Source: Taiwanofungus camphoratus
Taxonomy: Eukaryota > Basidiomycota > Agaricomycetes > Polyporales > Taiwanofungaceae
Direction: 5' to 3'
Length of the DNA: 64,000 bases
NCBI GenBank assembly: GCA_003999685.1
Contig: CP021222.1
Coordinates: 3,100,001-3,164,000, forward strand
Numbering within the stretch: position 1 is the stretch's first letter; each line of letters begins with the position of its first letter. A program made the position numbers and the translations under genes. The notes under the pieces were generated by a model, which was not told the DNA's origin, searched no databases, and saw nothing but the letters and a program-made list of their open reading frames with translations. Of this stretch, positions 1 to 64,000 are shown piece after piece.

Positions 1-2
1 CC

Positions 3-1736
3 ATGTTCCCCCGGAGTCAGGGTTCACTGCGACTGACACTCAAGAAAGCTACATTGTGCTATGTAAGAATCATTGTCCATTTTCTCGACCGATCAGAGCT
101 CTCTGCTGAAGTAGTCACAGCGTCGCTCTTGTCGCTCCCGTCGCTGGCAATCTGCTAGTGCAGCTACTGAGTCTTATCCTGCCGGTGGACATCTGCCGTC
201 CCTCGCTACATCGAAATATCTTCGAAATACGCGGGAAACGGCTCTTCGTACACCAGGATTACAGTGGACAGACAATGACGATTCTGGCTCAATTAGCAAT
301 GCTGTAGGGGGCCGCGAGACGAGAAAGATGAACATGTACCAAGCGATCCGGGACGCTCTCAGGCAAGTTGGTATTGTATTAATATGTCTGTGAAATGTCG
401 ACCATTTATTTCATAGTAATGTCCTTATGAGAGACGATACTGCTGTTGTCTTTGGAGAAGATGTAGCCTTTGGGGGTGTGTTCAGATGCACTATGGTGAG
501 TATAATTGTGCCACGCGTGAGCGCGGAGACCAGTGATTGATATAGCGGTGAAGGGCCTCGCTGAAGAATTTGGTAAAGGACACGTAACGTAATTCGCACT
601 GCTTGCTGAGATATCCGAACCAGGTAGAGAGCGAGTATTTAACACCCCGTTGAGCGAACAGGGCATAGCAGGGTTCGGAATTGGTCTTGCTGCGATGGGT
701 CACACTGCAATTGCTGAAATCCAGTTCGCTGACTATATCTTCCCGGCATTCGACCAGGTATTTAATGCGTCGAGGACAGTGGTGGAACCCATGCTAATTA
801 TGGTCTTTAGATTGTCAACGAGGCTGCAAAGTACCGGTTTCGATCTCACGGCCAATTTCAAGCAGGAGCTTTGACTATTCGGTGTCCCTCTATGGCTGTT
901 GGGCACGGCGGTCACTATCATTCTCAGAGTCCCGAAGGCTTCTTCATGGGTGCAGCAGGCGTCAAGGTGCGTTGAATGATCTGCGGTTGTGATCAGTTCT
1001 GTTCATCAGGAGTGCTCTATCGCTGTTCTGGGTATTTGTGACTTAGGTGGTAATTCCCCGTTCGCCTCTTCAAGCTAAGGGACTTCTCCTACGGTCAATC
1101 CGAGATCCAAATCCTGTTATTTTCATGGAACCGAAGGTTTTGTATCGCTCCTCAGGTATGCGATGTATTTATCATTACATCCCTGGCCTAACGGCTCCTT
1201 TCCTTAAATAGTCGAACAAGTGCCTATCGATGACTATCATCTTTCTCTTGATCGTGCCGAGACGCTTACTTCGGGATCAGATCTCACGCTCCTATCTTGG
1301 GGCACCCCGATATATCATTGTGAAACTGCTATCCACATGTTGAATTCGCCTCCAGACTCTCTCGCTCCTCATGTTCCGTCTTCCTTGAGGTCAGCCAAAG
1401 TAGAACTTATTGACTTGCGAACCATCTTGCCTTGGGATGTCGAGACTGTTACCGACAGCGTCAACCGCACCGGCAGGCTAGTCATTGTTCATGAGGCTGG
1501 TCGAACAGGTAGCGTTGGAGCTCAGATCAGCTCCGAAATCCAGAAGAGATGTTTCTTGAAATTGAATGCTCCAGTGAGATTGGTCACTGGTTGGGAGTGA
1601 GTGCATCAAGTGCTTGCAAGGTTCAATGCTCACATTCTCTGGTGTCAGTACTCCTGTTCCAATGCAGTTCGAAAAGTTTTACATGCCCGATGGGTTGCGC
1701 ATTTTAGACGCTCTCGTTGAGACCTTATGTTATTGA
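3..1736 (+). CDS. BCKDHB: Branched-chain 2-oxoacid dehydrogenase E1 subunit beta, mitochondrial
   Basis: This is the beta subunit of the thiamine-diphosphate E1 component that oxidatively decarboxylates the 2-oxoacids of Leu, Ile and Val in the mitochondrial matrix. The spliced reading matches the family almost end to end: [20 protein letters not shown], then [71 protein letters not shown] and a C-terminal transketolase domain ending in [17 protein letters not shown] start at the ATG at 3. With an intron at 63-114 it gives an Arg/Ser-rich leader that fits a mitochondrial presequence. A later ATG at 328 opens the conserved core, so a shorter N terminus is possible. The second intron (363-416) uses a GC donor. 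The stop is TGA at 1734-1736. More 5' sequence could lie outside the window. Confidence 0.92.
363..416 (+). other. GC-AG intron in BCKDHB
   Basis: The exon ends in CTCAG and the intron begins GCAAGT, the usual extended consensus of GC donors. It ends in CATAG at 416. Splicing here joins the AIRDAL segment in frame to [15 protein letters not shown]. No nearby GT donor keeps the frame. Confidence 0.75.
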
Positions 1737-1874
1737 TTAATAATCGTGTTAGGTCTGTTCACATCTCTTTATTCCACAATACTGGTGATATCCCGGTCTG
1801 TACCATTGTATCATATTTGTTGTATCAATACTATCTTCTGTAATTCAAAAGAATATCGGACACTTCGAAAGTGA

Positions 1875-3550
1875 GTGAGAGGCGGCCAGTGTTTATCGCG
1901 TGGTACATTTCTGGTCCCATCTGTAAAACAGACATGGTTACTCCTTGGTCTATTGATTGATACAGGAAAAGTTTCAAATATTATTTTGGGATTCGAGCTT
2001 TGGCGAGATCTTGAGACCAGAAACATTCCGTATTTGGCCATTCCGAGTCCTGTCGAATCGTCAGTGTTCTTCCAACCTAGTCGCTCAGTGAAAATCAAGA
2101 TGTCTGCAATCGGTTCAAGACTAGTCTTGTTACTTACTATGCTTAGATCTCCTCAAGTGCAAATGCTCCGGACAGACCTCAATTCCGTTCTCGTTGTTCC
2201 GCGTGATGTCTTTCAAGGAATATTTTCTTCCACCAACGAGGGTTGGTGTGCTAGCTATGGTTTTCCAGGCTGCTCATTCCCAAATGTTTTTTCATCAAAT
2301 ATTTGGTTTCCAGTAACCTTTCTCTCTGCCTTAGTACTGTCACTACTTTTGTTCCCAACTCTCGTCCTTCGCCGGCCTGGGTCCCCAGCTGACGATCGGA
2401 ATTCGCATGAGATGATCAAGGCTCTAAAGGTGTTGTTGATGTTTGTGACTCCTACTCGTTCTATCTGGCCTTCTACATACTTGGACCTGGCTCGACGAGC
2501 AGTTACCTCACGCTGCACTACCATCAAGATCCCTCTGCACCTCCTTGTTAATGATATTATTTCTGGAAAAGTAGAACTCAGAAACAGCCGACTAGATCTT
2601 TCGGATTTGATAAAAGGTTCCTTCAGGATGGACGACTGGTCGCTGCAATTAAGTGCAAACTGGTTGCTTTGGGTGGAGGTCTCAAAATGGATCTTTGTTG
2701 CCCACGTTGTGTCGGCCAAGGTGAGTGACGATCACTGGTGATCCACAATTGAACAACGCATCCATTATCGCAAGGGTGATTCATTGACCGGTGCCTATAT
2801 GCGCTTTGTGTTTATGAGCCATCGAAAGTAACCCGGCTCTATGTGTTAGGTATCTCGAGTTCTCGTCAACGTATCGAAACCATGAAACGCCGTATTCATT
2901 CCCGAACGATCGCCTTATCACGCATCTGCAATGGTCAGAAGGACAATATGTCGGAAATCGAAATACCACTTCTTGCGGCGTCTCGATGGAGTCAACTGAG
3001 GAATTGTTTATGTCTTGACGAAATTCCCTATTCTCAATTGGAATCATCCACCCGAAGACTGCAGTCACGTCTGAGTCCCGGACAGACTGTAGCATTCAAA
3101 TTTACGACCCGATGTCCATCTGTCTCCTTCCTCAGCACCTCCTTCGTACTTTGTGCTCTTCCCTTCCTTCCCCGTCGACATGCACGCATGGGCTCTTTAC
3201 CTGAGCCAAGTTCAGACTTCTCATCCTCAACTACGTCTTTCTCTTGCTTTTATGCGTTGCGCAATCGTACGACTTCTCCGCTACTCGGTTCACTTTCTCA
3301 CTTCCTGGAACTGGTCACATCTGGCCCCGCTGCTGTTGTCGTCCAATCTGTCCAGAATGCCTCTGAAGAATACGCAGATTTCCTCGACACGTACGTGCGG
3401 AATCTAGAGGATGACCCCCATGTACGCGAAGACTTCGTTCGAAAGTGGGGCATAGAGGGGTGGAGGGAGGAAAGATTCTTTGCCTCATGGGAGGCTGCGC
3501 TCTTCTCCGCGAAACTACTGGAGCACTGGGTAGTCGTAGCACACAAATAA
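1875..3550 (+). CDS. Uncharacterised multi-exon gene, boundaries uncertain
   Basis: I do not recognise this protein. The stretch has protein-like reading segments in more than one plus-strand frame, so either several introns are present or the gene has decayed. Examples are a segment near 2600-2720 reading RFLQDGRLVAAIKCKL followed by LCCPRC just before a good GTGAGT donor (2720). A second, at about 2850-3010, reads YLEFSSTYRNHETPYSF after an acceptor TTAG. A C-terminal segment at about 3300-3550 is rich in charged and aromatic residues (FVRKWGIEGW, then LLEHWVVVAHK) and ends in TAA. The last segment reads like the conserved end of a real domain, but I cannot name it. The start is a guess. 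It lies between two confidently called genes and converges with MTHFR. Confidence 0.3.
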
Positions 3551-3696
3551 CCCATATGCCAAGGGCTCTATAATCATGGTCAGCTGTCGCTATCTGTTCT
3601 TGATCAATGGGGCTTGCTACCCTTAACCATCGATTCAGTGATATATCAATACAGCTGTCCATTCTTGTGCGTGAGCTAGCATGTCCCTATTGAATT

Positions 3697-6083
3697 TCAA
3701 ACGAGTGAATCCCCTTTGAAAAGGAAGACCCATAGAGCAGACGGATCCATGTAATCGTGGTGTACGATGCTCACGAGCCACCTTTCACTGCGTACACTCT
3801 CCAACAACCGTCGTTCTGGCGAATCCGGCGGATAGAATGAGGCCCATTCTGCCCATATTGTAAATGCTTCATCCTGGAGCACCACATTAGCAATATGATC
3901 TAGTTGAAGCGAGGAGCAAATTATCGATCTACTAGCCTTCCAAGAGAGGAATGACTCTTTCTCGATGATAGTCGATTGCGCAATCTCCTGGCCAGGGAAC
4001 ACCCCCCACGTAACAGCGTTCCTACCACCTTCAGGAACATTCGTCCGACATTCACCCTTGGTAGTAGAATATTGTGTGTCAATGCCAAATTATTGTACGC
4101 ATAACATGAGTGTGCACGTCACCTGGACGTTTCCTGCGAAGTAGTCAACCCATCCTTGCCCTTGCTCCTTCACTTTCCTCTCGATCTTCTCCAGATCTGC
4201 CTTCTCGACGAAGAACTCGACGAAACACTTCTGGTACACATACCCGCCTCGCGGACCCCAACCAACAACCTCGTCGGTCGAGCTTGCACCGTTGATCGCT
4301 GGCTGCGATCCAACGGTCCACCACCCCTTGCGCGTCAACCGTTCAAGATGCTGGAAGATCATAAGCGATTCGGGGGAGAGCGGAGTAGGTGAGAAAGGGG
4401 TGGTCGGAAGCTTTGAATGTAGATGGCGCAAGAAAATGTTTGTCAGGTCATCAACAGTTTTTGGATGGCCCCATTGCGCGAGGGCTTGCTTCCGCTATAC
4501 ATTTGGATTGAGAGCGAGGTTAAAATTTCATGAGAATAGACGCACCGATAGACTCGAACTCCCCCACAGATCGGTCTCACCGTATGCAGGACTCTTAAAG
4601 TCGCCAAATCGACCGTTGGGAAAGTCATCCCAGCTTGCAGCGTTGTTGAGCTCTCCTTTCCCTGCCTCACCCTCAGTGTTGGGACCTGCTACTGCCAAAG
4701 AATTTGCAGCACTATCAGTTGCACTACGTGGTGTCATGACGAGTTCTGAATCAGGAGCAGTAGGAGCGTCCTAACAAAACAACGGTTGTAGCTTATGATG
4801 GGGAATCAAAATGTGTCACAAACGTACAGCAATAAGTTTATTGGTGATCTTAGGGCTACCGCCAATCCAGCCAAGACCTTCCAATACGCGAGTAACACTC
4901 TTTTCCAGGTTGAGAGTGCAGAAATGGACACCACGGATTTCACCATGTTTGGTTAATTCCTGTATCATTTTTATTGCAAGGTTCACTCCATAATCTTTAA
5001 TTTTTTGGTCGTCGTGCTATAGGCGAAATCCAATCGTTAAAGACATCAAACAAACGAGAAACGTGTGCAACATACACGCAACGGGACAAGGTCTGACATG
5101 AGACTCGGAGGGACATGTGTGCCACATAATTTTGTCATGCGAAGGAATGATGCATACGTCTGTATAGGCATTATTCCCGGGACGATCGGAACTCGTATGC
5201 CTGCGATAATTAAGAATAAAAATCGAAGCGACGCGTAGATCTTATGACCGACCTTTTTCCCTGACTTTCTTGACCCACTGTAGGAAACCGTCGACATCGT
5301 AGAAGAGTTGAGTAATTATGAAGTCCGCTCCCGCATCGACCTTAGCCTTGAGGTATTCGAGTTCGCCATTTGCATCTGCATCTCTATCAGGGTGGCCGTC
5401 CGGGTATGCTACGGTTGAATATTGTAAGTACGAGCAACCATTGTCTATAAAAGAAGATGTGACCTGCCACGCCGACGCAGAACTCAGAGGAGAATTCGGA
5501 AGACGACCGTATATAGGAGACTAGATCAGCCCCATGAGTAAAACGTAGATCGGTGGGAATCCAATATTCTTCTCCCCTTGGAGGATCTGCATGATCGTCA
5601 AATCAAACCTTCAGCGTTGCGAACAGAACTAATGTACCTCCCCGCAAAGCCAGTATATTCGTGATGCCACGTTTCTTTGCAGCCTAAACCATCGAAAAGT
5701 TTTACAGATGGATTCATGTTAGACACTGTCGTTGATGACTTACCCTCAGCGCATCATCGACCATGCCCTGTTCCATGTTCGTGCATGTCAAATGGAGTAT
5801 AGTATCAACTTCATGCTCAGATTGGGTCAAGCCTGCGAGCTCCAGACTTCGATCCTTCGTATTCCCGCCAGCACCCCATGTAATGCTTACTGCCAGAGGA
5901 TTCAGGGAAACTAGCCTTGATATCCGGGAAAGCAAATTCTCAAAGCCCTGTGACACAAATTTAGCTACAGATGCACATTGCAATACATATGCCACAAACC
6001 TGATCAGTTTTGGGGGGGAAGAACTCGAATGTGAAGAAGGGCTGGTTTTGACTGTACTCTGCTATCTTCTGGCTCAGCTTCAT
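3697..6083 (-). CDS. MTHFR: Methylenetetrahydrofolate reductase
   Basis: Reduces 5,10-methylene-THF to 5-methyl-THF for methionine synthesis, using FAD and NAD(P)H. The start ATG at 6083 gives MKLSQKIAEY followed by the family signature FFTFEFFPPKT and then SITWGAGG, LHLTCTNM, the acceptor-loop region with LRGDPPRG, DFIITQLFYDVD, VPIVPGIMPIQTY and KLCGTHVPP. These form the TIM-barrel catalytic half. The C-terminal half has the eukaryotic regulatory domain (SWDDFPNGRFGDFKSPAYGE, then NGASSTDEVVGWGPRGGYVY, and near the end AEWASFYPPDSPERRLLE). The protein is full-length for a eukaryotic MTHFR and carries several short introns. The stop is TGA at 3697-3699. Yeast has two paralogues (MET12 and MET13), and I cannot tell which one this corresponds to. 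It is head-to-head with the Rab6 gene across 297 bp. Confidence 0.95.
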
Positions 6084-6380
6084 TATTTGACGAGATTTGC
6101 AACCGCAAGATAATATGATTGAAACATATATCAGAGTCTAGCAAGAGTCAAACGGTCATGGTCCCATCTGATTTTCGCAGGTCTTAATGCACAAAGTCAC
6201 GTGCATGAATACTCGATCGACGCAGCCATTGGTGGTCGTATTACTGCGATATTACTATCTCCTCGGCCGGTTGGAAGTGAGAACGACATTTGGCTTTCGT
6301 TCTCGACACAACGTACCCAATTCTCTTCATCTGCGCAGGCCCAATTATAGGAGCTCGGTCTGCCTCGGACAGACTTCACC

Positions 6381-7321
<941 letters not shown>

Positions 7322-7577
7322 TCATGTTGTAGATTGTTGCCGTGGACTCAGGGAGGGAAAGCCCAAACTGCATGGTTGGTGCCTTACACCTTGAAGTAAT
7401 GGCTGTATATACCATCGTATTTTTTTCGCCTGGTGCGCTTGGGAACGCAGATGTTGTATGCAACGTCCTTGAGATCGTTTGAAGCCATGATAGGAGTATA
7501 AAACTAGTCCAATTAGTCTATCAATACAGCATAAGTTCACACACATCACTCGACATCATTTATGCCTTGCGGTCGAT

Positions 7578-9026
7578 TCATCCCCTATTCATTGTATTAC
7601 CTGCACCTCTAGGATGAGTATCCGTGTACTGCGCCCAACGCTCATCCTTTTGCCGTTTCTCCTCTGCTTTCTGCTCACCCTGAATTGTACCATCCATTTC
7701 AGCGTCAAAGGCGAGTTGCTCTGATGTGGTAAGAGCTTCTTCCGACTGAGAGCTAGTCATTTAGGGACGTAAGTGCGAGAGAACAGACAACGATCGGGTA
7801 AAGAAGATACTTACCCGCCGCCCGAAATGATATTTCCTCGCTGACGCTCGACTTCAAGATAGCCGTCAATGGTCAATGTAGGCAGACGGTGGTCAGGCTG
7901 GAAAACTTGAGCTTGTAGTCGGGTGCGGTCGGGCGTTGATGGGAGGATCGTGAACGCACGGAGGGGCTTGCACGGTAAAGTTAGACAATTGGAACGTTGC
8001 ATCGTCTGTCGTGGTACACATACCTTTCCGCTACCATCCAACAAGGGACCCTTGCCATCGGGTCCGCCTAGGGGTACAGGCGCATCTAGTCGCCACGTAT
8101 CATCGTTCCTGGAATTCTGTGCTCGTCGCAGGTCTTCAGGAGGCAATTGCATAGGTGGAGGTCCACTGCGGAGTAGTTGGAGCTCCTGACTGAGGCTCTG
8201 GAGCTGTGAGTGTGCCTGTGCGTAGAGGAGGCGCAAAATAAGGAGAGTTGTCTCGCGCAGGATGTCGTCAGTATCCGAATCTTCCTCTTCGTCGGCTGAT
8301 GCAGTAGTAGATTTGCGCGTGGGATCGGGAAGGAGAGAAGCAATTAGGTCAAATTCTGATGTCAACTCCTCGCTGTTGGTACTCTGATGGCGACGCCTGC
8401 GGACCGCCTGGAGAAAGAGTTTTACATAGCTGTTGTAAACCGAAACGAGAAAGCAGACCTGTATTTTAGACCTGGTCTCCTTCTCCTTCTGGTACTGTTT
8501 GATCTTAATTTCCCGACGTCTTGCGGGATCGTCGCTTGACGTCGTTTGAGCATACAGCACCTTCTCCGGGTCAGGGATTACTCTATATACCTCTAAGCTC
8601 GACACAAATGCTTGCATATATCTCTGAAAATTTGGTCAGCTCAGCAATTTTTCTCAAGATTGTTTATCGACCTGTGACCGCTCGGCACGTTGCAGACGCG
8701 CTTCCACATCGCTATTTCTTACACGGCCTTCGACCTCAGCGAGCACAAATGGTACAAGGAGATACACGAGATCCCGTGTAGAAATATCCGCAAGGTCTTC
8801 ATTTTGACTGAATAATGACAAAGATGAGACCCGGGAGTGGAGCAGGCTTAGATCAGAAAGAGCAGATTGCCATAGTTGCTACACGTCTGCTGTCGGTGAG
8901 CTAGCGATAAAGACTGGGCCGGAAAGACTCACCTGAGTTTCATCTTCAATCGTCGGTAGACTTGTGGCTCTAGCAGCAGAGGTGAGGCCCCTGTAGAATA
9001 GGGCTGGAAGAGACAATTCTAGCATG
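7578..9026 (-). CDS. TAP42: Tap42/IGBP1-like PP2A regulatory protein
   Basis: Tap42 family proteins bind the catalytic subunits of PP2A-type phosphatases downstream of TORC1. The N terminus (LSLPALFYRGLTSAARA, then LPTIEDETQ) and the helical core (LADISTRDLVYLLVPFVLAE, then RREIKIKQYQKEKE) match the family. The C terminus has the typical tail with LEVERQRGNIISGGG, a SEEALTTSEQLAFD stretch and KRQKDERWAQYTDTHPRGAG. I chose the ATG at 9026 because it immediately precedes the conserved N terminus. An upstream in-frame ATG at 9166 would add about 47 poorly family-like residues. TGA lies at 7578-7580. The gene is head-to-head with POT1. Confidence 0.88.
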
Positions 9027-9231
9027 GTGAGCTGATCGACACTGACACTCGTGTGCTGTGGCAGACGTTTGACCAAGTCGCAGAGCGTGCGTGAATCACG
9101 TGAGTCGCGACCGCGTTCCAGCACTTTCGCGTTCCACGACGCGTTCGCCGTCTCGTCAGACCACATCAGGTCTCGTCTCTCTGTTATTCAACGATTAGGA
9201 CCTCATTCTTGTGAAGCCTCCCCGTCTCGTG
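9027..9231. promoter_or_regulatory. Divergent TAP42/POT1 promoter region
   Basis: If Tap42 starts at 9026, only about 205 bp separate the two start codons, and both genes must be driven from here. The stretch holds an ACGCGT hexamer at 9139-9144, the MluI cell-cycle box bound by MBF-type factors in fungi, and a CACGTG E-box core near 9098. These are sequence matches only. Confidence 0.4.
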
Positions 9232-12200
9232 ATGAAACGCGGAACAGATACAAAGGCGAGCAATGATACGAAGCGTCGACGATCTGGTGACCCTCCAACC
9301 AGTGCCAATGATCCATTCGACCCCAGCCTCGAGAGGAGAGCGACAGACATATATAGATATGGCACAGACGGTACAGGATTTCTGAAAGGAAAGGTTGTAA
9401 TGAAGTGGGGGCCGATGAATGGAAGACTCAGAGTCCTCTTCGCCACACAAGAAGGCTCGCCACCGTCTCAGGATGTACGCTTTGAAGTTAATTTTGCTGG
9501 AGACTGCTCGAAGCACTTCCGTGTTCTCTCATTGCATATCAGAGACGAATTTAAGCTATGTCTCAAAGGCGCATCTGTTCGGAAGACATGCAGTTCTCAC
9601 AACGCGCTGCAGATGACACTGCAATACGAAGACGGTGTTACCATCAAATATCTCCATTCCAAAGACGAATCTCTAATCGGCAAAGTCATCGACTTATGGA
9701 GCAGTGAGAAACTCCATAGTCCACGCTAGTTGTGATTGTGTCTGACGTTCTACGATCGCTTTTTCCCTCAAATCCAGTTGTGCGACAAGAACGCAAGGAG
9801 CCGGAACCTGAACCACATGATTGGTACGCTACTCCGGCAGTAATGCAAGCACTTCCGCTTGGCCATACCGATGTCGTGACGCCGGTCAACGATCAGATAT
9901 TGACTATAGAACCGGAAGTGAGTGGACCTGTTGTATCTGTGTTTGCAACTCTTCATCCAGCTGCTTTTCGATTCTATTATTGCCGTCTGAACCACACCAA
10001 GGAAGCTCGTCTTTCGAATATTTTTCAACGGAGCGACCCCACCATTCCAGCCGTTTGGAATCAAGGTGTTCATGGACGCGAACAAAACACAGTCAGACCT
10101 GCACCTATCAGGGCGGACAGACATTCGACCGAGACCGGTCCGCTCGGCTGCACCTCACCTCCTATCACTTCCGTCATTGGCTCTGGTATCGACGGGCAGC
10201 AAGGCAAGCGATCATCTGCCATCGCTGATCGTTCAACACATACGGCCAGGGACCAGGCTACACATATTTTGCATAAGTATCCAGCGAATCTGCCTCACGG
10301 AGATGTCGGCGGTACATCCACGCCGCTCAGAGCACCAGTGAGAGCTGACTCAACTAAGGATCTCAGCGTAAAGAAGCTGAGGAAACAAGGAAAAGCTCGA
10401 TTGCGTAAAACCAAGCAACAGTCCCGGAAGGCCACTGGGGAAGGTTTCTGTGGAGATGCCGCTGGTTCTGGACTGCCACCTATTGCTGACCCCCAAGCAC
10501 ATTCACGAGAAGGTACGGAGGATAGTAGTGCAAGCGGCATGAAAGCGGATACTTCGCTTTCCGTCTCAAGTCATTCAGACACTACCTCGGGTACCGCCCT
10601 CACGGGCTCTATGCTCGTGGATGACGGCAGCTCCGCAAATCCATCTGTTCATCAAACTTCGGTCGCTTTAGTCTCTGCCCCTCCGACTGAGTGTTTAACT
10701 GCAAAGATCTCTGAAACCAGTGTTCCTGCCCAATCATCTGCATTTGAAAACGATGCGTCTTACCGCTCGCCTGCCCCCGTCATGGCTACTACCACTCCAA
10801 AAATTCCCCTCGGTTCTGAATCCAAAAGTTCTGATCCGGCTTTATCCCGCCAAGCTGGATTTCACTCAGAATATGTGCGTCGAATTGTTTCGTCAAGTTG
10901 AATGTTCATCTCACGTGAGGATTCAATGTTTGCTACGTTGTACCTAAGGGATACTACACTCCTCTCAATGAAGTGCAGGACAAAAAGTCATGCAACGTAG
11001 TAGGGGTTGTGACTTTCGCAAGCAGCGTATCTCCAACCTACACAAATGGTATGTCCATGCTGCATGTCTCAACGAATGGTCACTAACTCGTGTTCACGGT
11101 ACTGCAGAGTTCAAAACGAACGTGGATTTAGTGGACCCGTCCAACCACAACGTAGGAGAGTTCAGCATCAATTGTTTTGGTAAAGTCGAGAATTGTCTCC
11201 CTAAACCTAAGAAGGGCGACATCCTCCTGATTCGACAACTCCAAGTAAGGACAAACATCTCATAGACGATTTCAAGCGTGTTGAATCAGTGCGCTCATCA
11301 GGGCGACTTTTATCGGAAACCTCGAGGCACCGCGCCTTCGTACAAAGGTTGGACGTGGGCCATTTTCGACCCACTCTCAGGCAAAGTAGCCGGCGCAAAT
11401 TTCCAGGATTCACTCATCCAAATGACTTTCGAGCCTACTCCGCTTGAAGTAGACTACTGTGTTCGTCTCTGGAACTGGTACAAGGATGTCTATCCAGACG
11501 CGATGCTCAGCCCAGATTTGGGTACTGTTCATCAGATTGAAGACTCTTTCCGAAGATCTCGTTCACGAGTGCATAGATTGATATGCGATGCATCGCCACA
11601 AGCAGAGCCTGATGGTTTTTTTGATTGCACAGTGGAGGCAAGGTTTAATACATGCTATATTTTCTGACGCTGCTCATGATACTGAGACTAGGTCCTTTAT
11701 GGGAAGCCGACCGCCCAGGACCATGTCTATAGTATCTATGTTACTGATTACACCCGGAATCCGGCTATCACACCTATCGAAGCCGATTGGTGCCCACCGC
11801 AGTTGGCTGACAAAGTATTGAAGGTAGAATTATGGCTTGACGCCTCGCAATTGGGACCAAGCTTGGAGTCCGGAGGGTATTATTTCATGGGCAACAACAG
11901 AATGAAAGTCAGTTCGGGGGGATACATGGAAGCAACCATATCTGCAAAAGACAAAATCAAGAAATTGGATGAGGACGAGCTCGAGGGACAGCCTCATTTG
12001 CAGGCCTTGCTGCAGTGGGTCCCCCAGTATCTCATTGCTGTTCGGTAATGAGAATTGTAGGTTTATAGGCGTAAGAGGGATTGGGAAGCTCAGGTCGAAG
12101 CCAGTGGCGGAGCTGAATTATTCCCTCACAAACTGATCGAAGATGCCGAAGGAAATCGCCATTTCCGATGCACAGTGGAGGTATCTGACGGTCCTGTTAC

Positions 12201-13438
12201 GTTAGTCTCGTATATGCTCAATGCTTGGCTCTCTAGGTGCTTTCACTCGTACACAGGGATGAGCAAAGTTATTTATACGTCACAGATTACACCTCGCGAT
12301 CCGATCTGGTGCCTGTCGCTGCCACCTTGCTAGGGGTAGCTAACCTAGAAGATCGTGTCGTCCGAATCGTATTGTTTGACGGTCAGATTGAGACAGCCAA
12401 ACATCTAGAACCAGGCGACTTTGTCAGCATTCGGAACTTGAGGCTCAAGCCTTCCGGGGGAACGTCTCAATTAGCTGGCCGTCTCGGAGGCGACCAACGG
12501 CTAATCAGCAAGTTGCAGACTCATACAACTGCCAACGAACACCTCAAGGCTCTGCTTCGGTATGTCATTGCTCTTCGAACGTACTAGGTCTTGACGCCCT
12601 TGATTTCGATAGTCGCAAGGAAGAATGGGAGACACGTTTCAGAACCAAGGGTCGTGGTTTGGGCCGCAATTATCGCCGAAGAAAGGCCGCGGAGGTGGAT
12701 ACGCCCTTGGAGAGTCGAGTGCCGGATGTCCGAACTGAGCCTGAAGTTTCTCCGGGCAATCGTAGAGGACTGAAGACCATCAAAGAGGTTGTAGCCAGCC
12801 CTCGGTGCCCTAACAAATTTCGAATAAGATCTCGTATCATCGATTTTTATCCAAATGCGTTGAGGGATTTCACGGTCATGCGATGCACGAAGTGTGGAGA
12901 CGAGTAAGTCGGCGACAATGTTGCCATTGGCCGTATTAACTGTAGGCTCATGAAACACTTCTCAGCGTTCCCCGAACACGTCGGATTTGCACTGCATGTG
13001 ACGATGCCATGGACGAAGATACCTATGTCCGGCCGTTCTATCAGTTTTGGTTCAGAGTACAAGACCAGGAAGGAAGTCAACTTGAACTTTCGGTGTGTGA
13101 TGCACAGGTATGTCTCTCGTTTAGAACTTCGCACTCGGACTTATGCGTCGGCTTGTCAGTGTTCTTTATTGAAAAGCGTGCAACCTACTAATTTTCATGC
13201 AGACCAAGGCGCTCTGGAGGAATTTACACGACATCTCAAACCTCTCCTGGTTGACCTCTTCGAAGAGCGTGAGGGAATATGCCAGCGGCGCTTGGGGGAT
13301 AGTGAATTCGATCCGAATACTCCTGATCTCGATCTTACCATCGGCAGTTGGCCTTTAGGCGATGAAGACGAAGCGGATGCTCCTAGTAGAGGATATCTAC
13401 TGATGCATCATGAACTACTGAGTGACCACACACATTGA
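9232..13438 (+). CDS. POT1: Protection of telomeres protein 1 (Pot1)
   Basis: A telomeric single-stranded-DNA-binding protein. A long basic, low-complexity N-terminal half with few introns (to about 10,870) is followed by the Pot1 OB fold: YYTPLNEVQD, VVGVVTFASSVSPTYTN, VDLVDPSNHNVGEFSINCFG, PKKGDILLIRQLQ. Two further, mutually similar OB-like units follow (see the repeat entry). Near the C terminus a zinc-ribbon-like pattern, CTKC...CTAC spaced by about 12 residues, precedes PFYQFWFRVQD and a C-terminal acidic tail. I start at the ATG at 9232. A GTG at 9211 is in frame but is not a likely start. The first exon joins the second through an intron with acceptor CAG near 9778, and the GTGCGT donor near 10,874 leads into GYYTPLNE. 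The protein is longer than human POT1 because of the N-terminal extension. TGA ends at 13438. Confidence 0.85.
11626..12560 (+). repeat. Tandem OB-like unit duplication within POT1
   Basis: Two successive units begin at 11,626 and 12,169. Each reads CTVEV, then YVTDYT about 20 residues on, then HLQALL or HLKALL, then RKxxWE. In both units an intron falls exactly after CTVE (phase 0) and another falls just before the RKxxWE segment (phase 2). The first unit's intron uses a GC donor at 11,638; the second unit's uses GT at 12,181. This points to an internal exon-plus-intron duplication. Confidence 0.75.
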
Positions 13439-13768
13439 TGTTTCCATGAGCCTTTTTTTGTTCGAGTACTACGTGTATCGAGGGTATAATTGTCACGACT
13501 GCGGTCATACTTGTAGGTAAGCTATAGTATCAGATTGTCGATAGTTTTATATTCTACGCAGAGACTACATCATACTTTATATGAGTACGCGCTTCTTGTC
13601 AGACCGAGCTTTTGCATGTGGCAGTGTCCGATCAAAATGATCAGATAGTTTCCTAACGAAGACTTGCAACACTTGACGGCTTCGCCACCGGCGTCAAGCA
13701 GTATCGTAGCTTCCCTATTCCCTCTCCCCTCCTTCGCCAGCCTCTCCTTTTATCTGGACGGAAGCCAA

Positions 13769-16629
13769 ATGCGCCTCCCGTTGACGTTGATTCTTGCACT
13801 TTTTGTTCACGAATCGGTCTTTGCGTCTCCTGCGAAACGATACTATGATACACATGACTACTATGTCCTCGAACACAACCCTGTTGCGGGTGCTTCGCTG
13901 GCCGAATGTGCAAGCGCATTGGGTGTAGAACTCGTGGAACCGGCAGGGGAGCTTCGCAATCATTGGCTGGTACGAGCGGAAAAGCTTCCACTGATAGCAA
14001 AACGACGACAGACAGACCCTGTGCTACGAGCTCTAGAGGACTTGCACACAGAAGCACGTAGTTTTTCACATCCAGCCAAGGAGACACTTCAAAGTCGGCG
14101 TATAGCGTCCTCCGTAAAACATCTCTCTGCACAAACCCTACGCCGGCGTGTGAAGCGCGCTCCTCCCCCAATAACTCCAGGTAGCGAGACAGACGAAGAG
14201 ACAGAGTCTTCGGAAGCCATTGCTCAGCGTATGGGGATCGTGGATCCAGAATTCACGAAGCAATGGCATCTCGTCAATAACGAGGAGCCCCATCATATGA
14301 TGAACGTGACACCTGTTTGGGAAATGGGTTATACAGGGAAGGGTGTGATCACTGCGTTAGTCGATGATGGGCTGGATTACGGCAGCGACGACCTCGCAGC
14401 GAACTTCGTGAGTGCATTCCTTAGTTAATCCTCCTCGTTTCTAATGTTTGTGAAAGTATGCCGCTGGCTCTTATGATTTCAATGATCACGTAGACTTGCC
14501 TACTCCGATACTTTTCGATGATCATCATGGTACTCGGTGTGCTGGACAAATCGCAGCTGTTAAGAACGACGTATGTGGTGTTGGTATTGCCTACGACTCT
14601 CAGGTTGCCGGTCTTCGCATATTATCCGGGCCTATTTCCGATATTGACGAAGCGGCTGCTCTGAACTACGATTTTCAAAATACCTCTATCTACTCATGTA
14701 GTTGGGGTCCTCCAGATGACGGCAGGGCTATGGAGGGCCCGGGATATCTGATCAAAAAGGCTATCGTGAACGGTGTCCAAAACGGCCGGGACGGCAAAGG
14801 ATCTGTCTTCGTCTTCGCGAGTGGTAACGGAGGAAGAAACGCTGATCAGTGCAACTTTGATGGATATACCAACAGCATCTTCTCTGTGACTGTTGCTGCA
14901 ATTGATTTTCGTGGTCTTCATCCTGATTATTCGGAGGCATGTGCTGCGAATATGATTGTTGCATATTCATCTGGGAGTGGGCATCAAATTGTTTGTTGAA
15001 AACGCCTTGTCTATTTGCGGATCTGGCTCATTGCTTTTACAGACTACTACTGACATTGGCAAGAACAAATGTTCTCATTCACACGGTGGTACATCCGCTG
15101 CAGCACCGAACGCTGCCGGGGTGTTTGCCCTTGCTTTAAGCGTACGGTATGTTACATAACTAGTTCTGAGCGACCTGACCTCATGTCTGTGGGTGAATGG
15201 AACCAGGCCCGACCTCACCTGGCGTGATATTCAACACCTCTGTGTGCAGACCGCGCAGAAGGTCAACCCAGAAGACCCTGATTGGGAAGCAACGGCATCT
15301 GGGAATCTTTACAGCTACAAGTATGGCTATGGCAGCATTAATGGGTACGAGTTTATCAAAGCAGCGCAAGATTGGCAGATTGTCAAGCCGCAGGTTTTCA
15401 TTGATCTGCCCACCATCCAGGTCGCAGACGGCACCATGGACGTCTTCCAAAGCGCAACGGGTGGAGCTCCCATTGTACCTGGTGGCTATACAAGTATCAT
15501 GACGGTCGGACAGTCGATGCTCACGGACAATAACTTTGAGAAGATGGAGCACATTACTGTTAAGGTGTGGATCACTCACACAAGAAGGGGTGATGTTGAG
15601 GTGGAATTGGTCAGCCCCAATGGCGTCAAGAGCGTCTTGGCTGCGAAACGTTACAAGGATAATGCGGGTACGGGCTTCCCTGGCTGGACGTTCATGACTG
15701 TGAAACACTGGTAAGTTGTACACGAGTGTGACCATGACGATACTCATAGCGATCTCAGGGATGAAAATCCCGTTGGTGACTGGACGATCCGCGTTTCGGA
15801 TCAGAACAAGGAGGATGAGTCTGGCACATTCCTTGGTTGGACTATGACTCTATGGGGCTCAGTGATCGATGCGAGCAAGCCGGTAAAAACTTACGATGTT
15901 CCTCTTGGGGAGGATCTCTTGCCGCCTGCATCTACTGAAGGCGATGATGCGCCGACTTCCACCATCCCTACTCCTGCACCGAGCACGAGCAAGACTATCC
16001 CGAAACCTACGGAACACCTTCCTGGCGACCACGGTGAATCTGCAGGTGAAGCCAACAAGCCAGCATTCCCTGGTAGCCAGCAAAATAGCTCTAAGCCTGT
16101 GGATGATGCCGCTGATCCTTCTGCATCCGTCCCCGCAGAAACGGCGTCCAATATGCCGACTCCCGACGAGGGCTGGTTCTCAGATTTGTCGAACCTGGTC
16201 TCAAACAAACTCTGGTTCTTCATCGCCATTGGAGCTGTTGCATTGTTCGCAATCGCTGCCGGGGTCTTTTTCTGGATACGAGCTGCCCGCAGGAGGGCTA
16301 ACTATGCAAGTCTTCCAGCAAGCGATGACGTCGCGATGAGTTCCATCGCTAGGGGCGCTCGCGGAAGTCAGCGGACTAAGGAGCTCTATGATGCCTTTGG
16401 AGAGGTGTCTGATGACGAAGACGCAGATGAGGAGACGGCTCTAAGGCCCCATGGGCCATCACCTGCTGTGAACCTTCATTCAGGGTTTCTAGATGACGAC
16501 CCTTCGACCGCAGGCGAAGCTACGCCAATACATTACAAAGACGAGCCCGAGAAAGACCGTTCTCAAAGCCCAGGCAGTGCCAGCGGAAGTGGGGACGGGA
16601 GTTGGGAACACGCTTCGCAGACACGATAG
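13769..16629 (+). CDS. KEX2: Kexin (Kex2) proprotein convertase
   Basis: A late-Golgi, Ca2+-dependent serine endoprotease that cleaves after dibasic residues. The ATG at 13769 gives a signal peptide (RLPLTLILALFVHESVFA). A prodomain of about 110 residues ends in the likely autocleavage site RRRVKR at residues 125-130. The subtilase domain holds the catalytic Asp in ALVDDGLDY, His in DDHHGTRCAG, an oxyanion Asn in FASGNGG and Ser in GGTSAAAPNAAG. A P domain follows (EHITVKVWITHTRRGDVEVE through GTFLGWTMTLWG). Then comes a Ser/Thr/Pro-rich stalk, a transmembrane helix (LWFFIAIGAVALFAIAAGVF) and an acidic cytosolic tail. The tail carries YASL, a possible Yxx-phi sorting signal near the membrane. 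TAG ends at 16629. The gene converges with MCM7 across 175 bp. Confidence 0.96.
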
Positions 16630-16804
16630 ACCTCATCCTATAGTCATTTATTACTCATGGAATACATTGTAACCTCCCTACATAATCTATTCTGGACAAG
16701 ATGGTATTTATGCGATACAAATGGCAACAGAAAGCAAGAGGAGAACACCCAGAGTACAGAGCGATATATCTGAAATGCGAATAGAAAGCAGTCCGTGCGG
16801 GAAA

Positions 16805-19590
<2,786 letters not shown>

Positions 19591-20016
19591 GGTGACGCGA
19601 AGCGGAGGTCAAGGTCAAGGAACGGCGAGAGTGATGGAGGGAAGCGTGACCGGACGCGTTCAGATTCGTCACGCCGCGTCAGGCTCCCGCGAACAAGGAC
19701 TTCGGCAACACTACGTTAGGCTGAGCCAGAACAGGCTCCCACATTGGCGTAAATCGAGTCACTCGTTTCTTCCCATCTCCGAAGCCGTGAGTAACTTTAC
19801 GTGTAGCAACATATTTCCGTCGAAATTGATCAAATTTCGTTTACGCTAAATATAGTGGACGGGGCAGCGGCCGTCAATCTCAAACGGAAAAAATCCTACC
19901 GCTTCGGACTGTTATAACTTTGAGCGCGAGTCACAAAACAGCAAATATTATTATCAGCTTGGACGTGTAACACCACGACGCGCGTCAGTGAACTTTTCTT
20001 CGCCGCCGCCTTCACC
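19591..20016. promoter_or_regulatory. Divergent MCM7/DNA-methyltransferase promoter with MCB elements
   Basis: The 426 bp between the two start codons must hold both promoters. A perfect MluI cell-cycle box, ACGCGT, lies at 19654-19659. A palindrome GACGCGCGTC lies at 19977-19986, just upstream of the methyltransferase ATG. A GACGCGA core adjoins the MCM7 ATG (19594-19600). MBF-type factors drive G1/S expression through such sites in fungi; binding here is inferred. Confidence 0.5.
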
Positions 20017-23000
20017 ATGCCCAGTGGAAATCCAAACCTATCCAAGAAGCGCCGTATCAGCTTGACGAGAGACAGGATCCCCCCTAGCAAGAAGAGCAGA
20101 GGGCCTAGCTCTACGGAAGCTTCCCAGCATTTTGCGCCCATGGACTCTGCTTCAGAAGATGAAGCTCACGGCAAGGGTGGAAGGAAACGACCCGGTATCT
20201 CTTCCGCAGCTTTCTGGGTTGAAGTCCCTGCGATGGCACCGAACACACGTGTTTTGTACGTCCATAATGGAATTTTAGTTGTGGATTGATTTTTGACGAT
20301 AAAATTAGGGAGGAAGTCGCCGGTAAGTGCGAAAGCGCGCCTCCGAGCGTGACGCTAATCAGTCAGTTAGACCCTCGGTATGAAATATTTGAGGATGAAG
20401 TTATAGAGGACGAAAATCTGCTCATTCCTGGGGAGTCCGTTCCTGACGAACTCGACGACTCAAGCAGTGTTCCCATCCGCGTCCTGAATGATTTCAATAT
20501 TTACGAATGGAACAGCTTACGGCTTATGCAAGTGGATGAGCTTCTCTCTTTGGGCTCGGAGGATGGATACGTATATGGAGCTTCCGGAATTGTCAAACCA
20601 TTCATGGATGATGATGACGACGGCTATGAGAGTCAAACAGATGATCTTCAGTTTGATGACGAACCAAGAGTCAAACTATCGGAAATCTTGGAGTTCAATG
20701 TGCACTACGTGGACACCCGTGATCACCCACGTCTTCTCAGATTGGATCCGTGAGCCCTTTTTATTTATTTTATTTGACTATCGATCAACTCAACTACAAA
20801 AATCTTGCAGGAAAATCTACATTCGTACTGTATTTGCGTGGTATGTTTTGGACACGCCGTCGAAAAGTTACTTCCAATTCTTCGTTGAATTCTGGATCAA
20901 GCATCGTATGCTACATCTCGTCATCTCTGCTAGTCTGGCAGACATCACAATTGATCACAACCACTTTGTGGAGTCCTTGAAAGTGACTCCTGACTCTCCA
21001 GATGCAGTAGCACTTGCTATCAAAATGATTGGACGGGAACTCACAGAACAAGACTTACAATCTGATGATGTAGTATGCACAATATCTTCTGTTTTATCAT
21101 TGTTTCTGAATGACTTCATGACTTTTAGAAATTGTATGTTGTCACTGTCATCAAAGAGCTACTGCAAGATAATACTAAGCTTCGCCATGCCATTGGACAT
21201 TCTCCACTCATATGTGCTTTGCTTGGTGACATCAATCCCAATCTTGTCAAGGGGATACAGAAAATGGCAAAGACTGCACTGTCAAAACATGTAAGAGATG
21301 TAGAGAAAGATGTTCTGCTTCACCGGAACAGGACTGTGGTCACACCATCTGTGGCCCACATTGCACATGGTCTCTTTGTACAGTCACTGCTCACAACTGG
21401 ACAGTCACTTGTGGACAGCAGGCTCAGTGATGAAGGCATGTCTGATATTGGATGTGATGATCATGTCCATTATACAGACCCCTCACTCATCAAATGGGTA
21501 AAGGGCTCATGTATTGGGCCTAATCATTACAGCTCAGTTATCATTGATGGTGCAAGATATTCAGTAAGTGCTGCACAAGCTGGGACAAGCAATGCTCTGT
21601 ACTGAATGTCTATTATCTCAGGTTGGTGATACAGTCATTGTTGAGAAGGGTGAAGATGGGAATCATATCAGGCAACGCAATGCAGCAACTGAGGAGGCAC
21701 ATTGTCAAAATTCATTAGCAAACAACAAATGGTATTTTCCTGATTTTTTTTCCAGACTATCTTTCACCATATAATTTGTGTTCTATATCTAATGATGGCT
21801 CTCATTTTAGGTTTTGCAAGATTTGCTATATGTTTGAGGTGGAAGAAGTCATCAAATCAAAGTATGGAAGGGCAACTGTCAACAGAAAGTACTTTCATGG
21901 CCAGTGGCTACAGCATGGCTCTCAGATGCTGCTTCAGGAGACTGCCCACTCAAAAGGGTTGTTCTACTTGAATGAATGTGATGACCTTCCTCTGGAATGT
22001 ATCTTCTCTCGGTGCAACTTGAAGGTTTTAAAACCCAATGAAGATGAGCCTCTGGATGAGTCTGCAGGAGATGGAAACAATTTCCACACAGGGTAAGTAC
22101 TTATCAAGGTCATCAGAAGTCTTAAGTCCCATTACTGCATACATTGCTTTTCAGCCTTACCTGGGATCAGGATAACTCAGCAATAATCCAGATGTCAGAT
22201 CATGATATATTGTCAGCTTTACAGACTTGCAACAAGTGGCAGCAGTGTGTGTCTTGTGGTATTCATATCATACACAAGCAGCAAGCTGTGTGGAAAGTCC
22301 TGCAGGGGGGTGGGATTTCCAGACATGGTATTGAGTATCATATTCATGATTTCATATACTTAAGACCACAGCATTTTCAAAACCAGCTGTATGACATTGC
22401 ACAGATTCAAGAGATTGTCCATGACAATCACAGGAAGCTGTTCACAGTCAATGTTTGTTTATATGGGCGCTATGCTCTCATTGCACAATCTCAGAAGGGC
22501 ACAGAAAATGCACTTCATGATACAGATAATGTATTTTTATTCATCATCTAAGTTTTGCACAATGTTTACATTCTCTGCTTTTTAGTGTCACCTATTTCAC
22601 ACAGACACAATTGTCACAGTTGACCTATCACAGATTGATGGCAAAGTCTATGTCATAGCCTCCAAGTCACTAGACAAGCTTGACAAGTGGCTGCAAAATG
22701 ATGATCATTTCTATGTTCACTCACAAGCAAAGTCTGTAGATGTGCAAGGCCTGTCTGACTTGGAGGCACTCACCTCTATAATCAAACAATGCAAGACATG
22801 CTTTCAACAACGACATTGTGAATTTGAAAAAATAGAGCATCATCTACAGTGCAATGGCCCTCTCAGGGGCTTGGAGCTTTTTGCTGGTGCGAACATTCTG
22901 ACTGTAAAAGTTCAAATTTGTTGAAGATGGTTATATAGGTGCTGGTGGTCTATCAACAGGACTTGAACTCTCAGGTTTTGTCAAAACTAGATGGGCCATT

Positions 23001-25255
23001 GAGTTCTCACCTAGTGCAGCACTAACATACATGTAAGCTCTGACATGGCTCTACAGATTGTTCTCCCCTGATCTCATTTATATAGGAAAAACCACCCAGA
23101 AACTGTTGTGTACAATCAAGATACAAATCTACTTTTGCAGTATGCAATTGATGATTTTGAAGGCAAGAAACCCAAGCCTTTAATGAGTCTTCGAAATGAC
23201 ATTCGGGAAGAGCTTGCTCCTATGCCTAAACAGGGAGAAGTAGATTTTATTTATGGAGGCATGTACTTTCCTCGGTTGTCACAACATCAAAATAATACTT
23301 TGTTATCTAGGTCCTCCTTGTCAGAGCTTCTCAGCCATGAACCACCATAAGGTGAATGTCAATGAGGCATTTCGGGCATGTGCAACCGTTTAAGTTCACT
23401 ATCTTGCATTCCAGAAAGCAGATGATATCAGGTATGGACTTTCAGCCTTCAAGTACGTACAACAGTCTCACAGTTGCATTCCAGGAATACTTTGGTCTGC
23501 AACATGCTTTCGTATCTTGAATTTTACCGCCCGTACTACTTCTTGCTCGAGAACGTGACTGGTCTCATTTTCTATCCTCTAAATGGTCACCAATCTGGCC
23601 GAGCTGTTGTTGGTGGGGTAAAGATGGGTGTCGTCAAGTTCATCATACGTACCTTAGTCTGTCTTGGGTAAATGAGATGCATTACTTATGAGGTATTCGA
23701 ATCGCATAGGTGGCTAATGTCTCCTCGTCTCCTTTTTTGCGATAGGTATCAGGTCCATTTCAAGGTATTACAAGCTGGCCAGTATGGCGCTCCTCAAGCT
23801 CGCAAACGAGTCATTTTCTGGGGTGCTAGGCGAGATGTTCCCCTTCCTGGATTCCCGTTGCCTACGCATTGCTTCCCCAAGCCTGTGGAATCGTACAAGC
23901 TTCCGACTGGAGACGTCTTGCGACCGGTGACCCGCGCGAAACCCGATGAGGAAGACGGTTCAGTTTATCAGGCATGCGCCCCGTTTCTGCCGGTAACTGT
24001 GAACGATGCTATTGGCGATCTAGTACGTGTCCAGATCAGGAACCCATCCTTCATTCGCTCATTTCACGGATTGCATAATTTGTTGTCAGCCTCGCTTTGA
24101 CTGGTCAGTAGTACGCCGCCTTCGTTACCTTGCTGTCACTGAAATCACTTCCGTCTTATAGGATCAACCCACACATCGAAGCTCGTATGACGAAACGAGA
24201 TAAGGAAGATATAGTGTCCCGTTTGGCGGATGGAATTCCGAGATTTGATGCACAGACGTCTCCGGAACGCAAATTCCCTGGATTTTCAAGTCCTGCTCCG
24301 TATCTTCATCCGCCCTTGAACCGTTACCAGAAGTGGATACGTGCAGGTGCGGGTAATAAAGTCAGACACCAATACACGCGGAGGTTCCCTGCTCGCATCG
24401 TGGAGCGGTAAGTTATCCGTTCTTTACTATGATTAGATAGAGCATGAGTCTATCAGAGCGATACCGAATTGTGCTGTCCTCGCTTACACTGTCCTTTATC
24501 CACAGTGTCGCAAACGTACCGATCAGGGCCGGTGCTTATCACGTCGGTAAGTAGATAGACCTCGAGCTGTTAATCCAACTGCAACAATGGATGTTGATCC
24601 CTATTAGATCTGCCACCCCAGTTGCGCATAAATAGGCTATTTGGTCCGGACAAGAAGCCCAAGTCACAGTATCGTGGCAAGTGACCAGCAGTGATTAGTC
24701 TACCATCCCACCTCTCATAGAATTATATCGCAGGCGTGTACGGACGGATTGATGGTGATAGCTTCTTTCGAACTGCTATGACTACTGTCGCGCCCAATTG
24801 CAAGGGAGGTGCTCTCCTCCACCCGACGGTCAGTTGTTCACTCTGTTGAATGCCCAGCAAGCGCTGATGCAAACATCCTCGTGTGTGTGCAATCATGCTC
24901 CTTCGATTGGGCCTTGGCAGCAAAAACGGATCGTCACTGTTCGCGAATGTGCACGCGCTCAAGGATTCCCCGATACTTACGAATTTCATTCTGTCAATAC
25001 ACGTCTATCGGATCGTGTCGCCGACGTATGACATATACCGCTAATTCTTGTGTGATACCTAGCTCATATCCTTCCCTTCCACAGCAACATCGGCAAATCG
25101 GAAATGCTGTGCCCGTTCCCCTAGCTCTAGCACTAGGTAAGGAATTGGGCAAGGCCTTGATCAAGCTATGGAAGCAACAAGAAGAAAGAGAAGATGAAGA
25201 CAGGGCGCAAAGTCCAGAGATACCTGTGGAGAGGGATCTTAGCCAAGAACTCTAA
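20017..25255 (+). CDS. DNMT1: DNMT1-type DNA (cytosine-5) methyltransferase
   Basis: A candidate maintenance CpG methyltransferase. The ATG at 20017 opens a basic, NLS-like N terminus (LSKKRRISLTRDRIPPSKKS). A replication-foci (RFD) region follows (DFNIYEWNSLRLMQVDELL; LEFNVHYVDTRDHPRL; FQFFVEFWIKHRMLHLVI). Two BAH-type regions come next (SVIIDGARYSVGDTVIVEKG; YHIHDFIYLRP). The catalytic domain is complete: motif I LELFAGAGGLSTGLELSG (split by an intron), motif IV GGPPCQSFSAMN, motif VI LLENVTGL, motif VIII QARKRVIFWG, then a target-recognition region, and motifs IX-X ECARAQGFPDTYEF and QHRQIGNAVPVPLALALG. Exons include a 17-nt one (23415-23431). The intron before PPCQ has a GC donor at 23259. 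TAA ends at 25255. Much of the middle is strongly CpG-depleted. Confidence 0.94.
20930..23340. other. CpG-depleted block inside the DNA methyltransferase gene
   Basis: From about 20,930 to 23,340, exons and introns alike almost lack CpG, while TpG and CpA are abundant. By eye I count 7 CpG in 21,061-23,160. The single 60-bp stretch 23,881-23,940 of the same gene has 8. Both edges are fairly sharp. This is the pattern left by long-term CpG methylation and deamination. The cause is inferred. Confidence 0.8.
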
Positions 25256-25384
25256 TTGATTTGCTTCAACGTTTTGGGCAGGGTTGAAGGACCATTTACT
25301 CTCGGGAACTATATCCATACATCTACACGATCATTGTTTTTCCAGGTAGATAGAGCAGCGTCTTTCCAAGTAGCTTTAGACCAC

Positions 25385-26061
25385 TCAACTTCTCGAGTCT
25401 CGGGCAAGAATCTCCTCGACACGCTTCACCTTGCTTTCATTACCTGTGCCAGCTTCAATTTCTCTATCGACGCGAGTTCCGATACGAATATCTGTGGCAA
25501 TCCGGGGAGCACCCTTTGCATGAACGGCGGCATGACAATCATGAATAGCCTTCATGACCGCGGACCACGGGCCCTCTGTGAGGCCAAGCCGACATCGATC
25601 GTCAAGAGTTATGGCTATGGCAGCATTGAAGTCACCACTCGCCTAGATTGGTCCCATAACCACTAAACAGGTTAGATGCAAAAATGATTCGTGAGGCCTG
25701 TGATCACAACTCACTGCATCTGCCAATGGCCGTCAGACCTCGAATTGTGAAAAGACTCGGATCGTCAAAGACTTCGGAACCGTACCTTGTGCTTCAAGCC
25801 GGTCTTGTCGAGGATGCGGGCACATTCTGCTACGTACTCAGCCACCTGACAGAGGGATGGACAAGCACGTTGTGAAAAGTTCGCTAAACTGCTAGAGTTA
25901 ACGGAAATGGCTACACACTGACGGCTCGCCCGTACCCATGGGCACGAGGCAGAAGTCTACCCAATGAATAACATTGTCTGTGTGGTGAATATGATTGACT
26001 TGATCAAGTACGAACCTGCGACTGCATAGAGGTCTTCCGTGTTCGCTTGAGCCACTGACAT
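25385..26061 (-). CDS. ECM15: Ecm15/MTH1187-family (UPF0045, YkoF-like) thiamine-binding-type protein
   Basis: A small ferredoxin-like-fold protein of about 119 residues whose relatives bind thiamine or related compounds; its cellular role is poorly known. The six exons are 26061-26016, 25956-25919, 25845-25786, 25719-25715, 25662-25643 and 25575-25385. Spliced, they read MSVAQANTEDLYAVADFCLV, then PMGTGEPSVAEYVAECAR, ILDKTGLKHK, MHGYGTNLEGPWSAVMKAIH, DCHAAVHAKGAPRIATDIRI and GTRVDR, ending in TGA. These match the family hallmarks PMGTG, the His-Gly-x-Gly-Thr-x-Leu-Glu-Gly-x-Trp core and TDIRIGTR. Because no exon exceeds 191 nt, the gene is invisible to a length-filtered ORF search. Its start codon is 350 bp from that of the divergent Gid5 gene. 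Confidence 0.85.
25643..25719 (-). other. 5-nt microexon and 20-nt mini-exon of the Ecm15 homologue
   Basis: The microexon ATGCA (25719-25715) is flanked by TGGCAG and GTGAGT. The next exon (25662-25643) follows TTTAG and ends at a GC donor, GCGAGT. Together with the first bases of the last exon they encode MHGYGTNLEGPW, the family core. Skipping either would delete it or break the frame. Confidence 0.8.
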
Positions 26062-26411
26062 CTTTCAAGTTGGCGATAAAGATTGAGTCGAACTGCGAGA
26101 TCTCGGATCAATCGAGCCTGGCCCGGACTCCGAAGCTGGCAAGTTTCCGGTGCGGGGTGGCACGCGCGCGGGGTACGACTCGGTCTACCCTTCCACTTTC
26201 TCGGATTTCCTCAAGGACATTGGCACACTATCATATTCGCTGTGCTCTGACAACGACACTCACCTGCTTCCGCAGGCAATAACTTCTGGTCTGCTATCAA
26301 CCAACCAACTCTCATCGAGCCACACAGGCGTCGATTGGGACTGCGGACGCGCAAGCTTCAGCTGGTAATGGGCCAAGTCGTCTCGGATGCTCTCGTTGTC
26401 ACTAGACAGTC

Positions 26412-29243
26412 ATGACGATCAGAACTTTGAATTTGTCTACTCTGAAAAAGGTGAAGAACTCAGTAATTGGCAACCCTACTGCCAAAGCGGCTCTAGCCAA
26501 GGATGATGTATTCATCGGATTGTAAGTGTACGTTCCCTGCGCAACCGATACGATGCGTGCATAGACTGACGTTGGACAAGACTTGTGGATTGTATCAACA
26601 ACGTTGCACCTTCCGTAGATGGGTCTCAAGCATTTCCGGATGATATCCGGATCGAAGCAGCTCATGTTATCGCTTCACTCTCATACGGTATGTACAACCT
26701 CCAATACCAGAGTTTGACATCTTTGCTTTATGTATCATATTTAGGCTCTTTAGATGCCCTGAGAACTTTGCTCCAATTCAACGCTCCTCAAGCGTTCCTT
26801 TTCGCCATCTCGCTGTTTCAGCCATCCGATTCACCGAAGTTGAAGTCCGCCTTTGCTCGTGCTCTCAGAGCATTGGCAGTGGCTATTGCGGAAGTCGTGG
26901 GACCACCGCAGTGGGGTCTTCATGACAACTCTCCCGATATACGAACTGAAGCGAAGGCTGCTCTGGATTATCTGTTCCAGGTGACTGCTTTCGTCACATA
27001 TAAGTCGAGAGTGAAACTGACATGCATATTCGTCCCATTGCAGCTTGAAGTCCTGGACATTTACCTTCCCTTACTAGTCGACCCTTCACCACAAACAGGC
27101 TCCTCCATAGCGCAGCTACTTGCGTCCACCGTTCGGACGCAGGCTCACCGGACTGCGGTCTCCGAATGGCTACCGCCGACCGAACGGATTAAAGAGGTTA
27201 AAGGCAAGCGTGGCTGGGAAAAGCCAGACGCAGCCAATTCGCCCAGTAGACAGGGTGGTTGGGTCGCACGAAGTCTTACTGCTCTACTGCAAAGAAGAGA
27301 CAGCAAGGTCAGTGAATGTATGCAGGGAAGTCGTCGCCTACATCTGAGTAGTCATTGTGTACAGTTCCAAGAAGCCGCACTTTCTGCTATCGCTTGTCTT
27401 GCCCATGACAATCCAACAGTCGCTGCAAAGTTAGCAAAGGCACCTCCAGATCAGGAAGGTGTGACTGAAATATTTGTTCCTTACGCCTCGTTGAGCTTTG
27501 TACTAGCAACGTTGACTCCGGTCCTCTCATTCTGCAAGTCACGAACAACGGACCTTCGACTAGCAGCATGCCTTTGGTGCGTAACGTCGATTCGAACATG
27601 CCAGTAGCATGGGTACCAATCTCACTTACCAGTGCTATGAATATTATTCGTGCTGGTTTTCCGGGTTATCCACTGTCAATTGACGATTCGCCGGCTTTGA
27701 CTGTAATGTATGTGGTCAACCGCTTCATCGCGTCCGATGCCGAGTCGATGCAGACCCGGACAAAGGCTTGCTTCATACTATGTGTGTATCCGATCGTTGT
27801 CTAAGCTCTCGTGTACTAAACGGACCGTGTCGCGCAGACAATCTTGTTAGCGACAATAAAGAACTGTGCAAACTTGCTTTCGAACGCGGCTCGCTCGCGA
27901 AGCTTGCTTGGCTGGTCAAGAGCATTACACCGACTGAGAAAACGGCCGAATGGGAGGAGGACGAACCAGAGAGCAGGTCTTGCCTCCGAGAAGTACGCGT
28001 CTTTATCTCTTCACAAAACATATATATCGATGCGAACTGGTGTTCATTTTCCGTAGGCAGCTTTGACCGCCATCGCGGCGATATCGCTCTTCGACGACGA
28101 TATCCGGTGCGAGGTGACAGATACGCTGCGGCTGATCCCCGCAATTCAAGCTTCGCTCGGGTATCAGCACGTCGGCGTGCGTTATGCCGCATGCCAATGC
28201 GTGCGTGCATTAAGTCGTTCTGTGGCGGTGTTGCGAACGAACATAGTTGACACGGGGCTTGGCATGGCTGTGTACAAGCTGTTCCAGAAAGAAGATGAGG
28301 ACCGACGCGTGACCTTTGCTGCGTCGGCGGTGGTCTGCAACCTTGTCAATGACTGCTCACCACTGCGCCAGGTGCGTTTCATGCTGAAATACAGAAGGGA
28401 AAGGAAATGATTGATGGTGCGTCGTGGCAGATGCTATTGGATCAAGGAGTGGTACCAAGACTTGCACAGCTGCTCAGCTCGGGCGAACATACGCTGCGAC
28501 TGAATGCGCTCTGGGCGATCAAGAACTTGCTGTACAAAAGCTCCTCCGAGGTCAAGCGGAAGGTGATGGACGGGATTGGTTGGGACGAGCTACAAGGGTG
28601 CGTCTGTGGTTCATGACAAAAAGGAAGTAAGTACTGATAACAAACAGGTTGTTGATGGACCCGGATCCTTCAGTATTGGAACAGGCGCTGCATGTTGTTC
28701 GCCATATTGCCGATAAAGTAGAAGACGTCGACATGGTCTTTCAGGAGTTGGGCGAAGATGCGTTGCTGGACAAGTTAGCAGGATCACTCGAGTCTGAAAA
28801 TGAAGATGTCCTGCTCCAGGTAGGGCATTGTCTATCTGGATTGAAAGCTCTCTGCAATCACTGATTCACATTCACAACATAACGTACAGGCCGTCTGCGT
28901 AGTCGCAAACGTGGCCAATAGCCCGCCGCACCAGAATAGCATCTTGTCGAATTCACGTATACTCGCATCATTGAAAACGTGTCTCGTGGATGCAAAGGCA
29001 GAAGTGCGCCGACCGGCAATCTCATGCGTATTGGAGCTGGCGAAGGCAAATCCACGAAGTCACAAGGAGCTGCACGACGCGGGAATCGACTCGACTCTCC
29101 GGCATATGTGCGAGTACAGTGGCGGGTTGGGCGGCAGCCCCGCCAGGCGATTTGCGATGGGGAAGGAAGACGACTCCGAGGTGCAGGAGAAGGCACGCGA
29201 TGCGTTGCACTGGCTGGAGCACAACGTAGACATGGCCGTCTAG
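26412..29243 (+). CDS. VID28: Vid28/Gid5-like armadillo-repeat protein (ARMC8 family)
   Basis: A scaffold or substrate-receptor adaptor of the GID/CTLH E3 ubiquitin ligase, which degrades gluconeogenic enzymes in yeast. The ATG at 26412 begins MTIRTLNLSTLKKVKNSVIG. Successive helical repeats are visible through the whole protein (AAHVIASLSYGSLDALRTLL; GVRYAACQCVRALSRSVAVL; LLDQGVVPRLAQLLSSGEHT; LRLNALWAIKNLLYKSS; VLEQALHVVRHIADKVEDVD). The C terminus has DDSEVQEKARDALHWLEHN. LRLNALWAIKNLLY and the ending match the ARMC8/Vid28 family well. It is made of about a dozen exons and ends at TAG 29243. The N-terminal residues are less conserved, so the exact start is less certain than the rest. Confidence 0.85.
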
Positions 29244-29498
29244 TTCTCTCTGCTCATCTACTTTTTTCGTCGATCTGCTTGCATTGCTTGTATTAATTGC
29301 TGTCTGGTCGTATTTACTGGTGATATACCTACCCCTGGTCTTTCAGTGGTGTGAATCTTGAGACTGAGGAAAGTGGCGTGACGATTTTCTCCGACGCGCT
29401 TCCGCACGCGGGCCCCTTTCGATTTCTGTCTCATAATCCAGTCGCGCATTTCCTCCTGCCACCGACACGTCTCGCTGTCTTTCCCCTCTCCTTCCTCC

Positions 29499-31127
29499 AT
29501 GATGGCCTCCCTTACACGGATACGAGCTGGTCTTTCCCGTAAAATTGTAATCATTTCCTGCCTTCTTCCTTGTTCGCGTGACTTAGGTTCCTCACACTTT
29601 CAGCCCTTGGCACGCGCCTTGCAAACGGCTGCGGACTCTACACAACTTCACGAAGATGCGTCACACTCGGAGCCTTTCACTGTCAAGCTCCATGATGACA
29701 CATTTCATGGTTTCAAGACTGACACTCCCAGCCTTGAGGTGGAAGTGACCAAGGAAGGTCTCATCGGCATGTACAAACAGATGACTACGATGCGACGCAT
29801 GGAGCAAGCCGCGGATGCGCTCTACAGACAGAAGCTCGTCCGTGGTTTCTGCCATCTGGCTATTGGGCAGGTCTGTACAGCTACACATGTTCGAAATGAC
29901 CAGAGCGCTGGATTCTCACAACGCGATGCGGTTTACGTGTGTACCGGTTACAGGAAGCGGTGTCAGTAGGAATGGTGAATGCGCTCAATGACAAGGACCG
30001 CATCATCTCCTCTTATCGTACACATCCATTTGCTGTTCTTCGTGGGGGAACGGTCGTCCAGCTGATTGGTGAGCTTCTTGGGAGACAGTGCGGTATCTCG
30101 AAGGGCAAGGGTGGATCAATGCACGTCTTCACGGAGACATTCAAGGGCGGGCACGGTATTGTTGGTGCGCAGGTTCCGCTCGGTGCAGGTCTAGCGTTCG
30201 CTGCGAAATACAATGGGGTGCCCTCTGCAACCTTCACCATGTACGGTGACGGTGCAAGCAATCAGGGCCAAGTGGCTGAGGCGTTCAATATGGTACGTCC
30301 TCCGTATTGCGGGAGCTCTTCGGGCAATTGATGTCTGCTCTTGCCCGTGTACCGCCAGGCAAAGCTCTGGGACTTGCCTTGCGTGTTTGTGTGTGAGAAC
30401 AACAGATACGGTATGGGTACTTCCGCCGAGCGCAGCTCGTCCAACACCGAATACTTCACTCGTGGTGACAAGATCCCTGGTATCCAGGTGTGTTGCGTCT
30501 TGTCCTATAGCGATATTCTTTCGGTCCCTCAACACCACTCTAGGCCAATGGAATGGACGTCCTTTCGGTCGTGCAGGCTACGAAGCATGCCAAGGATTGG
30601 GTCGTCAACGGCAACGGCCCTCTCTTGCTCGAATTCGTCACTTACCGTTACGGTGGTCACTCGTATGTTCCCTGCTAACTGTCTTGTCCTACCTGTTGAT
30701 CGCGACAACTTTTGTAAATATAGAATGTCCGACCCCGGAACCACTTACCGTACCCGTGAGGAGGTCCAGCGCATGCGTAGCACGCAGGACCCGATTCGCG
30801 GGCTCCAGCGCTACATCGAAGAGTGGGGTCTTGCATCGGAGGAGGAGCTCAAGGTGGGCTTTCTGTTTCGGTTCCCTAATTCCGGTATTGATGATGCGCA
30901 ATGTACAGAAAATGGACAAGGACGCAAAGGCAGAGGTTGACGCAGCAGTTGAGGAGGCCAAGCAGTCTCCCTTCCCCGCCGAGGACGACCTCTGGACCGA
31001 CATCTATGTTAAGGGCACTGAGCCGCCCTTCATGCGAGGCCGTGAGCGTGATGAGGTGAACTTAGAATCAGATTTAGACTACATGGGATGTGATGCTAAC
31101 ATTGGCTTATAGATTCACCATTATTGA
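29499..31127 (+). CDS. PDA1: Pyruvate dehydrogenase E1 component subunit alpha
   Basis: The alpha subunit of the thiamine-diphosphate E1 of mitochondrial pyruvate dehydrogenase, which converts pyruvate to acetyl-CoA. The N terminus [20 protein letters not shown] fits a mitochondrial presequence. The body is typical: [73 protein letters not shown], then the ThDP motif [20 protein letters not shown] and [16 protein letters not shown]. The regulatory phosphorylation loop [20 protein letters not shown] is intact. The last exon adds only IHHY before TGA at 31125-31127. The gene lies in the same direction as and downstream of Gid5 and converges with COA1. BCKDH E1-beta, from a sister complex, opens this window. 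Confidence 0.96.
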
Positions 31128-31388
31128 TTGGCTGAGGAGTAGGGATGTGAGGTCGTCGTTACTATGAAGGGGTGGATAGAGTAGAGTACTACGCGCTCTG
31201 TGCTATTTAAGCCAGATCCTGACAGGATGGGTGCATCTCGGGAATTCTTCTTTACGCTTCGGTTCTAATCGGCCGCCTCGCATGGACCAATGGTGCGCGT
31301 TACTGTCCTGTATGGCATGCAGAGCATGAATGACATGCTATGGCCCTACGGCCATCTACTGCTGGCCATGACAGGGTCGTCGAATGTC

Positions 31389-32233
31389 TCAAGACACTGT
31401 CGGAGTGACTGGAATGTTCACGACTTTACCATTGTCAGCTATGACCTTGAACCGGACTTCACGCAGATATCCGTTAAGAAAGTATACGGAGGGAACGAGA
31501 GAACTGACTCACGGACAGTGAACGGTTGGCCCTTGGCCTTGCGGATGCTTGTGAAGTAAAGCGTCCCCGCGCCTGGAACGCACATGGGCTTTCAGATTGA
31601 AACCGATGACTGAGTGTGCTGACCTTTGTGTCCTTTCAGCCTGAAGCTCAAGTCTACGTTGCCCTGCATCAGGTAGATCTAGACACGGTGTAAGTCATCC
31701 TCAGCAAGGAGCTTGCGCAGGTCAATGTGAGACGTGGCGTACCGCACCGTGAATCCATGGGCTGCCGTTGAGCCACCAGACAGGCTCGAATCGGATGGCG
31801 TCGCCGAGGACTTCCTGCAGCTCAGGGCTTGCACGTACAGTGTCCATTATCCGACACACGACGGAGCTCGACAGCTTCTCCTGGTTCGCAGCGTACATAA
31901 AGAACGCGCCCCATGCACCCACACCGACCGTCCCGAACGCAAGGATGGCGGGCCATATCCTCTGCCGACATGGCATGCGGGAGGATGTGAGCAGCCAGCG
32001 TGAACAGGGATCACCATAGGCTTGATGCTTACCGGAACCGGAGGCAAATCGCGCTGAGGCCGCGCGTAGTATTGGCGAGGCTTAGCAGTGGACGAGAATG
32101 TCTCGGTTGGCGGGGACTCTTTAGGTGGAGGACGGGGTAGTTCTGTCGTAGTTGAGTAGGTTCTCGGGAGTGGTAGCCGAGGCACTCGTCTGACCGGACG
32201 GGACAACGCGGTAAGTGAGAAGATGAAAGACAT
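31389..32233 (-). CDS. COA1: Cytochrome c oxidase assembly factor Coa1
   Basis: A mitochondrial inner-membrane factor needed early in Cox1 maturation. The start at 32233 gives MSFIFSLTALSRPVRRVPRL, an Arg-rich presequence, then a Pro/Thr-rich linker. A single membrane helix follows (IWPAILAFGTVGVGAWGAFF), then the Coa1/Tim21-like domain: DTVRASPELQEVLGDAIRFE, PVWWLNGSPWIHGAV, YLMQGNVDLSFRLKGHK, GTLYFTSIRKAKGQPFTV and RFKVIADNGKVVNIP. TGA is at 31389-31391. The last half is split by short introns, so only the first half stands out as a long frame. It diverges from COG6 with 311 bp between the start codons. Confidence 0.85.
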
Positions 32234-32544
32234 TGTTCAGGAGTGAATGCCTGGGCTTCCAGTAGCAGACTGTCTGTCGGCCGAGGTTAGCTTCGAATAA
32301 GTGCCTAGTAGTGACCTGACCCCGATGGGTAAATGGGAGTTGGCCTGGATTCTGTGGTCCGTAGACGGCAGAGTTAAGACAGGATTGTCGATATACCGTA
32401 TATGACCACGAACCCAAGGACTCGGAAACCAGGAGCTGGTCTGACCAGCTTCACTCGACTCTAGCCGATACTATAGGTTGGTACTGGATCCTTCCGTTAG
32501 CTTGTATAGCGGCGTCAATTCGAGGACTCTTGATTCAACAGTGA

Positions 32545-35300
32545 ATGCGTGAGCGCGTCGAAATCATCGCGACACAACCGGGCGCCTACGGTCACAACGC
32601 TATGAGTGTCTCTGTCTCGCCTTCACGGTCAAAACAATCAAATAACTTGTCCCAGCAGCCCCAGAATCCCATCTCATTACGTCTCTATAAGGTTCTTGGT
32701 GCTAACTTTGAAGATGAGGCAATTCAGGAAGCTCTGTTTACGCTCTCTGAGTTGTACGCACCGCCGATCAGCGTGACCGCGTCTGCTAAGGGGAAGGAGG
32801 TCAAGAGAGACCTTGACGATGGCGAGCAGGAGGATCAAGAAGTCCTCGATACTGTCAAATCACAGACAAAATCTCAGGTAAATGGTCCCTTGGTAGGCGA
32901 AGTCGTCCCCGGTGATATCGCTGCGCGGGCACGCAAGAACCTCCGCAGAGATGTGGAGAGCAAGTTGGCCGAGTCAAGCCGCAAGTTCCTCCAGGCCTTC
33001 GGGGAGGTGGACAAAGTGCGTTGGCCCTACATGTAATTATTATGATGTTCATCCCTTGTAAATGCAGCAATTAGATACGCTGCAGGAGCACATCGGTGCT
33101 ATGCGCCTAAGATGTGATGAGGCGCAAACGCGGCTGCAGGAGACGAGCGAAGCTTGTAGATCGCTGCTGGACCGAGCTGGAAGTTTGCGAGAAGAAAGGT
33201 ATGCACTAAGAACATATTCTACTCGTCTTATATTCATGACTCCGGAGGCAGACAAGCAGTAGCTACACGACAATCTATCATTTCTCTGTTTCTTGGAAGG
33301 TTCACCCTCAGCGAGGACGAGAAAGAAGCCATCACATCGCGTGAAGTCGCCGCTGGCCCACGATTTTTCTCTGCCATGGATAAGGCGGAGAAGATCAGAG
33401 ACGACTGCCAAGTCCTTATGACTGGCGAAGAAGGTCCAACCAAGGCTGGGTGTGTTGGTCGCATTCTCAAAGATGCATGACTTAACGGATATCTGCCCAC
33501 TAGCCTCGATATTATGTCTGCTACATCTTCGTACCTTGAACAGGCCTACGAGAGAATCTTCCGCTGGTGTTGTTTCGAATTTCGTCAAATGGGCCGTGAC
33601 GCGCAGCTTGAAGTCAGCTCGTCGATGCGTGAAGCCGTGCGTAGGCTGCGGCAGCGGCCCGAGCTCCTCGCGTACGTACGGCGTGTTGTCATCTCTGTCC
33701 AGGTATCTGACGCGGCCGCTGTAGTGAGGCGCTTACCTACCTTTCGCAAACTCGACAATCCACCCTTTTGGCCGCCTTCACTGACGCGCTCACTCGCGGC
33801 GGCCCTGGCGGCCTCCCGCGCCCAATCGAGCTGCACGCGCACGACCCGCTACGGTATGTCGGCGACATGCTTGCGTGGGTGCACCAGGCGATCGCCGCGG
33901 AGCGCGAGTTCCTTGAGAGCCTGTTCGGTGTGCGTGGAGACGGGCGGATGGTCGGGAGCGTCAGGACATTTGACAGCAGCGCCGAGGAGGAGTGGATGGG
34001 CGAATTGATGGATGCAGCGGTGGGAAAACTGTGTATGCCTCTGAAGGTAAGTCAACTGGCGCCAGGCTGTGTATTCTTTTAGCAGACATTGAGCGGTGCA
34101 TTCTTTCAGGTGAGAGTGCAACAGACGGTGCGATCTCAGGAGAGCAGCATCACATCGTATAAAATCGCAAACTTGCTACAATTTTACATGCTCACTATGC
34201 AGCGGACGATTGGCGAGGGTGCACTACTGTCAAAGACGCTCAAAGAGTGAGTCCACACTGCTGTGCCGAGTCGCGCATTAAGCTTGCTTATCCAGAATGA
34301 CGGATATTTCGTACAAAATGTTCTTTGAAGCAGTCGAGGCTCAAGGACGTGCCCTCCTTCGCGTCCCTTTGGTACGTTTGCGTCATTTCTCACTTTTGAT
34401 GCTGCTGATTTGTTCCCGCAGGATCTAGACGATGCCGGCGTATCTCCACCACTCGTCATTCTTGACCACGCGCAAGTCCTGCGCGAGATTATGGTTGTAT
34501 TCCAGTCGTCGCTATTGGGCACCGAGTCTGAAGAGGAACTAACTTCTGTATTCCGGGAGATCCTCGACAAGATGATGGATCCGGCCATTGAGATGTGTAT
34601 CACCGCTGCGGGAGATAAACAGCTATCTCGACCAAAATGGGACAAGTCGGTGTTTGTACTGAACACACTTGCCTATTTGCAGAGCGTCATCGAGCCATTT
34701 TCGTTCACTGCTGAGAAACAGGGCGTCATTCAAGCCTTGATTGAGACGAAGGTGTTGCAGTTGACGGAGGAACACGTGAGTTGTGACGTCGTAATCTTGG
34801 TGTTTGCGGCTATGCATGATCTCTTGGAACACACAGTATATGGACATCCTCCAGGACGCAGGGCTCGGCGAAGTAGCGGGAGCGATAAATACTCGCCAGC
34901 CAAACGTGTGTCTATTAATCCCTGGTCACCGATTATGTTAGCATGCTTATGCTCTGCATCCCAGGAACCGCTCTCACGCATTCCCGCAACACAACCCTCA
35001 CAGTTGCAGTCTTCTCTGCGTAAATTCTCACTGTGGCTGTCCAGCTCTGGAGTTGTCGACTCCCCAAGACTGTCGCAGCTAACTGTGCAAAGCCTACACG
35101 CGCGAGTACACGAGGCAGCTCTAGAACGCCTCGCGCAGACGTACCAACGGTTGTGTGAGGAAGTGCGGAAGCCGGAAAATAGGTACGAGGCGGCCTCGAC
35201 GTTGCTGGGAAGCGAGCGGCCGTTTGGACAGGCACACTTGTTGTGGCAGATATTTGGTCTGCACCAGGAAAATCTCGGCAATCTTGGGAAGAGTGCTTGA
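32545..35300 (+). CDS. COG6: Conserved oligomeric Golgi complex subunit 6
   Basis: A subunit of lobe B of the COG tethering complex for retrograde intra-Golgi traffic. The family match runs throughout: LRLYKVLGANFEDEAIQEAL near residue 45, ARARKNLRRDVESKLAESS, QLDTLQEHIGAMRLRCDEA (coiled coil), LFLGRFTLSEDEKEAIT, then LDIMSATSSYLEQAYERIFR, DMLAWVHQAIAAEREFLESL, and FNTLAYLQSVIEPFSF-like sequence near 34,665. The C terminus reads GLGEVAGAINTRQPNEPLSR and ends with a helical segment to TGA at 35300. The ATG at 32545 opens the longest frame. A second ATG at 32602 (MSVSVSPSRS) looks equally good. Confidence 0.92.
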
Positions 35301-35558
35301 GAGTTGACGTCAATTGTGTATGTTCTGGCGTTCTAGATGCACTACGTCAATTGTTTTTATCTTTTCACGCGAGATCTGCGTGTTGCATCCTAAGCGGGAA
35401 GAGCAACTGCGGCAGAAGCCACTGTGGCACGTCTAGCTCAATACCTTGTTGACCTCTGTTTGTGGCAACACCCCTGACGCAAAGCGCGTCTAACACAACC
35501 TCGCTGCTTGTCTTACCAGCTAGCTCTGGGCCGTAAACGCTTCTTATCTACTGCCACA

Positions 35559-37797
35559 ATGTCTCTCGACAAGCAGGTCGCACTGACGAGGCCCAACAGA
35601 GGGGAGTCGTCTCATCTCAGCAAGGCCGCTCGCCAGGTCGTTCCACCCTTTCTACAGAAACTCTACGAGTGAGCGCCCTTCGGATCGAGCCTCCCAGTGT
35701 TTTCACTGACCCAGCAATACATTTGCAGAATTGTCAACGATCCGAGAAATGATGAGTTGATACGCTGGTCCGAGAGTGGCGATTCATTCTATGGTACGTT
35801 TTACTTTTACTGTGTCTCAATCATGCCTCATAAATTTCGTGTCTAGTGCTCAACCATGAACGATTTGCGCGGGAGGTTCTTGGGCGTTGGTTCAAGCATC
35901 AAAAGTTCACCTCCTTCGTGCGACAATTGAACATGTACGGATTCCACAAAATTCCTCATCTACAGCAAGGCGTGTTGAAGAGCGACACTGACACCGAACC
36001 CTGGAATTTTGAGCATCCGCACTTTCACCGAGGGCAGCCCGACCTCTTGTGTCTCATACAGCGTAAGAAGCAGCCTGCTCACGGGAATGGGGACGATCCA
36101 GACCTCAACGATGCAGTGAATCCCTCGGCGCCACTCGGAAACATGTCCAATGGCCAGGTCTTGGACGTCAACTCCATTGTCAATGGCATCCAAGCGATCA
36201 AGCGTCACCAGCAGGCCATATCTGCCGACTTGCAGGCCTTGAAGAAGTCAAATGATATCCTGTGGGAGGAGGCGACACTCGCGAGAAGAAGGTACGATAA
36301 GCATCAGGATACTATAAGCAGGATCCTCAAATTCCTTGCGGGCGTCTTTGGTCATTCTGCGGATGCTATGCACAAGCATGATGTATCACATCCTCCCAAT
36401 GTAGTTCACCGCATGCGGCAGCGACTCATGATTGGTGACGGCCGACCTAAGGGCAAACCTGTTGAGATTGCAGAGGTAGATGACGATGATATGGATTTTG
36501 TCCACGAAGTACACCCCCAAGACGTGAATTCCTCCCCTTTTGCTGTCGGTAAGTTGTTACTCGTTCCCTTCATGTCATGCATATCCGCTGACTTTATGGT
36601 ACGGTAGATCAAATTGCTACGATCGAGCCGACTGATCCGTCTGTACCATCTCCGTCAGTTGCGCCTTCCGAAGCTTTTTCTCCTGTTTCCTCTGATGCCA
36701 CGTCGGGCTATACACCACGCTCATCTGTTCGACCTACTGAGGTATTGTCAAGGACAGCCACCAACGCCTCTAACCACACTCCCCCTTCAGAAGTGCCCAT
36801 GCCGACCTCGCGGAGTGAGCCTACGATCTCTCCGAATGCACTCACCTCGTTAACCCAGAATATGAACACGAACTCCCCGAATACCGAGATGTGGCAGGCC
36901 GCGATCCAACAAGTCCTCAATTCCCCGGGGCAGATGCAGCGCCTCATGCAGGCGCTTGCGGCTCAGCAGAACTACCCCATGGTGCCGCCGTCTGATTCCG
37001 CACCTATGGTTCATCCAGAGGGTACTTCCCAACTCACGCCATTTGACCCCAACTACAATGAATACAGCCGCTACCGCACGGACTTCCCCATCAGCGCGCC
37101 CGCCCCACAGGCATCATTACCGCTACTCAACATGTCGATACAAGATGGGGATGAGGTGCCGTCCATGGAGCCGCTACTCGACAACGCCTCGCGCCTGCAA
37201 AAAACATACCGTGATGCTGCTGAGATTGAGGCGGATATGGATGTACTGCAGTCCAGCATCAACTCGCTTATCTCGAATTTGGGGATGGACCCTAATGCCA
37301 TCATGCCTGCTTCCCATGATCCAGACGATCTTGCTCATGGCAGCGCGGCGCCAGCAATGGACGGTATGCATACCAATGGGGTGCATGCCAATGGGATGAA
37401 CGGGATGAACGGCTCCTTCACGAATGGAATGCATGCGGATCCTTCATTACTTACGACTCTTGACGGGACACACGAGGATGCCTCTCCCGACCTGTTTCTG
37501 GAATCTCTGTTGAACGGGATGTCAGGTGGGGACGGGAACGCGGACTACTCAGATGTGACTGATCGCTATGACCCATCAACAAAAATCGACGGCACTCGCG
37601 TTGGCGATGCGTCCACCGAGCAATTGACGGCTTTCCTTGACGAGGTATCAGACACAGCCTCACCTCTTACCAATTCACCGGACTTGAAGCCTGCCAACAT
37701 GCACAAGCGCAAGTCTGATGTCGCCGATCTTCCAATACCGCCCACCAACAGCATCGAGCATACACCACTCGGGCCCAAGGTCAAGCGCAAGCGATAA
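35559..37797 (+). CDS. HSF1: Heat-shock-factor-type transcription factor
   Basis: A DNA-binding factor for heat-shock elements. The ATG at 35559 begins MSLDKQVALTRPNRGESSHL. The HSF domain is complete (PPFLQKLYEIVNDPRNDELI, RWSESGDSFYVLNHERFARE, HQKFTSFVRQLNMYGFHKIP, then FEHPHFHRGQPDLLCLIQRK). A trimerisation coiled coil follows (IVNGIQAIKRHQQAISADLQ ... KHQDTISRILKFLAGVFGHS). There is no response-regulator receiver domain, which argues against Skn7. The long C-terminal region is Ser/Thr/Pro/Asn-rich and contains a Gly-Met-Asn-rich stretch (37,360-37,440: repeated HTNG, HANG, MNGMNG), probably the activation region. It ends KVKRKR at TAA 37797, a likely nuclear signal. Confidence 0.92.
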
Positions 37798-37931
37798 ATA
37801 TTCAGTTGCTACGATTAATAGAAATGTAATTGTATATGTAGCAGACCTACTAGTGTATTCCTATGGTCATGACGGCAGGGGACAGTAACTTGGCAAAAGA
37901 ACACGGGCATTGTGTACTCTTCTTTACTCGG

Positions 37932-40900
37932 TTATTCGACTGGTTTGGGAGGGAGTGGTGGGGGTGGGCCAGGCGTAGGGATTGTATTTCCATTAGAATC
38001 GATTAAATCCGCACTGAACGAAGATAGGATAAGCTCTGTCTTCAAGGAACCTGTAAGACCAGGTTTTTCCTTATCCATTGCTTCTAACCGTGCATAAGTG
38101 CGTTTGTCTTCTTCCTGTGTCTCTTCGATGTACTGTTTCGGAGGACGTGGCATAAGAGGTGGCAGCGGAGGTGGCGGTGTGGATGGTTCTTGTAGCAGAG
38201 AACCATTCATATTGACATCGTTTGTAGGCAGTGGAGGAGAGAGCGGCGCTGATACTATGCCATTAGGTTGACCAGCCCGCTCCTCTGCCTCGTACATAGC
38301 TTTCAGTCTTGCCTTCTCTTCTGCTGCTGTCATTGGACGGGAGCCACCCGCCATACCAGGCGATTGCGGAGGAGTGGGTATGGGACGCGAGCCACTGCTG
38401 GGCGGGGACGGAGAAGGACGAATACCATTGCTACGTGGTGGCGGTGCCGGAGGACCGGCGGCAGCGAGTGCTGCTGCATCTTGTGTTTCAAATCTTCTCC
38501 GCAGCATCTCCTTCTCAGCTGCAGCACTTGAAAGTGATGTGGACGATGCCGGAAGGGCTGCAAGCGGAGGACTGGATGCGTAGGAGTCGAACGCCGCTAA
38601 TGGTGAGAGCTGCGGAGAGCCGACTGCGCCGAGACGAGCGGCATTGGCCACCGCAGCCGCATCTTGCGCCTCATAAGCACGGCGTAACTTCTCCTTCTCA
38701 GATAAATATGATGGTTGCGACGAGGACGGGATGAATGCAGGTGGTAAGTCATCAGCTACAAGGGCTGGCGGAGGTGGAGAAACAGGTGTAGAGGGGTAAA
38801 GAGCGTCGTATGGTATGGGTACAGCTGGAGGCGATTGAGAACTCATCCCATAAGTAACACCCTGGGTACGTTCCACAGCAGCTTTCGCTTCGTGATATCG
38901 TTTCAATGCAGCCTTCTCTTCCTCTGCTGAAGGGTATTGCGGGGTAGGACTTTTGATGGGTGTGCGCTGTGGCGGTTGTAAAGAAGAACTACCAGCCCCG
39001 TTTGAGGAATCTCTGGCAAGTGTGGATACTGCGGACTCTGACCTGGTGAGTGAATCACCATGCCCGTGCGTCGATGACGGCGGTGAAATACCGCCTGAGC
39101 TACTCAAACCCTGCGTGCGCGCCACAGCAGCTTGAGCCTGATGGAAGAGCCTAGCCTTTTCTTCCTCAGCCGTAGGCCACGGAGTAGACTTCAGTTTCGG
39201 TGAAGCCATAGATGTCGTTTGTGATGGAGAATCGGTGGACTGCACATTTACATGAGCAACGATCAATAAACGGGAAGAATATTACATACACTGGTAGGGC
39301 TTCGCGGGCGAGAAATGCCCTGTATGCGTTCCACATTAGCTACGGCGGTCTCATAAAGGCGCTGCTTCTCTTCCTCGGCAGATATCCACCCAGGTCTGGT
39401 AGACGGTGCCCTCGTGGCACGGCCAGCGTGCTCGCGTTCCGCCTTTGCATACTCTTCCGCCTCGTGATCGTTCAAGTTCGCTACAGTCAACCGGTTGCTT
39501 GCACTCTGTGCCCTCGCGCTGCCCAGGCGTGGTCGCGCAGCTGTGACACTATCATTTGCGAACTGACTCATCACTCGGGCGGCATTCATAGAGCCACTAG
39601 CGACTGCCTGGGTACCCCCGATCGTCTGGACAGCATAATTATTCGCTTGGGCACCACCGTAGGAAGACGACTCGGCACTCGAAGCCTGATGAACGCTCAA
39701 CCCTTTGGCGGGCTCTGTAGTTCGGTTGACGCCGAATTCGTCTGGTTTGTTAGAGCCAGCGAATCCGTTTGTCCGTTCCATGGGCGCCGTGTTGGACTGC
39801 CCAACAGGGGAACGGACGGGCATAGCATCGGCATCGACGGCCGAGTAGGGGTGTGGTTGAGCAAGCGGTGGGTGGCTTGCACCTGATTGTGTGCTGGCCT
39901 GAGTATCTGGACGGACCTTAGACTGTGTGGTTTCAGAAGATGGTGGTGTCGTCGGTTTCAACAAACGATCAGCTCCCGCGGGTCCAGGTAAAGAGACGTT
40001 GGGAGCCGGGCCAATCCGCCTAGGAGAAGACAACGAGGATGATCAGGATGACCAAAGCTAGAGGGAGTAAAATATATACCTCATCGCTTCCAGTGATACA
40101 GACCTGCAACGTAAGACGTTAAGAAGGTTGAGTACACGATAAACAACGGCGAACAAACCTCGGCCAATTGGACACAACCACTGGAAGATCTAAAGTGACC
40201 GACTGCCCAGTTCCCAGAAGCGCCTTGACTTGCAATACGTACATGATGTCAATATGCCTCGCTGCATTAAGCGTTGCAGAGGTATGGTGGGGTGGCACCG
40301 TGACTGTCAGTTCCGCTTTATGCTGTGTGCCGCCATATAACGTAACATTCACAGGCACCTTCCGCTCGCTGATGTTGTTGACCTTGACCTGAGGCGCACC
40401 CTTCTTACCCGTCGTGTGGGGGCTGGCGCGGAACACCGTCGTCTCCCGCAGTGCAAATTCGAATCCGCGTAACATGTGAGTCTGCAGAGGCTGAGCCTTG
40501 ACTGTAGCCATGACGACAATGCGGTCGCCCGGCCCATAGCAAGTGTGCGATCGGTCGACGGTGAGCGTCACTCCGTCCTCAGCGTGCTGGCGCGTCTCGT
40601 GCTGCGAATACACTGGCCAGGTCGGGTGCAGTTCATGCTTGTCGATAATGATGGTCGACGAAGCAGAGGTGACGGTAGATTTATCACGGCGAAGCAGTCC
40701 TCTAACAGCACGCTGGGTCACGCGTAAAACTTGGAGGTCGAGTTGAGAGCCTACCTTTTCCCCTTGACACACACTGTAGCAATAAGTTCGTACTTGATAC
40801 CCGCTAGTGATGTCATGCTTAATCAGTGAGGGCAGAATTGACAACGGAGCTCGTTCACTTACCACCTTTCTCCAGGGCAATGCTTGGAGGTATTGATTCA

Positions 40901-41452
40901 GGGATGCGAATGTAGAAAGGAAAGTCTTGCTAATAGATTGCGCAATTCATGTAAACCCGAGTGGCGACACATGTAAGATAGAGCTCACGTTTTCCAGCAT
41001 GCTATACTCATCACGCGCCTGCCAGACGTTGATGGGACTGTGACCCACAAAATCGTAGAAAGTATTGGAGAGACCGCCTCCGGGTAGAGTCTCCACCCTC
41101 CTCAGCTCGATGCGCACCCATTTAGCTTTGACGCCTTGAGGACCGACTCGCACCTCGATCGCCTGAGTGGATGGGATCCAGTAAATGGGTGAGTTTTGTG
41201 AGTCAGGGGATGCAATGGACATACGCCTTTGACCGCCGCTTCCGGACGAGAGCCGCCAGGTGGGATGCCGGGATACCCTGATGAAGACGCCCTTAAGTAT
41301 GCACTAGGCGCGTTAGTACCTTCTGGAATGTCAGAGACATACCCTGAACGAAGTCAATGTTCGGAGGAGGCCGCAGTGTTCTAAGGACCGCTTATTAGTG
41401 CAGCGCCGATCTCGGAGGTAGAATAACAGACATACAGTTTGGCCTGCGACAT
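37932..41452 (-). CDS. Arrestin-domain protein with long Pro-rich tail of repeated helical motifs
   Basis: An alpha-arrestin of the type that recruits Rsp5-like ligases to membrane proteins. Which yeast ART it matches is uncertain; the N terminus is closest in my judgement to Ldb19/Art1. The start at 41452 gives MSQAKL, then RTLRPPPNIDFVQ, GYPGIPPGGSRPEAAVKG, IEVRVGPQGVKAKWVRIELR, VETLPGGGLSNTFYDFVGHS and PINVWQARDEYSMLENQDFP. The arrestin-C half follows (YELIATVCVKGKRGFLRRDK, then KVNNISERKVPVNVTLYGG and LQVKALLGTGQSVTLDLPVV). From about 40,030 down the chain is disordered, Ser/Pro-rich, with proline runs. It contains six copies of an AEEEKxRL...A..AV.RTQG motif. The stop ends at 37932. It is divergent from SCD6. 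Confidence 0.85.
38262..39400 (-). repeat. Six dispersed AEEEKxRL/RTQG helical motifs in the arrestin tail
   Basis: Copies read SAEEEKQRLYETAVANVERI (39,313-39,400), TAEEEKARLFHQAQAAVART (39,108-39,180), SAEEEKAALKRYHEAKAAVE (38,860-38,940), SEKEKLRRAYEAQDAAA (38,625-38,715), AAEKEMLRRRFETQDAAA (38,460-38,530) and TAAEEKARLKAMYEAEERAG (38,262-38,335). Each is a charged amphipathic helix inside disordered Pro-rich sequence. Confidence 0.8.
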
Positions 41453-41767
41453 TGGTGATGGAGGTTACAAGATGAGGTTGAAAGGAAAGCGCTCGACTTG
41501 ACACCAGGTCGAACTCAGGCTTTCATGCGAATGCGATGAGGCACCCATCTGTGTACCCCAGGCGCCGGTGAGAGCGACTAAAACATATATGGGCGCCATT
41601 TGGGCGTTGTTTCTCACGTGGTTATACGGGGACCTCGGGGATCTTGGGGACCTGGGGGACCAGATGGACCATATGGATCGTGGGAGAAGGTGCTGGATCG
41701 CTGCGCTACGCGACATTGACGACTCAAATTTGAACTCTCAGAACGTTTCATCTTTCTTTTTTGCTCA
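41453..41767. promoter_or_regulatory. Divergent arrestin/SCD6 promoter region
   Basis: The 315 bp between the two start codons contain a CACGTG palindrome at 41615-41620 and a short 9-bp tandem array (separate entry). No clear TATA box is seen in either direction. Confidence 0.35.
41628..41681. repeat. Degenerate 9-bp tandem array (six units)
   Basis: Six consecutive 9-mers: GGGGACCTC, GGGGATCTT, GGGGACCTG, GGGGACCAG, ATGGACCAT, ATGGATCGT. The array lies between the start codons of the arrestin and SCD6 genes. A frame across it reads as repeated Gly-Asp-Leu, but nothing suggests that frame is used. Confidence 0.8.
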
Positions 41768-43430
41768 ATGGCCGCTACCTTCATCGGGTTTGTTCTTTCT
41801 CTTCGCACTTTGCGGTGCTTGTACTGATCATCCTTTGCACAGGAAGCCGATATCTCTCATCTCGCATTCAGATGTACGATACAGAGGTATACTGGCAGGT
41901 ATCGACCCTGCCGCGTCTACCATCCAACTCTCAAATGGTGTGTTGATTTGGCCAAGTAATTCCGGTGCTTTACTCAAAGGACGCGTCTTATGATGCAGTA
42001 TACTCAATGGGAACGGAGTCGAGGCGGTAAGTATGGGTTCCATCAGCGACGCATCTAATGATGAAGCATTACGGATGTAAACGAGCTGCAAGCTCGATTG
42101 TCCGAGAGCGCATAAACCCATGTGGATTTTTCCGTTGCCTTCCTTCTGACTTTCCTGCATTCTCCTTTGTCGTACGTATGAATCGCCTGCCGACAGCTGA
42201 CGTGTCGCCTCCAAACCTAGGCCACCAGAGCAATTCATCCCACCTGTGCAAGAGCCATATGCATACATCATTTTCCGCGCGTCAGAGGTGAAAGACCTAG
42301 CGGTAGATGATCCTGCACCAACGCGGCGAAACGTGCACGATGATCCAGCTGTTCTTGGGGTGAGCAGATTGTTGTTTTTGAACTTCGTTTGTGATGAAAC
42401 CATTGACGGATGTGAACGGGCCTCGAGCTCGCAAGTCCGAGAGCGCTTTATACGTGTGGATAACCCGTTGCCTTCCTTCTGACTACCTATATTTCAATGC
42501 ATACATTCTTTCTCATGTAACACCTATTCTAATTTCCTCATTCCTCAGGCTTCTGCACCCATGTTGAACAACAACGGATATCCTCCATACGCGCAACCAT
42601 TCCAGCAGCCGCCTGCGGGTCCTACAGTTGCTCAATCACAGTCTGCACAAGCTGCTCAATCCCGCCAGCCCAACTATACTGCATCTCAACAACCCACACA
42701 ACCATCTGCGTCAGCGTCGCAACAAAGAGCTGCATCGTCAGCACAGCAGGCTTCGCAGGGTACAGCAGGCGCTGGATCACCCACCGCCGGCGGTCGGAAC
42801 GGGCGCAATAACTCGGTCCATTCTGCTACCGCCTCCCTGGAGACCGTCGAGCGTGCTTTGGGGGATCTCCGCGTGTCCAGCACCACCGCCAATGGGACGC
42901 CGGCGGGGCGCAGCGGGGGCGGGCGGCGCGGGAGGCACCAGGAGCTCAAGGCAGGCGACCTTCGCGTGCCCACGACGGACTTTGACTTCCAGAGCTCGAA
43001 CGCACGCTTCGACAAGGCCGCGCTGGGGCCCTCGCCGCGCGGGACGCCGAAGCTTGGCAGCGACGAGAATGGTACCGCGGAGAAGGAGGAGGCGAAGGAC
43101 GGTGCTGGTAAGGAGAAGGGCGGCGAGAAGGACACGTCGTCCGAGTCCGCGTATAACCCAAAGAAGTCGTTCTTCGACTCGCTATCGTCTGGGAGCAACG
43201 GGCCGGCGGCGGATACGCGCGGTGGCAGGGGCGGTGGTCGGCGTGGAGGCGGGCGGAATAGGAGGGAGGAGGAAAGGGAGAGAAACGTTGCGACGTTCGG
43301 GGAGCCCGGTGGTGTTGGACTCATGGGTCCGGGTGCGTATGTTGGTGGATGGGGCGGGTATGGGAGGAGGGGTGGAGGAGGCCGGGGACGGAGGGGCGCT
43401 GCAGCTGGTGCTGCAGTTGGTGCGCGTTAG
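41768..43430 (+). CDS. SCD6: Scd6/Lsm14-family mRNP protein (LSm, FDF and RGG domains)
   Basis: A P-body protein that represses translation and promotes decapping. The ATG at 41768 gives MAATFIGKPISLISHSDVRY, then RGILAGIDPAASTIQLSNVY and SMGTESRRPPEQFIPPVQEP, ending the LSm domain with YAYIIFRASEVKDLAVDD. A Gln/Ser-rich linker precedes the FDF motif TTDFDFQSSNARFDKA, an FFD box (YNPKKSFFDSLSSG), a TFG box (NVATFGEPGGVG) and a C-terminal RGG/Gly-rich tail. TAG is at 43428-43430. Two introns, 42027-42220 and 42360-42548, are about 190 bp, far longer than most in this window, and each carries a box C/D snoRNA-like sequence. The exon between them holds the end of the LSm domain. Codons in the last exon are strongly GC-rich. 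Confidence 0.93.
42058..42149 (+). ncRNA. Candidate intronic box C/D snoRNA, copy 1
   Basis: Inside SCD6 intron 42027-42220. Box C ATGATGA at 42058-42064 and box D CTGA at 42146-42149 are 92 nt apart end to end. The bases just before box D (CCGTTGCCTTCCTT) pair with AAGGAAGGCAGC, which I recall as an invariant 18S rRNA segment: 10 Watson-Crick pairs, a G-U pair, then one more. Under the D+5 rule the target is the A of AAGGA. By rough counting this is near yeast 18S A420, the snR52 site. Box D ends 71 nt before the 3' splice site, the usual spacing for intron-processed snoRNAs. No strong terminal stem is visible. Confidence 0.7.
42391..42482 (+). ncRNA. Candidate intronic box C/D snoRNA, copy 2
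   Basis: Inside SCD6 intron 42360-42548. Box C GTGATGA (42391-42397) and box D CTGA (42479-42482) are also 92 nt end to end. It is collinear with copy 1: shared TGATGAA, ACGGATGT, GTCCGAGAGCGC, TGTGGAT and a 19-nt exact block CCGTTGCCTTCCTTCTGAC (42132-42150 and 42465-42483). The 18S guide is therefore identical. Box D ends 66 nt before the 3' splice site. The rest of the two introns is unrelated. Confidence 0.7.
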
Positions 43431-43734
43431 GGACGGTTGACGGCATGGATTTTCTTCGAGCTGGACGGTCTCCAACATGATCTCCGCTCTGTGGTCTTAT
43501 GTTTTGTGTATGATGATGACTTGTCGCATCCGAGCCACCGCTCAATGCATTGATGCATTCTGGCAAACATGATTCCTGATTGTGACTTTTCCTTTAGTTG
43601 TGGGCTTCAATCAGTCTGATTTCGATGGTCGTTCAGTGTCTTGTGCAATGCCATTTATGAAAATAAATAAGCTGCAAAATGAGAGATCGAAAGATACACC
43701 AAGATTACTAGGGGCTACAGTAGAAGTGGGAGCG

Positions 43735-44599
43735 TCATGACCGTCCCGTTCTTTGCCTGAACGCTGACCTTCTCCGCCTTCCAACAGAGTTCCATCCCAA
43801 AGTCCATACCGCCATGAACAGCCCCCATGGTGGAACGAGCCAACTGAGTCTCCACGACCACCCTGCCTGCGTGTGCAGCTTCGCTACGAGCGAACCGACC
43901 TGCGTCTCAAGGTCTTGTGGCGAGCCCGAGTTGTCGATGACGATGTCGGCGTGCTGCACCTTTTCCGCGATGGGCAGCTGTGCATTGACGCGTGCAGACG
44001 CGTCCGCGTGTGAGGAGCCGTCGCGTGCCATGAGCCGCTGGAGCTGTATCTCCGGCGAGCTGCAGTGGACGCGGTCATAGTATTATCCAAAAGAGCACGA
44101 CAGGGTCTTCCTTAGGGTCAGTTGGACAGACAGGATCGAATGAGGCTCACCAGTACACCACCACAACAGACGCGACCCACTTCCACAGGCCTCCTTCGAT
44201 GAGCAGCGGCACGTCCAGGACGCACAGGCGCTCCCCCCTCCACCAGCACCGCAGCACCTCCCACAGCATCGCACGCGTCACCGCGGGGTGCACGATGCTG
44301 TTGAGCTTCCGCCTCTGCGCCTCGTCTGCGAACACGACCGCGCCGAGCTTCGCGCGGTCGAGCGTGCCGTCTGGCCGGAGGACTCCCCCGCCAAAATGTG
44401 CGACGATCTTCTTAAGCGCAGGTGTGCCCGGGAGCACGACCTGCCGCGCAAGGACGTCTGCGTCGATGATGGGGAGCTGGTGCGCGCGGAGAAGCGTCGA
44501 GACCGTTGACTTGCCTGTGGCGATTCCGCCAGTGAGGCCAATGACTGTCCGTATTCTGAGACAGGGATGCTCTTGATAGAGGGAGCACATACCTAGCAT
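43735..44599 (-). CDS. CAB5: Dephospho-CoA kinase
   Basis: Phosphorylates the 3'-hydroxyl of dephospho-CoA, the last step of coenzyme A synthesis. The P-loop GLTGGIATGKSTVSTLLR is followed by PIIDADVLARQVVLPGTPAL, HFGGGVLRPDGTLDRAKLGA, VVFADEAQRRKLNSIVHPAV and LDVPLLIEGGLWKWV. After an intron come QLQRLMARDGSS and NSGSPQDLE, closing the kinase fold. A hydrophobic C-terminal stretch (WSWRLSWLVPPWGLFMAVWT) suggests membrane anchoring, as in related fungal enzymes. Reading from 44599 adds about 18 extra residues before the P-loop, and the exact N terminus is uncertain. The gene converges with SCD6 and lies upstream of, and in the same direction as, nothing else on its strand within 300 bp. Confidence 0.9.
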
Positions 44600-44916
44600 T
44601 ATATTGTGTAGAGTTACGAGAACAAGATACTATTCAGCTATGATGCTGAAATGGGGGAGCTTACGCCCCTCTCAAATAGGCGCGGGCATGCTGAAAGCAG
44701 ATGGCAGCCGGAGGCAGGAGCCACAGGCGCGTGCCAAAGCTGCAATAATACAGAGAAGCAATGCACCAGGGAACTGCGTGTACGATGATGTGCATTTACT
44801 GAATAACATTACATGCTGCAGTGATGCGATAATAGCTCTAGAAGAAATCCAAGTGTGCGCATGCCCCCGATGCGGATATCCATAGTCAATGTACGGCGAG
44901 TCGCCCTGTGCCCATC

Positions 44917-47792
44917 CTATGCCTTTGCGCTCCCGAAGAGCATCTCTCGCTTCAGACCAATTTCGTCCCGCAGCATCGCAATCCTGCTATCCAGCCGCGA
45001 CGACAGGTCCACCTGCTGCGTAGCCAGCGCAAGCGCCTTCTCGAGCCGCCCTTCCGCCTCGCGCAGCGCCTTCGCCCACACCTCCCTCTTCTCGCTGTCC
45101 GTCATAGCCTTCTCACTTGCACCGTTTGCTGCAACGTCCTTCTCCTCCGCCTTCTCGATATCCGAGCCTACCGCAGAGCCTGCGCCCGTGCGCGCCTCCG
45201 CCTCCTTTAGCTCGAGCACCGCCAGCTCAAAGAGTGCGACGCCGCCCACCCACGTACTCACCTTCACCGCGCTCTGCCGCGCATGCGCGTCCACGAGGAA
45301 CGCGCGTGCGGGGCCGAGCGCGCCTGCTGTCCTGTGGTTGATGCCAAGTAGCAAGGAGCGGATGGCGAACTCGTCAGGCGTGTCGAGATCCGGTACCGGC
45401 TTTGAGACGGACGCGGGCGTAGCGGCGGGGACATATGGCGACGTGATCGTTGGGGCGGGGGCAAGGCCACCTAGCTCGGCGATGTGTGCGAGCGCGACGT
45501 CCCTGTTTATCCGCGCATGGGTGTTCCAGACTACGTGCGCAAAACGTCAGCTGCATTCGCGCGTGGTCCGCATACGACTTACATATACCGATCTCTGGAG
45601 AAGGGAAGTGTGAGCACGGCGCGGGGAAGAGCATAGAGCGGCCTTGCCTTCCGCAGGGCTGATTCTGATACATTGCGTGAAGTCATCCTCCACACCAGTC
45701 ATCCTTTTCTGCTTCTCCTTGTAGAATGTCACTGCGCCCCGGGTCAGAATCCCAGATCTCTTTTAATGCAAAACCGCGACTCACGCTTCTTCTTGATGAA
45801 CACCTCGGTAGGCAAATCCTTCCCGCCAAGCTTCTTTTTCTCTAGCAGGGCAGGGATCGCGTCGAGCAATTCCTGCGCCCTCTTGTGGTTTCTCAGCGAG
45901 ACGTAGCAGCCCGCCGCGATGAAGTAGTACGTCCCGTGGCTCCAGCTGTTGATCTCCGTCATGCGCAGAAACATTTCCGCTGCCTCCTCATAACGCCGCT
46001 GCGAGAGCAGCGTCCACGCCAGCTCGAAGATCAACTGGGTTCATCGGTAGCCGTTCACGTCAATTCCTACTGTCAGTTCGTGAGACACCACTCACCAGGC
46101 CGTCCGCCTGCACGAATGTGTGCGGCCGTCCGGGTGCGAGGCCGTCCTGTAGCACCTGAATCGCGCCCTCTGCGTCGAACGACATCCGCAGGATCTTCGC
46201 CTGCCCGCCAGTCGCGCATCCGACGCATGAGCTTCCGCAATCCTCAGCACTAATTGATATATAAGCACGGCACGCACTCGGTTGAGAATCCAAAGCGAGC
46301 CTGCAGGGTAACGCGCCGAGACGCTGTGTGTGTGCATGCGTAAGAGTTATGTATGACGCCGTAACAGACGAGGGAAACAAGGCACACCTGTCGACGATGG
46401 CGCGGTACTGCCGAATGATCTGCGCCTCGTCCGCCTGGTACCCCGCGAGCAGCAGCACAACGCCGTGGTACGTCATTAGCGCTAGCCTGGTTGGTGGGAA
46501 GGACGTCACAATCCATAAGCGCGACGAATATATAGAGCAAACGTACCCCGCGAACACACCGTGCACGTCCGCCCGCGCCGCGGAGACAGCCAGCGCCCGC
46601 AACGCGAGCTTGCGGTCCGACGCAAACCCAAGGAAGCCCACCACGCCGCGGATCTTTGCGGGCAGTAGCGAGAACACGAGATTGAACAGCCTGTGCGCCG
46701 ATAGCAAGTCAGGCGGCTCGCCGAGAATACGGCACGATGGGCTGGAGGTGAGCGGACTCACCCGTATCCTAGGGGAGTGTCGATTAGTGATCGAGTAGCT
46801 GGAAGGCGAGGCATACACACCGAACGCCGTCCCGCTCATGATCAACTCGTCTACACTCCCCTCTGCCGCCTCCACTGCCGCGCTCGCCGTGGAGACACTG
46901 CTGCTCGACCCGCCGAACCGGCCAAAGATGCTTACGCGCGAGCTCGTCTTCGAGTTCGTTGTCGAGGGCGTGCTGGTTGTCGTCGTGCTTGTTGTGATGG
47001 TGATGACGGAGGACGCGGAGGAGATGGAAGAGGCGGACGAGGCGGAGTTGACGCTAGACGTGCGCGAGACGGGGCCGGGGGAGGCCGGTGCCGAGGTAGG
47101 GTAATGCCCGAGGCCATGCGGGTACACAGTTTTGAACAATCTGTGTTAGGTATCCCGGTGAGCAGCGAGGAGAAGGGAGGGGAAAGCGGAGGGACGCACT
47201 TTGAGAACTTGGAGTGTGCGCTGGGACGGGGTTTGGATCAGACAGGACAAGCACAGAAGAGAAGTGTGCCTTGCCTGTTCATCGCGTACACACACTGGAT
47301 ATAACCCATGTATGACTCGCTGGCCGCATCGCGCTGCACGTCATTTTATACGAATCAGAGCACAAGACAGGCATGTGCTGACCTGAGCGCGTGGTTGAGG
47401 CCTTGCAGGATGATCGCATCGGAGAGGAGCAGGTCCCACTCTGTTCCCGGCGGGAATTGTGTTGTCTGGCGCGTGCCCTTGCTCGCCTTGAGCTGCTTCC
47501 TAGCGCCTGCCTCGGAAGCAGCGAGACAGCGGGCAGCCTCTGCCATCAGGCCTGTCTAAGCACAGATACAGGGTTTGTGAGCTATGTCGCGAGAACGCAA
47601 GCCAAAGCATCTCACCTCCATTCCGAGCGCAGCCTCGAGGAAGGCACAGGCACCAAGCCCGAGTGTATGGAAGGGGGAATCGGCGGGGGCAAAGGACTGG
47701 CGGGCCTTGTGTAGCTCGTTGGAGAATAAGTAATCGAAGCCGGTGGTCGCTGAGCGTAGGTTACGCTGCGTCTCGTCTTCATTAGTGAACAT
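44917..47792 (-). CDS. IML2: Iml2/TTC39-family outer-membrane-type TPR protein
   Basis: Relatives include yeast Iml2 (clearance of inclusion bodies through lipid droplets) and metazoan TTC39. The ATG at 47792 gives [20 protein letters not shown], then [14 protein letters not shown] and [17 protein letters not shown] Ser/Thr-rich low-complexity insert (47,000-46,900) follows, then [80 protein letters not shown], then [20 protein letters not shown]. It ends in a coiled coil ([20 protein letters not shown]). The order FGF, helical repeats and RxxE-rich tail matches the family. Several introns interrupt it. An in-frame GTG upstream (47843) is not a likely start. The GC-rich third positions contrast with the AT-rich spacer beyond 47,850. 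Confidence 0.85.
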
Positions 47793-48664
47793 TTTGAGGG
47801 CGGCGGGGGCTGGAGAAGGGAAGACGAGCTTGAGCGGCTGCACGGAGGAATAGGTAAACTACCTGCAAATTACCTCCTGATAAATTAATTATAAATTACA
47901 CAGATCAAATAGGACCTTACAGAGCTGGTAACTTATACAGCATTAGCCAGTCAAATATACTAGTGACACCTTGGGATATTTCCAAGATCAGATGTTGTCT
48001 AAAATAGCCTAGAAAATCATGCAACACAGCCGTATTCTCCGATTTTAGAGAAAGGGAGTGTGTAGAGAACAAGTTCAATAAGAGTGTCAGAGAATCTAAT
48101 TTGGCTGACCTGTACGGCAGCAGATGTGTCGCTGTGCGGTACAATTGACGAGCGAGAGTGACACTTCCCCAATCTGAACTCCGATTCTTGACTGCGAAAA
48201 GGCATGCCGTCTGAAGCCGTGTCGGAGCTTCATTGGGGCACTGTCTCGGCATTGTGACTCTACTTGACATTCCTCGGAAAAATCTTCAAATACTAATCCC
48301 CTCCACCGGAACGTCCTCGAGCGCCTCACCGGGAAGATAGCTGAAAATGTAAGTACATGACCATGTAGCCAGGATCCATAACCACAAAATGACACTGCTC
48401 TGAGAGCAATCCGTTCAGCCGTTGTGAAGCTAAAAATTGACCGGCGGAAATCTTCAAAAGCTGGTATCCCTGGTAAGTTTTGGCCTTATTAAGCCTATAT
48501 TTGGAGTTATTGATTATTTAATGTCCAACAATGTTCGTTACGTCTAATCACCGCCCAGAGGGGCGCTACAGGCCAGACACTGACGAATGTTTGTCCTTTG
48601 CTGTTCTGTTAGGAATTTGTGTTAGGTTTTAACTGTCATCAATGTGTTTTCTTGGCCCGTAGCC
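47793..48664. other. AT-rich divergent spacer between IML2 and ATG9
   Basis: About 870 bp, noticeably more AT-rich than its flanks (for example 47,878-47,920). A minus-strand frame of 117 codons at 47,917-48,270 has no recognisable domain and no coding support. I see no tRNA, repeat or transposon ends. Confidence 0.5.
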
Positions 48665-51600
48665 ATGTCCAAGTCACCGCAAGGCTCTTCAACTACACGT
48701 CCCATGTCTTCATCCCGATCACTTCACGGCTCACAGTCTATATTTCCCGGAGCAAGCAGCTCGCGGCCATTCCTTCACATGCTTAACCCTATGGGTAGGA
48801 CATATCAAGGCTACGCAAATGTCAATCAATCAGTGTTGGAGGAAGAAGAAGAGGAGGACTCTGAGAATCGCAACGGAGACCTCGAGGCCGGCCATGCGAG
48901 CCGCAGCACGATATTTCAGGATGGAGCAAAGTCGCATGGAAAGCGGCGCGTAGCGTGGGGGGGAGAGGCGTCCGAGATGAATGTATTGAGACCGAACATC
49001 CGGCAGGCCGACCCGAGGCCTGACGACGACTCGTCCGACGAAGAGGTACCGCAGAACTTCATGATCGAGGCAGCTTCTCCGGGTGTGCGAAGGTCTGTTT
49101 CGCCTACCGTGAACTTGAAAGGAAAGGGGAGAGAGACGAGGCGACAGCCGCTATATTCAACGTCGCGGAAGCGAGCATCGCCAATATTACCTACTGCTAC
49201 CCCGGATGGAACACCTGTGTCAATACCTCCTCGGCCCTCAGAGTTGAATACTGACGAGGCACGGTACCTGGAGCCTTTACACGAGCATCGTCCAAAGCAG
49301 CTGCGAGGGCTGGACGCACATGAGCGTGCGCTTTGGAATTGGGTTAACGTCTACAACCTAGACGCCTTCCTGCAGGAAGCATACTATTATTATGAAGGCA
49401 AGGGAATCTATAGCATTGCGCTGTCTCGAGGACTCAACCTTCTGTCAGTACTTTTCCTGTTTTTGTCTAATATATGACTTTGGATTTAAATATTGGCATA
49501 GAACAGTCGGGTTCGTCATTGGCTTCTCAACGTTCCTTCTGGGATGTGTAGACTACTCTCGCATACGGCCGGACGGGGATAACAGACTATCCGACATCAT
49601 CGTAGGTCGCTGTGTGTCGAGGTGTGTTTTCAATCCGCTAGGTCGCACACATTGCAGCGCTCACACGACCAGCAGATTCTCAGGTTTCACCCTCATCTTC
49701 TTTATTCTCTTTACAGCCTTCTTCGCCTGGCAGCTCGTCACTTTCGCGCTCGGCATCATACGACTTGTTGACATGTATCGCTTCTACACTTACCTTCTTC
49801 ACATCCCGGACGTACGTGCCGATTCCTTTTCTTTATAATTGGTGCTTACTCTTTGTACACATGCACAGGCAGACATCCAGACAATCTCGTGGCCGGAGGT
49901 CGTGCGCCGCATTGGGGCAATTCGGGAGGACAACCCTCTCACTGCGCTCTCGTCCGCTGGCGCTGGCCAATCCATCACTGCGAAGCTAGATGCGCACGAC
50001 ATTGCGAACCGCATCATGCGCCAGGAGAACTATCTTATTGCTCTATTCAATAAGGAGCTGCTGGACCTGCGTGTCCCTCCTCCTCCACTGTTGAAGCGCT
50101 TTTTCGGCAGCGGGGAAGATGGCAAGGGCCGCACTCTCACGAGGGCTCTGGAGTGGAATCTAAGATTTTGCCTCATGGAGTACCTTTTTGATCCTAGTGG
50201 TCGAGTGCGAAAGGTGTTTCTCAAGTCGAAGAACAGAGCGGTCCTAATTGACGGGTACGTTTATTTTCGCTTTCCACGCATTTCTATTTCACAAAAGTTT
50301 TTATAGGTTACGAAGGCGCCTCATTTTTATGGGCATCTTGAATGCGATTTTTGCACCATTCATTGTCCTCTATCTAATGATGTACTCGTTCTTCCGGTAT
50401 TTCGACGTATGATTTTTCTCCGCACCGTGTTTTCAATGTCCTGAGAATTATTCGCAGGAATATCACAAGAACCCGTCCAACATCGGTGGGAGACGATACA
50501 CTCCTTTTGCCCAGTGGAAATTCCGCGAATTTAATGAGCTTCCGCATCTCTTTAAGCGACGGCTGAACGAGTCATATCCGATGGCGAGCATGTATATTGG
50601 TCAATTTCCGAACGAGAAATTGACTTTGATCATCCGGTATGTCTCCTCTTCCCTTACCACTGTGGTCGTGCTTATGTGTCGTTCGGGCGGGCAGATTTGT
50701 GGCATTCATCGCTGGCTCGTTTGCTGCCGTCCTTCTGCTCGCGTCAGTCGTCGATCTGGAGCTATTCCTTCACTTCGAGATTACCCCGCACCGCACGGTC
50801 GCATTCTATCTGACCGTTTTTGGAACCATCCTTGCTGCCGCACGGGGAATGATACCTGAGGAGAACCAAGTATTTGACCCGGAGCTGCTCATGACTGAAG
50901 TGGTACAGTACACACATTACATGCCGAACGAGTGGAGGGATCAGCTTCATTCCAAGAAGGTATTCCAGTGCCCTGCCAGTCGCCCATGTTGGCCGCCATG
51001 GAGTCGCTCATTGACTAATTCGCGTACTTCGCATATTCGCAGGTGCATGAGGAATTCGGCCAGTTGTTTGCGATGAAGGTCATGATTTTTGCGCAGGAGC
51101 TGCTCTCGGTGATCCTGACGCCGTTTGTGTTGTGGTATTCCCTGCCTCCATGTTCACCCGCAATTATTGATTTCTTCCGCGAGTTTACTGTGCATGTCGA
51201 CGGACTTGGGTACGTATGCAGCTTTGCCGTGTTCGATTTCCAGCGGCACGGGAACATCAAGGTCAGTCTACGATTTTATTCGTAAGTCCTTTTAGACGTA
51301 TTGAGCGATGAGCTACGCAGTTCGGCGCGCCAACGAAGGCGGCCGACGAGCGGCTGATGTCGAAAGAAGGCAAGATGGAGAAGAGCTTCCTCAACTTCAA
51401 GGTCTGTTCCATTGCGGTTCGTTTCTCTCTCTCATATTGATATGTCTCTCTTTCAGGCGGCGCATCCAGAATGGACACCAACTGACCCCACTGGCTCGCT
51501 TTACCTCAGCCGCATCGCCGACTTCAGCGCTGCACACCCCGTTGGGCTTGGCCGGCGCCGCCTTCTCCGGAGGCCGTCCGACGTTGGCGGGCACGGGCCT

Positions 51601-52134
51601 TCTCCTCTCGCTGTCGAGGCCATGGACGCGACCGCGACGCTGGACCCCGTAGAGCGCGCCCGCGAGTACGAGCGCGCGCTGCGCCAGAGCCAGAGCCAGG
51701 TCGCGCGGCGGCGGGGCGTAGGGGTGGGCGTGGCGGGGAGCGCGTTGATGCAGAGCACACGCCTGGGTCCGGGCCCGGGTGCGTCGACGATCTTCCAGAG
51801 CGCGACCGCGAGCGGGCTGCGCGAGGGCATGGACATGGCGCAGACGGCCGTGCTAGGCGACTCGCAGGGCAGCGTCGTGCCGTCGCCGCACCTTGGCGGG
51901 CCGGGTGCGAGCGTGATCCCGGAGGAGGAGCTCTCCCCGGACGGGGGCGTAGGCAGTGGGCTAGGCGGGTCGTACGTCGACGGGCGGCGTCCACAGCCGC
52001 GGAGTTCGGACATGGAGCGGGAGCGGGAGGAAGAGGGGCTTGAGGATGGTGGAGTACTTGGGCTACTGGCGCAGATTTACGGGACAGGCGTCAATTTAAA
52101 GGGTAGAGGGCGAGGGCCGCCGAAGGCGTTTTGA
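48665..52134 (+). CDS. ATG9: Autophagy-related lipid scramblase Atg9
   Basis: The multispanning vesicle protein that seeds autophagosomes. The ATG at 48665 begins [21 protein letters not shown] disordered acidic N terminus of about 215 residues leads to the conserved core: [55 protein letters not shown]-type membrane helices, [100 protein letters not shown], and later [20 protein letters not shown] and [12 protein letters not shown]. After the core a long Gly/Pro/Arg-rich tail ends at TGA 52134. The gene lies between two minus-strand genes. Confidence 0.94.
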
Positions 52135-52511
52135 ACAAACTAGTTAGTGATCACACGATCTCATGTGCGTACGACTCGACGACTAATGACGAGACGGTTT
52201 TGTGATGTAGCATACACTGTTTGTTTACTGTTGAATTTGCTTTAGCATTGTAATTGCGACTCGATTGATCGTATGGAATACAGTGTATGTATTCTGTGCG
52301 TGTGCAGTGTGCGCGGTGAACATATGATAAACTCACAACTCCCACTCTGTTTGACAGTAATAATGTACGCAATGTCCAGTGTGTAAGAGATCTACCGACA
52401 GTAAGAAGAGAGGGGAAAAACAACGAGTGTGCAGAGTGCAAAACAGCATCATCGAGAGCATATACAAAATCCCTCCCTACCCTTCTCCCATGCCTATTTC
52501 CTCCGCTCTTG
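52135..52511. other. Convergent spacer between ATG9 and the Irs4-like gene
   Basis: 377 bp of moderately AT-rich sequence holding the two 3' ends. I see no further gene or strong hairpin terminator. Confidence 0.5.
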
Positions 52512-54407
52512 TTATCGCAAAATTGCCCGGGGCTTCGACCTTGTTGGCCCCCTTGCAGAGGTTCGGACACGCGTAAGGCCGAGCTGTGCGCGACGCAGCT
52601 CCTCGTCAATGCGCCACATGCCGCGCACGAATGCGTCGCGAGTCAACGCGCCGTCATTTGCAGGATCACACTCTGCCCTACGAGGTACGAACGTGTCAGT
52701 GATACCTCCCTGGTAGAAACTTGGAATAAGAGAGAAAAGAAGACGCACCATATTGCACGCAACGTCGCTCCGTCCAGCCTCGACAAGCTCCATATCCTCC
52801 TAACGAGCTCCGCCTCGATCCGCTCATCCTCACCCATTTCGTCCTCGTCCTCGTCCTCCGCTATCCGCCCCGACCCGCTTGCAGTTGCGCTTGCACTTGG
52901 AGACTCGGGCGCATCCGTGATCAGATCGACCGACAAGCCGCGCCACCCCGCTGCCTTGCGCATGTGTGTGGGTGGGGAGGACGGCACGTGCGAATGCGAG
53001 AGGGCGCGCCGCTGCGCAAGGACATTGCGCGTGAAAAGCGCCTCGTAGCGCGCGCGCGCGGCGGGAGGGACGGGCGGTTGTCGACCGAGCTGCGCTGGGC
53101 CTTTCAGCATGGGCGTGGGCTTCTGTGGCATTAGAGACACTTTAGGGACAGAGCTGGGGCTGGTGAACGATGTGCCGGTGCTCGCGCTCCGGATCGAAGA
53201 GCGGTCCGAGCTCGAGGCAAACACAGAGGGGATGGTGGACGTGGATGTGGTGGAGGCGGTGGAAGAGCGTGAGGAGGGGGGGCGTGTACGTATGGGTGGC
53301 GGCGGATGTAGAGGCGGCGGTTTGGGTGTTGTGCGGGATGGAGGCGGAGTAATCGTTTTTGTGCTCGGGCTTAGAGGCGAGCTGGAGGGCGGAGAGACGG
53401 GATGGGAAGGTGGTAGAGGCGGCTTCATGGGTCGCTGGGGCAATTTCGGCGGCGTACTCTTCGCAGTTGTCATGGTCTTCGTGTTTGCAGACGCGAGTGC
53501 CTCCCAGCCACACGCACGGGCTGCGACGCTCGGGCTGACGGCAGAGTTGGGAACAGAGACGTCCTCGAAACTCTCATCGAGGCTGCCCTCGCGGTCGTCG
53601 CGCGTGCTAGTATTTGTGCTCGCGGAATCGTCGTGATCGCGATCAACTGGAGAAGCGGGAAGGTAAAGCGGTGTAGGGGGCTCGGTACCGCCGTCAGAAG
53701 AGAGTGAAACAGAGTGGAAAGACGAGACAGAAGACGCGGGTGCGTGTCCACGGGACGGTGGTCCGAGTCCGAGTCCGAGGGGCGGGTACGTGTACGTGTC
53801 CACCTTGAGCGAGTCGCGGCCTGGACTCGGAGGCGGTTGCTTGCTGGAAGCGCGGCGTGGGGGGATTGGTACTGGCAGTGGAAGTGCGACAGAAGGAGGG
53901 GCAGGGCTGCGCGAGAGGGACGAGGAGGTGGAGGGCGCAGTGGAGGAGACGGACTTAAGGGAGGCGTAGGACGGCTTGCGGGGCGGTAGGGGTGGGACGG
54001 GGCGGGCGCTCGCGGTTGGCGGGGAGGACTCGAAATTGATAAGGGGTGTCATGGTAGCGGTAGAACTGGATGGGAAAAGGAGGAGGGGGTCGGAGACGTG
54101 ACGTACACCGGCATTCGGGAGGTCGTCATCAAGGACCCAATCTTTGAGATCAATGAGAGACGTCTTGCGACCAAGGTTCGGCGGCGACGATGATGGTGAG
54201 TGCGGTGTCGGGGCGGTGGTAGCGGGGCGACGAACGGGCGGGGAGGGAACGATGGGGCGAAAGCTGGTCACGGCGGGCGAGATGGGACTGTCGAGTAGGC
54301 TACCCGGTCCTGGAGACGAGCGTGCGCGATTGAGGGACGAGGGACCAGATAGGGCCTCAAAAGCAGATATTCTTGCCTGAAGACTTGACGACGACGGCGA
54401 CGCCATC
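52512..54407 (-). CDS. Irs4/Tax4-like EH-domain protein
   Basis: Yeast Irs4 and Tax4 bind and activate the phosphoinositide phosphatase Inp51. The ATG at 54407 gives MASPSSSSLQARISAFEALS, matching the short conserved N terminus. Next comes SLIDLKDWVLDDDLPNAG, then several hundred residues of Ser/Thr/Pro-rich low-complexity sequence with poly-Pro runs. The C-terminal EH domain reads ERIEAELVRRIWSLSRLDGA, TLRAIWAECDPANDGALTRD and AFVRGMWRIDEELRRAQ, spliced across one intron (acceptor near 52,680). It ends at TAA 52512-52514. The EF-hand-like loop DPANDGALTRD looks able to bind calcium. Assignment to Irs4/Tax4 rests on the architecture and the EH sequence. It is divergent from PGS1 by 188 bp. 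Confidence 0.75.
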
Positions 54408-54595
54408 GTCGTGGTCGGTAACAGCAATGGGTAGCTTGCCGATGTCCACGACCACCCAAAATGGTAATTGCCGCCGTTGGTCACGTGTCTGGTTCACGTG
54501 GCCAATGAGGTTAACTCAAGGTTAACTTGAAAGATTGAAAGGCTCCTTTACCTCCAAAAGCCTCAGCTGCGCTGAGCCTGCTGTGTTTCGAAAGA

Positions 54596-56454
54596 ATGTC
54601 GTTAGCAGTTTGCTGCAGTCGATTGCTTTTACGATCCGTTTCTCCTCGTAGCCTCAAAACCTTCCCCTTCCAGTCAATTCGCCCGCTCTCGACATCAATC
54701 ATAGACCCTGCCATTCGGCAGTTTGTTTCTACACTCGCCCAGTATCAGCCATACTTTTCTATGACCTCTACTAATGTACACATCATGAACGAGCCGCCAC
54801 AGTTCTATCAATGCTTGCTGGTCAGTCATCTGTATTCAACATCTATGCAAACGATGACGGATTTATGATAGAATATGATACGCCGAGCACGGCAAAAGTT
54901 ATTCATATCTTCATTATATATTGGGTCTGAAGATCTCGAGCTAGTGCGTACCACCTCGTTGATTTATCAGCTCTCTTCAACAACCAGCCATGTCCAGATA
55001 CACACGTTGCACGCGTCTCTACGCAATAATCTATCACTACATGTCTACATGCTCCTCGATTTTAATCGGTGCACTCGTCCAGAGCCTCTGTCGACGGCAA
55101 ATATACTCCTTCCGCTTCTCACGGAATTCCCGGATCGAGTACATGTCTCACTCTTTCGCAGCCCGAAGCTGAAGGGAGTTATGGCTAAGCTGGTTCCCCC
55201 ACGATTCAACGAAGGCTTGGGCGGCACCTGGCATCCCAAGATATATGGCGCTGACGATGATATATTGATTTCTGGGTAAGGAAGTACGTCCTTTGCGCTG
55301 TCGCACTCTTCCCACCTATCTTATGCGTATTTCACTGCACGGTCTTGCATGACAGCGCGAATTTGAACACTTCGTATTTTTCGGACCGTCAAGACCGTTA
55401 TATCTACTTCACGGCACAGTCACAGCTATCACAATACTGCTTTACTTTCCTGGAACAAGTGACTGCCTTCTCCTATTCGCTCCTGCCATCACCATCAAAT
55501 AAAGAGGAGTATATACTCCACTGGCCGGACGACCGCACTCACCCTCAATCAATCGAAGAAAAAGCGCAAGATGCTCTAACCGCATTCCACGCTGCATACT
55601 GTGCACAGTCACTCGGCAGGGAAGTTCCACGGCCGACTGAAGAATACGAGAAGCCCGAAGGAGGCCAAACAGATGTATTGCTGTTTCCGATTATTCAAGC
55701 GGGTCAGTTTAACATCCGCGAGGAAGAGCGCTGTCTTGCTTTGTTGTTTGACGAGTTATCGAAGAAGCAGCCGGCATCCGGTCCCGCTCCAACAAAATAC
55801 AATGGACCCCTCTTGGATCTGACAAGCGGTTACTTCGGCTTGTACAACGCTTATCAGGAGCTCATCATTCGTTCGCAAATGGCCTGTCGGGTCCTTGCTG
55901 CCAGCCCTAAGGTATCTGCAATCTATATCGCAGTAAGCTCACTCCATGATCATTTATAGGCCAATGGGTTTTATGGATCGAAAGGTGTTTCCGGCCGCAT
56001 ACCGGAGGGATATACCGTCCTAGAACGGCGCTTCATGAAGGCTGTTCGTGCAGCAGGACGTGACGCCGCAGACAACTATAGCTCCGGAATTCAGCTGAGC
56101 GAATGGGAAAAGGACGGGTGGACTTACCACGCCAAAGGTACGCCTTTCATTCTGCTCACATCTTACTTTGGCCATTAAGTGATTTTTTGTGTCATCTCAG
56201 GAATCTGGCTTCGACCGACGCCTTCCGCCTCGCCGTTGCTCACTTTGTTCGGCTCAACTAACCTCAACTCCCGCTCCGCTAATCTCGACACAGAGCTGTC
56301 CTTCCTCCTTGTGACATCCGCGCCGCGGCTACGTCAGCGCCTTGCAGAGGAGGTAGAAGGGCTGTATACGCACGCGCACGCGTGGCGAGGTGGGGAGCGG
56401 AATGTACGACTGGTGTCATGGGCACTAGCGAGCGCACTGTGCGGTTTTCTGTAA
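54596..56454 (+). CDS. PGS1: CDP-diacylglycerol-glycerol-3-phosphate 3-phosphatidyltransferase (Pgs1)
   Basis: Makes phosphatidylglycerol-phosphate, the committed step of cardiolipin synthesis, at the mitochondrial inner membrane. The N terminus MSLAVCCSRLLLRSVSPRSL is a plausible presequence. The protein has two phospholipase-D-type motifs. The first is WHPKIYGADDDILISGANLN, continuing TSYFSDRQDRYIYF. The second is WTYHAKGIWL followed by LLTLFGSTNLNSRSANLDTE. Between them are LPPFRP-free linkers and the conserved LLDLTSGYFGLYNAYQELII. Introns are short (for example around 54,825-54,870 and 55,277-55,355). TAA ends at 56454. The length, about 500 residues, fits fungal Pgs1. Confidence 0.93.
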
Positions 56455-56631
56455 TCCGGTGAAATCGCAGTGATCGTAGGCTCTGAAGAGTTTCTACGAA
56501 GAAGCATATATTCCTATCCGCTCTAATTTGTGCTTTCCGTCACCTCCGTCCTAAAGCATCGGATGACAGATAATTGATCTACTTGTCCTTTTCTTCACCG
56601 GCTTCATAAATTTACTGCTCTCCTCCTGCCC

Positions 56632-57576
56632 TTATCTATCACCTTCAGTGTTCGCGCTTGTCTGATTATTAGCAGGACCTCCAGCTGAGTTAACGGGCTG
56701 ATCGATGTATTCCCATTTGCGAGAATCAATCGTAAATGTCACAGGACCCTTCGGCAGAGAAAAATGTATCCACGGAGGAGCCGTTTGGCCAGTCATTGAA
56801 CAAGACTCCGTAGCACCGGTCAACTCGTCACTTACCTCATTCGTTAGGCGAACATCCATCATCGCACCGAAACGTCCGTCTATTTGAATTGAAAAATAAG
56901 ATACGTGGAAATCCAAGTTTGTGTGATTTGTAAGGAATGCCTGACAGTGCAATGGGACTGCCCACCTTTAACCCTGTCGGGTTTGTATAGATTGATCATT
57001 CGCTCGAGGAAAGAACTGTACAATTGTCGCGAGGGCTCCGTACCCTGTTAGAGACAGGGCGCATGAATCGGTTACCGGTTTCTTGAAAAACAATCACTGA
57101 CCATCGCACGGTGGAAGTCGGGCTTGTTGCCTTTGGTCGTATTGGCGAGAAGGGTGAACTGAGACACACAGAGAATGTCCCCCTCGATGTCCTTGACACT
57201 TTTCTTCCACATAGCACCGGAAGCATCAGAAAACACCCTTAGCGACAAGCTGACAGAAGATATAATGTATTTGAAAGCACATCAGGTGTATAAGTACAGC
57301 AGGCAATGGGTAATGCGTCACATACATCTTCTTACACATGGTTTCAACATCTGCAGCGGTATCGTCTATTTTGAACAACATTTCAGCCAGGTGGTAATGG
57401 TCAAGAAAATATGATGACCTTTGCCGATGCCAACAAGGACCATGAGACCTCGAGAGATCGAAGAAATGACTTCCTTGTCGACTTTGAGAGGGTTGAGCGC
57501 AGGAAACCTCCCCCAAGTTGAGAAGTGGACTACCAGTTACTGAGGCCGAACTAACACGCTGCACGATCGCCCGCAT
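56632..57576 (-). CDS. DTD1: D-aminoacyl-tRNA deacylase (Dtd1)
   Basis: Hydrolyses D-amino acids wrongly attached to tRNA. The start at 57576 gives [20 protein letters not shown], then [20 protein letters not shown] and DVETMCKK across two short introns. [20 protein letters not shown], the catalytic SQFTL motif in [20 protein letters not shown], then [20 protein letters not shown] follow. Near the end [12 protein letters not shown] is joined by an intron to GPVTFTIDS, restoring the Gly-Pro cross-subunit motif. The tail beyond that ([18 protein letters not shown]) is family-typical in being variable. The stop ends at 56632. It diverges from the cyclophilin gene by 247 bp. Confidence 0.93.
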
Positions 57577-57823
57577 ATCACGAGAAACGAGGTTCTCCTC
57601 GAACACAGAAAATAACGTCGACTATTGTATGTCTTGTGCGTCGAATGTTGCATTAACAGATGTCGGTGGTCCAGTAAGCTTGAGCGTTGAACGTTAAACG
57701 ACGCTACACTGTGGCTAGGTGGCGCTCAACTTGATCCTCTTCCCGATCCTCTTACCGGCTAGATAGTAACTCGAACTTCATTGGTCAATACTACTCGTCG
57801 ATAATTGACGGTTCACGTTCATC

Positions 57824-58586
57824 ATGGAGTCTGTCGTCCTTGAAACTAGTATGGGTGACCTCCAACTAGAGCTGTACTGGGATCATGCACCACGAGTATG
57901 TTTTACTTTTACAAACTCCTCGAGCTCTTACTGACCATCCCCACGCTACTAGACGTGCAAGAATTTCGCTGAATTGGCAAAGCGAGGATACTACAATGGT
58001 GTGGTTTTCCATCGTGTGATTGCGGTGAGTCTGAGGCACCATATCTCGGACCTCAGGAGCGCGAAATGATTGTTTGAAATTTCATCTCGTGCCCAGGATT
58101 TCATGGTCCAGACTGGCGATCCGACTGGCACAGGCAGAGGTGGAACAAGCATTTACGGACAGAAATTGTACGTTACTACTCTGCGTAATAACTTTCGGCT
58201 TTCTGACTTGATACCAACAGTCAGGACGAAATACACCCAGATCTACGGTTTACTGGCGCTGGTATTCTTGCCATGGCGAACTCAGGACCGAATACAAATG
58301 GTGTGAATCTTATTACAGAATATCTAGTCAGGTACTGATACTGAGTTCTGCCAGGGTCTCAGTTCTTTTTGACGCTTGCTCCGACACCTTATTTGGACAA
58401 CAAACACACCATCTTCGGACGTGTAAGCTCAGGCATGAGGGTGGTACAGAGGCTGGGTGCCGTCGCTACAGATGCCCAAGATCGGTGCGTGAATCCGGGA
58501 GGCTCTGAAGTTATTGATTTGAGTACTCATATCACTTGCGAAGGCCACGGGAAGACATCAAAATATACAAGGCTCGCGTGGTATGA
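57824..58586 (+). CDS. PPIL1: PPIL1-type cyclophilin (peptidyl-prolyl isomerase)
   Basis: A single-domain cyclophilin. PPIL1-type members associate with the spliceosome through SKIP/Prp45. The ATG at 57824 gives [20 protein letters not shown]. Exons continue [45 protein letters not shown] and [20 protein letters not shown]. These are followed by [20 protein letters not shown] and [19 protein letters not shown]. The active-site Arg/Phe pair (FHRVI...F) and QFF are present. The last intron has a GTGCGT donor near 58,484 and leads to [13 protein letters not shown] before TGA at 58584-58586. It is about 160 residues, as expected. Confidence 0.93.
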
Positions 58587-59859
58587 CACTTCCACCGCCT
58601 TCCTCCGTGCGCTGGATGCAATCGCCGGTCCCGTATTAGACCACCTTTCGGTGTGTTTTCCACTCGTTGGGTGGCATTCAGAACAAACGATGCCGGCACC
58701 AGACATTCGTCCCTGTGCACTCTCGTTCGGACTTACTCGACTTGTACATCGCCGTCCAATTAATGTTCGGACCTTCGCGTGTGCACTGAACGAACAAAGT
58801 GTTTCGCTTTCGCGTGTGTCCCATTGTTACGAAAGCCCGAGATTCTTGCTATCCACCGTGTAATTTATTCCCTGCAGATGCCACTAGATGAAATTCTGTC
58901 CTGGACCGTCACCGGAACTCATCCATGCATACAGATGAATTCTTTGGGACTTGGATTGATGGCATCGTGGTATGCATACGGATTAATCCGGTGCCAACTT
59001 CTGATGTGTGGTTCGGCAATGTCTGCCAGTGCTTCCAGTTCCCAGTATCGCGGCATTGCTGTTGACGCCATTCAGGTGTGCTCAATCTTCGTCCTGACCC
59101 TGCTGCATATGACTGGCGACTAAGCAAGCGCTACCATCACAGCGGAAGACGAGTGTCTACTTGGATCTGGGCGGGCTTCGTGATGAAAGCACTCCAGCGT
59201 CCGATTGGTTAAACGGCGTTCTCGACGTATCGCTTGTCTTTCTCACATCCGCTGGTCAAATGGGCTCACACGCACGCGTCCACCCAACGCGCGTACTCCC
59301 GCGCTAGTAATTCGCTCTCGGATCACGATCTTCGCTTTCTGAGGTTCGTACAGCGATATCGTGGCCACGTCATGAGAGCATCTGTGATCAGGCTTATGAT
59401 GTTTCGGAACGTTTATCCCCGCTGTCAGATGTCGACTTCGCGCAGCGCCGGACTTGCCACACACTAGTACCGCAAGGCGGAGAGATTGCGAAGAGATTAA
59501 CGGCGCAGGTGTTTGCTATCGATCATCACAAAATCACTTCAAGTCTAGCCACAGTCTTGTTTAGTCCTACGACGATCTCACATAGAGGATAGTCAACAAT
59601 GAGCACCGCATGCACGCACATCACAGTGAGAAAAAAATACATTGACAATGCTATAACATGGGTTGCAATTGAGTGCGCACATGATCGCTCCACACATCGT
59701 GAATCACCTCATCTACAAGAACGTCCCAATAATATGAAACAACACGGACAGCCCAAGGGACGCGCAAGGTGCACAAGCACCATGCGGCTGCCGGAGAAGA
59801 ATGGAATACACTACGCTACTTACTGTTCATACGTTCATACGCATGAGTAAGAGTCGCCG
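58587..59859. other. 1.27-kb interval without a recognisable gene
   Basis: Several short frames on both strands look moderately coding-like (for example SGVLNLRPDPAAYDWRL near 59,074-59,130, then VSTWIWAGFVMKALQRPIG to 59,211), but none joins into a protein I know. It may hold a decayed gene or long untranslated regions of the cyclophilin and Cdc4-like genes. No tRNA or repeat ends were seen. Confidence 0.4.
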
Positions 59860-62655
59860 TTACCGTCGACGGTGACCCATGTTGCGTATTCGCGGCCGTG
59901 TCGGCGTCTCCTCGTTCGATGGAGGAAACCGGGGTCCTACAGAGGGACCGGCCGAGCCACCGCTTCTGAACACTCCCGCAACTGATTGACTACGTGTCCG
60001 CGTCGACGATACGGTGGATCCCCGACCCGAAGGCAAGATGTTCTCCTCCCCGTCCGTTGAGTCACGCGTCCAGTCAACTAGCCGATCTTCGTCCTCATCG
60101 GTGATACCGACGTCTACATCTTCGGCCTCCAAGTCGTCTAGGTCCGAGTGCATGACGGCGTCGAGGTCTTGCTCCATCGCATCCACCTCCGCCTGCTCTT
60201 CGTCGTCGTCCTCGTCGCTATCCTCATCATACAGCCCGCCCGCCGGCTCGCCCACCCATTCCTCGTCGCCCTCGTCGTTCGCAAAGTCCCACACATCGAG
60301 GACCGTCGCGTCCATGCGGTTGCTCGCCGCGACGCACCAGCGGCCCTCGAACACGACCTGCCACACGCCCACGATGCCCGTGAGCAGGTCGCGCACCTGC
60401 GAGCCGTCGCGGATGTCCCACATCTTGAGCGTCCCGTCCGACCCGCTCAGCACCTTGAACTCGTCGTGCTGGAAGCACGTGATCGCGCCGTTGTGCGCGG
60501 CGAGCGTGTGATGGTGCTCGCCCGTGTCGGGGTCCCACACGCGCAGCGTCGAGTCTGCTGCGGCTGAAACGAGATAGGAGGGGGAGAGCCCCAGGAGGCC
60601 GACCAAGGAGGTGTGCCCGGTCAGCGTGTGTTGGCATTGACCGGTGTGGAGGTTCCACACGCGGACGGTTCCGTCCATGGACCCAGAGCATGCAAGGTTC
60701 CGGCTAATGTCGAGTACAACACTGTACACTACAGACAAGAGTTAGGCAGGAATGAATGCCTGTAACCACGATCGCGCTGACCTTTCTGTGTGTGCCCGAT
60801 GAGGACCCACTTGCAGGTGCCCGAGATGATATCCCATATTCGAACTGTGCAATCGTAGCTGCCAGATACAAGGGTACGCCCGCGTGCCGCAAGCGCACGA
60901 ACTGCATGATCATGACCTTCTAGGTGGAGCTTATGATAAGGATTATCTTCAACGTCCTCCTGTGCGGTCTGTATCAGTAAGTAGTCACGTCAATAGGGAG
61001 GTATGAAAGCCCTACCTCGGACGGGTCGATCTCCGTATCATCCGCACCATAGCATCTGTATTCGTCGTCGCCTGGCTTTGGCAATGTCCAGACCCGCAGT
61101 GAATGGTCTCTGCTGCCCGTCACGATGAGTGGTCGCTTCGGCCACTTCTCCCTCGTAACAACACCGCCCTCATTCTGAACGTCTATCCACTCTGGTTTCA
61201 CAATAGCCAGACATCTCACCGTGCTCGTATGTCCGCCAAACACATGCGTGCAGCGCCCGCTCTCGAGGTCCCATATCCTGACCGTGCGGTCCGTCGAACC
61301 GCTCACGAGTGTGTTTTTTGTCGCCGCGAGCGCCCACACGCCGCCCTCGTGGCCGTCGAGCGAGCGGAGCAGCTCGCCCGTGACAGGCGAGTAGACGTGT
61401 ATCGAGTGGTCGTCCGATGCGGAGATAATGCGCCCGTGAGAGAAGATGAGGCACGTCACGACTGAGCGGCCGTGCGCGGGGAACGTCAGGCGGCGTGGGT
61501 TCTGGTTCGACACCCACCGCGTGCGCGTGAGGTGCCGGCTCTTGAAGAGGATCTTGTACGGGTGCGGGAGCGGCAGGGCGCCGGGCAGCGGGAGACCCTG
61601 GCGCCGGCGGCGCGCGAAGAGCGCGTCGGCGAAGGCGGTCTCGCTGTCGCGCCCGAACCAGATCTTCGTCGCTTTGAGGAGATCACGCCAGAGGACGGGA
61701 TCGGAGTCGATGATCGCACGCCAGGATTTGGACACGCGCGAGGCGCGGGTGAGGTCGGAGAAGGAGAGGTAGCTGAGGATGTGGGAGACGAGCTCGGGCG
61801 GGAGGAGCGTGAGGAAGTCGCGCGCGAGTGTGGGCGTTAAGATAGAGTGGAGGGTGCGCAGGACTGAGAGAGGGGAATGTCGGAGGAAGGTCACGAGGAC
61901 GTGCGATTGCAGTTGGGGAGGGAGGCTCGAGTAGTGCGACAATAACGATGGTAGCGTGAGTAGAGTAGTAAGAGAGACGTCGGGTTGCATGGGCGCTTGT
62001 GTTTGTGGCTGGGGTGACGAGTGCCCGCTCGGAGGCGCCGAGGGCCATATGCTTTCTGGTGATGGAGAGCCATGGGGAGAAGGTAGCGGCGATGGAGGGG
62101 CAGCGGTGTTGATGGGAGGGATGTGCGTGAGCGGGGCAGGTTTAACCTTTTTGCGGGGCGGTGTGTTTGCGACCAGTCCCGGAATCGCCTCGATGCCTTC
62201 CATCATATTCTCGTTGCTGTACGACCTCTTGCGGCCATATCGTTCGATCGCCTCGGCGAGGCCTACTTCTTTGCGAGGATCGGTCTCCTCGTCTCGTCTG
62301 AGCATTCTCCAACCCCTTCCGCCGACCACTTCCTGCTCATCGACATCGTCCTCGCCTGCCCCACTGTCGCGGAATGCGGCACGCGCCCCGCCAGGGAAGA
62401 CGAGGGGGAAGTGACGAAGAGATTTTGGAAGAGGAGCATGGAGCAGAGGGTATGTCTTGGGATCCTTGGGAGAAGACGGCGTAGGTAATGGAGGTAGGGG
62501 GATTGGCGCGTAGGTCGTGGTTGTCGTCGTCGTCGTAACCACCCTGTAAGAGACGGGTCAGAGTGAGACAACTCGTGACGATGAAACAAGAGAACGTACG
62601 TGGTGGTGTTCACGGAGGGTGCGAGGTAGAGGGAGGGCCGTTGGCTGGAGGACAT
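59860..62655 (-). CDS. CDC4: Cdc4-like F-box/WD40 SCF substrate adaptor
   Basis: A specificity subunit of an SCF ubiquitin ligase. The first exon starts at ATG 62655 (MSSSQRPSLYLAPSVNTT) and splices at about 62,598 into a run of threonines. A Pro/Ser-rich region and basic stretches (PPRKKVKPAP) come next. The F-box is DFLTLLPPELVSHILSYLSF followed by SDLTRASRVSKSWRAIIDSD. At least seven WD40 blades follow (GRIISASDDHSIHVYSPVTG; KNTLVSGSTDRTVRIWDLES; PLIVTGSRDHSLRVWTLPKP; RTLVSGSYDCTVRIWDIISG; NLACSGSMDGTVRVWNLHTG; YLVSAAADSTLRVWDPDTGE; FKVLSGSDGTLKMWDIRDGS). A very acidic C-terminal tail ends at TGA 59860. Cdc4 versus Met30 is judged from F-box context and is not certain. Confidence 0.87.
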
Positions 62656-63950
62656 GGTATCAGATGGAGATGGGACAGTGCGCGCGCCTGCGCTGAGCCA
62701 GGTTGCCTGGCCTGGGCGAATGGACGGTGCTACGATTCAGAACGGTGACCCGCGCCTCAACCAGCGCGCGACGCGGAAGCCGTCCAAGCCGCAGCGGAGT
62801 CTGAACCATCTGGCCACCTGCCACAATCCCTTTTTGGCCTCGCCTGCCCCTCTCTGCGCAAGCAATCCGAACCCGTTCAATTGCTTACACCGTGCTTGGA
62901 CCTTGTCAGAATCGTCTCATTCGCTTCGGTGCGAGACCAGCGTGTCTCAAAGGACGAAACGACTTTGTTGAAAGGCTTCATGTTTTGTCTCGTGTCGGCA
63001 TTGTGTCTGGCAGTCTTGCGGTATCAGATTTCAAAGTCGTCTTTTATCCGTTGGTCGAATTCCCTGCTGCCTTGTTGGTTCATTGTTCGTCGCATGCCAT
63101 ATGGCGAACATCTCTCCCGCAATGTAACGATTGCGACAGTCTCGGTGTCGTCGTGCAGCAGCAATGTGGACGCGAGTGCTTCCCGGACAACGTGATTCTA
63201 CCACATTTCTGGCGTTACTTGGCATCACAATTAAAGCCTCACAGTCAGCTAGCCCGTAATGATGCTCAGGTTGATCATTGTGGCAATCTGAAGGCGCATT
63301 TACAGCGGGTCTTGACGCATACATCCCGAGGTAGTTGGCTGTATGTTGTTGGAACCAGACGCGACGCATGAAATGTGATAGATGTTGCTCAATGCCCTTG
63401 CACGAACTGACCTACGTGAATTTGGTCAGGCCTTGAAGCTTGAAGTTTGGTCTTCGCATATACGCTCCATCGCGAAAATTTGGGTTGCGTTTACCATCTC
63501 CAATATTGCCTGAATATCCATTGTCTGCCGAGTTATGAACGGGAATTATGTAATGTGTGGCGTTGTTGATCAAGCGATCGGGATCGTCTCGAATCATTTC
63601 GACTCGGCGGCAATTGCATTTTGCAAGATTGAGAGGGGAGCAGCACCGTGAAAGTCGCATCTATTATAAATGCCTCAGCTTTATGGTGCCAGAATACCCT
63701 TGCTCGATGTTTTGTTTTGTTTTTCGTTAGACTATATCACTAACGACATCAAGCTACCACATCAGGAAAAATCAGGGTAGCTCCTGATGCTACGGCAACT
63801 ACAATCAAATCTGACTGTCTTATTAGGACGTCGTGTACCTGCTGTGCAGCGATCCCGCCTTGTATATGGCCTCTGAATGCGGGGGTAAACGCTGCTACTT
63901 AGTGTCCCGTCGAACGGCCGTTGAATGAACAGACAAGACTTGCTTTGACG
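62656..63950. other. 1.3-kb interval without a confident gene
   Basis: Frames of 80-160 codons exist on both strands (for example 62,892-63,371 plus) but lack recognisable motifs and have atypical composition. A TATA-like TTATAAATG lies at 63,664-63,672, about 280 bp before the possible gene start at 63,951. Confidence 0.4.
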
Positions 63951-64000
63951 ATGGACTCCTCCGTGGCTAATGCTAATACAACCGCATTGAGCAATTCTCT
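63951..64000 (+). CDS. Possible start of a gene running off the right edge
   Basis: The ATG at 63951 opens a frame reading MDSSVANANTTALSNS that is still open at the window end. A Ser/Asn/Thr-rich start is common in fungal extracellular N termini, but 16 codons are too few to say what it is. Confidence 0.25.
   Translation, partial: MDSSVANANTTALSNS

What the first reader, a model, noticed from the sequence alone, without database searches (positions are those of the whole stretch)
42027..42548. Two paralogous box C/D snoRNAs in neighbouring SCD6 introns
Seen: two adjacent introns of ~190 bp share a collinear ~92-nt core bounded by RTGATGA and CTGA, with a 19-nt identical block at the box D end; the rest of the introns is unrelated. 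The 14 nt before box D match a conserved 18S segment (AAGGAAGGCAGC) by complementarity. Box D sits 71 and 66 nt from the 3' splice sites. Known: intronic box C/D snoRNAs show this spacing, and yeast snR52 methylates 18S near A420. Inference: a local duplication placed twin snoRNAs in a gene for an RNA-decay protein, with an identical main guide but diverged internal sequence (copy 1 alone has TAAACCCA, complementary to the 25S A-loop), so the twins may have different second targets.
Basis: partly seen in the sequence, partly recalled or inferred. Interest (0 to 1): 0.85.

Follow-up and report, generated by a model that had tools for sequence, protein, structure and literature searches.

The report
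Twin snR52 guide RNAs in introns
Two neighbouring introns of one fungal gene each carry a copy of a well-known small RNA (snR52) that tells the cell where to put a methyl group on ribosomal RNA; it is a local duplicate of a known RNA, useful for annotation but not a new kind of system.

Summary
Introns 3 and 4 of an SCD6/LSM14 gene each hold a 92-nt box C/D core, 72 of 90 aligned bases identical, with unrelated flanks. Rfam names both: copy 1 is snoZ13_snr52 at 78.2 bits (cut-off 47); copy 2 matches the same family at 44.4 bits, below the cut-off but E 3.7e-5 in the whole window. The guide before box D pairs with 18S 416-427 and puts A420, the published snR52 target, at the fifth position. If either copy addresses the A-loop it is copy 2, with an imperfect 11-nt element in register for U2921, yeast snR52's second target, beside a D'-like TCGA; that lead is weak. 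Several snR52 copies are in print for Pleurotus, and paralogs in adjacent introns are reported in vertebrates. New member of a known kind; low interest.

The parts
41768..43430 (+). SCD6/LSM14 host gene, exons 41768-41787, 41843-41937, 41999-42026, 42221-42359, 42549-43430 (387 aa)
   Evidence: introns 3 and 4 set by eye (GT/AG, frame kept); for introns 1 and 2, 12 GT/AG combinations were tried, 4 of 12 stayed open, and the one with an Sm-like N-terminus was kept; only this model was sent to Pfam
42027..42220 (+). intron 3 (194 nt), host of copy 1
   Evidence: GTAAGT...CTAG, reading frame kept
42049..42159 (+). copy 1 snR52 (RF00335 model extent)
   Evidence: cmscan 78.2 bits, gathering 47, E 7.2e-14
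42058..42064 (+). copy 1 box C ATGATGA
   Evidence: sequence
42113..42120 (+). copy 1 TAAACCCA, claimed A-loop guide; really complementary to 25S U2949-A2956, expected by chance
42120..42127 (+). copy 1 probable C' (ATGTGGAT)
   Evidence: inferred from position and resemblance to RTGATGA (5 of 7); TGTGGAT shared by both copies
42134..42145 (+). copy 1 D guide GTTGCCTTCCTT, target 18S A420
   Evidence: 12-bp duplex with 18S 416-427 of L032
42146..42149 (+). copy 1 box D CTGA
   Evidence: sequence
42360..42548 (+). intron 4 (189 nt), host of copy 2
   Evidence: GTGAGC...CTCAG, reading frame kept
42383..42490 (+). copy 2 snR52 (RF00335 model extent)
   Evidence: cmscan 44.4 bits, below gathering 47; E 3.7e-5 in 64 kb
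42391..42397 (+). copy 2 box C GTGATGA
   Evidence: sequence
42412..42426 (+). copy 2 candidate D' guide GTGAACGGGCC plus D'-like TCGA, in +5 register with 25S U2921
   Evidence: 10 of 11 pairs, two of them G-U (one at U2921), one mismatch; 20 of 3000 shuffles as good anywhere, 0 of 3000 with exact CTGA/TCGA, 4 of 3000 with one mismatch in the box; other stretches of held rRNA score nearly as well
42454..42461 (+). copy 2 probable C' (GTGTGGAT)
   Evidence: inferred as for copy 1
42467..42478 (+). copy 2 D guide, identical to copy 1
42479..42482 (+). copy 2 box D CTGA
   Evidence: sequence

Best explanation
Both introns encode an snR52/Z13-family box C/D snoRNA, made by local duplication of one snoRNA unit between neighbouring introns. 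Splicing and debranching of the SCD6 pre-mRNA, then exonuclease trimming, would release two ~90-nt RNAs. Bound by the Nop1/Nop56/Nop58/Snu13 core they would use the shared guide before box D to 2'-O-methylate 18S A420 (yeast numbering). The copies are largely redundant. Shown: sequence, family membership of copy 1, homology of copy 2, guide register, host gene. Inferred from general knowledge of intronic box C/D snoRNAs: expression, processing, protein core, methylation, redundancy.
For: Rfam: in the whole window at E up to 1 these two are the only matches listed for 4227 families. The two cores are homologous with unrelated flanks. The D guide gives a 12-bp duplex (11 Watson-Crick, 1 G-U) with 18S 416-427, fifth base from box D = A420; a shuffled 12-mer in that place does as well in 0 of 2000 (copy 1) and 6 of 2000 (copy 2) trials. 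snR52 is listed for 18S Am420 (table passage of PMC8307265); N. crassa CD42 is listed as intronic, counterpart of snR52, 18S Am417 by the D guide (table passage of PMC2780460). The guide plus box D is identical in both copies.
Against: No expression data. No rRNA of this organism was available; the target was read on 18S of another eukaryote. Copy 2 misses Rfam's cut-off (44.4 vs 47). No terminal stem stands out: shuffles pairing as well, of 500, were 295/172/366 for copy 1 and 67/108/58 for copy 2 over 6/15/30 nt. Folds are no better than shuffles (z -0.09 and 0.18; interiors alone -0.90 and -0.22). Without the register constraint the best 18S duplex is not exceptional (37 and 50 of 500 shuffles as good). 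No relative with the same host gene could be examined.
Confidence: 0.88

Rival explanations
1. Copy 1 is the working snR52; copy 2 is a decaying or unexpressed duplicate.
For: Copy 2 scores below the Rfam cut-off; it departs from the family consensus in the stretch between GCGC and C' where copy 1 is close to it.
Against: Copy 2 keeps an exact C box, D box and the 20-nt guide block, the 92-nt length and the 31-nt distance from the intron start, which drift would not favour.
Confidence: 0.2
2. The twins have split tasks: both guide A420, and copy 2 alone also guides U2921 of the 25S A-loop through a D' guide GTGAACGGGCC next to TCGA.
For: Exact +5 register, 10 of 11 pairs; 0 of 3000 shuffles match this with an exact CTGA/TCGA box. 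Yeast snR52 guides U2921 (passages). UCGA is named as a possible D' box of snR13 (passages of PMC5389607).
Against: The target base would sit in a G-U pair, the next pair is G-U, then comes a mismatch. TCGA was added to the accepted boxes after it was seen. Among the rRNA stretches held, others score 20.8 against 21.6, and a TCGA-preceding stretch in copy 1 reaches 22.6 on an unrelated 18S site. The Rfam consensus, in the stretch scanned, scores at most 14 on this target. Most of 25S was not searched.
Confidence: 0.12
3. One reading: copy 1 alone targets the A-loop through TAAACCCA.
For: An exact 8-nt complement exists in the 25S stretch held.
Against: It lies in the peptidyl-transferase loop at U2949-A2956, not in the A-loop; no D' box follows in register; shuffles of the same stretch give 2.8 perfect 8-nt matches on average in the rRNA held, two were observed.
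Confidence: 0.02
4. Chance resemblance; not snoRNAs.
For: None beyond lack of expression data.
Against: Rfam E 7.2e-14 and 3.7e-5; intron alignment 96 vs a maximum of 41 in 2000 shuffles.
Confidence: 0.01

Closest known systems
snR52 / snoZ13 (Rfam RF00335), S. cerevisiae snR52 and N. crassa CD42
   Same: boxes, D guide, 18S A420 target; the N. crassa copy is listed as intronic
   Different: two copies in one gene here; the yeast second target U2921 has no convincing guide in copy 1 and only an imperfect one in copy 2
snoZ13_snr52 copies of Pleurotus ostreatus (PMC5040776, Table 2)
   Same: three copies in a mushroom; two on one strand with starts 254 bp apart (scaffold46 213071-213178 and 213325-213430)
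   Different: those two are listed 646 and 394 bp from the boundary of g13123, the third in an intron of g8490; the genes are not named in what I saw, so orthology with this locus is untested
snoRNA paralogs in adjacent introns by intragenic duplication (chicken, PMC2653536 passages)
   Same: duplication into a neighbouring intron of the same host with guide regions kept
   Different: vertebrate hosts and other families

Membership tests
snR52/Z13 (RF00335), copy 1 | score at or above Rfam gathering threshold | tested here: met
   78.2 vs 47 bits
snR52/Z13 (RF00335), copy 2 | score at or above Rfam gathering threshold | tested here: not met
   44.4 vs 47 bits, full-length match, E 3.7e-5; homology to copy 1 is separate evidence, so it is called an snR52 paralog, not a curated-threshold member
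snR52/Z13 | D guide with 18S A420 at the fifth base from box D | tested here: met
   both copies, on the 18S of L032, not of this organism
snR52/Z13 | D' guide for 25S U2921 (yeast; the N. crassa CD42 row shows only 18S Am417) | tested here: inconclusive
   copy 1: 414 of 3000 shuffles as good; copy 2: 20 of 3000, with G-U at the target
box C/D snoRNA | box C RTGATGA and box D CTGA | tested here: met
   exact in both
box C/D snoRNA | terminal stem bringing C and D together | tested here: inconclusive
   pairing not clearly better than shuffles at 6, 15 or 30 nt
box C/D snoRNA | internal C'/D' motif | tested here: inconclusive
   C'-like [AG]TGTGGAT in both; no unambiguous D'. In yeast too the snR52 C'/D' motif is listed among those lacking the first pair of stem I (PMC8413462 passage)
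box C/D snoRNA | stable RNA bound by the Nop1/Nop56/Nop58/Snu13 core, and 2'-O-methyl at the target | not testable with these tools
   needs RNA data
SCD6/LSM14 (host) | N-terminal LSM14 domain and FDF domain | tested here: met
   Pfam 91.3 and 32.9 bits over cut-offs 30 and 26.1; a third, overlapping match to SM-ATX (23.1) is below its cut-off 29.8

The most novel reading that the evidence does not exclude
The duplication let one twin (copy 2) specialise in the 25S A-loop base U2921 while both keep 18S A420, so that one decay-factor gene yields guides for both ribosomal subunits and the yeast double-guide function is spread over two introns.
Probability: 0.1. Interest if true: 0.4.

Novelty: new member of a known kind. 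Interest (0 to 1): 0.2.

Why it matters
It adds a clean case of snoRNA duplication into a neighbouring intron in a fungus, with a host (SCD6) that is not a ribosomal-protein gene. If the copies differ in a second target it would be a natural example of guide RNAs dividing work between the two ribosomal subunits. As it stands it mainly improves annotation.

Tried and rejected
Own-genome search for further copies: no genome is held. Relatives in viral contigs: 22 stretches matched GTTGCCTTCCTTCTGA; 21 of 22 have no TGATGA in the upstream sequence looked at (90 nt, less for L015), and the remaining one (L001) was judged a chance hit by eye; no covariance search was run on them. SCD6 N-terminus in viral contigs: 11 pattern matches, none confirmed. 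Plasmids: no match at 1e-5. snR52 pattern in genome contigs: 0. RF00335 in the assemblies that carry stray eukaryotic rDNA: 0 of 7 searched, 3 of the 10 loci not held; the control rang nowhere, so this shows nothing. An 18S pattern in viral contigs: 0. A-loop target of TAAACCCA: rejected. Extra 18S pairing of GGATGT(G) with 18S 409-415, next to the guide target: present in both copies, but 751 and 271 of 1000 shuffles do as well, so not claimed. Stable fold: not supported. Weak matches of the same region to snR56, Afu_190 and bxd_1 (E 3.4, 9.6, 5.9 in 1.5 kb) taken as chance. Antisense ORF 41828-42403: no Pfam match. Whether fungal surveys name SCD6 as a snoRNA host: PMC8476143, PMC3596301 and PMC3511168 were searched for terms only; the two asked about Scd6 (the first two) do not contain it. 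PMC5824354 is not held. PMC4105744 has no mention of snR52.

Full report
What is there. The host gene at 41768-43430 (+) splices into a 387-aa ORF with five exons (introns 3 and 4 set by eye, introns 1 and 2 chosen among 4 open models of 12 tried). The protein has the LSM14 (Scd6-like Sm) and FDF domains of SCD6/LSM14. Introns 3 (42027-42220) and 4 (42360-42548) each contain a 92-nt core from box C to box D. The two cores align with 72 of 90 aligned bases identical and four single-base gaps. The local alignment of the introns scores 96; the best of 2000 shuffled pairs scores 41. The 5' flanks are unrelated (1000 of 1000 shuffles as good) and the 3' flanks are not significantly alike (192 of 1000). 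So the repeated unit is the snoRNA, not the whole intron. Both C boxes begin 31 nt after the intron start, and D boxes end 71 and 66 nt before the 3' splice sites.

Family. At gathering thresholds Rfam finds one RNA in the whole 64 kb: copy 1 as RF00335 snoZ13_snr52, 78.2 bits against 47. With E up to 1 there are exactly two matches in the window, copy 1 and copy 2; copy 2 scores 44.4 bits, E 3.7e-5, full length, below the cut-off. Copy 2 is therefore called an snR52 paralog on homology to copy 1 and on a near-threshold match, not on the curated threshold.

Main guide. The 12 nt before box D, identical in both copies, pair with 18S 416-427 of L032, an 1800-nt eukaryotic 18S found as stray sequence in a bacterial assembly. 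The fifth base from box D faces A420. Shuffled interiors give a 12-mer as good in that place in 0 of 2000 (copy 1) and 6 of 2000 (copy 2) trials. When the place is left free, 37 and 50 of 500 shuffles find some 18S duplex as good, so the strength lies in the register and the Rfam match, not in the duplex alone. Yeast snR52 is listed for 18S Am420 (PMC8307265, table passage); N. crassa CD42, intronic, is listed for 18S Am417 by its D guide and as the counterpart of snR52 (PMC2780460, table passage). The ten 18S loci were fetched with a pattern containing the target, so they are no independent test of its conservation. The window itself holds no rRNA by Rfam.

Second target. In the 25S stretch of L023 the complement TGGGTTTA starts 28 nt after the base that corresponds to U2921, that is at yeast U2949; the table in PMC2584109 equates E. 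coli 2552 with yeast 2921 and 2580 with 2949 (passage). That 2580-2587 is the peptidyl-transferase loop is recalled. The same stretch of copy 1, shuffled, has 2.8 perfect 8-nt complements on average in the 3201 letters of rRNA loci held (a few dozen letters of L023 in that set lie past its rRNA part); two were observed. No D' box follows in register. The claim is rejected.

A tighter question is whether either copy addresses U2921, the known second target of yeast snR52 (PMC11121408 and PMC8307265 passages). Copy 1 offers nothing beyond chance (414 of 3000 shuffles as good). Copy 2 has GTGAACGGGCC directly before TCGA, with U2921 at the fifth base: 10 of 11 pairs, two of them G-U including the target base, one mismatch; 20 of 3000 shuffles do as well anywhere, none of 3000 with an exact CTGA or TCGA following, 4 of 3000 if one mismatch in the box is allowed. 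UCGA is described as a possible D' box of snR13 in PMC5389607 (passages). Against it: I accepted TCGA as a box after seeing it; a general scan gives other stretches of held rRNA 20.8 against 21.6, and a TCGA-preceding stretch in copy 1 reaches 22.6 on an unrelated 18S site; the Rfam consensus, in the stretch scanned, scores at most 14 on this target; and most of 25S was not searched. It is a lead, about one in ten.

What did not hold up. Extra pairing of the conserved GGATGT(G) with 18S just upstream of the target is there in both copies but no better than shuffles. Terminal stems are weak. Predicted folds are ordinary.

Known and new. The family, the target and intronic coding are known. Multiple copies in a mushroom are in print: Pleurotus ostreatus has three, two of them on one strand with starts 254 bp apart (PMC5040776, Table 2 as seen); Dictyophora rubrovolvata is listed with one (PMC10411574 passage). 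Whether the Pleurotus pair lies in SCD6 could not be checked. The chicken study states that almost all chicken snoRNA paralogs arose by intragenic duplication, with novel ones in adjacent introns (PMC2653536 passages). One search for papers with both 'intronic snoRNA' and 'Scd6' found none; that is one phrase search in an open-licence library and does not show the host is unreported.

Verdict. New member of a known kind.

Noticed in passing
L023:1-130 (IMG/VR contig IMGVR_UViG_3300009564_000091): A contig filed as viral begins with roughly 120-130 nt of eukaryotic 25S rRNA (A-loop and peptidyl-transferase loop) and then turns into other sequence, judged by eye: looks like a chimera.
   Followed up: partly
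L024-L033: Ten contigs filed under prokaryote assemblies carry a eukaryotic 18S segment; five of the ten were scanned with Rfam and all five match the eukaryotic SSU model, so these assemblies look contaminated.
   Followed up: partly
42058 and 42391: Both box C motifs begin exactly 31 nt after the intron start although the sequence in between is unrelated, hinting at a spacing constraint.
   Followed up: no
42100-42111 and 42435-42446: GTCCGAGAGCGC is identical in both copies and close to the Rfam consensus, yet no role was found for it; with CGGATGT (42072-42078, 42407-42413) it could form an internal stem.
   Followed up: partly
41828-42403 (-): 191-aa antisense ORF across SCD6 exons and introns, no Pfam match; probably mechanical.
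   Followed up: partly
40119-40880 (-), 44147-44599 (-), 46060-47139 (-): Neighbouring ORFs match arrestin C-terminal domain, dephospho-CoA kinase and Iml2/TPR39.
   Followed up: no
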